Origin: an uncultured Lactobacillus sp.
Lineage (GTDB): Bacteria > Bacillota > Bacilli > Lactobacillales > Lactobacillaceae
Assembly: GCF_947367125.1 (NCBI RefSeq)
Contig: NZ_CANBCQ010000019.1
Location: 1-44,807 of the forward strand
DNA: 44,807 nt
Reading direction: 5' to 3'
In this document: piece by piece, positions 1-44,807 of the stretch
How the letters are laid out: each line of letters opens with the position of its first letter
How positions within the stretch are numbered: position 1 is the stretch's first letter
Translations under genes and position numbers: made by a program
The notes under the pieces: generated by a model
What the model saw: the letters and a program-made list of their open reading frames with translations, nothing else
Told to the model about the DNA's origin: nothing
Database searches by the model: none

Positions 1-75
1 CTACTTTGATTAAATAAATAATTAAAAAATCAATTTACGAGAAAGATCTATTTACACAAAAGATTTGACAGTTTC
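1..75. mobile_element. Left IS terminus (IS256-like end), element body lies outside
   Basis: These 75 bases are the exact reverse complement of 44732-44806. Read toward the element, the end begins GAAACTGTCAAATCTTTTGT and continues GTAAATAG. That style of terminus (ACTGTC followed by TTTGTGTAAA) resembles IS256-family insertion sequences. The family call is inferred from the terminus alone, since no transposase is visible. The match stops at base 76, where unique sequence begins. A 75-base identity is longer than ordinary IS terminal repeats, so both window ends probably carry the same end of two copies of one element. Confidence 0.6.
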
Positions 76-116
76 AAGCTAAGCATGTCAGGGATTGAAT
101 AAATTATCTAAAAATT

Positions 117-147
117 TTGTTAATATTGTTATTTTTTGTGCTAATCT
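117..147 (+). promoter_or_regulatory. Candidate adhesin promoter (extended -10)
   Basis: TTGTTA at 117-122 and TAATCT at 142-147 are separated by 19 bp, and TGC immediately precedes the -10, giving an extended -10 that tolerates the long spacer. The AT-rich leader of about 90 bases runs to the adhesin start at 244. This was recognised by eye only. The interval 76-243 otherwise shows nothing but this leader. Confidence 0.35.
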
Positions 148-243
148 AAGAATGTTATTAAATGTAAAAAGAAAATATATTTTTTCAGCTTAATGACTCT
201 AGATGTTCAGTCTTTTTTATTTCCACAAAAAAGGTTTAGATAA

Positions 244-2961
244 ATGAAACAAAAAAATAATTTAAGCTTCAACGTAAAGCTTGATGAAAAGCAAAAATTT
301 GGTTTTAGAAAATTATCAGTTGGCTTAGCTGCTGTTGCACTGGGAACTACTTTTTTCTTGAGCAATGGTCAATTAGTGCACGCCGATGCCGAAAATGAGA
401 ATCCAACCGCCTTTCAAGTTGCCCAAAGAACAGCTGATTCCTCTACTAGCTCTTTAGCTCCAGGTCAAACTTCTCAAGATACTTCAGACAGTAAACCAGC
501 AAATAAAAATGAGCAACCCAATAGTCAGCAACAACAAACTGTTGATATTACCGCTCACCATACTGATTCACAGGGTAATAGCACATCAGAAATCAAAGCA
601 AATGAAACCCCATCATTAATGGCAGGACAAGATACGGTAAATGTTGACGTTAAAATCAATCATCCTAGTTTAGATCAAAACAATTCTATTCACATTAACT
701 TGCCAGATGCAGGTGAAAACAAAAACTACAAAATTGTAACTAGTAAGTCTACGATCTACAGCCAAAATTCTAATAGCAAATCCTACTGGAATATTACAGC
801 AAGCGATAATAACGATTTTAGCCAAATTATTGCTACTTGGGAGAACTCTACCACCAAGGACTCTCCTACCCAACTTGACTTAAATATTCCCGTTATTGCT
901 AATGGCTCTACTATTAAAACTAATACAAGGGCACAAGCTTTTAATGTAGAAATTGATGGTAAAAACCAAACAGCTTTCACTGCTGATTTAACCCCATACC
1001 AAGATAAAGTACAACCTACGGAACTTATTCACGGCTTCGCCATAGGCAAAAAGTCATTTAATGGTTCAGATTCAGAATATCCTGAAAAAAACAACATTTC
1101 AGCTGATGACATCCAAAAATTAGGACTAAATGATTCCAGTCATATCCTTCAATGGGGAATCTACTTTAATTACGGTAATCAACTAGATAATCCGCCACGT
1201 TCTTTATACGATGCTGTGTTTAACGTGCATTTTAGTGATGATCAAATTTTAATCCCATCTTCAATTAAAGTCTTTGAAATTCCAAGTGGTATGGCTGTCG
1301 ATCAAAATGCTTTACGTCATGGTATTAATGACTTTTACGATGGTCCTGATCATCCTAATCAAAAATATTATGATCTAATTACGACTGAGAATAATGAAAA
1401 GTCAAACTTTGCCAACTTTTTACGTAATCATTTAACCAAAGATAAAAATGGCTTTTCAGTAGATCAAACTGGTCAAAAGTTTAATCTTAATGATCCTAAG
1501 GATTCTTATGATTACAGTACCCATGCTTATTACATTCAATTAGATACTGTGCTTGATAATAAGTCTGGACAACCTACCACCAGTACTGGAATGTCCGCAG
1601 ATACTTCTAAAAAGGGCAATTCTTTAAATGGCCAGGGTGCATTAAAAGAAGACAAAACTTTCTCATGGAATGGTCAAATTACTGGTAACTCTGACAGCAC
1701 CATTTCTACAACTCAATATGCTGATGTTAGATTTTATGATGATACAGATAAAGATGCTAAAGCAATTGATACATTGCTTGAAAATAATGGTTTTACTCTA
1801 TTGCCTACTACTGACAGACTTGGTCAGGGATTTAACGCTAATTACACTGGACAAGATAATAATTCGGTAAATATCCCTATTCAATTTGCTGGTCTTACAA
1901 ATGCACTTACTGTATTAAAAAATCATCACTACAAGCTTGAAAAAGTTTCCGGTACTAACTCCCAAATAAATTCAGATGGCACTATCACATTTGGCAACTT
2001 TGATAATGATGAAAACAAAGATCAACATTTTGTCATCTACTTAGTTCATGAAACTAGATCAGAAAGCCAAACCGCTACAATCCAAGAACAAGTAAAAGGC
2101 TATTACACTAATGGTCCGAAGAACCATCCTTTTGCTGGAATCAATGATCCCAATACAGCAGTTCCAGAAAACGATGAATCCGCTACACCTGATGTACTTG
2201 TTAAAATCACCTATACTAGAAATAGAACTGTTGACCTAGTTAAGGATCCACAAGCTACAAACACAGCGTGGTCAGAGTGGACAGCAAATAAGCCAGGCTT
2301 CCCAGCTATCTCTTATAACAATACAATTATTAAGGATTCAATTGGCGATAATTACTATCTAGATAAAAATGGTGTAGTACATATCATTGCTAGTCAAAAA
2401 GGGATCACCGCTACTAGTGATCCAACTACTGGCATTTCAGCAATTATTCCTAGTTCCGAATTTTTAGCTTCAATCGCTTCTACTATAATTAATAAAAAGG
2501 AATCTACACCTAGTAAGGTTGCAACGATCAATATTTGGGTACCATATGCTTACTCTGCTCCTCAACCAGAACCTAACCCTAATCCAGAACCTCAGCCTCA
2601 ACCACAGTCTACTCCTACTACACCTTTACCTGAAAAACCTAATTCAGACAAACCAGCTGAACCAATTGTACCTGTAAAAGCTCAAAATCAGCATCAAACA
2701 AAGACTATTACTCATAAAGATAATGCCTCAGCCGTAAAACACGATGGTCCACAAATAATTACAATTACACCTCATAGTGTATATGCCAAACTTGAGACAG
2801 TTACTTCAAAGCAAACTAATCCAGCTACCATTAAAATGAAAAAAGCAAATTCAGCTTTGCCTGAGACTGGTGAAAAGAAATTAAGCTTAAGTTTGATTGG
2901 TTTATCCCTTGTTGCACTAAGTTTGTTCGGTTGGGCAATCACTAAAAAGAAACGCAATTAA
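244..2961 (+). CDS. YSIRK-type, LPXTG-anchored surface adhesin with a Mub B2-like domain
   Basis: A 905-residue cell-wall protein, probably an adhesin to mucus or host glycans. The N-terminus has a YSIRK-type secretion signal (KFGFRKLSVG near residues 18-27) followed by a hydrophobic core and an A-D-A cleavage region near residue 48. The C-terminus has the sortase signal LPETG (residues 872-876), a hydrophobic stretch and a KKKRN tail. A proline/glutamate/glutamine-rich wall spacer precedes it. Around residues 600-740 the pattern YLVHETRSESQTATI followed by KITYTRNRTVDLV and a Trp-rich segment matches the MucBP/Mub B2-like fold of lactobacillus mucus-binding proteins. The first 550 residues are unassigned. 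An AAAGG-type RBS precedes ATG. The gene starts only about 170 bp from the left IS end. The anchoring call is strong; the ligand is inferred. Confidence 0.85.
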   Translation: MKQKNNLSFNVKLDEKQKFGFRKLSVGLAAVALGTTFFLSNGQLVHADAENENPTAFQVAQRTADSSTSSLAPGQTSQDTSDSKPANKNEQPNSQQQQTVDITAHHTDSQGNSTSEIKANETPSLMAGQDTVNVDVKINHPSLDQNNSIHINLPDAGENKNYKIVTSKSTIYSQNSNSKSYWNITASDNNDFSQIIATWENSTTKDSPTQLDLNIPVIANGSTIKTNTRAQAFNVEIDGKNQTAFTADLTPYQDKVQPTELIHGFAIGKKSFNGSDSEYPEKNNISADDIQKLGLNDSSHILQWGIYFNYGNQLDNPPRSLYDAVFNVHFSDDQILIPSSIKVFEIPSGMAVDQNALRHGINDFYDGPDHPNQKYYDLITTENNEKSNFANFLRNHLTKDKNGFSVDQTGQKFNLNDPKDSYDYSTHAYYIQLDTVLDNKSGQPTTSTGMSADTSKKGNSLNGQGALKEDKTFSWNGQITGNSDSTISTTQYADVRFYDDTDKDAKAIDTLLENNGFTLLPTTDRLGQGFNANYTGQDNNSVNIPIQFAGLTNALTVLKNHHYKLEKVSGTNSQINSDGTITFGNFDNDENKDQHFVIYLVHETRSESQTATIQEQVKGYYTNGPKNHPFAGINDPNTAVPENDESATPDVLVKITYTRNRTVDLVKDPQATNTAWSEWTANKPGFPAISYNNTIIKDSIGDNYYLDKNGVVHIIASQKGITATSDPTTGISAIIPSSEFLASIASTIINKKESTPSKVATINIWVPYAYSAPQPEPNPNPEPQPQPQSTPTTPLPEKPNSDKPAEPIVPVKAQNQHQTKTITHKDNASAVKHDGPQIITITPHSVYAKLETVTSKQTNPATIKMKKANSALPETGEKKLSLSLIGLSLVALSLFGWAITKKKRN

Positions 2962-2977
2962 TAATTGAATGCAAACT

Positions 2978-3010
2978 AAAAGAGACAGATTTAAAATCTG
3001 CCTCTTTTTT
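2978..3010. terminator. Bidirectional terminator, adhesin / ThrE exporter
   Basis: Hairpin AAAGAGACAGATTT / AAATCTGCCTCTTT with one A/C mismatch, flanked by a run of A on one side and T on the other. It lies between the convergent adhesin and ThrE-type genes and can serve both. Confidence 0.85.
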
Positions 3011-3023
3011 TATCATCTAATAT

Positions 3024-4391
3024 CTAATCTGCATGTCTCCACTTCTTATCAGTTAAGATACGTGCAGCAAGTAGTCCTAATGGTAAAGCCGCCACAATCA
3101 TCAATGCTTCAACAATCCAATAAGCACCAATATTAATATTAGTAACACCAAAGTTAAATACCGCGCGATACATATAAAGTCCTGGTACCATGATAACAAT
3201 TGATGGTACGGTAATCGCAATTCGTGGAAAACCAACCTTTTGGCGGACAATGCTGGCAAGTAACCCAGCCGTCAGAGCTCCAATAAAGGCGGCTAAGGCT
3301 GGCGGAACCTGCGCATAATCAACTAAACTCAATCGTAAAGTATTGGCCATTGCTCCCATTACTGCAGCTATGGCAGCCATTTGCGGGCGACTATTAAACA
3401 TAATTGAGAAGCCGAAGACACCACAAAAGCTGGCTAGCAAACGCAAACAAGTTAGCATCCCTGAATCGATTTTTAACTTAGGCATAGATCCAGGATGTAA
3501 ACGTAAAATCGTCGCTACAACCCAACCTGCCATTGTCGCAATAATAATAATCAAAATCGCATAAGCTAACCGCTCTAGTCCAGAACGCATATCTAACTTT
3601 GAGATGTCCAAACCAGACGTAATAAATGGAAAACCAGGAATCACAAATAACATTGCCCCAATATAACCGTAGGCATGATCATGATTCAAGCGGAATAAAA
3701 GCTCACCTATATGGAAGCACAGGAAGTATACTGCACAAGCTACAGCCACTGCAACTGCTATTTTAGCTACTAAAGTCAACTTATGCTTCCCCATAATTGC
3801 TCTAACATACTGGCCACAAGCTGCACCCCAAAATGCACAAATCACTTCAGGCAATCCGCCACCCAATAAGAAAATAAAACCTGCACAGGCTAATCCTGAG
3901 CTAAGTCCTGAGATCAAAGGTACATATGCTGACTTTTGGCGGTTAATCTCGCGCAAGCGCTGGTGGATTTGACCAATAGTCCAGTTTCCATGTCCTGTTT
4001 CAAATTGGCGGACGAACTTTTCCAGCTCATTCAGCTTAGTCATGTTTACACCAGTTGCTGGCAATGATAGAATCTGAGAATAAGATTCATTATCAACGTC
4101 AAAGCAGGTATATTCAATTGAAACAAGACCAATATCGGTTGAACAAGTAATCCCCAAAGTTCTGGCAATTGTATCCATTGAATCCCGTACTCGCCATGCA
4201 CCGGTACCACAACTTAAAAGCATAATGCCCACTCGGCCTACAATTGAAGCTTTTTCAACTAATGTGGCATCTTGAGCCATCGTGCTATTATCGCTCTTAA
4301 AAAACTCCTCCCACAGAATCTTCATATGATGTTTGTCTGATAAATGATGTTCTTGATCAATTTCACTCATGCTATTATTACTTTCCCTCAT
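3024..4391 (-). CDS. Threonine/serine exporter (ThrE family, fused YjjP-YjjB type)
   Basis: A 455-residue membrane protein of the ThrE family, which exports threonine, serine and sometimes other small metabolites. The N-terminal half is the DUF1212/ThrE_1-like module with a soluble start (residues 1-150) and several helices. The C-terminal half (about 320-450) is the ThrE_2-like membrane module. In many bacteria these are two proteins (YjjP and YjjB); here they are one chain. The first ATG (4391) lacks a clear RBS. The ATG at 4370 (codon 8) has GAGGGAAAG upstream, with a long spacing, and may be the true start. It is divergent from the SorC-type regulator at 4535, which could control it. The substrate is inferred from the family. 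Confidence 0.8.
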   Translation of the reverse strand: MRESNNSMSEIDQEHHLSDKHHMKILWEEFFKSDNSTMAQDATLVEKASIVGRVGIMLLSCGTGAWRVRDSMDTIARTLGITCSTDIGLVSIEYTCFDVDNESYSQILSLPATGVNMTKLNELEKFVRQFETGHGNWTIGQIHQRLREINRQKSAYVPLISGLSSGLACAGFIFLLGGGLPEVICAFWGAACGQYVRAIMGKHKLTLVAKIAVAVAVACAVYFLCFHIGELLFRLNHDHAYGYIGAMLFVIPGFPFITSGLDISKLDMRSGLERLAYAILIIIIATMAGWVVATILRLHPGSMPKLKIDSGMLTCLRLLASFCGVFGFSIMFNSRPQMAAIAAVMGAMANTLRLSLVDYAQVPPALAAFIGALTAGLLASIVRQKVGFPRIAITVPSIVIMVPGLYMYRAVFNFGVTNINIGAYWIVEALMIVAALPLGLLAARILTDKKWRHAD

Positions 4392-4489
4392 ATAATCTGC
4401 ATAATTACAACTCTTTTATTCTACCACATGAGTTTCATCATATTTTTTTATATTTTAAAATTTGATGCTCCTTTTTATTATTTTAAATT

Positions 4490-4495
4490 TATAAT
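4490..4495 (+). promoter_or_regulatory. Candidate -10 of the SorC-type regulator gene
   Basis: A consensus TATAAT lies about 40 bp before the GTG start at 4535. No convincing -35 is seen at 17 bp (TTGATG at 4462-4467 is 22 bp away), so this promoter may need help or be autoregulated. Confidence 0.4.
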
Positions 4496-4534
4496 AGACG
4501 TGTAAGTTATTTTAAAATAAAGGATGGTGCAGAG

Positions 4535-5473
4535 GTGGCACAATTAACAGATGAGCAACTTGCTAGCATTGCCCACGACTTTTATCTTAGCCAACTTAAT
4601 ATCGCTGATATTTCGCAAAAATATGATTTATCACGCTATTTGATTGCTAAAGCACTAGAAGATGCGCGTAATCGTGGAATCGTTAAAATTAAGATTTCAC
4701 GTGGAATTAAGCGTAATCAAGTACTAGAACGTGAGTTTCAGAAAAGGTTTGGTTTAAAAGAAGCTTTTATTGTTGAAAGTACTGGCAATAAAGACGAAAA
4801 CAGTGAAGCTGTAGTTAATTTCGCAGCCAAGCAAATTGAAACTTACCTCAAACAAGCTAAGATTGCTGGAATTAGCTGGGGTGCGACAATGCATGGCGTA
4901 ATTAATGACTTTTTTGAACAAGATTTAGAACAGTTATATTTTATCCAGCTATTAGGTCAACCGATTAACTCTAATCGTCGTAAGAATCCTTTAGCTCAAG
5001 ATGCAGCCGAAAAACTACATTCTCAGAGCTTAAGCTTACCTACTCCCTTGTATGTTCTAAATTCCAAGATCATTCCTGCTTTAAAACGTGAGCCTTATTT
5101 TAAAGTAATTGAGAATTGTTACCATAACTTAGATATTTTGTTCACAGGGCTAGGTACCTTTCAATCATTTAAAGCTAATCAATTTTTAGACAAAAACTAC
5201 GGACCCGAATTATTTAAAAATATTTCTGAGCGAGATGTAGCTGGAATGATCATGGGGCGTCCTTATAATATTCAAGGTGAGTTTTTCCCTAATTTTGAAC
5301 ACCATATTTGCGGAATTAGCATGAAAGATATCATGGCAACACCAATTCGTTTCTGTGTTGTCCGCAATCGCTTTAAATCTGAAGCATTACTGGGAGCATT
5401 ACGTAGCGGCGTTATTACTCACCTAGTAACTAATGACGCTATTGCAGAACGCGTTCTACAAAATATAAAATAA
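4535..5473 (+). CDS. SorC/DeoR-family sugar-binding transcriptional regulator
   Basis: A 312-residue regulator. Residues 1-55 form a helix-turn-helix (LNIADISQKYDLSRYLIAKA) that reads like the SorC-type DNA-binding domain. Residues about 60-310 match the SorC/DeoR C-terminal effector domain that binds phosphorylated sugars, including the GISWGATM segment where family members have a conserved G-x-S-W-G loop. The start is GTG at 4535, preceded by AAAGGATGG at good spacing. A small membrane protein gene follows after 42 bp, probably in the same transcript. The effector and targets cannot be read from the sequence; the divergent ThrE-type gene and the downstream small membrane protein are the natural candidates. 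Confidence 0.8.
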   Translation: MAQLTDEQLASIAHDFYLSQLNIADISQKYDLSRYLIAKALEDARNRGIVKIKISRGIKRNQVLEREFQKRFGLKEAFIVESTGNKDENSEAVVNFAAKQIETYLKQAKIAGISWGATMHGVINDFFEQDLEQLYFIQLLGQPINSNRRKNPLAQDAAEKLHSQSLSLPTPLYVLNSKIIPALKREPYFKVIENCYHNLDILFTGLGTFQSFKANQFLDKNYGPELFKNISERDVAGMIMGRPYNIQGEFFPNFEHHICGISMKDIMATPIRFCVVRNRFKSEALLGALRSGVITHLVTNDAIAERVLQNIK

Positions 5474-5515
5474 TAATTGTTAAAATATTAAAGAGATGGA
5501 TAGTTGAGGAGAAAA

Positions 5516-5842
5516 ATGAAAAAATCTAAATATGACTTATGGACTGGAGCCTTAAACTTAATCAACTGCGCATTGTTTATCTGTTCCTGGTTCGCAATTC
5601 TAGGTGCCGATTTTACTGCTAAAATTGCCATAATCTTTTATTTATTTGCCTGGCTTGGTGTAATTATCAATGCGATTGCGATAGTTCAATCTCATAATAT
5701 GAACATTTCACTAGTTGGACCTATTTTAGGGGTTATCGGAAATGCACTTTATGGTTTTACTGCTGCTTTAGCTTTACCCGCAGTAATCGTCAATATTATT
5801 TCTGCATTCTTTATTTTTATGCAACACAGCAATAAAAAATAG
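5516..5842 (+). CDS. Small four-helix membrane protein, function unknown
   Basis: A 108-residue hydrophobic protein with about four membrane helices (near residues 11-32, 34-58, 63-80 and 82-102) and charged ends (MKKSKYD, QHSNKK). The start is ATG at 5516, decided by GAGGAG at 5506-5511; an upstream in-frame TTG at 5504 would place the RBS inside the gene. It resembles short PnuC- or SemiSWEET-sized transport-like proteins in lactobacilli, but I do not recognise a specific family. It follows the SorC-type regulator and ends at a terminator, so the two probably form one unit. Confidence 0.6.
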   Translation: MKKSKYDLWTGALNLINCALFICSWFAILGADFTAKIAIIFYLFAWLGVIINAIAIVQSHNMNISLVGPILGVIGNALYGFTAALALPAVIVNIISAFFIFMQHSNKK

Positions 5843-5851
5843 CAATAAATT

Positions 5852-5877
5852 AACCAGCTGTTTACAGCTGGTTTTTC
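5852..5877 (+). terminator. Terminator of the SorC regulator / membrane protein unit
   Basis: Perfect hairpin AACCAGCTG-TTTA-CAGCTGGTT followed by TTTTCT. Confidence 0.9.
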
Positions 5878-5902
5878 TATACTAAAAAGTATTATGTACT
5901 AA

Positions 5903-5931
5903 TTAACAATTACTTTTCTTGGTTTTACAAT
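5903..5931 (+). promoter_or_regulatory. Promoter of the 43-codon gene
   Basis: TTAACA (5903-5908), a 17-bp spacer and TACAAT (5926-5931) give a near-consensus promoter. Initiation would fall near 5938, only about 13 bases before the ATG and right at the AGGTGA ribosome binding site, so the leader would be very short. Confidence 0.55.
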
Positions 5932-5950
5932 AAGCTTGAGGTGATTGATT

Positions 5951-6082
5951 ATGGAGTTTAGAATTGATGAATGTATTCCAGATGTTATATCAATGATGGC
6001 TTTAGCACAAGCAATTGCTAATTTTAATCTCAACGGTAAAAAGCTGGAAGATGTAAATCTAGGAAGAATGGCTAATGTTTAA
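5951..6082 (+). CDS. Free-standing small protein, 43 aa, unknown function
   Basis: A 43-codon reading frame starting ATG at 5951 with a strong GAGGTGA six bases upstream, its own promoter-like element and a strong terminator just after it. The peptide begins MEFRIDECIPDV, continues ISMMALAQAIANFNLNGKK and ends LEDVNLGRMANV. It is mildly acidic, amphipathic, with one Cys at position 8 and no signal peptide or membrane segment. A 15-codon basic peptide frame (6075-6122, MFKKVRKKLIIKNHP) overlaps its last codons in another frame. I do not recognise a family. The complete set of expression signals argues for a real gene. Confidence 0.5.
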   Translation: MEFRIDECIPDVISMMALAQAIANFNLNGKKLEDVNLGRMANV

Positions 6083-6107
6083 AAAGGTTCGAAAAAAGTT
6101 AATTATC

Positions 6108-6148
6108 AAAAATCATCCCTAACTATTTAAATTAGGGATGATTTTTTT
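6108..6148. terminator. Bidirectional terminator, 43-codon gene / DUF1828 gene
   Basis: Arms AAAAATCATCCCTAA and TTAGGGATGATTTTT enclose a 9-base loop; T-rich on the plus side, A-rich on the other. The right arm runs into the stop of the convergent DUF1828-like gene. Confidence 0.9.
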
Positions 6149-6530
6149 AGCCTAAATATGAAATTGCAACTTGCAGTTGTGCTAGTTTCATTACCGCTTG
6201 AGCTACGTTATTGCGGGCAACGTTAACATAAATTTCGCAGTGTTCTTCATCGAATTCGTAACCAGAACCTAATGCAATATCTTCTGCAGTTTTATACAAT
6301 TCTTTATCTTCTTCATTAGGATCCAACTTAAATAAAATTCTACCGCCGTCACTCACCAGACAGCGATCGCCTTTTTCTTCAACCCACACATAGACAGTAT
6401 CACCATAAGAGTCGATCATCATTGTTGCAATCTGCATTGTTTGCTCATCAACCCAAATAGTTTTAGTCTCATGAGTAACGTAGGCACCAATTTCATTGTT
6501 AATTTTCTTTAATTCTTCTTGTTTCATCAT
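6147..6530 (-). CDS. DUF1828-like protein, 127 aa
   Basis: A soluble, acidic 127-residue protein. The segment YGDTVYVWVEEKGDRCLVSDGGRILFKL resembles the start of DUF1828 proteins, where a short beta-sheet carries an S-D-D/G-G turn. The assignment is by pattern and moderate. Such genes occur singly or near phage and toxin loci, but nothing of that kind is adjacent here. Two adjacent ATG codons compete: AGAGG is only four bases from the first (6530) and seven from the second (6527), so 6527 may be used. The gene stands alone and is convergent with the 43-codon gene. Confidence 0.55.
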   Translation of the reverse strand: MMKQEELKKINNEIGAYVTHETKTIWVDEQTMQIATMMIDSYGDTVYVWVEEKGDRCLVSDGGRILFKLDPNEEDKELYKTAEDIALGSGYEFDEEHCEIYVNVARNNVAQAVMKLAQLQVAISYLG

Positions 6531-6624
6531 TTACCTCTAGTTAATTAGCTTTTTCTTTTAATATAAGAATACCCTCTTAGTTATCCTTATACAAATTTTT
6601 GAACAAATGAATCTACTGATTAGC

Positions 6625-6652
6625 TTGACTGTTACCGCTTACTAATTATACC
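6625..6652 (+). promoter_or_regulatory. ECF operon promoter with embedded cre-like site
   Basis: TTGACT (6625-6630), a 16-bp spacer and TATACC (6647-6652) form a promoter 32 bp before the S-component start. The spacer holds AGTAAGCGGTAACA (read on the minus strand, 6630-6643), which matches the CcpA consensus TGWAANCGNTNWCA at 13 of 14 positions. A cre inside the promoter normally means repression by CcpA when preferred sugars are present. Confidence 0.55.
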
Positions 6653-6683
6653 TTGTAAATATACTAAATTTTGGAGTAATTAG

Positions 6684-7241
6684 ATGAAAAATACGGGTCT
6701 ATCTGTTAAAAATGTTGTTGCAATTGGAATTGGATCAGCGATTTATGTTATTTTAGCACGCTTTACCTCAATTCCTACACCTATTCCCAACACTAATATT
6801 GAACTAGTTTTTCCTTTCCTAGCTCTTTTTGCTGCCATTTACGGTGCAAAAGTTGGTTTTATTGTCGGCTTTATCGGTCATGCACTTTCAGATTTTATCA
6901 TGTATGGCCAAACTTGGTGGAGTTGGGTCTTAGCTACTGCTATTTTAGGTTGGATTATTGGCTTAGCAGCTAAACAACTAGATTTAAAAAATGGTATTTT
7001 TGGTCTTAAACAAACTATCATATTTAATATTGTACAAATTATCGCTAATATCATTGCATGGGTGGTAGTTGCACCTATTGGTGACATTATTATCTATAGT
7101 GAACCAGCTAACAAGGTTTTCGTTCAAGGAATTTCAGCCACATTATCCAACGGTCTTACAATTATGATTGTCGGAACATTGTTACTTAAGGCTTATGCCG
7201 ACACCAAAATTAAGAAAGGCAGCTTACGCAAAGAAGACTAG
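6684..7241 (+). CDS. ECF transporter substrate-binding S component (UPF0397 family)
   Basis: A 185-residue integral membrane protein with about six helices, matching the UPF0397 family of ECF S components (ECF-type uptake of vitamins and related small molecules). The N-terminal GIGSAIYVILARFTSIPTP and the following N-x-x-IELVFPFLALFAAIYG are typical. The S component binds substrate and docks to the energising module encoded by the next two genes. It starts at ATG 6684 after TTGGAG and is separated from the ATPase by 9 bp. Members of this family are often annotated without a known substrate; none can be read from the sequence. A cre-like site in its promoter is unusual for a vitamin transporter. 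Confidence 0.85.
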   Translation: MKNTGLSVKNVVAIGIGSAIYVILARFTSIPTPIPNTNIELVFPFLALFAAIYGAKVGFIVGFIGHALSDFIMYGQTWWSWVLATAILGWIIGLAAKQLDLKNGIFGLKQTIIFNIVQIIANIIAWVVVAPIGDIIIYSEPANKVFVQGISATLSNGLTIMIVGTLLLKAYADTKIKKGSLRKED

Positions 7242-7250
7242 AGGATATTT

Positions 7251-8960
7251 ATGACAAATACAATTATTGAATTCAAAGACTTTTCATTTCAATATGATAG
7301 CCAAGCCGAACCAACATTAAAGCATCTTAATTTAGCAATTAATCAGGGCGAAATGCTCTTAATTGCTGGACCATCAGGTTCCGGTAAGTCTACGATCGGT
7401 CACTGCATCAATGGTTTAATTCCCAACATAGATACTGGTAACATTACTGGTGAATGTATTATCAATGGTAAAAATATTCAAGAAACCAATTTATTTGATC
7501 TTTCTTTTATCACTTCAACTATTCTGCAAGATACTGATAGTCAGTTTATTGGTTTAACTGTTGGTGAAGACATTGCTTTTGCCTTAGAAAACGACTGTCA
7601 ACCACAAAACCGAATGAAACAAATCGTTCATCGTTGGGCTGATGAATTAGGAATCGAACATTTACTAAAACAGGCACCACAAAACTTATCCGGTGGGCAA
7701 AAACAAATCGTTGCCTTAGCTGGCGTAATGGTTGACGAATCACCTATTCTGCTTTTTGATGAACCACTGGCTAATTTAGATCCCGCTTCAGGGATGAAAA
7801 CAATGGCGTTAATTAATCGAATTCAAAAAGAATTAAACGCAACAGTCATTATTATTGAACATCGCTTGGAAGAAGTGATGAGTCAACCACTAGACCGGGT
7901 TATTTTAGTTAATGATGGAAAAATCGTAGCTGATAAAACGCCTAATGATTTACTACATAATAATTTATTAGAAAAAAACGGCGTACGTAATCCCCTTTAT
8001 CTAAGTGCACTTAAAAAGGCACAAATTGATCTAAATCAGATTCCTGATTTAACTTCAGTTAATGCTTTACCTGACGATCGTGAAATCGCCAGGAAATTAC
8101 AAAATTGGCAAGACAAGATCACCATTACCGGTGAAAAGGAAGAAACGCATTCTTTATTAGAACTAAAGGGTGTCGGTCATCGCTATAATAAATTACAAGT
8201 TCACCCATTACATGATGTAACAACAACCATTAATCAAGGTGATTTTATCTCAATTGTTGGTCAAAATGGTGCAGGCAAAACCACTCTTTGCCGCATTATT
8301 TGTGGTTTTATTAGCAATGAAGGCCTAATTTCATTTAACGGTGATGATCTGAAACAATATTCCATCAAAGAGCGTTCCGATAAAATTGGCTATGTCATGC
8401 AAGATCCTAACCAAATGATTTCTCAAAAAATGATTTTTGACGAAGTTGCGCTGGGCTTACGTTTACGTGGCTACGAGGAAAATGAAATTCAAACTAAAGT
8501 TTATGAGACACTGAAAATTTGTGGTCTCTATCCTTATCGTCATTGGCCTATTTCTGCCTTATCTTTTGGTCAGAAAAAGCGAGTGACAATTGCAGCGATT
8601 CTAGTTCTGGACCCTGAATTGTTAATTTTAGATGAACCAACTGCCGGTCAAGATTGGCAAACTTATACTGAAATCATGAATTTCTTAAAGCAACTCAACC
8701 AGCAAGGTAAAACAATCATGATTATCACTCATGATATGCACCTCATGATGGAATATACCAATCGCTCTTTAGCTTTTGCCGAAGGAACTTTGATTGCCGA
8801 CACAGATCCAATTAAATTATTAACCGAGAAAGCTTTAATTAAAAAGGCGGCGTTAAAGCGTACTTCATTGTATGAACTTGCAGTGAAATACCGCCTAAAG
8901 GAACCTAACACCTTTGTTCGCGCTTATATTGATGCAGAAAGGGATGAAAAACATGCATGA
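7251..8960 (+). CDS. ECF transporter duplicated ATPase (EcfA-A' fusion)
   Basis: A 569-residue protein with two ABC ATPase domains in one chain, powering the ECF importer. First domain: Walker A GPSGSGKST (40-48), signature LSGGQ (146-150), Walker B LLFDEP (167-172). Second domain: Walker A GQNGAGKT (337-344), signature LSFGQ (437-441, the usual ECF variant), Walker B LILDEPTAGQD (458-467). In most Firmicutes EcfA1 and EcfA2 are separate proteins shared by many S components; a fused pair with its own S and T genes indicates a dedicated (group I) transporter. The stop overlaps the next start by 8 bp. Confidence 0.92.
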   Translation: MTNTIIEFKDFSFQYDSQAEPTLKHLNLAINQGEMLLIAGPSGSGKSTIGHCINGLIPNIDTGNITGECIINGKNIQETNLFDLSFITSTILQDTDSQFIGLTVGEDIAFALENDCQPQNRMKQIVHRWADELGIEHLLKQAPQNLSGGQKQIVALAGVMVDESPILLFDEPLANLDPASGMKTMALINRIQKELNATVIIIEHRLEEVMSQPLDRVILVNDGKIVADKTPNDLLHNNLLEKNGVRNPLYLSALKKAQIDLNQIPDLTSVNALPDDREIARKLQNWQDKITITGEKEETHSLLELKGVGHRYNKLQVHPLHDVTTTINQGDFISIVGQNGAGKTTLCRIICGFISNEGLISFNGDDLKQYSIKERSDKIGYVMQDPNQMISQKMIFDEVALGLRLRGYEENEIQTKVYETLKICGLYPYRHWPISALSFGQKKRVTIAAILVLDPELLILDEPTAGQDWQTYTEIMNFLKQLNQQGKTIMIITHDMHLMMEYTNRSLAFAEGTLIADTDPIKLLTEKALIKKAALKRTSLYELAVKYRLKEPNTFVRAYIDAERDEKHA

Positions 8961-9786
8961 TGAGAGCCAAATTTTAGGATATCAACCGGGCAATTCCTTT
9001 ATCTATCAATTAAACGCTACAACTAAATTAGTTTTCATGCTCTTAGTCTCAATTGCTTGTATGATTACCTACGATACTAGATTTTTGATCGCTATTTGTG
9101 TCTTATCAATTTTCCTATTCAAAGAAGCCAAGATCAAATGGTCGCAAATTTCTTTTATCGTAAAACTTATTGTTGCTTTTATGATCCTAAACCTAATCTT
9201 TGTTTTTATTTTTCAACCTAGCTATGGTGAAAGTATCTATTATTCTAAGAGTATCCTTATTCATGCCGGTTACTTTACCCTGACTCTGCAAGAAGTATTT
9301 TATTTATTCAACCTTTTCTTAAAATATGTCTGCTCAATTCCAATCGTGCTTTTATTCTTGCTGACGACTAATCCTAGTCAATTTGCCGCCTCACTGAATA
9401 AAATTGGCATTAGTTATAAGATTTCTTATGCCGTTTCATTGGCTTTACGTTATATTCCAGACATTCAAAATTCTTACTGGGATATTTCAGCTGCACAACA
9501 AGCCCGTGGAATTGAGTTATCTAAAAAGGCTAGCCTAGGTAAGCGAATTAAAGGAACATTGAACATTATTATGCCTTTAATTTTTTCTAGCTTAGAGCGA
9601 ATTGATGCCATTTCAACTGCCATGCAATTGCGCCGTTTCGGCTCAAAGAAAAAACGCACCTGGTATGTTACTCAATCATTTAAAAAAGAAGATTACTTAG
9701 TAATGATTGCCGCTGTTATCCTGGTATTAATCGTTATCGTTTTATGGCAACTTAACCACGGAAGATTTTATAATCCGTTTATCTAA
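8953..9786 (+). CDS. ECF transporter transmembrane T component
   Basis: A 277-residue membrane protein (PF02361 type) that couples the ATPase to the S component. The two coupling motifs are visible: A-R-G in AQQARGIEL (184-186) and the related QLRRFG (225-230). ATG 8953 is preferred because AAGGGA sits eight bases upstream and the start overlaps the ATPase stop as ATGCATGA; ATG 8944 would put the RBS directly against the codon. Last gene of the three-gene ECF unit, followed by a shared terminator. Confidence 0.9.
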   Translation: MHDESQILGYQPGNSFIYQLNATTKLVFMLLVSIACMITYDTRFLIAICVLSIFLFKEAKIKWSQISFIVKLIVAFMILNLIFVFIFQPSYGESIYYSKSILIHAGYFTLTLQEVFYLFNLFLKYVCSIPIVLLFLLTTNPSQFAASLNKIGISYKISYAVSLALRYIPDIQNSYWDISAAQQARGIELSKKASLGKRIKGTLNIIMPLIFSSLERIDAISTAMQLRRFGSKKKRTWYVTQSFKKEDYLVMIAAVILVLIVIVLWQLNHGRFYNPFI

Positions 9787-9796
9787 ATCAACATTA

Positions 9797-9823
9797 AAAG
9801 GACCGCTAATGCTAACGGTCCTT
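9797..9823. terminator. Terminator shared by ECF operon and convergent small gene
   Basis: Stem AAGGACCG / CGGTCCTT around a loop that itself contains GCTAATGC. T-rich on both outer sides; it overlaps the stop codon of the minus-strand 53-codon gene. Confidence 0.75.
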
Positions 9824-9973
9824 CTTTGTATGCTTCTTTTTTCGATGATCATCTTCAGTGACAATTTCTGGTTTCTTTGGAATCGGTGGTGTAATCACTT
9901 CGTAATTACGTAAGCGGCGCTCTAAATAATCATCCAGTCGCTCTTGCATATTTTCATGTACAATAATTGCCAT
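9812..9973 (-). CDS. Small charged protein, 53 aa, unknown function
   Basis: A 53-codon reading frame, ATG at 9973, preceded by GGCAGGCGG as a plausible RBS. The peptide starts MAIIVHENMQERLDDYLERR and ends in a lysine-rich tail (RKKKHTKKDR), with a proline-rich middle (TPPIPKKPEIV). It lies 31 bp after the UPF0756 gene on the same strand and ends in a terminator, so the two probably form one transcript. Codon pattern and signals suggest a real small gene. No function is recognised. Confidence 0.55.
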   Translation of the reverse strand: MAIIVHENMQERLDDYLERRLRNYEVITPPIPKKPEIVTEDDHRKKKHTKKDR

Positions 9974-10004
9974 TTAAACCGCCTGCCTTTTTCACCATTA
10001 TAAC

Positions 10005-10460
10005 TCAAAAATGTAGATTAAACAGTGTAACCACCAAGTAAGTCATCCCACTGGCAATTACGGGACCTGCTGCTACTCCTTTAAAGGCAACAACTCCAAT
10101 AATTGTTCCCAGAACTAATGCAACAGTGACTTGTGGCACCGCTGCTAATTGATCAACACCGTAACGTGATAAGATTGCAACTGCTATCCCTGCTAAAATA
10201 GCAATCCAACCTGCTGGTGATTTAAAAGTTTTGATTAAATCTTTAAAACCAATTTGCCCTGTCGCAATTGGAACTAGAATTGCCACTGAAATAAGCGTAA
10301 CGCCCCAATTGATCCCTTTAGCTTGAATCGTAGGCAACCATTTACTAGTAAATGGCAACAATTTGAAAAGCATTACCACTCCGGTAGCAATAATCAGTGA
10401 CATGTTCTTTCCTACCAATGCAACGACTAAAACTAATGCTAAAAATAGCCAACTTTCCAT
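10005..10460 (-). CDS. UPF0756 (DUF441) membrane protein
   Basis: A 151-residue hydrophobic protein with about four membrane segments, closely matching the UPF0756/DUF441 family: the N-terminal [19 protein letters not shown] and the C-terminal [15 protein letters not shown] are family-like. The function of the family is unknown. Start ATG 10460 after AAAGGGAG. A TATAAT (minus strand, 10519-10524) lies about 60 bp upstream and is the likely -10. The small 53-codon gene follows. Confidence 0.85.
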
Positions 10461-10570
10461 TTATAACTCCCTTTAACTTTTATTTTTGTGCTGTTTACTT
10501 ACTTTATCAAAAAAATAGATTATAGACAAAATTTCGAGCTTAAATAAGTGAAAAATGATTCGAGCTGTGT

Positions 10571-10643
10571 CATAATAAAGATACTCAGATATAAATATAT
10601 GTATACGCGCCACCTATCCCAGCGGATAGGTGGTTTATTTTTG
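10571..10643 (+). ncRNA. Candidate orphan small RNA with its own promoter and terminator
   Basis: On the plus strand an extended -10 TGTCATAAT (CATAAT at 10571-10576) has a 4/6 -35 (GTGAAA, 10548-10553) at 17 bp. About 35 bases downstream is a perfect hairpin CCACCTATCC-CAGC-GGATAGGTGG (10610-10633) followed by TTTATTTTT, a classic terminator. No plus-strand protein gene ends here, since both neighbours are on the minus strand. The product would be an RNA of roughly 60 nt starting near 10583. The only ATG inside has no RBS. The rest of 10461-10720 holds the UPF0756 promoter and the citF terminator. Confidence 0.4.
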
Positions 10644-10650
10644 CATAAAA

Positions 10651-10682
10651 ATAAGTTCAATCCCATATAAGATTGAACTTAT
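10651..10682 (-). terminator. Terminator of the citCDEF operon
   Basis: Perfect 12-bp stem ATAAGTTCAATC / GATTGAACTTAT with an 8-base loop, followed on the minus strand by TTTTTAT. It lies about 40 bp after the citF stop. Confidence 0.85.
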
Positions 10683-10720
10683 CAATATACTTACTGATTA
10701 ACTAAAATTTAAGCAATAAA

Positions 10721-12262
10721 CTAATCTTTAATTTCTTTAATTGCATCAATAACTGTACCATCACGATATTCAACCAAAGCAACTGTACGATCAGTATATT
10801 CAAGTTTCTTAGGCACACCTACTTGTTTTTCTGCCATCTTTTGCAAATCCTTAATATCTAAGATCTGCAATCCTGGAACATTCTTAAATGCTTCAATCAA
10901 GTCTTGGCGAGCAGGATTAATTGCAATGCCTCGTTCAGTTACTAAGACATCAATTGATGAACCTGGAGTAACTACAGTCTCAACACTAGGAACTACTGTA
11001 GCATTTCTACCACGAACGAGTGGAGCCGTAATAATCGTCATCTTAGCACCAGCAGCTGAATCTTGGTGACCACCAACCGCACCACGAATGACACCATCTG
11101 AACCGGTCATTACGTTAACATTGAAGTCAGTGTCAATTTGCAAGGCTGATAAGATTGAAACATCAAGATTGTTTACAACAGCACCCTTGTTATGTGGATC
11201 GGCATACCAAGAAGCATCAATTTCTTGTTGATTACGGTTCTTAGCCATGGAAGCAGCAGCACCCTTATCGAAGTCCTGCACATCCATTACTTTTCTGACT
11301 AATCCTTCTTCAAGTAAATCAGTAGTTGGCTTAGTAATCCCACCAACAGCAAAAGAAGCAGTGATTCCCTTGTCAATCATCGCTTGACGAAGGTAACGAG
11401 TAACTGCCAAAGCAGCACCACCGGAACCAGTTTGGAAGCTAAAGCCTTCCTTGAAGTATGGTGAGTTAACGATTACTTGGTTAACCATTTGGGCAATCTT
11501 CAATTCCTTAGGGTCCTTAGTGAAACGAGTAGCACCGGAACCAATCTTGTCAGGATCACCGATCTTGTCTACCTTAACGATGTAGTCAACTTGGTCTTGT
11601 TTGATTGAAGCAGGGGTGTTGGGATAAGGAACAATATTATCAGTCAAAAGTACAACCTTGTTAGCATATTGAGCATCCATCAATGCATAACCCAATGAAC
11701 CAAAGACTGCATCCCCTTCTTGACCGTTAGCATTACCAGCTGGGTCAGAAATTGGCACACCTAAAAAGGCTACATCAATCTTAATTTCACCTTCTTCAAT
11801 TGAACGAGCACGGTTGCCATGTGAACGGAAAATAACTGGGTTCTTTAAGCCACCATGTGAAACAAAGTCGCCGAGTGAACCACGCATCCCAGAAGAAGTA
11901 ATATTAGTGATAACCCCCTTCTTGATAGCTTCAATAATCTTATCATTCATTACACCAGTCAATGATGATGGTGCCAAAGTTAAGTCCTTGTAGCCTAACT
12001 TAATGATTAAGTCCATTACCTTGTTAAAGGCAAAATCACCATTTCTGAAGTGGTGGTGGAAGGAAATCGTCATGCCATCTTTCAAGTTATCCTTGATTAC
12101 TTGCTCAAGTGAATCAACAACTTTATCTTGACCAGTAGTTACTCTAACCTTTGGTGCAACTCTTTGTTCTTCAGGGTGACCAATATCAGTTGTTTCATAA
12201 GGTTTTAGGTTTAATTCATTCATTAAGTCGTCTGGTAATTGACGTTTTACATTATTCTCCAA
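10721..12262 (-). CDS. citF: Citrate lyase alpha subunit (citrate-ACP transferase)
   Basis: About 513 residues. CitF exchanges the acetyl group on the lyase acyl carrier protein for citrate, the first half of citrate cleavage to acetate and oxaloacetate. The sequence shows the family pattern, for example FHHHFRNGD near the start, the GSLG/GANA-rich core and the [15 protein letters not shown] segment near the C-terminus. The frame opens at ATG 12283, but AGGAGG lies inside that stretch, nine bases before a TTG at 12262. The protein starting there ([12 protein letters not shown]) matches the length of known CitF, so TTG 12262 is preferred. It overlaps the citE stop by 11 bp. Last gene of the citCDEF unit. 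Confidence 0.9.
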
Positions 12263-13166
12263 TGTAATTGCCCTCCTCATCAATCAAGTTTGAAGCCTTA
12301 GCAGTTTGAAGGACTCTAGTAGCCTTTTCAACAACTGGCTTGTCAACCATCTTACCGTTCATTGAAATTACGCCGCTGCCTTTAGCTTTAGCTTCACGAA
12401 TTGCATTTTGAACGTTTTGTGCATCTTCAATTTCTTCTTTAGTTGGATTAAAGACTTTGTTAACCATGGCAATTTGGCGTGGGTTAACCAAACTCTTACC
12501 ATCGTAACCTAATTCATGAATATAGTTAGTTTCACGATAGAAGCCTTCAGTATCCTTCATATTAGAAAAGACAGTATCAAAGGCATAAACATCAGCGCTA
12601 CGAGCTGCTTGTAAAACCATGTTACGTGCAAATTCAAGTTCACGACCGTCTGGGTAACGATGAGTATGCATATCAGCGGTATAGTCTTCACCAGAAACAG
12701 CCAAGCCCATCATTAATGGCGTACTTTCTGCAATTTCAGGAGCGTGCAAAACACCTTTAGCTGATTCAATAGCGGCCATCACACCAATGGTGCCCCTTTC
12801 AATGCCAAATTCATCTTCCCAGTGTTCGATATCCTCAACCAACTTTTGAATCATGGCAGCTGATTCAGTCTTGGGTAAACGAATAACGTCAACACCGGCT
12901 TTGACCATGGCCTTTACATCTTCATCGTAGAATGGTGTATCTTGACCATTAACCCGGACTACAATTTCACTACCGCCAAAATCGACCGTCTTAATTGCTT
13001 CATAAACAAGCATTCTAGCAGCATCTTTTTCAGTTAAAGAAACTGAGTCTTCCAAGTCAAGCATAATTGAATCTGCGCCATAAATTCCTGCATCTTTAAT
13101 CATGGCTGGATTATTACCTGGCACAAACATCATCGTCCGACGCAAACGATTCTTAACGTAAGTCAT
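12252..13166 (-). CDS. citE: Citrate lyase beta subunit (citryl-ACP lyase)
   Basis: A 304-residue enzyme of the HpcH/HpaI aldolase superfamily, which splits citryl-ACP into oxaloacetate and acetyl-ACP. Conserved pieces are visible: [12 protein letters not shown] near residue 10 (nucleotide/CoA contact), the acidic LDLEDSV motif near 37-43 and the AAIESAKGV metal-site region near 131. Its ATG overlaps the citD stop as TAATG, typical of translational coupling. The beta subunit acts in the cytoplasm in a complex with CitD and CitF. Confidence 0.93.
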
Positions 13167-13459
13167 TAGAGCACCTCCAAATCTGGCTTATCTGATGTTT
13201 CAGTTGCCCGTTGAGCAGCGGCTAAAGTACGGGCCTTAATTACACAATCAAGTGCTCCCTTGTCTGTTGCCTTAACCTTAACATTTTCTAAACCATAAGC
13301 CTTTAAAGTATCAGTAATCACTTTTTTAATTTGATCACCGTATGTCTTTTTAACTTCTGATTCGAGATCAATATCAATTCCATTGGTTCCTTTAGAAATC
13401 ATAATTTGAATATCTGAACTTTCAAGTGTTCCAGCGACCGCTGTCGTTTTAATTTCCAT
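13166..13459 (-). CDS. citD: Citrate lyase acyl carrier protein (gamma subunit)
   Basis: A 97-residue carrier that bears the 2'-(5''-phosphoribosyl)-3'-dephospho-CoA arm of citrate lyase. The attachment serine is in the conserved GTLESSD motif; Ser14 corresponds to the modified residue of known CitD proteins. ATG 13459 follows AAAGGAATG and overlaps the citC stop by 11 bp. The cofactor needs CitG (synthesis) and CitX (attachment), neither of which is in this window. Confidence 0.93.
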   Translation of the reverse strand: MEIKTTAVAGTLESSDIQIMISKGTNGIDIDLESEVKKTYGDQIKKVITDTLKAYGLENVKVKATDKGALDCVIKARTLAAAQRATETSDKPDLEVL

Positions 13460-14504
13460 TAATATTCATTCCTTTCTCAATCCTCGATTGCAACTCCGGC
13501 ATGTTTTTCTTAATAAATTTATATGTCGTTTCTGGTACAAATTTATTGATTTCTCTCAAATTACCATCCTTGATTAGCTGTCTAACCTTGTTGGCAGTGA
13601 CAATTTGATCATCTTTTTGCAAACGATCAATTACGATTACTTCAATATCGGGTCCTAGTTCATGAGCCAAGCTAACATTATAATAATGGGTTGTTCTTGA
13701 AATAGGTTCTTTGCCAATATACCGCCGGGTAATATTAAGAGCTGGGGCAATTTGCTTCTTGAAAACAGCTGCATCAATTGCTGTTTGAACTGTAATTAGA
13801 TCATCCGGTGATTTCAAAAAGTATGCAGGGAAAGTAGCAGGAGAAACCATATAGTCACTGCCTGAAACTACTTTGACATTAGTAAATTCCTTCGTCCCCT
13901 CTTGTACTAACTTAAAACGTTCATCAAAGCTAAAAAGTGAGACATCATTGGCGACTACGAAAACATAAACCAAATCATTTTCTTCACTTGCTCTTTTAAC
14001 TAAGTGCTCATGTCCCAGGGTAAAAGGATTAGCATTCATCACAATTGCTGCTACTTTTTTATGTTCTTGATCCTCAACTTTAGGAATTTCAGCCACAAAA
14101 TCAGTCACATCAGGTGTCCCATTTTCTAAAAACGCTGCCTGATCTGTTTTAGCTAAAAGGTTAAAATGTAAATGTTCAAAACTTTCTGCATATTTAGCTT
14201 TAGTGAAGACAAATGAATGAAAAATACCTTCATTGGTTAAATATTGAGATAAAGCAGTGACCACTTTATTAAAACGTGCCCCTTGTTCTCCCTCATCATT
14301 TTTAACGCCAATATATTTCAAGACATTACCAGCTACACTACCGGTTCCAACTAAGTTGCCTTCATCGTTTTCCAAACCAATAGTATGGTCAAGCACATCA
14401 ACTTCACGCTCACTAAAATCATGCAAGCCCAAAGACGACAAAAGCTCTTCCCACTTTTGCTTAGTCGAATTATTGTTCAAAAACAAGTCAACGACTTTAT
14501 CCAT
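13449..14504 (-). CDS. citC: [Citrate lyase] ligase, acetylates CitD arm
   Basis: A 351-residue enzyme that uses ATP and acetate to charge the thiol of the CitD prosthetic group, switching citrate lyase on. The N-terminal part (about 1-125) is an acetyltransferase-like domain. The C-terminal part is a nucleotidyltransferase, with the phosphate-binding NPFTLGHEHLV motif (about 157-167) and an ISRTT motif matching the second T-x-x-H-type ATP site. First gene of citCDEF: ATG 14504 after AAGGTGG. A strong cre-like site and a -10 lie 25-45 bp upstream, which points to glucose repression. Confidence 0.93.
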   Translation of the reverse strand: MDKVVDLFLNNNSTKQKWEELLSSLGLHDFSEREVDVLDHTIGLENDEGNLVGTGSVAGNVLKYIGVKNDEGEQGARFNKVVTALSQYLTNEGIFHSFVFTKAKYAESFEHLHFNLLAKTDQAAFLENGTPDVTDFVAEIPKVEDQEHKKVAAIVMNANPFTLGHEHLVKRASEENDLVYVFVVANDVSLFSFDERFKLVQEGTKEFTNVKVVSGSDYMVSPATFPAYFLKSPDDLITVQTAIDAAVFKKQIAPALNITRRYIGKEPISRTTHYYNVSLAHELGPDIEVIVIDRLQKDDQIVTANKVRQLIKDGNLREINKFVPETTYKFIKKNMPELQSRIEKGMNINGN

Positions 14505-14528
14505 AAACTACCACCTTACCATTTCACA

Positions 14529-14550
14529 AGTAATCGTTTTCACTAATATA
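14529..14550 (-). promoter_or_regulatory. citC promoter -10 with cre-like site
   Basis: Read on the minus strand, TATATT (14545-14550) is the probable -10; no good -35 is seen at 17 bp (TTGAAA is 22 bp away). Three bases downstream TGAAAACGATTACT (14529-14542) matches the CcpA consensus TGWAANCGNTNWCA at 13 of 14 positions. It covers the expected start of transcription, a position where CcpA blocks initiation. Confidence 0.55.
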
Positions 14551-14586
14551 GTTTACTCTCTTATTTTTACTATTTCAATTTTACAA

Positions 14587-15378
14587 CTAATTTTTTAACT
14601 TTTTCAAAAATCTACTTATAATTTGATGAGTTTTCTTTGGTTGTTCTGCTTGAGGTAAATGCCCACACTCCGGTATAATCGCTGTTTCAACATCTTGATT
14701 TAGCAGCTTAACTGCCTGAGTAAATTCCGGATTGAAAAATGGTGATTTTTCACCAGCAATTACTAGCATTGGAACTGGCATGTCAAGAATCATATCACGC
14801 CAATCCTGTTCCGCATGTTCAACCAAGCAATTATAATTTTCAACCGGATCATAAGGAAATTCCTGGTATTCTTTTTTAGCTGCTAAAAACATTTTTTCAT
14901 CAATATGGTGATAAAAAGCTTTGCCAAAATCAAATTTAAGCATATCTGGATAATTATCCCAGATTAAATCCTTAAACCCATACTTCCAGCTCTTATCCGC
15001 AATCATCTTAGGAGATTGGTCCAAATCAACCATGGCTTTTAGACGCCCTTTACCATAAATTGATAAGTAAGCCCAAAGATTAGCAGCTCCCATTGAATTA
15101 CCAATTGCCACTACATCATGTAAATCAAGCTTGATCAATAACTCTTCTAAATCAACAGCGTGGCGACTGATTCGTTGTCCTCGGTATGTGCGTTGCGATT
15201 GCCCTTGATTACGTGGATCAAGCATCACAAACCGATAGTCATCTTTAAACAAATCAATTAAGTCTTGCCACATTTGACATGATCCACCAATCCCAGGAAT
15301 CCCAAGTAAAACTGGCTTATCTTCCTCACCAGTATCAGTATAGTGCAAAAGCACATCATCATTGGTTTTAAATTTCAT
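14587..15378 (-). CDS. Alpha/beta hydrolase, substrate unknown
   Basis: A 263-residue alpha/beta hydrolase. The nucleophile elbow is GNSMG with Ser95; the oxyanion region is GIPGIGG (about 26-32); the late His is in ECGHLPQAEQP near the C-terminus and the acid is probably the Asp/Glu near AGEKSPF. ATG 15378 is chosen because AGAAGAG precedes it; the upstream extension reads back through the terminator of the carrier gene and is not credible. It sits between the carrier gene and citC, but a terminator separates it from the former, so it is probably its own unit. The family cannot tell esterase from lactonase or C-C hydrolase. Confidence 0.8.
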   Translation of the reverse strand: MKFKTNDDVLLHYTDTGEEDKPVLLGIPGIGGSCQMWQDLIDLFKDDYRFVMLDPRNQGQSQRTYRGQRISRHAVDLEELLIKLDLHDVVAIGNSMGAANLWAYLSIYGKGRLKAMVDLDQSPKMIADKSWKYGFKDLIWDNYPDMLKFDFGKAFYHHIDEKMFLAAKKEYQEFPYDPVENYNCLVEHAEQDWRDMILDMPVPMLVIAGEKSPFFNPEFTQAVKLLNQDVETAIIPECGHLPQAEQPKKTHQIISRFLKKLKN

Positions 15379-15429
15379 TTTTACTCTTCTTTCATCTTTT
15401 TTATTACTAACCCATATTATGACGCGAAA

Positions 15430-15456
15430 AAGCAATCTAGCTAAGCCAGATTGCTT
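15430..15456 (-). terminator. Terminator after the DASS carrier gene
   Basis: Stem AAGCAATCT / AGATTGCTT just after the carrier stop, followed on the minus strand by TTTTT. Confidence 0.85.
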
Positions 15457-15461
15457 AATTT

Positions 15462-16931
15462 TTACCATACGCCGATAACCTTCATCCAAAGTGTTCCAAC
15501 GACGCCGAAGATAACTATGTAAATTAACCCTAAGACAAAGTTCATCTTCCACCATTCACCTTGCTTAACGTAACCAGTAGTGGCCAAGATTGAAGCTGGA
15601 CCATTTGCATAGTGAGTAGTTGAAGCGTTAATAGCACCAGTAAAGGCCAAAAGCATTGCTGAAAGACCTAAAGGAGCACCAGTAGCTACAGCAACTGACA
15701 AGAATGGCAAGTAAAGTGCTGTCATGTGTGCTGTACCACTAGCAAAGAAGTAGTGGGTGTAGAACAAAAGCAAAACTAAAATTGCCAAAACAAAACCCCA
15801 ACTAATGCCGTGAAGTCCAGTTTGAACAAGTTTAGAGAACCAATCAATAAAGCCATAAGAAATCAACTTACCTGCCATGAACATCAAGATTGAAAGCCAA
15901 ATCAAAATGTTCCAAGCGCCAGTTTCTTTCAAAGCGTCTTGCATAGTCAAGACACCAGCAATCATCAAAATAGCTACAGCTAAGAAGGCAACAAAAGTAG
16001 CGTCCAATTGTGGAATCTTAAAGAAACCTGATAATACCCACAGAATAATTGAAAGAACGAAAACAGCGCTCATAATTTTTTCTGGGGTAGACATTGGTCC
16101 CATTTTTTGGAGCTTTTCATCAGCCCATTTTTTAGCATCTGGAGTTTCCTTAATTTCTGGTGGATACATCTTGTAGATTACCCAAGGGATAATTATGGCA
16201 GCTACTGCTACTGGCACGATTGCCGTGAAGAACCAACCAGCCCAAGACATTTGATAACCTTTTTGAGCAGCTAATTGTTGGGCAACCATGTTAGGAGCCG
16301 CACCAGTAATGAACAAAGCCGTTGACAAAATATTGGCATGAAAGGCAGTGAAGTCAATATAAGCACCGATCTTTTTACGTGAAGCTTCATCAGGCTTTGA
16401 ATCGTAACCTTCCTTGGAAACAGATTCGACAACTGGCCAAACAACCCCGCCAGTACGAGCAGAGTTAGATGGAATCAAAGCACCAAGAACTAATTCCAAA
16501 CCGGCAATCGCATACCCGATACCCAATGATTTTTTACCAAACTTTTCAATCATGATATAAGCAATTCGGTTACCTAAACCAGTTTTACTAATCCCATGTG
16601 CCATAATGAAAGCCATCGCAATTAACCAAGCAGCAGAGTTACCAAATGAGCTAAGCACACCTTGATTAATTACAACACCTTTGGCATTAGTTACATCCTT
16701 CATTGGTGCTAAACCAACTAATACAGTTACTACTAGACCAGTTAAAGTTGTACCACCAATTGGTAAAGGCTTGGTAATACAACCCACAATAGTTGCAACA
16801 AAAATGCTAAACATTTGCCAAGCCTGTGGAGTTAACCCACTAGGCCGCCATGGCGTAATGCACCAGAGTACAATCCCTACAACTAAAGGCCAAATAAAGC
16901 CTTTATAATTTACTTTTTCTAAAGTTTTCAT
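15462..16931 (-). CDS. DASS-family citrate/dicarboxylate carrier (CitT-like)
   Basis: A 489-residue transporter of the divalent anion:Na+ symporter family with about 12 membrane segments. The DASS signature loops are visible: PSNSARTGG (about 153-161, the first S-N-T type motif) and the second half ASTTHYANGPASI (about 435-447) that binds carboxylate. Within DASS it looks like the CitT/TtdT exchangers, which swap citrate or tartrate for succinate. It lies 18 bp after the RraA-like gene (RBS AGGGGATT) and next to citCDEF, supporting citrate uptake with succinate release. The transport mode is inferred. Confidence 0.85.
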   Translation of the reverse strand: MKTLEKVNYKGFIWPLVVGIVLWCITPWRPSGLTPQAWQMFSIFVATIVGCITKPLPIGGTTLTGLVVTVLVGLAPMKDVTNAKGVVINQGVLSSFGNSAAWLIAMAFIMAHGISKTGLGNRIAYIMIEKFGKKSLGIGYAIAGLELVLGALIPSNSARTGGVVWPVVESVSKEGYDSKPDEASRKKIGAYIDFTAFHANILSTALFITGAAPNMVAQQLAAQKGYQMSWAGWFFTAIVPVAVAAIIIPWVIYKMYPPEIKETPDAKKWADEKLQKMGPMSTPEKIMSAVFVLSIILWVLSGFFKIPQLDATFVAFLAVAILMIAGVLTMQDALKETGAWNILIWLSILMFMAGKLISYGFIDWFSKLVQTGLHGISWGFVLAILVLLLFYTHYFFASGTAHMTALYLPFLSVAVATGAPLGLSAMLLAFTGAINASTTHYANGPASILATTGYVKQGEWWKMNFVLGLIYIVIFGVVGTLWMKVIGVW

Positions 16932-16949
16932 CAGAATCCCCTATTCTTT

Positions 16950-17648
16950 TTATGGACGGTAAATGTCATCAATAATCTCAAAACCTTTATCAGCTAAAGA
17001 TCGATCAACCCAACTAAGATCTACTTCTCCCTTGCTAAAAGCAATTGCTTTGGCATCATCTTGCTTGTGAAAGGCTTGAGCCTTAGGCAAGATTTCAGGT
17101 GCGTCCCGACGTGGAATACAAATTACTCCATCTGGATCACCCAAAATCACATCGCCTGGATTAACACTGACATTACCACAAGCAACTGGTACATTTAATT
17201 CGCCTGGTCCCTCCTTATATGGACCACCTGGTGTCGTACTTGTTGCATAAATTGGTAATTTCCAATGCTGCAAATTGTCAATATCACGAATCGGCCCATC
17301 GATCACAATTCCAGCAATTTTCTTTTGATCACGCAAATATGACATCATTACTTCACCAATCAGTGAACGAGTAGTATCACCTTCATCATCAATAACGATC
17401 ACATCCCCTGGTTGACAATACCTTAAAGCTGCATAAATTGCTAAATTATCACCGGCTCTAGTGTGAACCGTAAATGCCGGTCCCACCATTTCTTCATCAG
17501 GACTTGACATTAACTTAATTCGCGGATTCATCGCACAATTACGTTCCATACAATCAGCAGTATTTGATGCAGGAATCCCTTTAAATCCTGCTACTATTTG
17601 TGGATCTGGCATTTGCCGCTTTAAATAAATCCTCTTTCCTACAGGCAT
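16950..17648 (-). CDS. RraA / HMG-CHA aldolase-like protein, possible oxaloacetate decarboxylase
   Basis: A 232-residue protein of the RraA-like fold (PF03737). HMG/CHA aldolases of this family also decarboxylate oxaloacetate with Mg2+. The catalytic set is conserved here: G98-E99 in LIGEVMM, and R121-D122 in VIDGPIRDID, corresponding to the Arg-Asp pair of the Pseudomonas aldolase. Plain RraA (RNase E inhibitor) has little reason to sit in a citrate locus. It is cotranscribed with the DASS carrier (18 bp apart), so turning citrate-derived oxaloacetate into pyruvate is the attractive role. ATG 17648 after AAAGGGGAAA. The fold call is strong; the activity is inferred. Confidence 0.75.
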   Translation of the reverse strand: MPVGKRIYLKRQMPDPQIVAGFKGIPASNTADCMERNCAMNPRIKLMSSPDEEMVGPAFTVHTRAGDNLAIYAALRYCQPGDVIVIDDEGDTTRSLIGEVMMSYLRDQKKIAGIVIDGPIRDIDNLQHWKLPIYATSTTPGGPYKEGPGELNVPVACGNVSVNPGDVILGDPDGVICIPRRDAPEILPKAQAFHKQDDAKAIAFSKGEVDLSWVDRSLADKGFEIIDDIYRP

Positions 17649-17694
17649 AAAACTTTCCCCTTTTGTTTTAATTCAATACAACTTTCTTCCTCTC

Positions 17695-17717
17695 TGATTA
17701 GTTAAAAAGTGTAATCA
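17695..17717 (-). promoter_or_regulatory. Inverted repeat, candidate operator in RraA/carrier leader
   Basis: TGATTA and TAATCA (17695-17700 and 17712-17717) are separated by 11 bases. The repeat lies about 12-34 bases downstream of the predicted start of transcription for the RraA-like/DASS transcript. Geometry fits a dimeric regulator, possibly a citrate-responsive one, but no regulator gene for it is in the window. Confidence 0.3.
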
Positions 17718-17735
17718 ATTTAACTTACAAGTAAC

Positions 17736-17768
17736 ATTATACACTCATCAAAGCATTAAGCGGTTACA
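17736..17768 (-). promoter_or_regulatory. RraA/carrier promoter -10 and cre-like site
   Basis: Minus strand TATAAT (17736-17741) is the probable -10. TGTAACCGCTTAAT (17755-17768) lies over the -35 position and matches the CcpA consensus at 12 of 14 positions (the last two differ). There is no good -35. The rest of 17649-17899 contains only the leader, the inverted repeat and the peptidase terminator. Confidence 0.4.
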
Positions 17769-17844
17769 AATTTTAAATAATTTGAATTTTTATATCTATT
17801 TTTGAACAATTTCAAGTTTTAATAATTATCGTTAACCAATAAAA

Positions 17845-17875
17845 AAGAGACCTAGTTTTTTCAACTAAATCTCTT
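17845..17875 (-). terminator. Terminator of the PepC-like gene
   Basis: Minus strand hairpin AAGAGATTTAGTT / AACTAGGTCTCTT with two mismatches, followed by TTTTTT. Confidence 0.8.
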
Positions 17876-17899
17876 AATTCATATATGTGTTATTTAACT

Positions 17900-19216
17900 T
17901 TATTCACCAAAGTTTTCCCAAGGCATTACATCCACTGCAGGTTGATCAACTAATTCTTGTAATTCCTTTGGTAAGTATTCTTTCTTCACAATCACATCAT
18001 AGACATATTGTTCAAACCAAGCTTGGCTCATTTCATAGAAACCTTTGTGACCAAACTTATCGCCCCATGAGTTTTCAACTTTCCATTTGCGGATATGGCC
18101 ATTATCTTCATCTACACCAACTAAAGTCATATCGTGTGTGGCAAAACCTTCGCCGGTATTCAAACGGTCTGCCTTACTCATTTGGGTATCAACGTCAAAC
18201 AATTGGTCCGTCTTGTACAATTCAGTATCAAGAAAACCAGTCTTTCTTTCCATTTGCTTCAAAACATCGTTACCAAAACTAACAGCTTCACCAGCCTTAA
18301 GTTGAGCAACTGCAGCTTGAGCTAAATATTCAATTGGAACATTTAAGTACTTAACTTGGTCCTCGCCAGCAACATTGTCATAAAGTGGCAAGTGGTAAAC
18401 CTTGTTATATTCGTGATTAGGAATATTGGATAAAGCTACATAAGCATCAAAATTGAAGTCCTTAAAGTATTTTTGAACAAAAGCTTGTGGAGTTAAATCG
18501 CGCTCCAAATGATACTTCTTATCATCATCACGAAATTCCAAGTCAAACTTCTTCGGTGGTTCACCTAAAGCTACTGAAACCATCCGGTAAATTTCGTTCA
18601 AGAATTCTTTCTTGGTCTTTTCTGCTTCTTCTTTCTTGCCTTCATTGACTAATTTACGCAAAACCAATGCGTCTTTTCTTTCCTTGCGTGCTAAATTTTC
18701 AGCTAAAGCAGTAGTGTTATTAGTATTAAAGCTTTCTGGCATTGCATATGAAGGTACTACCCCATATTTTTTAACCAGGTTAATTGCCATTGTCCAAAGT
18801 CCACCATCTTCTCCAGCAAACTCAAGCCATGCTTGAACATAGCGGTCAGTCAAAGGCTTGTCAGCTAAACGAATAATCGCATTATAAAAAGCATTCGCAC
18901 GTTCAATCTTATCCCAGAAGAAGTTATAAGCTTGTGAAAAAGTGAAATCCTTAACTTTGTTTTCCTTACCAAAATAATGGCGCAAAACATTCAAAGTTGT
19001 AAATTCCCAGCAACGACCAGAATGTTTCTGATCAGTAACTCCACCAATGTCAAGTTCAGTTGAAAAGACATGATTTAGACGTTCTGATACCCGATCATTA
19101 AATGATGCTTCAAGCAAGCCGCTACGACGAGCTGCACGAGAAGCTACTTTATTTTCAGGATTAGAATTAAAGCTCTTAGAAAAGCCTTCAATCTCTTGTT
19201 GTGAAATAACTGTCAT
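17900..19216 (-). CDS. pepC: C1-family cysteine aminopeptidase (PepC/bleomycin hydrolase type)
   Basis: A 438-residue cytoplasmic peptidase of the bleomycin hydrolase family, which trims peptides after casein or host protein uptake. The papain-type triad is complete: Cys69 in QKHSGRCWEF, His361 in FATHDMTLVG and Asn382 in VENSWGD. Length agrees with lactobacillus PepC, PepE and PepG. Two details differ from textbook PepC: Glu follows the CW pair (usually Leu or Met), and the protein ends PWENFGE instead of the family's short C-terminal tail that occupies the active-site cleft. It could be a PepE/PepG-like endopeptidase. It has its own terminator and ATG 19216 after an AACGAGGT RBS; no metabolic link to citrate is evident. 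Confidence 0.75.
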   Translation of the reverse strand: MTVISQQEIEGFSKSFNSNPENKVASRAARRSGLLEASFNDRVSERLNHVFSTELDIGGVTDQKHSGRCWEFTTLNVLRHYFGKENKVKDFTFSQAYNFFWDKIERANAFYNAIIRLADKPLTDRYVQAWLEFAGEDGGLWTMAINLVKKYGVVPSYAMPESFNTNNTTALAENLARKERKDALVLRKLVNEGKKEEAEKTKKEFLNEIYRMVSVALGEPPKKFDLEFRDDDKKYHLERDLTPQAFVQKYFKDFNFDAYVALSNIPNHEYNKVYHLPLYDNVAGEDQVKYLNVPIEYLAQAAVAQLKAGEAVSFGNDVLKQMERKTGFLDTELYKTDQLFDVDTQMSKADRLNTGEGFATHDMTLVGVDEDNGHIRKWKVENSWGDKFGHKGFYEMSQAWFEQYVYDVIVKKEYLPKELQELVDQPAVDVMPWENFGE

Positions 19217-19301
19217 AGTTATACCTCGTTAATTCTTATCTTTTAATTTTTTATTAATCTTTTCTTATATCATACTATTCTTTTACTTTTTTGTCATTAA
19301 G

Positions 19302-19337
19302 AAAAAAGGCCTAGTTTTTCAATAAACCAGGTCTTTT
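19302..19337 (-). terminator. Terminator after the malate/lactate dehydrogenase gene
   Basis: Minus strand stem AAAAGACCTGGTTT / AAAACTAGGCCTTTT (a few mismatches) followed by TTTTTTC, just after the stop at 19355. Confidence 0.7.
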
Positions 19338-19354
19338 TATAAATTAACGATCAA

Positions 19355-20284
19355 TTAAAGTTCAATACCATCTAAGACTTCTTGCATCTTATCTGCTGAA
19401 TTAATCATCTTGTCATGTTCAGCAGCTGAAAGCTTAGTTTCGATAACCTTTTCAATACCTTCACCATTAATTACAGTTGGAGTACCTAAGTAAAGGTCAT
19501 GCTTAATGCCATATTCGCCGTTAATTGGTGCTGAAAGTGGCAAACAAATTGAACGGTTGTCTAAAACAGCACTAACAATTTGAGTAAGCATCATAGCAAC
19601 ACCGTAAAATGTAGCACCCTTGTTAGCAATGATCTTGCCGCCCTTCTTACGGACGTCAGTTTCAATTTCTGCTAAAACATCGTCATTAATTTCTGAATAA
19701 TCGCGAAGTGCTTTGCCAGCAACAGTTGATTCATCGAAGTTTTCAAAACTAGTATCACCGTGTTCACCAAGAACCATTGAGTTAACCTTGGCAACTGGAA
19801 CATTTAACTTCTTAGCAAGTTCAACACGAAGACGCATTGAGTCAAGTGAAGTACCAGTACCAATTACACGATTCCTAGGAAAACCTGATAATTTTTGAGT
19901 TAAAGTAGTTAAAATATCAACCGGGTTAGCTGAAACCACGAAAACACCCTTAAAGCCGGAATCAACAACAGGTTCAACAATATTCTTTAAAATCTTGACG
20001 TTCTTAGCAACAAGGTCAAGTCTAGTTTCACCTGGCTTACGAGGTACACCAGCAGTAATTACACAAACATCAGCGTCTTTAGCGTCACTATAATCTGCTG
20101 CAGGATGAATATTAGTTTGACCCATAAATGGAGTAATATCTTCAAGGTCCATTGCATCCCCCACTGGACGATCCTTGGCTACATCAAAAATTGCCAATTC
20201 ATCAACAGTAGCATTCTGCAATAAATCATTTGCAAAAGTTGAACCAACAGCACCATCACCAACAAGAAATACTTTTCTACTCAT
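19355..20284 (-). CDS. LDH-family dehydrogenase with malate-type specificity residue
   Basis: A 309-residue NAD-dependent 2-hydroxyacid dehydrogenase of the LDH/MDH family. NAD fold GDGAVGS (9-15), catalytic His175 in GEHGDT, substrate Arg151 in LDSMRLR, mobile-loop Arg88. The specificity position (residue 102 in LDH numbering) is Gln in L-lactate dehydrogenases and Arg in malate dehydrogenases. Here the loop reads AGVPRKPGETR, with Arg82 at that place, as in GVARKPG of bacterial MDH. The family's Thr in KGATFYG, common in LDH, is kept. The neighbours are fumarase and fumarate reductase. I infer oxaloacetate reduction to malate, although homology scoring would give lactate dehydrogenase. It has its own promoter with a cre-like site. 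Confidence 0.7.
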   Translation of the reverse strand: MSRKVFLVGDGAVGSTFANDLLQNATVDELAIFDVAKDRPVGDAMDLEDITPFMGQTNIHPAADYSDAKDADVCVITAGVPRKPGETRLDLVAKNVKILKNIVEPVVDSGFKGVFVVSANPVDILTTLTQKLSGFPRNRVIGTGTSLDSMRLRVELAKKLNVPVAKVNSMVLGEHGDTSFENFDESTVAGKALRDYSEINDDVLAEIETDVRKKGGKIIANKGATFYGVAMMLTQIVSAVLDNRSICLPLSAPINGEYGIKHDLYLGTPTVINGEGIEKVIETKLSAAEHDKMINSADKMQEVLDGIEL

Positions 20285-20335
20285 AAGTTATATTAGTCCT
20301 TTCAAATTTTTATAAACCGTTTTATCTACATGATA

Positions 20336-20356
20336 ATTATACACTAAGCGCTTTCA
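20336..20356 (-). promoter_or_regulatory. Dehydrogenase promoter with cre-like site
   Basis: Minus strand TATAAT at 20336-20341 with TGAAAGCGCTTAGT (20343-20356) directly upstream. The latter matches the CcpA consensus at 12 of 14 positions, again failing only at the last two, and would overlap bound RNA polymerase. Confidence 0.45.
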
Positions 20357-20474
20357 TTAGACACGATTTATTACCTAATTATAAATTTAGCATCTCATCA
20401 AAACCTCATTAGTGTTATTATTTCATCGAAGAAGAGGAGTAATTCGGCCGCTTTTTTACATAATCTATATTATA

Positions 20475-21851
20475 TTATTTGTTCTCACGGATATACTTAG
20501 CCATCTGAATACCGGCTTGACGACCAAAAATAACTGTTTCGGCAATTGAATTACCACCGATTCGATTATTTCCGTGAAGTCCACCAGATACTTCTCCAGC
20601 AGCAAATAGGCCATCGATTACATTACCATTAGTATCGAGTACTTGAGTTTCAGTATTAATGTGAATACCACCCATTGTATAGTGAATAGCAGGATGAACA
20701 TGAATTGCAAAGTAAGGACCACGATCTAATTCACGATCCATCCCTGTAGTTCTGCTAAATTCTTTATCCTTACCAGTTGCGACAGCCTTGTTCCAGCTTT
20801 CAATTGTTTTATTTAAATTATCAGCATTCACACCAATCTTTTTAGCCAAATCAGCCAGACTATCGCCATGTTCAACCAAGCCAATCTGATCATAAAATTC
20901 AACGGCAGCAAAGTGCGCACGCACACCTGAATCAAAGACAAGATAAGCTCCATCTTCATGTAAATCAGTAATTGCCTGTGACACAATCTTACGCGTACTC
21001 AATTCGTTAACAAAACGATTACCACTCTTGTTAACTAAAATCGCACCTTCACCACGTAAGCCTTCACCAATTAAATAAACATGTGGATTATCAGTATCAG
21101 CAGTTGGGTGAACTTGAATAAAGTTCATTTGCATCAATTGGGCATCAAGTGCTTCAGCTAACTTCAAGCCATCACCGGTTGCACCTGGTTGGTTAGTTGT
21201 CTTGTAGTCAACTAAATCTGGACGATACTTTTTAATAATTTCTTTTGAAGCACCAAAACCACCAGTTGCTAATAAGACTGCTTTAGCTTTAATTGTCTTA
21301 GTACCATCGGGAGTTTCAACTTCTACGCCATTAACTTGCTTTTTAGAATTTTGCAATAACTTCGTAACCTTAGCACTAGTAAAAATATTAACCCCAGCTT
21401 TTTTAACCTGAGTAGTCATTCTTGAAGTTAAATAAAAGCCAACTGGTTCCATTGAAGCAGGACGGTGAGCACGTTTTTTGCTCATCCCTCCTGTAATAGT
21501 CAAATCAGTTAAACGAATACCATATTTCATCAACCATGAAATAGCTAAAGCTGAGTGATTAGCAAAATATTTAAGCATTGCTCGGTCATTTAATAAACCG
21601 CCGCCCTTTAAGGTCTCTTCATAGAAATCTCTGTTATTATCAATGATTCCTTCATCAAGTTGAACCAATGATTCAGAAGCGTTCATCCCACTAGAAGCTC
21701 GACTAGTGTTACCACCAGTCTTTTCATTTTTTTCTAGTACCACAACATTCAAGCCTAATTCATGAGCTTGTAATGCTGCAGTCAAGCCTGCGCCACCTGA
21801 ACCAACAACAACTGCATCATATTTATTTTTTAATTCTTTTGTGTTTGGCAT
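20475..21851 (-). CDS. Single-subunit soluble fumarate reductase flavoprotein
   Basis: A 458-residue FAD enzyme of the flavocytochrome c / urocanate reductase group, reducing fumarate to succinate. FAD motif GSGGAG (17-22). Active-site residues can be lined up with the Shewanella enzyme: His248 in VHPT, the proton-donor Arg at 287 (STRKIVSQ), His390 in IHYTMGG and Arg430 in NNRIGGNS; the 40-residue gap between the last two matches. There is no signal peptide, heme domain or FMN-binding domain, so it must take electrons from a soluble carrier. RBS AGGAAAG; it follows fumarase after 11 bp, so one transcript makes fumarate and then reduces it. No clear terminator follows. Confidence 0.85.
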   Translation of the reverse strand: MPNTKELKNKYDAVVVGSGGAGLTAALQAHELGLNVVVLEKNEKTGGNTSRASSGMNASESLVQLDEGIIDNNRDFYEETLKGGGLLNDRAMLKYFANHSALAISWLMKYGIRLTDLTITGGMSKKRAHRPASMEPVGFYLTSRMTTQVKKAGVNIFTSAKVTKLLQNSKKQVNGVEVETPDGTKTIKAKAVLLATGGFGASKEIIKKYRPDLVDYKTTNQPGATGDGLKLAEALDAQLMQMNFIQVHPTADTDNPHVYLIGEGLRGEGAILVNKSGNRFVNELSTRKIVSQAITDLHEDGAYLVFDSGVRAHFAAVEFYDQIGLVEHGDSLADLAKKIGVNADNLNKTIESWNKAVATGKDKEFSRTTGMDRELDRGPYFAIHVHPAIHYTMGGIHINTETQVLDTNGNVIDGLFAAGEVSGGLHGNNRIGGNSIAETVIFGRQAGIQMAKYIRENK

Positions 21852-21862
21852 CTTTTACTTTC

Positions 21863-23266
21863 CTATTCTTCTGGAGTGGACTTATCAACATTAGTCATTT
21901 GCATGTAGTTCATCCATTTATCATATTGTTCTTCCGTAACTTTGCCACTCTTTAAGGCAGCTTCTTTCAAAGTTGTCCCTTCCTTATCAGCAGTTTGAGC
22001 AATTTTAGCTGCTGCATGGTAGCCAATGTGTGGTGACAAAGCTGTAACCGTCATTAATGAATTTTCAAGTAATTCATCCATTCTTTCTTCATTGACTGTT
22101 AGGCCATGAATCATTTTATCAGCAAAACCAGTAATTGTGCCAGTTAAAATATCACAAGTATCAAGGAAAGCGGCAATAATTACCGTCTTGAAGACATTCA
22201 TTTCAAAATTACCTTGGCTTGAAGCAAAAGTAATTGTAGTATCATTACCAAATACCTTAGCAGCAGCCATCGTTACAGCTTCTGCTTGAGTTGGGTTAAC
22301 TTTACCTGGCATAATGCTTGATCCTGGTTCATTAGCCGGAATATTTAATTCATGGTAACCAGCTCTTGGACCTGAAGCAAGTAAACGAATGTCTTGTGCG
22401 ATTTTGAACATATCAGCAGCCAAGGTTTTAAGAGCACCATGAACCACATCAAGACCTGAGTGGTGAGCCAAGCCCCAGAATTTATTAGTTTTAACTTCAA
22501 ATTTATGACCATAAACTTCTGATAATTTACCAGCAATTTTTTCAGTCATTCCCGGTGCAGCATTCAATCCAGTACCTACAGCAGTACCACCAATTGCTAA
22601 TTCATAAAGAGTTGGTTTTAATTCACGAATATATGATAAATCATGCTTAAGAGCTGAAATATAACCGGAAATTTCTTGACCGAAAGTTAAAGGAGTCGCA
22701 TCTTGCAAGTGGGTTCGACCAACTTTAACTGTCTTCCAGTATTTCTTTTCTTTCACAACTAATTCATCAATCAAATGTTGAATTGCTGGTTCAAGCTTGT
22801 CTAAAGCTTCAACAGCAACGATATTCATTGCTGTTGGATAAGTATCATTAGAAGATTGACCACGGTTAACATCGTCATTTGGCAAAATGTCCAAGCCAGG
22901 ATGCAACTTATTAGCCAAGTTAGCAACTACTTCATTAACATTCATGTTGCTCTGCGTACCTGAACCTGTTTGCAAAACATGAAGTGGGAAGTCTTTACGC
23001 AAGTCTGTATCACTCAAAGCTAAAAGATGGTCAATTGCATCTTCAATTGCTTCTCCTTTTTCCTTAGGTTCATCTCCAACTTCAACATTGCTTTCTGCCG
23101 CAGCCTTCTTTAAGTGTAAAAATGCTCGAATAATTTGCAATGGCATTAATTCGCCACTTGGGAAGTTATTGCGACTTCTTTCGGTTTGAGGACCCCACAA
23201 AGCATCTTTAGGAATCTTAACTGGACCAATAGTATCACTTTCAATGCGGTATTCTTCTTCGCTCAT
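21863..23266 (-). CDS. fumC: Class II fumarate hydratase
   Basis: A 467-residue class II fumarase of the aspartase/fumarase superfamily, interconverting malate and fumarate. The signature GSSIMPGKVNP is intact, and the TGSGTQSNMNVNEV and GRTHLQDA segments that form the active site are present. ATG 23266 is preferred: AGGAGG lies six bases upstream, whereas the upstream in-frame ATG at 23293 has no RBS. First gene of a fumC-fumarate reductase transcript driven by a good promoter. In context it dehydrates malate toward succinate rather than running a cycle. Confidence 0.93.
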   Translation of the reverse strand: MSEEEYRIESDTIGPVKIPKDALWGPQTERSRNNFPSGELMPLQIIRAFLHLKKAAAESNVEVGDEPKEKGEAIEDAIDHLLALSDTDLRKDFPLHVLQTGSGTQSNMNVNEVVANLANKLHPGLDILPNDDVNRGQSSNDTYPTAMNIVAVEALDKLEPAIQHLIDELVVKEKKYWKTVKVGRTHLQDATPLTFGQEISGYISALKHDLSYIRELKPTLYELAIGGTAVGTGLNAAPGMTEKIAGKLSEVYGHKFEVKTNKFWGLAHHSGLDVVHGALKTLAADMFKIAQDIRLLASGPRAGYHELNIPANEPGSSIMPGKVNPTQAEAVTMAAAKVFGNDTTITFASSQGNFEMNVFKTVIIAAFLDTCDILTGTITGFADKMIHGLTVNEERMDELLENSLMTVTALSPHIGYHAAAKIAQTADKEGTTLKEAALKSGKVTEEQYDKWMNYMQMTNVDKSTPEE

Positions 23267-23323
23267 TATTTTCCTCCTTATTATCTGCAACATAAGGTTT
23301 TTGTTAATTATTTATCACCTTTT

Positions 23324-23352
23324 ATGATACCTGTAACGGTTTTCTTTTTCAA
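23324..23352 (-). promoter_or_regulatory. fumC promoter
   Basis: Minus strand TTGAAA (23347-23352), a 17-bp spacer and TATCAT (23324-23329), a good housekeeping-type promoter about 58 bp before the start codon. Confidence 0.6.
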
Positions 23353-23355
23353 TCA

Positions 23356-23378
23356 AATGTAAATAATCCGCTTACATT
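23356..23378. promoter_or_regulatory. Inverted repeat / weak cre-like site upstream of fumC
   Basis: AATGTAA and TTACATT (7-bp arms) are separated by nine bases containing CCGC. The right half CCGCTTACA is a perfect cre half-site; the whole scores about 11 of 14. It sits just upstream of the fumC -35, so either CcpA or another dimeric regulator could use it. Confidence 0.3.
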
Positions 23379-23394
23379 TTAAAAATATTAACAA

Positions 23395-23434
23395 AATAAG
23401 GAGAAGCTAAATCATCAATTGCTTCTCCTTTATT
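23395..23434 (-). terminator. Terminator of the bile salt hydrolase operon
   Basis: Arms AATAAGGAGAAGC and GCTTCTCCTTTATT with a 13-base loop; on the minus strand followed by TTTTG. Confidence 0.85.
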
Positions 23435-23457
23435 CATACCAAAACTAGGATTACATT

Positions 23458-24408
23458 TTAAAATGTAATTAATTTATTTTCATTCATTGTTTCATCATTA
23501 AATTGATACTTCTTAAGCTCAAAGTCATTTTCAAAATTGCAGTAATAAGTCTTGGTGTTAGCAGAATAGCAAGCCGTATAAACAGTGTATTCGTCACTAC
23601 CTTGATTATTAACCACGCTCCCTTTAACCATGGCAACTGACTTAAGAATATTAAAGAACTTAGCTATATTAGCTTTTTCACCCTTGGCAACTGGGTAATT
23701 AGCATTCAAATAAGCTGCTTTAACAAAACGATCAGCTGGAATACTGTCACCAGGTAAACCAACACTGCCAGTGCCGACACCCCATGGAGCAACATCTTGA
23801 CCATTCCAATTTTCGCTTGTTGCATCATGTGGATTCAAGCCAGTGTAATTGCCTAAATTAGTTACTTGCCAGTTAAAGTCTGGGCTGTTAGTCAAAACGC
23901 CAAGTTTATCTTCAAATACCTTAAAGCCATATTGCTTAGACATTTCGACAATGATTGCTTCTTTATTGTCACTAATAATCCAGTGCAATGGAGCGACCGC
24001 AAATGATGAATTAATGGCTTCATTGACTAAGTTAACGTTCTTTAAAGCTTCTTTTACTTCACTTACCGTCGTAAAGTTTTGGGTTACCCAGAGCATTATT
24101 TCATAGGAAGCCAAATTAATCTTGCCATCAATCGGACCATCACTGAACTTAGCATAGTGTGGAAAGTTCAAACCGGCAATCCCCAAACCATCTTCATTAA
24201 AGCAATCAAAATATGAAGGATAACCATCAACTACAATCCCCATTCCGATTACTGCTTTAGTGGTTTTAGTATCATCCAAGAACTTATATGGTAATGGGTA
24301 ATTACGTGGGGTAATAATTACGCCTTCACCATAATCTTGACCTACATCTAAATTACGACCGAAATATAAATTACCTTTGTCATCTGTAAATCTTAATCCT
24401 GTACACAT
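23458..24408 (-). CDS. bsh: Conjugated bile salt hydrolase
   Basis: A 316-residue Ntn hydrolase (choloylglycine hydrolase) that removes glycine or taurine from bile salts. Cys2 becomes the N-terminal nucleophile once Met is removed. The other catalytic residues are in place: Arg18, Asp21, Asn81, Asn174 and Arg227. The length agrees with lactobacillus enzymes. It lies 14 bp after a cbsT-type transporter, in the known cbsT1-cbsT2-hydrolase order of L. johnsonii. RBS GAGAGGAAT before ATG 24408. Cytoplasmic; its substrates would be brought in by the adjacent transporters. Confidence 0.95.
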   Translation of the reverse strand: MCTGLRFTDDKGNLYFGRNLDVGQDYGEGVIITPRNYPLPYKFLDDTKTTKAVIGMGIVVDGYPSYFDCFNEDGLGIAGLNFPHYAKFSDGPIDGKINLASYEIMLWVTQNFTTVSEVKEALKNVNLVNEAINSSFAVAPLHWIISDNKEAIIVEMSKQYGFKVFEDKLGVLTNSPDFNWQVTNLGNYTGLNPHDATSENWNGQDVAPWGVGTGSVGLPGDSIPADRFVKAAYLNANYPVAKGEKANIAKFFNILKSVAMVKGSVVNNQGSDEYTVYTACYSANTKTYYCNFENDFELKKYQFNDETMNENKLITF

Positions 24409-24422
24409 ATTAAATTCCTCTC

Positions 24423-25784
24423 TTATTCGCTAGCTACTTGTTTTTCGTTTTTAGCAATATATTCTTTTTGAATTTTCTTAATTCTAACTACGGAAACAAC
24501 TAAAAGAATAAAACCAATAATTACAAAGGCCATCATGAAGTACCATGCAACCGTAAAACTTGCCATGCCCTTAATAATACCAAATAATGGAGCACCAATG
24601 GCATAACCAATCGCATAAGCTAAGCCAACGTAACCAAGCATTACCCCTTGTTCTTTAGCACCAAACAAGTCTTTTGCCATAAAGGCAGGTCCTGACATAT
24701 AACTAAATACGGCTAAACCACAAAAGATTGAATAAGCTATTCCAATAGTTCTGCTCATCGATGAGCCATAGGGCTGCAAACTAACAATAATCATCATGGC
24801 AATGGATAAAACGTACATGCAACCTGCATAGGTCATAGACTTAGCTGTACCAAATTTATCAAATAGAATACCACCTGATACATTGCCGATTAGACAACCG
24901 ACTCCATACATGGACCCAACTAGGCCAACATCAGTTAAAGACATCTTAGTGTCCAAAAAGGCAGCATAATCTTCGTTTAATGAAGCCAGGCCCAAGCCAA
25001 TAATCAAGAAACCTAAACTAAAGATCCAGAACCACTTCATTTTTACAACTTCTTTACTAGTCCAACCTTGGAATTCATGCGCCTTTGCCTTAGCTGCAGC
25101 ATCCTTGCTTTCTTTTAATTCTTCAGCAGTTGCTACAACTTCATTCTTCTTAGGAGTCCTAATAAAGAAGGAAATAATTACACCGACAACCAACAATGCA
25201 ACAGCAAAAATAAAGAATGGAGCCATTGATGTTAAATGACCAGTTTTAGTATTTCCTGTCATAAATTGCTTTAAAATTGCTTGCGTAGTTGGCTGCAAGA
25301 TAATATTACCGATTGAGCCACCACAAAAGGCAATTCCTAAGGCAGCACCACGGCCCTTTGCTGGGAACCAGTGATTAATTACCCAAGGAACACCCTGACC
25401 AGAGAAGAATGTTGAACCGATCATACAAATAATTGCTGCTAGATAAAATCCTGGTAATTTTGTACTAATACCAAAAATTACGTAGGCAACAGCTGAACAA
25501 CCGATACCGATTAAATACATTAATCTAAAATTGATCTTTTCTAATCCTTTACCAATAAATGGTGAAGCAATTGATGAAGCGATCGCCCCAAAAGTAAAAA
25601 TCAAAGTATATGAAGCTAAGGTAAAATGAAATGTATTAACCAATGGGTGCACAAACAATGGCTGAATATTTTGTGCAATCCCATATGGAATCGCTTGCGT
25701 TAACATACATAGAAACACCATGAAATATTTATAGCCTTTACTTACTGTTTTTTGATTTACAGCAGTTGAACTACTACTACTCAT
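24423..25784 (-). CDS. cbsT2: MFS transporter linked to bile salt hydrolase (cbsT2-like)
   Basis: A 453-residue major facilitator with 12 predicted helices, close to the oxalate/formate antiporter (OFA) group. The N- and C-halves are joined by a charged cytoplasmic loop (around 205-245). It matches the CbsT proteins that move conjugated bile salts in L. johnsonii. ATG 25784 is preferred, after AAGAAGG; the frame extends to a TTG that overlaps the RBS. It is a tandem paralogue of the broken gene upstream. The hydrolase follows after 14 bp. With cbsT1 broken, this is the only intact bile salt carrier here. Confidence 0.85.
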   Translation of the reverse strand: MSSSSSTAVNQKTVSKGYKYFMVFLCMLTQAIPYGIAQNIQPLFVHPLVNTFHFTLASYTLIFTFGAIASSIASPFIGKGLEKINFRLMYLIGIGCSAVAYVIFGISTKLPGFYLAAIICMIGSTFFSGQGVPWVINHWFPAKGRGAALGIAFCGGSIGNIILQPTTQAILKQFMTGNTKTGHLTSMAPFFIFAVALLVVGVIISFFIRTPKKNEVVATAEELKESKDAAAKAKAHEFQGWTSKEVVKMKWFWIFSLGFLIIGLGLASLNEDYAAFLDTKMSLTDVGLVGSMYGVGCLIGNVSGGILFDKFGTAKSMTYAGCMYVLSIAMMIIVSLQPYGSSMSRTIGIAYSIFCGLAVFSYMSGPAFMAKDLFGAKEQGVMLGYVGLAYAIGYAIGAPLFGIIKGMASFTVAWYFMMAFVIIGFILLVVSVVRIKKIQKEYIAKNEKQVASE

Positions 25785-25815
25785 TTTGTTTTCCTTCTTT
25801 CCTGACAAATTAAAA

Positions 25816-27143
25816 CTACTTAACAGACGTATCAGCGATCAGATTCTTTTGTAATTGCTTAATTCTAAGTGAAGCAATAATTAATAAAATAAAACCTACT
25901 GAAACAAAGCATACTGTAAAACACCATGCAACTGTGAAGTTAAACATTCCTTTAATCACACCAAACAGTGGCGCACCAACAGCAAAGCCAATAGCATACG
26001 CCAAACTGACATATCCTAAATTAACTCCTTGTGCTTTAGCACCAAACAGGCTTTTGGTCATAAAAGCTGGACCTGACATATAGCTAAATACGGATAGACC
26101 GCTTGTAATTGCATATCCCATTCCAGCAATATAGTTCATATTTGCGCCATAGGGATGCACACTAATAAAAATCATTAATAAAATTGAAATTACTAGCATC
26201 GTCCCCGCATATGCCATTGCTTTAGCTATTCCTAGCCTATCGAACAAATATCCTCCTGATACATTGCCGATAATCCCTGCCATACCAAAGACCGAACCGA
26301 TTAGTCCTACCTGAGCCAGGGATAATTTAGTATCCAGGAATGCTGCATAATCTTCATTCAAAGAAGCCATTCCTAAGCCGAAAATCAAGAAGCCAATACT
26401 GAAGATCCAGAACCATTTCATTTTCAGGACTTGCTCACTGCTCCAGTCCTGAAATTCATGAGTACTAGATGCTTGTGTTTTCTTAGCTACTACGGAGTCA
26501 GAATTTCACTTTTTCTAGGAATACGAATAAATGCCGCAATAATCAACCCTACAATCAAAAGTGCAATTCCAAAAATAAAGAAAGGCATCATTGATGTTAA
26601 GTAGCCAGTTTTTGCATTGCCAACCATATATTTCTTTAAAATGCCTTGTGTTAGTGGCTGTAAAAAGATTTCACCAATTGAACCACCACAAAAGGCAATA
26701 CCTAATGCCACACCTCTTCCTTTTGACGGAAACCAATGATTAATAATCCAAGGAACGCCTTGACCTGAATAGAATGTTGATCCTACCATGCAGACAATTC
26801 CTGCCAAATAAAAACCCGGTAGCTTAGTACTGATACCAAAAATGAAATAAGCGCCAGCAGACAAAGCAATCCCAATCAAATACATAATTTTGAAGTTAAC
26901 TTTAGGCAATGCTTTACCTACTAATGGTGATACTAGTGATCCCACTATTGCTCCAAAGGTAAAAATCAAAGTATATGAAGCCAACGTAAAATGAAATGTA
27001 TTAACCAATGGATGGACAAATAAGGGCTGGATTAACTGGGCGATTCCATATGGTATTGCTTGCGTAAGCATACACAAGAAAACCATAAAGTACTTATAAC
27101 TCTCACTAACCGGCTTTTTATTAATCGCCAGCTTATCATTCAT
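25816..27143 (-). pseudogene. cbsT1: cbsT1-like MFS transporter, broken by one-base frameshift
   Basis: Two adjacent frames together encode a protein parallel to cbsT2. The upstream part (26490-27143) has 217 residues and ends RIPRKSEILTP before a stop. The downstream part (25816-26421) carries the C-terminal half from MKWFWIFSIGF. In the other frame between them one reads NSDSVVAKK and then HEFQDWSSEQVLKMKW, matching HEFQGWTSKEVVKMKW of cbsT2. One extra A in the three-A run at 26504-26506 would join them as RKSENSDSVV. So a single-base deletion broke the gene, unless it is a sequencing error. RBS AAGGGATTGG before ATG 27143. The C-terminal half may be translated from an internal ATG, but half a carrier is unlikely to work. 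Confidence 0.85.
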
Positions 27144-27242
27144 TCCAATCCCTTCTTTCTAATAGTTCTATAAACCGCGTTCATTTTCATCATATCCTTA
27201 ATATAAAAAATAACAAATAAAACGCCTTATTATTTGCAAATA

Positions 27243-27282
27243 AAAAGCTAAAGATACGCTTTTTTAGTATCATCTAGCTTTT
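27243..27282 (-). terminator. Second hairpin ahead of the cbs operon (terminator or attenuator)
   Basis: Nested stems AAAAGCTA/TAGCTTTT and GATAC/GTATC followed on the minus strand by TATTTG. It lies between the metI terminator and the cbsT1 start, about 100 bp upstream of the latter. It can be a back-up terminator or part of the cbs leader. Confidence 0.5.
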
Positions 27283-27297
27283 GTCTATTAAAAATAA

Positions 27298-27331
27298 AAA
27301 AACGCACCTTCATTTTTGAAGATGCGTTTTT
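27298..27331 (-). terminator. Terminator of the metQNI operon
   Basis: Minus strand stem AAAACGCATCTTCA / TGAAGGTGCGTTTT (one mismatch) followed by a T run, directly after the metI stop. Confidence 0.85.
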
Positions 27332-27332
27332 T

Positions 27333-28034
27333 CTATCTACTTTGATGATTCATTCTTTTAGCAAAGAAGTCACCGATAATTTGTACAATAAAAATCAAAA
27401 TAATTACTAAGATCGTTGCTACTAAAGTAACATCATTATTAAAGCGGTTGTAGCCATAGGAAATTGCTGTATTACCTAAACCACCAGCACCAACAGCACC
27501 AGCCATAGCTGTCAAACCAATTAGGGAAATAATCGTTACTGTAGAAACTCGAATCAATTCTGAACGAGACTCTCTCAAATAAACATCAAAAATAATATCT
27601 CGAGTAGTTGAGCCTAAGCTTTCCGCAGCTTCTACCTTACCTGGATCAACACTTTCCAAAGCAACTTGTACCTGGCGAGCATAAAATGGGAATACTCCTA
27701 GAGTTAACGGAACTAAAGCGGCCTTCATTCCGATTTGTGTCCCAACAATTTTTTGCGTTACTGGTGCAACAAATGCCAATAAAATAATAAATGGGATTGC
27801 TCTAAAAATTGAAACTAGCTTATCCGAGAAATTATACCAGAACTTGTTTGGTCGAATTCCACCATCTTTAGTTAAAACCAGAACAACACCAAAGATAATA
27901 CCTAGAATTCCACCAAAGATTGCTGACCAAAAGGTCATGAATAAGGTTTGGAATATACTGGTACCCCAACCAGCATCCCCGCCCCAGCCAAGTTGAACGA
28001 CATTGGGTAAATATTTACTTAAGAAACTAATCAT
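27333..28034 (-). CDS. metI: Methionine ABC transporter permease
   Basis: A 233-residue permease with about five membrane helices and the BPD-transport EAA loop ([15 protein letters not shown]). It forms the membrane channel of the MetQNI methionine importer. The start is set at ATG 28034, where AAGGGGA lies nine bases upstream and the start overlaps the metN stop by 8 bp; earlier in-frame ATGs fall in or before that RBS. Third gene of the operon under the T-box. Confidence 0.9.
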
Positions 28035-29091
28035 GATATACATTCCCCTTCTCATCTAAACGTGTAAACGTAACATTTTGCTTAGCCAAAAATTCCTGCG
28101 TTTGTTTTTGCTCAGCTGGATCTCCCTTAACTAAGACTACCAAAGTTCCGATCGGCTCCTCATTTAAGAGCTCAACGTTACCATAAAGCATTGAAACTTC
28201 GACGCCAATTTGTTTATACAGTTCAATAATGATTGATTTAGTCACATTAGCTACGCTATAAACCAATTGATAAATTGCCTCATCTTCGCTTAGCTTATCA
28301 AGTGCTAATGAATTCAAAGTTGAAATTGCTTCTAGCGAACCACCAACAAATTTCTTAGTCAATTCTTGCTTAGGATGTAAGAAGACATCACGCAAACTGC
28401 CATCTTCAATCACATTACCATGTTCCATCACAGCAACTTTAGTAGCGATCTTCTTAACAGCATCCATTTCGTGCGTAATCAAAATTACCGTTAAATGAAA
28501 TTTTTTATTCAAACGTTTAAGCAAATCTAGGATTTGTTGCGTATTTTGTGGGTCCAAAGCACTAGTTGCTTCATCAGAAATCAAAATATCTGGATTATTA
28601 GCTAATGCTCTCGCAATTGCAACTCTTTGTTGTTGACCACCTGATAATTCAGCGGGATAAAAGTCTGCCTTATCTTTTAAATCAACTAAATCTAGCAATT
28701 CTAATGAACGCTTTTCTAATTCTTCATCACTTAATTTTTCATGCTTTAAAGCAAAGGCCACATTTTCCAAGACGGTTGTTTCATTTAATAAGTTAAAGCC
28801 CTGGAAAATCATGCCGATATTTCTACGCTTTAATTGTAGTTCCTTATTAGAAATTACTTGTTTGCCATCTCTAACAAATTCAGTTCCATCGACAGTAATA
28901 CTACCAGCAGTTGGTTTTTGTAAAAGATTAACTGTTCTAACTAAAGTGGATTTACCAGCTCCAGAAAAGCCGACGATCCCATATATATCGCCCTTTTCAA
29001 TTGAAAGAGAAACATTGTTTACCGCCTTAACTGCTTCACCCTTCTTCTGGGGGAAGGCTACTTCTACATTTTTTAACTCAACAATACTCAT
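28027..29091 (-). CDS. metN: Methionine ABC transporter ATPase
   Basis: A 354-residue ABC ATPase: Walker [10 protein letters not shown] (about 42-50), signature LSGGQQQR (about 142-149), Walker [14 protein letters not shown] (about 159-171). A C-terminal NIL domain (about 270-350) is present, the ligand-sensing domain of methionine importers that shuts transport down when methionine is plentiful. RBS GGAAGTAGA before ATG 29091; it follows metQ after 12 bp. Confidence 0.92.
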
Positions 29092-29103
29092 TCTACTTCC
29101 TCC

Positions 29104-29958
29104 TTACTTCAACTTGACATCCCAAGCTGCAATTTGTGTATTACCATAGAACTTCTTAGTCAACTTCTTAGTCTCAGTAGTTTGGTAAGCCTTAACTATA
29201 TCTTGGTAAAGCTTGTCATTTTGCTTTCCTTGTTTAACACAAAGAATATTGATCCATTGCTCTGAATCCTTATTAATTGGCTCAATATAAATTGTTTGCT
29301 TGTCAGTCAACCCAGCTGGACCAGCATAATCATTATTTACTACGGAAGCATCAACTGAATTTAAGACACGACCGGTTTGTTCAGCACCAATTTCTTTAAT
29401 CTTATAATTATTAGGATTACTAATAATGTCAGCAACAGTAACTAAGGTCTTACCCTTCTTTAACTTGATTAAACCTGCATTTTTCAAAACAAACAATGCT
29501 CTTGATTCGTTAGTAGCGTCATTTGGCACAGCAATTGTTGCGCCTTCAGGCAAATCACTTAGCTTGTGATACTTTCTTGAATAAAGTCTAATTGGTGCAA
29601 TATAAGTTTTACCAATCGCAACAACGCCGCCATGGTTAGCCTTATTCCAGTCTTTCAAAAAAGCATAGTGTTGAAAGGCATTCATATCAATATCGCCCGA
29701 TTTTAAGGCTTTATTAGGTTGATTATAATCAGTAAAATTCTTAGTTTTTAATGTAATACCATATTTTTCTTTAGCTGTTTTAGCAACCGACTTCCAAATT
29801 GTTGCCTCAGACTTACTTTCACCAACAATTCCGACAGTTACAGTTTTAGCCTGACTTTGACTTGGCAAACCTGGTCCAAAGCTAAACCAACCAGCAACCA
29901 CAATCAGTACTCCAATGATTGTCCAAATAATTGTATTTCGTCTTCTCCGTTTTCTCAT
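29104..29958 (-). CDS. metQ: Methionine-type substrate-binding protein (NlpA/MetQ family) with membrane anchor
   Basis: A 284-residue NlpA-family binding protein that delivers methionine (possibly D-methionine or peptides) to MetNI. The start at ATG 29958 follows AGAGGAG; the upstream extension lacks an RBS. The N-terminus is basic (MRKRRRRNT) followed by a single hydrophobic helix, but no lipobox cysteine is present, whereas Gram-positive MetQ proteins are normally lipoproteins. It probably stays attached by an uncleaved helix or is released by signal peptidase I near SQAKT. First gene of the T-box-controlled operon. Confidence 0.87.
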   Translation of the reverse strand: MRKRRRRNTIIWTIIGVLIVVAGWFSFGPGLPSQSQAKTVTVGIVGESKSEATIWKSVAKTAKEKYGITLKTKNFTDYNQPNKALKSGDIDMNAFQHYAFLKDWNKANHGGVVAIGKTYIAPIRLYSRKYHKLSDLPEGATIAVPNDATNESRALFVLKNAGLIKLKKGKTLVTVADIISNPNNYKIKEIGAEQTGRVLNSVDASVVNNDYAGPAGLTDKQTIYIEPINKDSEQWINILCVKQGKQNDKLYQDIVKAYQTTETKKLTKKFYGNTQIAAWDVKLK

Positions 29959-29979
29959 CTTACACTCCTCTTTTTCTAA

Positions 29980-30250
29980 AAATAAAAAGAGCACTCATCC
30001 CCAAAAGGACGAATGCTCGCGTTACCACCTTTAATTCGTCCATTACTTGCGTAATGAACCTCACTGGCTATCCAAAAATAGCTTGCACTGTTAACGGATG
30101 CAACTCCGCTGATAGCTAAATATCACTATCAGTCATCATTCCAAACCCATATTCATCAGTTTTTATTTGCTAACTTTCACCACCACGTTAGCTCTCTTTA
30201 TCAATAAAAGTTCTGATTACTCAGTTCTTCGAGATGTTGTTTTCTTGATT
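29980..30250 (-). promoter_or_regulatory. Methionine T-box riboswitch
   Basis: The leader holds the T-box core AAGGTGGTAACGCG (minus strand, 30018-30032), followed by a terminator (29989-30018, stem GAGCATTCGTCC / GGGATGAGTGCTC, then TTTTTATTTTT). Stem I includes AGTA-type internal loop sequences and an apical stem AGCTAACG / AGTTAGCA. The specifier region reads GGAATGATGAC, with ATG (Met) at 30137-30139 or 30134-30136. Uncharged tRNA-Met would stabilise the antiterminator and turn on metQNI. A TTGACT (30284-30289) with TAGCTT (30261-30266) 17 bp on is the likely promoter. Specifier choice between the two ATGs is uncertain. Confidence 0.88.
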
Positions 30251-30303
30251 TGTTATAAATAAGCTATCATCTTATTTTAATCTAGTCAACATATTTTTTA
30301 ATT

Positions 30304-32706
30304 TTATTTGATATTCTTTTTTCCGCGATCATATGCTTCTTTAAATTCCGCAAAAGTCATATTTTTACCCTTTTGGTCAAATACGATCAACACTTCAGCT
30401 ACTCCATCCAATACTTTAGATAACCATCTAAAAATAGTAACTGCGGCGAAGAATAAGACCATCAAAATAAAGAGTGATTTGTTGTTAAGCATGGTTAACG
30501 AGAACAAATGTGGTAAGAAAATAACTGAACCAATGATACATAAAATCGACAAGCCCATGACCATTAATCTAAATTTATTCATCGGTGCAGAAATGTGATA
30601 CATAACCATCAAACCAACTAAGACTAATAAAGTTGTAGCTGTCGTTCCAACCTGACCATGATCAAGTGAAATATACGATCCTGCAATTACCAAAATCGCC
30701 ACGGCTAGCCAGTCTGTTAACCCACCAGGAATTGCTCGGGCTAAAACATTAGGCATAAACTGGCCGCGAATCCGCTGGTGATTCGTTTCTAAAGCCAGCA
30801 AAAATGATGGTAATCCAATCGTAAAGGCCGAAATCAAGGTGATTTGTGCTGGTTGCAAGGGATAATTAATAGTCATAATTAAGGCAAAGATCGCCATTAA
30901 AAATGAAAAAATATTTTTAACTAGAAATAAACTCGCTGAACGCTGAATATTATTAACTACTTGCCGACCTTCATTTACAACTAATGGCATTTTAGCAAAA
31001 TTAGAATCAAGCAAAACCACTTGCGATGCTTGAACCGCTGCACTATTGCCTGAAGCCATTGCAATCGAACAGTCAGCTTTTTTCATCGCCAAAATGTCGT
31101 TCACACCATCACCAGTCATTGCCACCGTATTGCCTTGGTTTTGTAAAGCAACAACAAACTTACGCTTTTGTTCTGGTTTCACACGACCAAAAATATTATA
31201 TTCTTGCACAGCCTTTTCATATTCGCCATCTTTAATTGTTTGTGCATCTATATATTTATCTGCACCACTAATTCCGGCTTGCTTAGCAACCCGGGAAACA
31301 GTAACTGGATTATCACCAGAAATAACCTTAATATCAACGCCCTGCTTAGCAAAATACTGGAAGGTTGATTTGGCTTCCTTACGAATTGGATTAGACAACA
31401 AAATATAACCGAGGACTTTAACATCTTCTTTTAAAGTCGAGTCTTCTTCAGTTAATACATCCGGATAAGTAGCTACAAGCAAGACCCGATAGCCTTCTGC
31501 GGCATATTTTTCAAATTCATCTCGATACTGTTCATATTGATTGCGCAAAACCATTTCTGGTGCGCCAATCAAAGTAGTTTGTTGTCCAAAAATCACCCCA
31601 GAATATTTATTTACTGAGGTAAACGGCAAAATACTGCTGGCTGTTTTAGTTCCATTCTTAAAATGGGCATGAATCGCCTTCATCGTCGCATTGTCAGCCG
31701 GCATATTTTTAGCAAAATCTGCAATTACACTGTTTAAATCACCAGAATAAGCCTTACTATTGACCGCCTTCTCTACTGCCATTTTTGGCTCAGTAATCGT
31801 CCCTGTCTTATCTACACAAAGAACATTGACCCGTGCTAAAGTTTCAACACTCTTCATATCATGCAGCATTACCTCTTTACGAGCTAGCTTCATGGCAGCC
31901 AAAGCTAAAGCAACAGTAGTCAATAAATACAGCCCTTCCGGAATCATCCCAATTAAAGCTGCTTCCATTGAAGTAATACTCCGTTTTAAGCCAATATTAT
32001 TTAAAAAGAAACTCTGACTAAATAAAGCAATCCCGACAGGAATAATGATAATGCCAACCCACTTCACTAACCGATTGATTGAACGCACCATTTTGGATTG
32101 TTCACTGCCGCCCATGGCTTTAGCTTCAATTGTTAATTTAGAAATGTAGGAATCCTTCCCAACTTTTTCTAAAACTGCATAGGCCTTGCCAGATACGACA
32201 AAGGAACCTGACATCAATTCAGCATCTTTTTCTTTAGTAATTTCATCAGCTTCACCTGTTAAAAGTGCTTCATTAACCCGCAACTCGCCTGAAACTACCC
32301 GGGCATCAGCTGGAATTTGATCACCCGTCTGCAGCAAAATAATATCGTCTTTAACTAACTGTCCAATCGGTATTTTTTCTTTTTGCCCGTTACGTAAAGC
32401 GGTAATTTCCGTGGCGTTCATTACATTTAACTTGCTTAATACTTTTTTAGCACGCAGTTCCTGAATAATCCCAATAATTGTATTCAGTATAATAACCGGT
32501 AAAAAAGTTAAATCATTCCAGGCACCAACTAAAACTAGTAATGTAGCTAAAATTGCAAAAATCAAGTTAAAATACGTAAATACATTTTCACGAATTATCT
32601 GTGCAGTTGTTTTAGATTGATCATCAACTGCATAATTAACTTGGCCATTTTGAATTCTTAGATTAACTTCAGCTTGAGTTAATCCAGTTAATTGTTTATC
32701 TGTCAT
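30304..32706 (-). CDS. CtpE-like P-type cation ATPase
   Basis: An 800-residue P-type ATPase. Actuator motif TGEAD (150-154), PEGL in helix 4 (256-259), phosphorylated Asp299 in DKTGTIT and the hinge GDGVNDILAMKKADC. The N-terminus (GLTQAEVNLRIQNGQ, IIRENVFTYFN) and the PEGL helix resemble the CtpE/Exp7 group of mycobacteria and streptococci, linked to calcium transport, more than Cu or Zn ATPases; there is no metal-binding N-terminal domain. ATG 32706 is chosen after AGGACATAAAA. A terminator separates it from folA, so it is a single-gene unit. Ion specificity is inferred. Confidence 0.82.
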   Translation of the reverse strand: MTDKQLTGLTQAEVNLRIQNGQVNYAVDDQSKTTAQIIRENVFTYFNLIFAILATLLVLVGAWNDLTFLPVIILNTIIGIIQELRAKKVLSKLNVMNATEITALRNGQKEKIPIGQLVKDDIILLQTGDQIPADARVVSGELRVNEALLTGEADEITKEKDAELMSGSFVVSGKAYAVLEKVGKDSYISKLTIEAKAMGGSEQSKMVRSINRLVKWVGIIIIPVGIALFSQSFFLNNIGLKRSITSMEAALIGMIPEGLYLLTTVALALAAMKLARKEVMLHDMKSVETLARVNVLCVDKTGTITEPKMAVEKAVNSKAYSGDLNSVIADFAKNMPADNATMKAIHAHFKNGTKTASSILPFTSVNKYSGVIFGQQTTLIGAPEMVLRNQYEQYRDEFEKYAAEGYRVLLVATYPDVLTEEDSTLKEDVKVLGYILLSNPIRKEAKSTFQYFAKQGVDIKVISGDNPVTVSRVAKQAGISGADKYIDAQTIKDGEYEKAVQEYNIFGRVKPEQKRKFVVALQNQGNTVAMTGDGVNDILAMKKADCSIAMASGNSAAVQASQVVLLDSNFAKMPLVVNEGRQVVNNIQRSASLFLVKNIFSFLMAIFALIMTINYPLQPAQITLISAFTIGLPSFLLALETNHQRIRGQFMPNVLARAIPGGLTDWLAVAILVIAGSYISLDHGQVGTTATTLLVLVGLMVMYHISAPMNKFRLMVMGLSILCIIGSVIFLPHLFSLTMLNNKSLFILMVLFFAAVTIFRWLSKVLDGVAEVLIVFDQKGKNMTFAEFKEAYDRGKKNIK

Positions 32707-32756
32707 AATTTTATGTCCTATACTGAAAATACTTCCATCCATTATAGCTAAAAAAC

Positions 32757-32786
32757 AAAAAGTCTCGCAACTTTGCAAGACTTTTT
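32757..32786 (-). terminator. Terminator of thyA-folA
   Basis: Minus strand stem AAAAAGTCTTGCAAA / TTGCGAGACTTTT, then TGTTTTTT. Confidence 0.85.
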
Positions 32787-32791
32787 AAGAA

Positions 32792-33301
32792 TTATTTATT
32801 TTTTCGCTGATAGGTTAAAAAGACATAATCATACTTATTCTTCTCATCATGTTGATGCACTTCGCGCTTAATCAGTTCAAAATCATCATAATTAATCGCT
32901 GGCATTACTGTGTCGGTTTTAAATTTTGCCTTAATTTCTGTTTTTTCCAAAATGTCAACTTGATCAAGCAACATTTTAAAAATCGAAACTCCACCGATGG
33001 CGCAGAGCTGCTCATTTTCATGCTGTTTTAGATAATTATCCAATTCTGCCATACTAGTAACAATCTTAATCCGCTCATTATTTGCATATTTCTTCTTCAA
33101 ACTAGAACTATGCGTTAAAACAATATGTTTACGCTTAGGCAATAAATTCGGCAGACTAGTAAATGTTTTTCGCCCCATAATAATTGGATGACCACTGGTT
33201 TTCTCCTTAAAGTGGTACAAATCTGCTGGTAAATGCCAAGGTAAATGACCATCTACGCCAATACCATGATTTTCATCTTCAGCCCAAACAAAACTTAACA
33301 T
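32792..33301 (-). CDS. folA: Dihydrofolate reductase
   Basis: A 169-residue DHFR that regenerates tetrahydrofolate for thymidylate synthesis. The conserved start MLSFVWAEDENHGIGVDGHLPWHLPADLYHFK contains the PWHLP substrate loop and Asp27; GRKTFTSLP and GGVSIF are the cofactor-site motifs. RBS GGAGAATACG; the start is 9 bp after the thyA stop, the usual thyA-folA pairing. Confidence 0.95.
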   Translation of the reverse strand: MLSFVWAEDENHGIGVDGHLPWHLPADLYHFKEKTSGHPIIMGRKTFTSLPNLLPKRKHIVLTHSSSLKKKYANNERIKIVTSMAELDNYLKQHENEQLCAIGGVSIFKMLLDQVDILEKTEIKAKFKTDTVMPAINYDDFELIKREVHQHDEKNKYDYVFLTYQRKNK

Positions 33302-33310
33302 CGTATTCTC

Positions 33311-34267
33311 CTAAACCGCAACTGGCGCCTTAATCGTGCCATGGTGCTTGTAATCTAACACCTTGATATCCTTCATCTCGAAATCTTCAATGTGCTTTTT
33401 AGCCGGATTTAGCCATAATTTTGGTGAATCATATGGAGTGCGGCTTAATAGCTCCTTTACTTGCGCAAAATGATTACGATAAATATGGGCATCTCCTATC
33501 GTATGAACAAATTCACCCACCTTAAGTCCAGTTTCTCGGGCAATCATATTTAACAACAATGAATAAGAAGCGATATTAAACGGTACTCCTAAAAACATAT
33601 CACCGCTTCGTTGATAAAGTTGCACGCTAATTTTTCCGTCTACCACATAAAACTGAAACATCACATGGCAAGGTGGCAAAGCACTAGTTGGCACGTCTTC
33701 TGGATTCCAAGCTGTCACAATCATGCGCCGTGAATCTGGCGTTTCTTTAATTTGCTTAATTACATTAGCAATTTGATCGATAAAACCACCACTTCGTTTT
33801 TCCCAGTGACGCCACTGTGCTCCATAAACATCACCCAAATTGCCATATTTCTGCGCAAAAGCAGAATCATCTATTATTCGTTGATCAAACTTTTTCATTT
33901 CTGCTTGATAAATCTGGTTAAATTCAGGATCGCTTTGGCTGCGCAAGCCAAAATCCGTCATATCAGGTCCTTGATATTCAGGACTTGCAATCCAATTTTT
34001 AAAAGCCCATTCATCCCAAATATGGTTGTTATGCTCTAGCAAAAAGCGAATATTGGTATCGCCCCGTAAAAACCACAACAATTCACTTTTAATTAATCCA
34101 AACGGTACTTTTTTAGTTGTTAAAAGCGGAAAACCTTGCGTTAAGTCAAAACGCATTTGGGCACCAAAATATGATCTAGTTCCAGTACCTGTTCGATCAT
34201 CCTTATCATGTCCTTCAGTCATAATTTTTTCTAACAAACCCAAATATGGTTGTTCAAGAATTGCCAT
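33311..34267 (-). CDS. thyA: Thymidylate synthase
   Basis: A 318-residue ThyA, making dTMP from dUMP with methylene-THF. Catalytic Cys200 in LPPCHVMFQ, the DRTGTGT phosphate-binding segment near 24-30 and [11 protein letters not shown] are present. ATG 34267 is chosen: AAAGGTGA precedes it; three codons upstream another ATG has no RBS. It forms one transcript with folA. Confidence 0.96.
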
Positions 34268-34297
34268 TATTTTCACCTTTCAAAAAACATTTCTTCT

Positions 34298-34321
34298 AAC
34301 ATACCATAGATCTTGTATGTT
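34298..34321. repeat. Inverted repeat in the thyA leader
   Basis: AACATAC and GTATGTT (7-bp arms, 10-base spacer) lie 31 bp before the thyA start. It could be an operator or an RNA hairpin near the promoter; nothing else identifies it. Confidence 0.3.
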
Positions 34322-34365
34322 GGATAATGAAAAACCATAGATTTAGTATTTCAAGCAAAATAAAA

Positions 34366-34383
34366 AAGGTGAATCATCACCTT
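34366..34383 (-). terminator. Terminator of the amino-acid permease gene
   Basis: Perfect AAGGTGA-TGAT-TCACCTT on the minus strand followed by TTTTTATTTTG, overlapping the permease stop codon. Confidence 0.85.
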
Positions 34384-35773
34384 AATTACTTTTCTTAAAT
34401 TCATTTTTATGTCTAACTAAGTAAACAATCGTTGCTACAATCAAAACTAATGCCCCAGCGATAACTGAAATTCTCGTATCAGGATTGATAAACATAAAGA
34501 TCACAATCATGATTAACATCGCAAAGGCAAAATAATTTGAAAATGGATATAAAGGCAACTTGAATGGATGATCCTGCATTGCATCTTTGTTATTTCGTCT
34601 AAATCTTAATTCAGCCAGCAAAATCACAAACCATGGGATCATTCCTGGTAAAACAGATGAACTAAAGACAATCACGAATAAGTCACTGGCTGAATGATTG
34701 AATTGTGATGCGATCACATTCAAAACAAAGCCAATAAAAATACCAGCAGAAATCCCCATAATTGCCCGATCAGGTACAATCCGCTTAGAAATATGCTTAA
34801 AAATGCCAGGAGCTTCATGATCATGTGACAATTTAAACAGCATTCTACTTGAAGAATAAATTCCTGAATTAGCGCCAGAAAGAGCAGCCGTTAAAACAAC
34901 GAAATTAATTATTGAAGCAGCCGCAGTAATCCCAACTTTGGCAAAAGTTGTTACAAATGGTGAACCTAAGCTGTCTAATTTATCCCAAGGATAAATCGTC
35001 ACAATAACAAAAATTGCTCCGACATAGAAAATTAAAATTCTGAACAAAACTGACTTAACGCTTTTAACTATTGCCTCTTGTGGATTAGCTACTTCACCGG
35101 CAGAAATACCTAACAATTCAATTCCTTCATATGAACCAACAATGATTGACATTGAGAAGAAAAATCCTTTGATTCCACCGGTAAAGAAACCGCCATGAGA
35201 CCATAAATTGCTAAAACCAGTTGGGTGACCTCCATTGCCCACACCAAAGAAAATAACAATAAAGCCTAAGATAATCATTAAAATAATTGTTACTACTTTG
35301 ATCATAGCAAACCAAAATTCCAATGAAGCATAGGCTTTAGCACTGGCTAAGTTAGCTAAAAGCAGAAAGGCAATAATGATAATGCCCGACCATAATGCGG
35401 AAATATTTGGCCACCAATATTTCAAATATTCAGTGGCCGCGACTACTTCGGACATTCCTACTACAATATATTCAAAAACATTGGCCCACATTGCTAAATA
35501 GCCAGCTAAGGGATGTACATATTCGGTTGCATAATCAGCAAATGAACCTGTCCCAGGATTTATATAAAGCATTTCTCCTAAAGCTCGCATTACAATGTAC
35601 AAGATTAAGCCAACAAACATGTAGGCTAACAATACTGAAGGACCGGTCCACTTAATAGTAGATGTAGACCCCATAAACAAACCAACACCAATAGCACCAC
35701 CAAGTGAAATCATCTCCATTTGGCCTGCTGTCATTGTCCGTTTGAGCTGTGGGGCTGTAGATTTTTTATTCAA
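34382..35773 (-). CDS. APC-family amino-acid permease
   Basis: A 463-residue permease with 12 predicted helices. The start LKRTMTAGQMEMISLGGAIGVGLFMGS is the signature first helix of the amino-acid transporter (AAT) branch of the APC family (LysP, GabP, AnsP type). Substrates of that branch include lysine, GABA, asparagine, proline and aromatics; the sequence alone does not choose. ATG 35773 with a GGAG RBS. It is a single-gene unit with its own terminator. Confidence 0.85.
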   Translation of the reverse strand: MNKKSTAPQLKRTMTAGQMEMISLGGAIGVGLFMGSTSTIKWTGPSVLLAYMFVGLILYIVMRALGEMLYINPGTGSFADYATEYVHPLAGYLAMWANVFEYIVVGMSEVVAATEYLKYWWPNISALWSGIIIIAFLLLANLASAKAYASLEFWFAMIKVVTIILMIILGFIVIFFGVGNGGHPTGFSNLWSHGGFFTGGIKGFFFSMSIIVGSYEGIELLGISAGEVANPQEAIVKSVKSVLFRILIFYVGAIFVIVTIYPWDKLDSLGSPFVTTFAKVGITAAASIINFVVLTAALSGANSGIYSSSRMLFKLSHDHEAPGIFKHISKRIVPDRAIMGISAGIFIGFVLNVIASQFNHSASDLFVIVFSSSVLPGMIPWFVILLAELRFRRNNKDAMQDHPFKLPLYPFSNYFAFAMLIMIVIFMFINPDTRISVIAGALVLIVATIVYLVRHKNEFKKSN

Positions 35774-35913
35774 TTTTCACAACTCCATTAATTAATCTAT
35801 CCTATTTTTAATAACCCGCAATTAATTTACTGGTGAAATCACCTGTTTGTCAAGGTTTAAATTAAAAATATTAATATTTTGGAGTCTTCACTCTAATTAA
35901 TTTTTCAATAAAA

Positions 35914-35944
35914 AATGCGACAGTTCGCAATAAACTCCCGCATT
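35914..35944 (-). terminator. Terminator of the Bax-inhibitor-1-like gene
   Basis: AATGCG / CGCATT outer stem with an AGTTT / AAACT inner part, followed by TTTTTT on the minus strand. Confidence 0.65.
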
Positions 35945-35961
35945 CGTTTTTTTATTCAATT

Positions 35962-36678
35962 TTATACTTTACTATGACCTAACCCGAACAAGCCCATAAA
36001 TTGTAAGAAAAGGTTAACAAAATCTAAGTACAATTGTAGTGCTCCCAGCACTGCTAATCCATTAGTTGATGATTTTGTACCATATTGTAAATAAATTTTT
36101 CTCATTACTTGAGCATCCCAAGCCGTCAAAATAGTGAAGATAATCACTCCGATGAATGAAAAGACATAGTCAATAACTGGATTCTTTAAAAATAAATTGA
36201 CGACTAAGGCTGCAAGCAAACCAATTAAGGCTGCCGAAGCATAGATACCAATTCTATCCAATCTCTTTTTAGTAATTGTACCCATAATTGTCATTGTTCC
36301 AAAAACAGCAACTGCAGCAACAAAGGCAGATGCAATATTTTGACCACTATAGGCACCAACTACAAAGGAAAAAGTAATACCATTAACTACCGCGGTAATC
36401 ATTAACAATACAAAACTCGCCACTGGATTTCGCGCAGACTTAAAAGTAATAATCAATGGCAAAATAAGTGGTAAAAGGATGATTAGCCAAATTCCCCAAT
36501 GATGATCAAGAATAAAATTAGTCATTACTGGAGCAAACGTAGTCATCATTAAATAAGCGGTAGCCGCTGAAACAAAAACAGCTAATGCCATATAGGCATA
36601 AATCTTACTCAGGAAGAGATTGAGATTAGATTCATCAACAGTTGGTTGATGTTCAAACTTCTGATCAACATTATCCAT
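35962..36678 (-). CDS. Bax inhibitor-1/YccA family membrane protein
   Basis: A 238-residue protein with seven predicted helices, of the BI-1-like (UPF0005) family found in bacteria as YccA/YetJ. YetJ is a pH-gated calcium leak channel; YccA modulates FtsH. The C-terminal GALQLYLDFVNLFLQFMGLFG is typical, with the conserved Asp in the last helices that gates calcium. RBS AGGAG. A single-gene unit. The exact role here is unknown. Confidence 0.88.
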   Translation of the reverse strand: MDNVDQKFEHQPTVDESNLNLFLSKIYAYMALAVFVSAATAYLMMTTFAPVMTNFILDHHWGIWLIILLPLILPLIITFKSARNPVASFVLLMITAVVNGITFSFVVGAYSGQNIASAFVAAVAVFGTMTIMGTITKKRLDRIGIYASAALIGLLAALVVNLFLKNPVIDYVFSFIGVIIFTILTAWDAQVMRKIYLQYGTKSSTNGLAVLGALQLYLDFVNLFLQFMGLFGLGHSKV

Positions 36679-36723
36679 TTTTTCTCCTTGATTCTAAACA
36701 TTTTCTACCTCCTCTTTATTTAA

Positions 36724-37956
36724 TTAATGCTCAGATGCACCAGAACTGGCATCTGCAGCGTTGTCCTTTTTAATTTGATTATCTGCGGTTACTGGATATG
36801 GCTTCATTCTTGAAGGACTAGTATTTGAAGGTAAATTATCTGCAGTGTAACTAATATGATCAATTTTGGCATGCTTGACATCTTCAATAGTCTTGCAACC
36901 AGTCAATTGCATATCAATCTTCAACTCTTTATCTAATTGATCAATGACGCTTTCAACACCTTTAGCACCACCTAAAGCTAAACCATACAGATATGGACGA
37001 CCAATACCAACCATATCAGCACCTAAAGCTAATGCCTTAAAGACATGTGAACCACGGCGAACACCAGAGTCAAAGATGATTGGAACACGGTGAGCTACAG
37101 CCTTAGCAATTGAAGGCAATACATCAATTGTAGCTGGACCGCCATCAACTTCACGACCACCATGGTTAGTAACATAAACACCATCGGCACCAGCACCAAT
37201 TGCTTTAAAGGCATCTTCAGGACATTCAATTCCTTTAACAATGACTGGTAAACCAGTTTCATCCTTAATTCTTTGGATATCCTTTGGACCAATCTTTTGC
37301 GCTGAAGAAGCATACATTTGAGCTACACTTTGTCCTTCACCTTTAGCTCCAATATAACGAGTAAAGAAGTCTAACGGAACTGGGTAAGTAAAATGAGTCC
37401 GCAAATTTGCTTCACGATAGCCTGATACTAGGGCGTCAACCGTTAAGTAAATTCCCTTATAACCAGTCTTTTTAATTGCATCAAAGACCATCCGATTGAA
37501 TTTCCAATCCTTGCTTAAATAAAGTTGGAAGAATCTTGGAGCATTAGGAGCTGCAGCGGCAATATCTTCAACACTCTTATTAGCATATGTACTTGATGCG
37601 AATAATGCACCTGCGGCGGCTGCACCCTTTTGCGTAGCAACTTCAGCGTCTTTATGAGCAATCCCGTGACAAGCAATTGGTGAAATCATTACTGGTGTCT
37701 TTAATTTCATCCCCATGAACTCAGTATCTGTTTGTGGATCTTGCATATTAGTTAATGCCCGTGGCACAATCTGATAGTGATTAAATGCGGCGGTGTTGTT
37801 GCGCCAAGTCCATTCATTTTCGGCACCAGAAGCAATATAGTAGTATGCCGCTTCTGGCATCACTTGCTTAACTTTTTCTTCTAGTTCTTGCAAGTTAATC
37901 ATATGCAAGTATTCATCACGATCACTTTGTGGAAAACCTTTATAATAAACTGTCAT
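36724..37956 (-). CDS. L-lactate oxidase (FMN, H2O2-forming)
   Basis: A 410-residue FMN alpha-hydroxyacid oxidase that turns L-lactate and O2 into pyruvate and H2O2. Every main active-site residue of the Aerococcus enzyme falls at the same number here: Tyr40, Ala95, Tyr146, Asp174, Arg181, Tyr215, His265 and Arg268. Ala95 and Tyr215 favour lactate oxidase over glycolate or mandelate enzymes. The last 36 residues (rich in Asp, Ala, Ser) extend beyond the usual 374-residue enzyme. ATG 37956 with GAAGGGAG. Such enzymes contribute to peroxide release by intestinal lactobacilli. Confidence 0.88.
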   Translation of the reverse strand: MTVYYKGFPQSDRDEYLHMINLQELEEKVKQVMPEAAYYYIASGAENEWTWRNNTAAFNHYQIVPRALTNMQDPQTDTEFMGMKLKTPVMISPIACHGIAHKDAEVATQKGAAAAGALFASSTYANKSVEDIAAAAPNAPRFFQLYLSKDWKFNRMVFDAIKKTGYKGIYLTVDALVSGYREANLRTHFTYPVPLDFFTRYIGAKGEGQSVAQMYASSAQKIGPKDIQRIKDETGLPVIVKGIECPEDAFKAIGAGADGVYVTNHGGREVDGGPATIDVLPSIAKAVAHRVPIIFDSGVRRGSHVFKALALGADMVGIGRPYLYGLALGGAKGVESVIDQLDKELKIDMQLTGCKTIEDVKHAKIDHISYTADNLPSNTSPSRMKPYPVTADNQIKKDNAADASSGASEH

Positions 37957-38132
37957 TAGATAAAACTCCCTTCAATTAATTTTTCTTGATTCACTTTCTA
38001 GCATCAGTGTAACAGCAAAGGCTTACATAAGATAATCAAACGCCCTAGAATCCGCATTAAATAACAGTTTTGTAGTATATTGCAATAGAAAATTACACAT
38101 TTTATAAAAAGTACCCACTTTTTTGCAAATTA

Positions 38133-38159
38133 AAAGAAGGCACTTCTTATGCCTTCTTT
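38133..38159 (-). terminator. Terminator of the ABC exporter pair
   Basis: AAAGAAGGCA / TGCCTTCTTT perfect stem with a 7-base loop, followed on the minus strand by TTTTAATTT. Confidence 0.8.
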
Positions 38160-38178
38160 CACATAAACTTATAATCTT

Positions 38179-39762
38179 TTATTCCTTTACCAAATGAATT
38201 TCACGGTCAAACATTTCCTGCATCTGTTTATTAAAATTATGGGCAATAAAGACAATAGTAGCTTTGCTCTTTAGTAGTTTTTGCAAAATATTCATAGTCG
38301 CAGTCTGATCAATTGCACTAGTCCCTTCATCAATTAAAATAATGTCACTGCCATGAATCTTAGATCTTGCCAATACAATCTTTTGTCGTTGCCCGCCAGA
38401 AATATTCAAATCATCCAAGTTGATTTTTTCATCGACCCCAGCCTTAAACTTTCTAATATCAGCCGCAAAATTAACTTCATCAATTACTTGGGCTACTTGC
38501 TTATCAAGTTGATTGTTGAACATCGTAATATTTTCTTTAATTGTGCCAGGAAATAAGTTGGGATCTTGTGGAATATAACCAATTCTTGACATATTAGGTT
38601 TAATCGGCAATCCTTGACTATTTTGAAATTCAACTTTACCTGCACTAGGCTTAAGTTCACCTAAAATCAATTTAAATAAAGTAGACTTACCTGCACCTGA
38701 ATCTCCGGTTAATAAGATCTTTTCACCAGGTTTAACTGTAATATCGGGAAAAGTAAGTTTCTCACCATTAGGATACTGTAAGGTCAAATCTTTTGTTGAA
38801 AATGACACCGGGGTTTCTGCTTGACCAGCTTCCACTTTTTCAATCACGGTAACATCACCATCAACTTGCTTCATTAAATCTTGTGATGATTTCATAAAAC
38901 TTAATGCCTGAATTGTTTGTTGCAAGCCGATCGAAATATTCGCTGCAAAATTTTGCACAGACATAATTGCACCAAAGATTACCAAATTTTTAGTAATCAA
39001 GAAAGCAGTCAATGACAATAAAATTATTTGGCCTAACATGTTACAGATTCCGTTCAAGATAATTAATTGCTGCTGGGCAGCTGTTTGCTTAACATGCGCC
39101 TGCTCTACCTTGCTTGAGGCTTTTTCACCGACTTTAAACAATTTGGCGCCAGCAAAATATCTTCTTAATTCTTCTAAGCCTGAGAACCATTTAGCTAAAA
39201 CATCTAAATAACGCTTATTTTGCTCAGAAATATTATTAGTTGCTTGTTCCATTTTCTTTTGCACTAATTTAGGAACAAAATAAGAAATAATATCAATTAC
39301 TACACTAGCCAAAAAGATCGACCAATTAATAGTAAGTAGAGCCACCAAGGCGGCAACAAACATCGAACCATAGAATGGCACAATTGGATACCAATCAAAG
39401 TAATTCTTTCTAACCATTTCCAAATCGTTGGTCATCCGATTTTGCACAGCAGTTACTTGATGAGTTTGACAATCTCTAAAGTAATGTGTAGCTAAACGTA
39501 CTCGTACTTTTTTATTATATTCTTCTTCCTGCACCCGAATTACAAATTGGATATAGTAAATCATCCCTTGAGCGGCCAAATATAAAATTCCCATTAAGAC
39601 TGTCGCAAGTAGTATTTTTATCCAGGCACGGTTTTTAACGTAAGTTAACCAGTACATTTGAATGTAACCAGCACCAATAGCTGCAACACCTGATATAACC
39701 GATAAAAAATTAATATAAATAAATCTTAAATAATTAGTTTTGATAAAGCCTTTGAAACTCAT
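38179..39762 (-). CDS. ABC exporter half-transporter B (membrane + ATPase)
   Basis: A 527-residue fused permease-ATPase of the ABCB type. Residues 1-300 carry about six helices; the ATPase follows. Walker A GDSGAGKST, signature ISGGQ, Walker B IILIDEG with the catalytic Glu, and His in IVFIAHN are all present, so the site is competent. The start overlaps the upstream partner gene by four bases (ATGA), so the two are translationally coupled and probably form a heterodimer. Substrate unknown; similar lactobacillus pairs are called multidrug or peptide exporters. Confidence 0.85.
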   Translation of the reverse strand: MSFKGFIKTNYLRFIYINFLSVISGVAAIGAGYIQMYWLTYVKNRAWIKILLATVLMGILYLAAQGMIYYIQFVIRVQEEEYNKKVRVRLATHYFRDCQTHQVTAVQNRMTNDLEMVRKNYFDWYPIVPFYGSMFVAALVALLTINWSIFLASVVIDIISYFVPKLVQKKMEQATNNISEQNKRYLDVLAKWFSGLEELRRYFAGAKLFKVGEKASSKVEQAHVKQTAAQQQLIILNGICNMLGQIILLSLTAFLITKNLVIFGAIMSVQNFAANISIGLQQTIQALSFMKSSQDLMKQVDGDVTVIEKVEAGQAETPVSFSTKDLTLQYPNGEKLTFPDITVKPGEKILLTGDSGAGKSTLFKLILGELKPSAGKVEFQNSQGLPIKPNMSRIGYIPQDPNLFPGTIKENITMFNNQLDKQVAQVIDEVNFAADIRKFKAGVDEKINLDDLNISGGQRQKIVLARSKIHGSDIILIDEGTSAIDQTATMNILQKLLKSKATIVFIAHNFNKQMQEMFDREIHLVKE

Positions 39763-41354
39763 TCAACGTCACCTCGATTAGTCAATTTAATTTGTCGATC
39801 AAACATTGAAACTAACTCTGTAGAATAATTGTGTGCAATCATAATTACCGTACTTGGAGTACTCAATAAATTTTGTAATATTTGCTTCGTCCCAACACTG
39901 TCAATTGCACTGGTTCCTTCATCAATCAATAGCCAAGGTGATTGATGAATCAAGGCTCTAGCCAACACTAACTTCTGCCTTTGTCCTCCAGATAAGTTTC
40001 CTTTATCCAAATCGATCTGGCTGTCAAGACCGGCAAACATTTTGTCCAAATCTTTAGTAAAGCCTACCTGATCTAATACACCTGAAATATGACTATTTAA
40101 ATCACTGTCAAACATCGTGACATTATTAGCAATTGTGCCAGGAAACAAAGTATTATCTTGAGCAATATAGCCTAATTCATCAAGATCAAAATTTAATTTT
40201 TGGTCATTATGATCAAGAAAATTGATCTCACCTTTGCTTGGCGTCAATTTACCTAAAATCAATTTAAACAAAGTTGACTTTCCAGTTCCACTGTCACCAG
40301 TAAGCAAGATTTTTTCGCCTTGCTTAACTGTAAAATTTGGATAAGATAAATACTCACCATTTTTGAATTGTAAGGCCAAATTTTTCACTTCCAGCTTGTT
40401 AATCTTCTTAACCTGATGTTGATCAGTGGCAATTTTTACTGGAGCTTGAAGGTTAGTAATCTCCTTATTCAGATCCTTGGTGGATTTAATTAAATTCCAT
40501 TCCGTTACAAATGCTGAAACGCCATTCATCACAGTTGAACTAAATTGAATAGTAGTAATTACCGCACCAAAGACAATCTGACCTTGCAAATATAAGTAGG
40601 TACATAAAACCATCAAGAGCATTTGTCCCGCAATATTAACAACAAAGGTGATCATATCTGCAATAGCAATAGTTGTACCTTGATGAATAGCTGCCTTTTT
40701 ATATTCGTCCGCACTTTGGTTAACTGACTCATTAAAAATATTAAAACTGGCATATCTTCGTAATTCATCCAAGCCACTCATCCACTTAGCTAAAGTGTTT
40801 AAGAACTTTTCATTTTTCTTGGTAACCTTTATCGTAGCTGATGACGTCATTTTTTCAAAAGTTTTAGGCAAAAACAATGAAATCACAGTCAAGATACCCG
40901 TCATTACAACCAAAAGCCAGTTAAATGAAAACAGGATTCCAATTGAAAAAAGCACTGCTAACAAGTACATAAAACCATTTTTAATTGGCTTTAAATAATT
41001 TTGCGTTAGTTGATCAAGATTGGCAACCAATTCATTTTGCACTTTAGCAGTCTGATCAATTTCATTTTTAAAAAAGTAGCGACTAATTTTTACACGAATT
41101 TGATGCAAATAAGATTGTGATTGCTTTCCATATAAGTAATCTGAACTAGTGATCAAGGCTAATCTAACTAGATCACAGCCAATAGCCAAACAAATAAAAA
41201 TAATAAAACCAAATAAATTCATTCTCTTTAACTGGTTAAAAGCCGGGGTCATCAGATATTGTGAAGCGGCGTCGACGGCCATACCAATGATAACCATTAG
41301 AAAAATTAAAATGAATCGAGCTTTATTAACCTTAAATATCCCCTTGATGCTCAT
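39759..41354 (-). CDS. ABC exporter half-transporter A (membrane + ATPase)
   Basis: A 531-residue paralogue of the downstream partner, same layout: about six helices, then an ATPase with Walker A GDSGTGKST, signature LSGGQRQK, Walker B LLIDEG and His in VIMIAHN. Both ATP sites look functional, unlike heterodimers with one degenerate site. RBS GGAGATGAG before ATG 41354. An AT-rich inverted repeat (around 41374-41410) overlaps the likely promoter. No immunity peptide, precursor or regulator gene lies beside it to suggest a substrate. Confidence 0.85.
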   Translation of the reverse strand: MSIKGIFKVNKARFILIFLMVIIGMAVDAASQYLMTPAFNQLKRMNLFGFIIFICLAIGCDLVRLALITSSDYLYGKQSQSYLHQIRVKISRYFFKNEIDQTAKVQNELVANLDQLTQNYLKPIKNGFMYLLAVLFSIGILFSFNWLLVVMTGILTVISLFLPKTFEKMTSSATIKVTKKNEKFLNTLAKWMSGLDELRRYASFNIFNESVNQSADEYKKAAIHQGTTIAIADMITFVVNIAGQMLLMVLCTYLYLQGQIVFGAVITTIQFSSTVMNGVSAFVTEWNLIKSTKDLNKEITNLQAPVKIATDQHQVKKINKLEVKNLALQFKNGEYLSYPNFTVKQGEKILLTGDSGTGKSTLFKLILGKLTPSKGEINFLDHNDQKLNFDLDELGYIAQDNTLFPGTIANNVTMFDSDLNSHISGVLDQVGFTKDLDKMFAGLDSQIDLDKGNLSGGQRQKLVLARALIHQSPWLLIDEGTSAIDSVGTKQILQNLLSTPSTVIMIAHNYSTELVSMFDRQIKLTNRGDVE

Positions 41355-41520
41355 TTTCTCATCTCCAAGTAAATTAAAATATTAAAATTATATTATTGAT
41401 ATTTAATATTACTACTATTTTTTAATATTCAATCACTTTTTACTAAGCGGTCAAAAACATAACTTTAACGGCAGAATTATTGCTACTTTCAGCTAATTCT
41501 TTAGGAAAAACGGACAAAAA

Positions 41521-41558
41521 AATAGACTAGAAACTCATTATCAAGCTTCTAGTCTATT
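41521..41558 (-). terminator. Terminator of the 79-residue protein gene
   Basis: Perfect 12-bp stem AATAGACTAGAA / TTCTAGTCTATT with a 14-base loop, then TTTTTTT on the minus strand. Confidence 0.9.
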
Positions 41559-41573
41559 ACTTTAATTCAATTT

Positions 41574-41813
41574 TTAACGGTAATTCTTTAAGAAATCCAT
41601 CATCTTTTGATAATCTGCGTCGTGGTCTGCATCATAGGCATCGATTACATCGACAACTTTATTATCCTTGGTGATAATGCGGTACTCACGCAAGTCTTTC
41701 TTTTCATTAGCAACGACTGTGATCTCACCCTTACCTGGAGTAGAGAACAATTCTGGATTAAGTTCTTCGTTCAACTTATCTGATAATTGTTGGTTAAATG
41801 CAATTGTATTCAT
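41574..41813 (-). CDS. Small acidic protein, 79 aa, unknown function
   Basis: A 79-residue soluble acidic protein, start ATG 41813 with AGAGAT upstream (spacing long). The C-terminus is rich in Asp and Tyr (VIDAYDADHDADYQKMMDFLKNYR). It may fold as a short beta-rich domain with a helical tail (YRIITKDNKVVDVIDAYD). I recognise no family. It has a strong terminator of its own, which supports a real gene. Confidence 0.6.
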   Translation of the reverse strand: MNTIAFNQQLSDKLNEELNPELFSTPGKGEITVVANEKKDLREYRIITKDNKVVDVIDAYDADHDADYQKMMDFLKNYR

Positions 41814-41890
41814 TTTTTGTTTTTATCTCTTTTCTAAAAAATCCAACACAGATATTATAGCACTATTAGATAACGTTGATTAATATAGTT

Positions 41891-42124
41891 TTATTTTTTA
41901 TCCAGAAGAACTGTACCTACAGGTGGATTATGATCAATTGCACCAATGATTTGGTGTGGGATATATAACTCATCTTAGTAATCAACTTCTTCTGAACCTT
42001 TTTCTCAGTATCGTCATAGTTTAAAGACCATTGATTATTTTCAGTATGTTTGCCAAAGCTCATGCATCCCACAGCTAATGGGCGAAACCTTAATATCAGT
42101 ATTGCCTAAATTTCTATATTTCAT
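41891..42124 (-). pseudogene. Aldo/keto reductase remnant
   Basis: A good RBS (AAAGGAAG) and ATG 42124 open MKYRNLGNTDIKVSP, the standard start of an aldo/keto reductase. One extra base after CCC then shifts the frame; in the next frame LAVGCMSFGKH is the expected continuation. After about 45 codons the middle of the gene is missing. The end survives in yet another frame as SEEVDY, a TAA where TTA (Leu) is expected, then DELYIPHQIIGAIDHNPPVG and a stop at 41891. A gene of about 280 codons is thus reduced to 234 bp with an internal deletion, a frameshift and a nonsense change. This accounts for most of the gap 41814-42225; the rest is plain leader. Confidence 0.75.
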
Positions 42125-42225
42125 TGTTTTTACTTCCTTTAATTCACATTTTCAATATAGCACAGCAATACTTATTCAAAAAATACCAACTTATTATTTT
42201 GCATTATTACCTTTATGCATGGATT

Positions 42226-43002
42226 TTACTTAATTAAATTCACGACCAGCATTACAATTCCTAGGAAAACAAAGATTAAGGCAACAATCTTGTTTAACTT
42301 CTTTTCATTGATTGAATTAGCAAATTTAGCACCCAAGATTCCGGCAATCACTGCACCAATTGAGATATACAGCCCTAATAACCAATCAACATTACCTAAT
42401 CTAGCGTAGCCAAGCAGTGATGATAAAGCAGTAACCACCATAATTACAGTAGAAGTTCCAACAGCTTCATGCATTGGATAATGCAAAATGAAAATGATGA
42501 TGATCAAAGCCATGACACCACCACCGGCACCAACTAAGCCGCTAATTAAGCCAATACCCAGACCTAGCAAAATTAAAACTAAAGTCTGTAAATATTTATT
42601 TTTCAAATGGACACCCTTATTAGGATCAAAAGTTTGACCGCCCTTTTTTAAGGTACCTAGTCCAGAAATAATCAAAACAACAGCAAAAATAATGCTTAAC
42701 GGTCCATCCGGAATATTGCCTGCCCAATGACTACCGATCTGCGCCCCAATAATTGAACCGACCGTAATCCAAAGACTAGCCTGCAAACGAACATTGCCAT
42801 GACGAAAGTAGCTAATCGCTACAACAATGCTAGTGATCACATCGACCATTAGACTGGTCCCAATTGCCATATGAGAATTTAATCCTAAAAATAAAGTCAA
42901 AACTGGAACTGTTATATTAACACCGCTGGCACCAATCATACTAGTCACCATACCGGTAACTAAACCTAAAATGATCATGCCAATAATCAAATAAATATTC
43001 AT
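42226..43002 (-). CDS. TSUP-family (TauE/SafE) anion permease
   Basis: A 258-residue membrane protein of the TauE/SafE (TSUP, PF01925) family, with two repeats of about four helices. The family repeats are visible: VTSMIGASGVNI near the start and ISGLVGAGGGVM near residue 150. Members export sulfite or sulfoacetate, or import organosulfur compounds; substrate unknown here. ATG 43002 with AGAGGATAAC. It follows the aldo/keto reductase remnant on the same strand. Confidence 0.85.
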   Translation of the reverse strand: MNIYLIIGMIILGLVTGMVTSMIGASGVNITVPVLTLFLGLNSHMAIGTSLMVDVITSIVVAISYFRHGNVRLQASLWITVGSIIGAQIGSHWAGNIPDGPLSIIFAVVLIISGLGTLKKGGQTFDPNKGVHLKNKYLQTLVLILLGLGIGLISGLVGAGGGVMALIIIIFILHYPMHEAVGTSTVIMVVTALSSLLGYARLGNVDWLLGLYISIGAVIAGILGAKFANSINEKKLNKIVALIFVFLGIVMLVVNLIK

Positions 43003-43088
43003 TTGTTATCCTCTCAATTCAAACAATGACAACAATAATTACTTTCATTATGTAGCATGATCACTTTAAAATACAGTTTAAACGCGTT

Positions 43089-43745
43089 TTAGTTTACTAA
43101 CTTCTGATATAGCGGTAATAATTGTTCAATCCCATCTAAAATGAAGTTTTCCATGTTTGCAACTTGATCTTGCTTTCTAAAAGCAAATTTTCCTAGTAAA
43201 AAACTAGATTGAATCGCTTCCTTATTAAATAAAATCTGCTTCTCAGCATCTGTTAAATAATCATTTAAGGATAAATGATCAGCAAATTCCATTTCATTCT
43301 TGTCCCATAAATACCAATTATCAGTTGTCCGCCCTTCTGCCCAAGATAGGATATCAGTTAATAATTCGTTATATTGTTCAGGACTATCGCCACGCTTTTG
43401 GCTCTTATAATGTTGAAACATGAGATAAACCTGCAACTGCTTCTTATCCAGCATGACACCGATACATGGACTTTTGTCTGCTAAAGCATTTAACCGATAA
43501 GCTGCCCAATAGTGATCGCGTAAATTCCAGCCATTGGTCCAGCTTTCTACATGAACTTTAGAAAATTGATCCTGAGGCAGTTTTTGATAAACGTTTATGT
43601 TTACCTTTTTCCAAGTTTGCCAAACATCTTTAAAGTCAGCCTTAATCTGAGCTAATTCATCTTCAGAATACTGCTCCTTCAATTTTTTAAAAGAAAATTC
43701 TTGGCGATCAAAAATCGCATACATCGTTTCAGTTAACTCAGTCAT
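43089..43745 (-). CDS. Conserved protein, 218 aa, perhaps HI_0552-like
   Basis: A 218-residue soluble protein rich in Trp, Lys and acidic residues, with many Trp-centred motifs (DVWQTWKKVN, WTNGWNLRDHYWAAYRL, DNWYLWDKNEM). The layout recalls the HI_0552-like family (PF10786), which is sometimes labelled as glucose-6-phosphate dehydrogenase without NAD-binding motifs; I see none here, so an enzyme label would be unsafe. The start codon lies two bases after the GNAT gene stop, so it is cotranscribed and may be modified by or work with that acetyltransferase. Confidence 0.5.
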   Translation of the reverse strand: MTELTETMYAIFDRQEFSFKKLKEQYSEDELAQIKADFKDVWQTWKKVNINVYQKLPQDQFSKVHVESWTNGWNLRDHYWAAYRLNALADKSPCIGVMLDKKQLQVYLMFQHYKSQKRGDSPEQYNELLTDILSWAEGRTTDNWYLWDKNEMEFADHLSLNDYLTDAEKQILFNKEAIQSSFLLGKFAFRKQDQVANMENFILDGIEQLLPLYQKLVN

Positions 43746-43747
43746 TT

Positions 43748-44239
43748 TTATAAAGTCCTTACCATATTTACACTAGTGACACCAGTTGGATCTGGAATAT
43801 CGTCGCTAGTTTCACCTTCATTTTTAAAACCACGTTTTTCATAAAATTTAATCAATTTAGGCAAACAAATCAGCGAAATAGCTTGACGATTTTGTTTTTT
43901 AGCAACTTTAGCCAATTCTTCAATCAAATTCGTTGCTACACCATGTTTGCGGTATTCCGGAACGACCGCAAGACTTAAGACCATTTGATAGCGATCATCC
44001 TTTTGATTAGGATGATTTTTAAAATATAATTCATCTTCAATATAGCGTTGATCAAAAGCCGGACCAAAGATATGACCAATTACCTTGCCTTTTTCTTCAG
44101 CTACCAAAAAAGTATCAGGATAATTCTTGATTCTACCAACCATATCTTTTTCAGTTTGTTCTTTTGTCATTTTGAATGCGGCAGATTCTAGTTCTACCAC
44201 TTCATCTAGATCATCCATTGTTACACTGCGAATAATCAT
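43748..44239 (-). CDS. GNAT-family N-acetyltransferase
   Basis: A 163-residue acetyltransferase of the GNAT fold. The acetyl-CoA site reads VVPEYRKHGVATNLIEEL (Q/R-x-x-G-x-G/A type) about residues 93-110, and the C-terminal FYEKRGFKNEGE is the classic strand-turn of the fold. Substrate unknown; relatives acetylate aralkylamines or protein N-termini. ATG 44239 after GGGGAGAC. First gene of a two-gene unit. Confidence 0.82.
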   Translation of the reverse strand: MIIRSVTMDDLDEVVELESAAFKMTKEQTEKDMVGRIKNYPDTFLVAEEKGKVIGHIFGPAFDQRYIEDELYFKNHPNQKDDRYQMVLSLAVVPEYRKHGVATNLIEELAKVAKKQNRQAISLICLPKLIKFYEKRGFKNEGETSDDIPDPTGVTSVNMVRTL

Positions 44240-44305
44240 AATTTGTCTCCCCTTATCTTTTTTATTAAAAATACCACCTTCTTATTTAGCCATCAATACA
44301 TAAAA

Positions 44306-44334
44306 AACTGCAAAAGCTATTAACTTCTGCAGTT
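44306..44334 (-). terminator. Terminator of the truncated LLM oxidoreductase gene
   Basis: Minus strand stem AACTGCAGAAG / CTTTTGCAGTT followed by TTTTTATG, just after the stop at 44345. Confidence 0.8.
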
Positions 44335-44344
44335 ATCGATGTTC

Positions 44345-44731
44345 TTACTTACTACTCTTCCATTTTAAGGTAAATCGTTCTTTTTCACTCTTTTTTTGAA
44401 AATATTCCTTAACCTTCGAAACAACTTCTTCTCCATAAATTCTAATCGCATTCATCACATCTTCATAAGGCATTGAAGCAATTGGTAAATGAAGATAAAA
44501 GCGCGTTAATCCTAATTCTTCCATAATTTTGATAATCTTATTTGCAACGGTTTCACTATTGCCGACAAAAATAGCTTCGTTCTCACCAATTGCGTCAAGA
44601 TATTGCTCATAGGTCATTTCTGTCCATTGTGGTCTTTCTTTACTTATTTGATCAACTAACAATTTAGTAGGATAAAAGTAATCCTTGACCGCCTTTTCTT
44701 TATCTTGATTCAGCCAGCCCCAAGAATGTGC
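44345..44731 (-). pseudogene. Luciferase-like (LLM) oxidoreductase, 5' part cut off by IS end
   Basis: The reading frame ending at 44345 encodes the C-terminal third of an LLM-class flavin-dependent oxidoreductase. From 44731 it reads AHSWGWLNQDKEKAVKDYF, then through FVGNSETVANKIIKIMEELGL to the end; the FVGxxETVAxKI segment is typical of the family. No start with an RBS is found; a TTG at 44662 opens a frame but the family sequence continues upstream of it. At 44731/44732 unique DNA gives way to the IS terminus, which stays open only to a TAA at 44786-44788. The full gene should have about 340 codons, so roughly two thirds is missing. Confidence 0.75.
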
Positions 44732-44806
44732 GAAACTGTCAAATCTTTTGTGTAAATAGATCTTTCTCGTAAATTGATTTTTTAATTATTTATTTAATCA
44801 AAGTAG
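44732..44806. mobile_element. Right IS terminus, inverted copy of 1-75
   Basis: Exact reverse complement of bases 1-75. The junction with the LLM gene is at 44731/44732. Base 44807 continues outward and could extend the match by one or more bases. The rest of the element lies beyond the window. The bases next to the two ends (76-84 and 44723-44731) differ, so these are two separate insertions or copies, not the two ends of one insertion. Confidence 0.6.
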
Positions 44807-44807
44807 G

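What the first reader, a model, noticed from the sequence alone, without database searches (positions are those of the whole stretch)
19355..20284. LDH-family enzyme with the malate-specificity arginine
At LDH position 102 the sequence has Arg82 (GVPRKPG), not Gln. This is the swap known to turn lactate dehydrogenase into malate dehydrogenase. Automatic annotation will probably call it lactate dehydrogenase. Its location next to fumarase and fumarate reductase fits malate dehydrogenase and would supply the missing oxaloacetate-to-malate step.
Basis: partly seen in the sequence, partly recalled or inferred. Interest (0 to 1): 0.7.

Follow-up and report, generated by a model that had tools for sequence, protein, structure and literature searches.

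The report
Lactate dehydrogenase turned malate dehydrogenase
This Lactobacillus gene, which databases call a lactate dehydrogenase, carries the arginine typical of malate dehydrogenases yet groups with the lactate dehydrogenases of its own bacterial family, so it is likely a lactate enzyme that turned into a malate enzyme and would fill a missing step from citrate to succinate.

Summary
Confirmed and extended. ORF 19355-20284(-) is an intact 309-aa LDH-fold protein with Arg82 at LDH position 102; curated models call it L-LDH. Citrate lyase, DASS transporter, fumarase-like and fumarate-reductase-like genes surround it; oxaloacetate-to-malate is the gap it would fill. The genome has no other MDH candidate of the Ldh_1, Ldh_2 or malic-enzyme families.

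New: 47 Lactobacillaceae Arg102 rows form one clade (100/100) within Lactobacillaceae LDHs, far from true MDHs; one Arg102 protein from elsewhere (L190) lies outside. The clade lost acidic residue 199 (Glu 29/29 to Ser 43/47) and gained Gly236 (47/47; MDH 9/9) but keeps Thr246. Citrate/fumarate genes flank 51 of 66 Arg102 loci and 0 of 21 Gln102 loci. Lactobacillus jensenii, reported to make only D-lactate, has an Arg102 protein as its sole Ldh_1 member.

Best reading: a natural LDH-to-MDH reversal, counterpart of the engineered Gln102Arg LDH. No kinetics; fifteen Arg102 loci lack the neighbours; Thr246 leaves pyruvate use possible. MDH activity in lactobacilli is not new; this origin looks new within the searches made.

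The parts
19355..20284 (-). Arg102 LDH-family enzyme, predicted malate dehydrogenase (309 aa)
20039..20041 (-). codon of Arg82 (LDH position 102), CGT
19748..19750 (-). codon of Ser179 (LDH position 199; Glu in Gln102 LDHs)
19640..19642 (-). codon of Gly215 (LDH position 236; Ala in Gln102 LDHs, Gly in MDHs)
19610..19612 (-). codon of Thr225 (LDH position 246, LDH state retained)
20475..21851 (-). FAD_binding_2 flavoprotein (flavocytochrome c model), inferred fumarate reductase
   Evidence: NF005064 609.7 bits, cut-off 542
21863..23293 (-). class II fumarase-like protein
   Evidence: TIGR00979 590.7 bits, best match but under its cut-off of 664.75
16950..17648 (-). RraA-like protein, possible competitor for oxaloacetate
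   Evidence: PF03737; the models named oxaloacetate decarboxylase match under their cut-offs
15462..16931 (-). DASS-family anion transporter, inferred to carry citrate or a dicarboxylate
   Evidence: TIGR00785 367 bits, cut-off 198.6
13449..14504 (-). citC, citrate lyase ligase
13166..13459 (-). citD, citrate lyase acyl carrier protein
12252..13166 (-). citE, citrate lyase beta subunit
   Evidence: 441.9 bits, just under the cut-off of 443.4
10721..12283 (-). citF, citrate lyase alpha subunit

Best explanation
This gene belongs to one clade of Arg102 proteins that groups with the lactate dehydrogenases of the Lactobacillaceae, and it is likely an NADH-dependent malate dehydrogenase that probably arose from a Gln102 lactate dehydrogenase in that family. 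Shown: the sequence, Arg102, Ser199, Gly236, retained Thr246, the place in the tree, and the neighbourhood. [quoted passage not shown] Inferred pathway: citrate enters by the DASS transporter, citrate lyase gives acetate and oxaloacetate, this enzyme makes malate, the fumarase-like enzyme makes fumarate, and the flavoprotein reduces it to succinate, so that citrate serves as an electron sink. Inferred history: Arg102 and Gly236 came first and Ser199 later, because the earliest-branching rows of the clade carry Glu or Gln at 199.
For: (1) Position 102: Arg in 47 of 47 clade rows, Gln in 29 of 29 Lactobacillaceae LDHs used, Arg in 9 of 9 MDHs. (2) Position 199: Glu 29/29 in those Gln102 LDHs against Ser 43/47 here; position 236: Ala 29/29 against Gly 47/47, with Gly in 9/9 MDHs. 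PMC9486893 passages give Q102, D/E199, T246 as the LDH signature and R102, M199, A/S246 as that of MalDH type 3. (3) Tree with loop and 246 columns removed: the clade (100/100) lies in a 69-row clade (100/100) with 22 Gln102 Lactobacillaceae LDHs. Joining it with the MDHs is rejected (AU p 0.0167, delta lnL 50.9). A second tree without six long rows and without columns 199, 236, 237 and 250 keeps it among Gln102 LDHs. (4) Neighbourhood within 7 kb: 51 of 66 Arg102 loci have fumarase, flavoprotein, DASS or citrate lyase genes; 0 of 21 Gln102 loci do, Fisher p 7e-11. (5) Own genome: three Ldh_1 proteins in all, namely a Gln102 LDH, this one and a third with Val in the aligned column; no Ldh_2 and no malic-enzyme match. 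(6) L. jensenii DSM 20557 has one Ldh_1 protein, the Arg102 one, between DASS and cit genes; L. jensenii is reported to make only D-lactate (PMC6805993). A table lists L. plantarum strains with ldhL1 as the only deleted LDH gene at 99% or more optically pure D-lactate (PMC8897852), although L. plantarum also has an Arg102 protein named L-LDH (P0208). (7) Precedent from passages: Gln102Arg alone makes B. stearothermophilus LDH an MDH (PMC4109310).
Against: No kinetics. [quoted passage not shown] in A. fulgidus MalDH an Ile at 250, the LDH-like state that this clade also has (Val or Ile), lowered oxaloacetate efficiency from 4.3e6 to 1.3e5. Fifteen of 66 Arg102 loci lack the neighbours: seven (L057-L059, L063, L064, L074, L076) share a layout with similar-sized genes (thiD and argS in L057, the one annotated), three are L. 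delbrueckii-like or near it (L124-L126), and the others are L009, L010, L014, L017 and L122. Fumarase is in 72 of 75 genomes of the genus, so genome-level co-occurrence says nothing. Whether the clade is nested among the 22 Gln102 rows or sister to them is unresolved (22/1 and other weak nodes). One Arg102 protein from outside the family (L190) does not join the clade. The fumarase and flavoprotein assignments are by best score. D-lactate phenotypes could reflect lack of expression; that the deleted ldhL1 is the Gln102 gene is recalled. A membrane malate:quinone oxidoreductase was not searched for.
Confidence: 0.84

Rival explanations
1. A bifunctional lactate/malate dehydrogenase: Arg102 admits oxaloacetate but Thr246 and the LDH frame keep useful pyruvate activity, so it works as a second L-LDH as well.
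For: Thr246 is kept in 232 of 232 homologues; passages say some intermediate-group MalDHs with Thr246 take both substrates (PMC9486893); overlapping activities are argued for the clostridial pair (PMC3268733).
Against: L. jensenii has only this Ldh_1 protein and is reported to make only D-lactate; L. plantarum strains without ldhL1 are listed at 99% or more D-lactate; A. fulgidus MalDH with Arg102/Thr246 showed no detectable pyruvate activity (table seen).
Confidence: 0.1
2. A retained ancestral malate dehydrogenase of the intermediate Arg102/Thr246 group, not an LDH that reverted.
For: Arg102 with Thr246 occurs in that group (PMC9486893).
Against: Grouped with Lactobacillaceae LDHs at 100/100 and again among Gln102 LDHs; joining it with the MDHs is rejected; position 250 is Val/Ile, not the Pro of the MDHs. 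No intermediate-group sequence was knowingly in the tree.
Confidence: 0.03
3. An oxidoreductase for another 2-oxo acid (for example a larger dicarboxylate or a tartronate-like acid), with the citrate cluster as a neighbour only.
For: Fifteen of 66 loci lack the neighbours; Gly236-Gly237 would widen the pocket (inference).
Against: The neighbourhood recurs across several genera; Arg102 is the oxaloacetate residue of known MDHs (PMC4109310).
Confidence: 0.03

Closest known systems
Canonical L-lactate dehydrogenase of lactobacilli (e.g. L. casei 2zqy, L. pentosus 1ez4, L. reuteri 9jlo)
   Different: Arg not Gln at 102, Ser not Glu at 199, Gly not Ala at 236
Bacterial malate dehydrogenase, MalDH type 3 (TIGR01763)
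   Same: Arg102 and Gly236; predicted reaction
   Different: Thr not Ala at 246, Ser not Met at 199, Val/Ile not Pro at 250; TIGR01763 score 214.1 of 351.85; far away in the tree
Engineered B. stearothermophilus LDH Gln102Arg (Wilks 1988, seen only as cited in PMC4109310, PMC3268733 and PMC9486893)
   Same: LDH frame with the same specificity swap
   Different: Natural, and with further changes at 199 and 236
Intermediate MalDH group (A. fulgidus, Ignicoccus; PMC9486893 passages)
   Same: Arg102 with Thr246
   [quoted passage not shown] this clade groups with Lactobacillaceae LDHs
Clostridium cellulolyticum Ccel_0137 malate dehydrogenase (PMC3268733 passages)
   Same: LDH-family protein with Arg at the same position; the mutant kept 28% of wild-type MDH activity
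   Different: The authors' tree put most LDHs and MDHs in separate lineages, with weak deep support; I did not put it in my tree by name

Membership tests
Canonical L-lactate dehydrogenase | Score over the curated cut-off of NF000824 / TIGR01771 | tested here: met
   413.4 of 339 and 334.3 of 303.55 bits
Canonical L-lactate dehydrogenase | Gln102 | tested here: not met
   Arg82
Canonical L-lactate dehydrogenase | Acidic residue at 199 | tested here: not met
   Ser179
Canonical L-lactate dehydrogenase | Thr246 | tested here: met
   Thr225
Canonical L-lactate dehydrogenase | Pyruvate preferred over oxaloacetate | not testable with these tools
   no assay
MalDH type 3 (TIGR01763) | Arg102 | tested here: met
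MalDH type 3 (TIGR01763) | Met199, Ala/Ser246, Pro250 | tested here: not met
   Ser, Thr, Val
MalDH type 3 (TIGR01763) | Score over curated cut-off | tested here: not met
   214.1 of 351.85 bits
MalDH type 3 (TIGR01763) | Common clade with known MalDH type 3 | tested here: not met
   tree; AU p 0.0167 against it
Intermediate MalDH group | Arg102 with Thr246 | tested here: met
Intermediate MalDH group | Branches between MalDH type 3 and LDHs | tested here: not met
   grouped with Lactobacillaceae LDHs; known intermediate sequences were not put in the tree
Malate dehydrogenase by function (works like) | Oxaloacetate reduction with NADH | not testable with these tools
   no assay; context and residues only

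The most novel reading that the evidence does not exclude
Evolution ran the classic experiment backwards: the Lactobacillaceae turned a lactate dehydrogenase into a malate dehydrogenase once, by Gln102Arg with Gly236 and then Glu199Ser while keeping Thr246. This widespread natural LDH-to-MDH reversal hides in databases under the name L-lactate dehydrogenase and is the MDH reported missing in citrate-using lactobacilli.
Probability: 0.72. Interest if true: 0.72.

Novelty: new variant of a known kind. Interest (0 to 1): 0.62.

Why it matters
Passages read here describe four or more natural MDH-to-LDH transitions and mention none the other way (PMC9486893; PMC4109310). They also call position-102 switches strongly dependent on background. 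A natural reversal in a clade whose Gln102 relatives are about half identical (50 to 55% to the window protein) offers a direct test of which further changes (199, 236) an LDH needs to become an MDH. It would correct the annotation of a gene in many lactobacilli, could explain why a D-lactate-only species such as L. jensenii carries an L-LDH gene, and may supply the malate dehydrogenase reported missing in L. fermentum 222 (PMC4604094; that strain's own genome was not examined here).

Tried and rejected
Genome-level co-occurrence with fumarase: uninformative, 72 of 75 genomes have it. L-2-hydroxyisocaproate dehydrogenase reading: set aside, the genome's third Ldh_1 protein (L023, Val in the aligned column) fits that label better; the label is mine, from memory. 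Intermediate-MDH origin: disfavoured by tree and AU test. A first count of position 102 by pattern matched the wrong place in three homologues (P0142, P0198, P0212); the alignment shows Arg in all three. The first neighbourhood control missed two Gln102 loci because the pattern asked for TAG; one search has all 21.

Limits of counts. The tree used 105 rows: 96 of the 171 distinct LDH-family sequences and 9 of 11 MDHs; six long rows (L190 among them) were dropped, whose bootstrap had not settled. In some searches and 76 rows were labelled by group; the 20 rows labelled O hold 16 Gln, 2 Ile, 1 Pro and 1 Arg (L190). Only one alternative grouping was put to the AU test. Outside the Lactobacillaceae, residue 102 was read only in loci fetched from searches of 118 order and 149 phylum genomes, so Arg102 elsewhere is not excluded. 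Neighbours were recognised by phmmer with window proteins at bit thresholds of my choice, ORFs of 180 aa or more only. The 66 Arg102 loci are those with flanks; several have short flanks (L007, L010, L016, L017, L056, L091) and were kept in, as were short Gln102 loci (L209, L211); Arg102 loci fetched without flanks were not counted. Some loci are from close species and not independent. Homologue lists are the best 120 of three searches.

The structure model (pLDDT 92.2, pTM 0.91; top rows are LDHs) shows an intact fold and says nothing about specificity; no docking was possible. The position-109 count read the wrong column (Leu89); Arg88 is read from the motif and is invariant in the 46-row alignment.

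Literature: ten searches listed no paper on a natural LDH-to-MDH change in lactobacilli. I saw listings and passages only, and most subscription papers are not held. Recalled, not seen: L. plantarum ldhL2 lies by its citrate genes; older work on succinate from citrate in lactobacilli.

Full report
WHAT IS THERE. The ORF at 19355-20284 (minus strand) is intact: ATG start, TAA stop, 309 residues. It has both Ldh_1 domains, and the catalytic His175, Asp148 and Arg151 are conserved. Curated models place it over the cut-off for L-lactate dehydrogenase (NF000824 413.4 of 339 bits; TIGR01771 334.3 of 303.55) and well under that for bacterial malate dehydrogenase (TIGR01763 214.1 of 351.85). The best matches among solved structures are lactobacillus LDHs. 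Its loop reads TAGVPRKPGETRL, so Arg82 is in the LDH position 102 column, and Thr225 is the LDH Thr246.

NEIGHBOURHOOD IN THE WINDOW. On the same strand lie a fumarate-reductase-like flavoprotein and a fumarase-like protein (upstream in transcription), and downstream a C1 peptidase, an RraA-like protein, a DASS transporter, an alpha/beta hydrolase and citC, citD, citE and citF. The fumarase match is under its curated cut-off and the flavoprotein's model name is flavocytochrome c, so those two functions are inferred. With citrate lyase making oxaloacetate, the uncovered step to succinate is oxaloacetate to malate. The own genome (2.34 Mb, 76 contigs, 99.94% complete) has three Ldh_1 proteins: a Gln102 LDH, this one, and a third with Val in the aligned column that I label HicDH-like from memory. 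It has no Ldh_2 protein, no malic enzyme and no TIGR01763 match at E<=1e-90. Malate:quinone oxidoreductase was not searched for.

RESIDUES. Of 171 distinct LDH-family sequences pulled from the loci, 89 have Arg102, 78 Gln, 2 Ile, 1 Val and 1 Pro. Eighty-eight of the 89 Arg rows are from Lactobacillaceae; the other (L190) is from elsewhere in the phylum, on a very long branch. In the 105-row set the Lactobacillaceae Arg clade differs from Lactobacillaceae Gln102 LDHs at further positions. At 199, Glu in 29/29 becomes Ser in 43/47 (2 Glu, 1 Gln, 1 Leu). At 236, Ala in 29/29 becomes Gly in 47/47, and MDHs have Gly in 9/9. Thr246 is kept in 47/47, and 250 is Val (41) or Ile (6), not the Pro of MDHs. 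Passages of PMC9486893 name Q102, D/E199, T246 as the LDH signature and R102, M199, A/S246 as the MalDH type 3 one, and say that acidic 199 gives charge neutrality in the LDH site. So here 102 and 199 have left the LDH state while 246 and 250 have not. Against an easy switch: the same passages call Thr246 unfavourable for oxaloacetate, and Ile250 put into A. fulgidus MalDH lowered its oxaloacetate efficiency from 4.3e6 to 1.3e5 without giving pyruvate activity. The earliest-branching clade rows have Gln (L091) or Glu (L083, L089) at 199 but already have Gly236, which suggests Arg102 and Gly236 first and Ser199 later. Among 232 homologues listed by three searches, Arg102 is in 231 of 231 with that column filled, Gly236 in 231 of 231, Ser199 in 228 of 232 and Thr246 in 232 of 232. 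These are near relatives by selection.

ORIGIN. A tree of 105 rows with the loop and 246 columns removed and nine MDHs as outgroup gives the 47 Lactobacillaceae Arg102 rows as one clade (100/100) in a 69-row clade (100/100) whose other 22 rows are Gln102 Lactobacillaceae LDHs. Outside it lie the other seven Lactobacillaceae Gln102 rows (the genus's own LDH among them) and 20 rows from other families of the phylum: 16 Gln102, 2 Ile, 1 Pro and L190 (Arg). Forcing the Arg102 clade together with the MDHs costs 50.9 log-likelihood units, AU p 0.0167. Dropping six long rows and also columns 199, 236, 237 and 250 leaves the clade intact (100/99) and still among Gln102 LDHs; the nodes that nest it among the 22 are weak (22/1 to 79/94), so nested or sister is open. 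With rows labelled by group, two changes are needed on that tree for the clade and the MDHs against the rest. The simplest reading is one Gln-to-Arg change in a lactobacillus LDH.

NEIGHBOURHOOD ELSEWHERE. Within 7 kb, 51 of 66 Arg102 loci have at least one of fumarase (28), flavoprotein (23), DASS transporter (38) or citrate lyase genes (38). None of 21 Gln102 LDH loci, taken from genomes that by score also have an Arg102-type gene, has any; Fisher p 7e-11. Fifteen Arg102 loci have none: L009, L010, L014, L017, L057 to L059, L063, L064, L074, L076, L122 and L124 to L126; L010 and L017 have short flanks. L057 has thiD beside it and argS next. Some of the 66 loci are from close species, so they are not fully independent. 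In the L. jensenii locus (L013) the gene lies between DASS-like genes and the citrate lyase genes.

PHENOTYPE CHECKS FROM PAPERS. Ten named genomes were searched for Ldh_1 proteins. L. jensenii DSM 20557 and L. pasteurii DSM 23907 have one each, the Arg102 protein; L. psittaci has two; the other seven have three or four. PMC6805993 states that L. jensenii makes only the D isomer while L. crispatus and L. gasseri make both (passages). A comparison table in PMC8897852 lists L. delbrueckii strains at 99.0 to 99.8% D-lactate where a value is given. The L. delbrueckii subsp. bulgaricus protein P0110 is Arg102, and the genome whose locus matches it at 97% (G062, L125) shows one match at E<=1e-40. 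The same table lists L. plantarum NCIMB 8826 strains with ldhL1 as the only deleted LDH gene (they carry other changes too) at 99% or more D-lactate, although L. plantarum also carries an Arg102 protein named L-LDH (P0208; not shown for that strain). That ldhL1 is the Gln102 gene is recalled. Expression differences could also explain these facts.

WHAT IS KNOWN. Passages show that MDH activity or an MDH gene is already assigned to some lactobacilli: L. reuteri by BLAST (PMC6821008), L. gasseri by BLAST, citing work on L. panis (PMC6680863), and an mdh gene in L. plantarum 80, while in L. fermentum 222 the MDH gene was reported missing (PMC4604094). So malate dehydrogenase in lactobacilli is not new, and which gene those papers meant I did not check. 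What I did not find in ten searches is the statement that it descends from their own LDH. Gln102Arg is the classic engineering result (cited in PMC4109310, PMC3268733 and PMC9486893), and the natural changes described in the passages run from MDH to LDH. C. cellulolyticum Ccel_0137 is a known LDH-like MDH with Arg at this place (PMC3268733).

VERDICT. Observation confirmed; interpretation supported by several independent lines, with no assay. Best explanation: malate dehydrogenase of a citrate-to-succinate electron sink, evolved from LDH (0.84). Main doubts: Thr246 and possible pyruvate use, the 15 loci without the neighbours, and the lack of kinetics.

Noticed in passing
L190: An Arg102 + Thr246 LDH-like protein from outside the Lactobacillaceae, on a very long branch next to L179 (Pro at 102) and away from the Lactobacillaceae Arg102 clade; possibly an independent case.
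   Followed up: no
window 23458-27143 (-): Bile salt hydrolase, a bile-salt MFS transporter, and a second MFS transporter present as two shorter ORFs (201 and 217 aa), perhaps a broken gene.
   Followed up: no
window 16950-17648 (-): RraA-like gene, near the Arg102 gene also in L005, L007, L008, L012 and L019; models named oxaloacetate decarboxylase match it under their cut-offs, so it may compete for the same substrate.
   Followed up: partly
L021, L114, L117, L118, L121: The Gln102 LDH of the genus Lactobacillus groups with LDHs of two other Lactobacillaceae genera (L144, L145; 95/95) and then with other Lactobacillales families (89/74), apart from the other Lactobacillaceae LDHs, which hints at transfer or old paralogy.
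   Followed up: no
G037:C101:38408-40595: A genome of the same genus with an intact Arg102 gene and, beside it, pieces of a second copy with one stop codon.
   Followed up: no
L060, 10152-11348 (+): A 398-aa malic-enzyme-like gene (under the models' cut-offs) inside the citrate cluster of another lactobacillus; no malic enzyme was found in the window's genome, which suggests alternative fates of oxaloacetate between species.
   Followed up: partly
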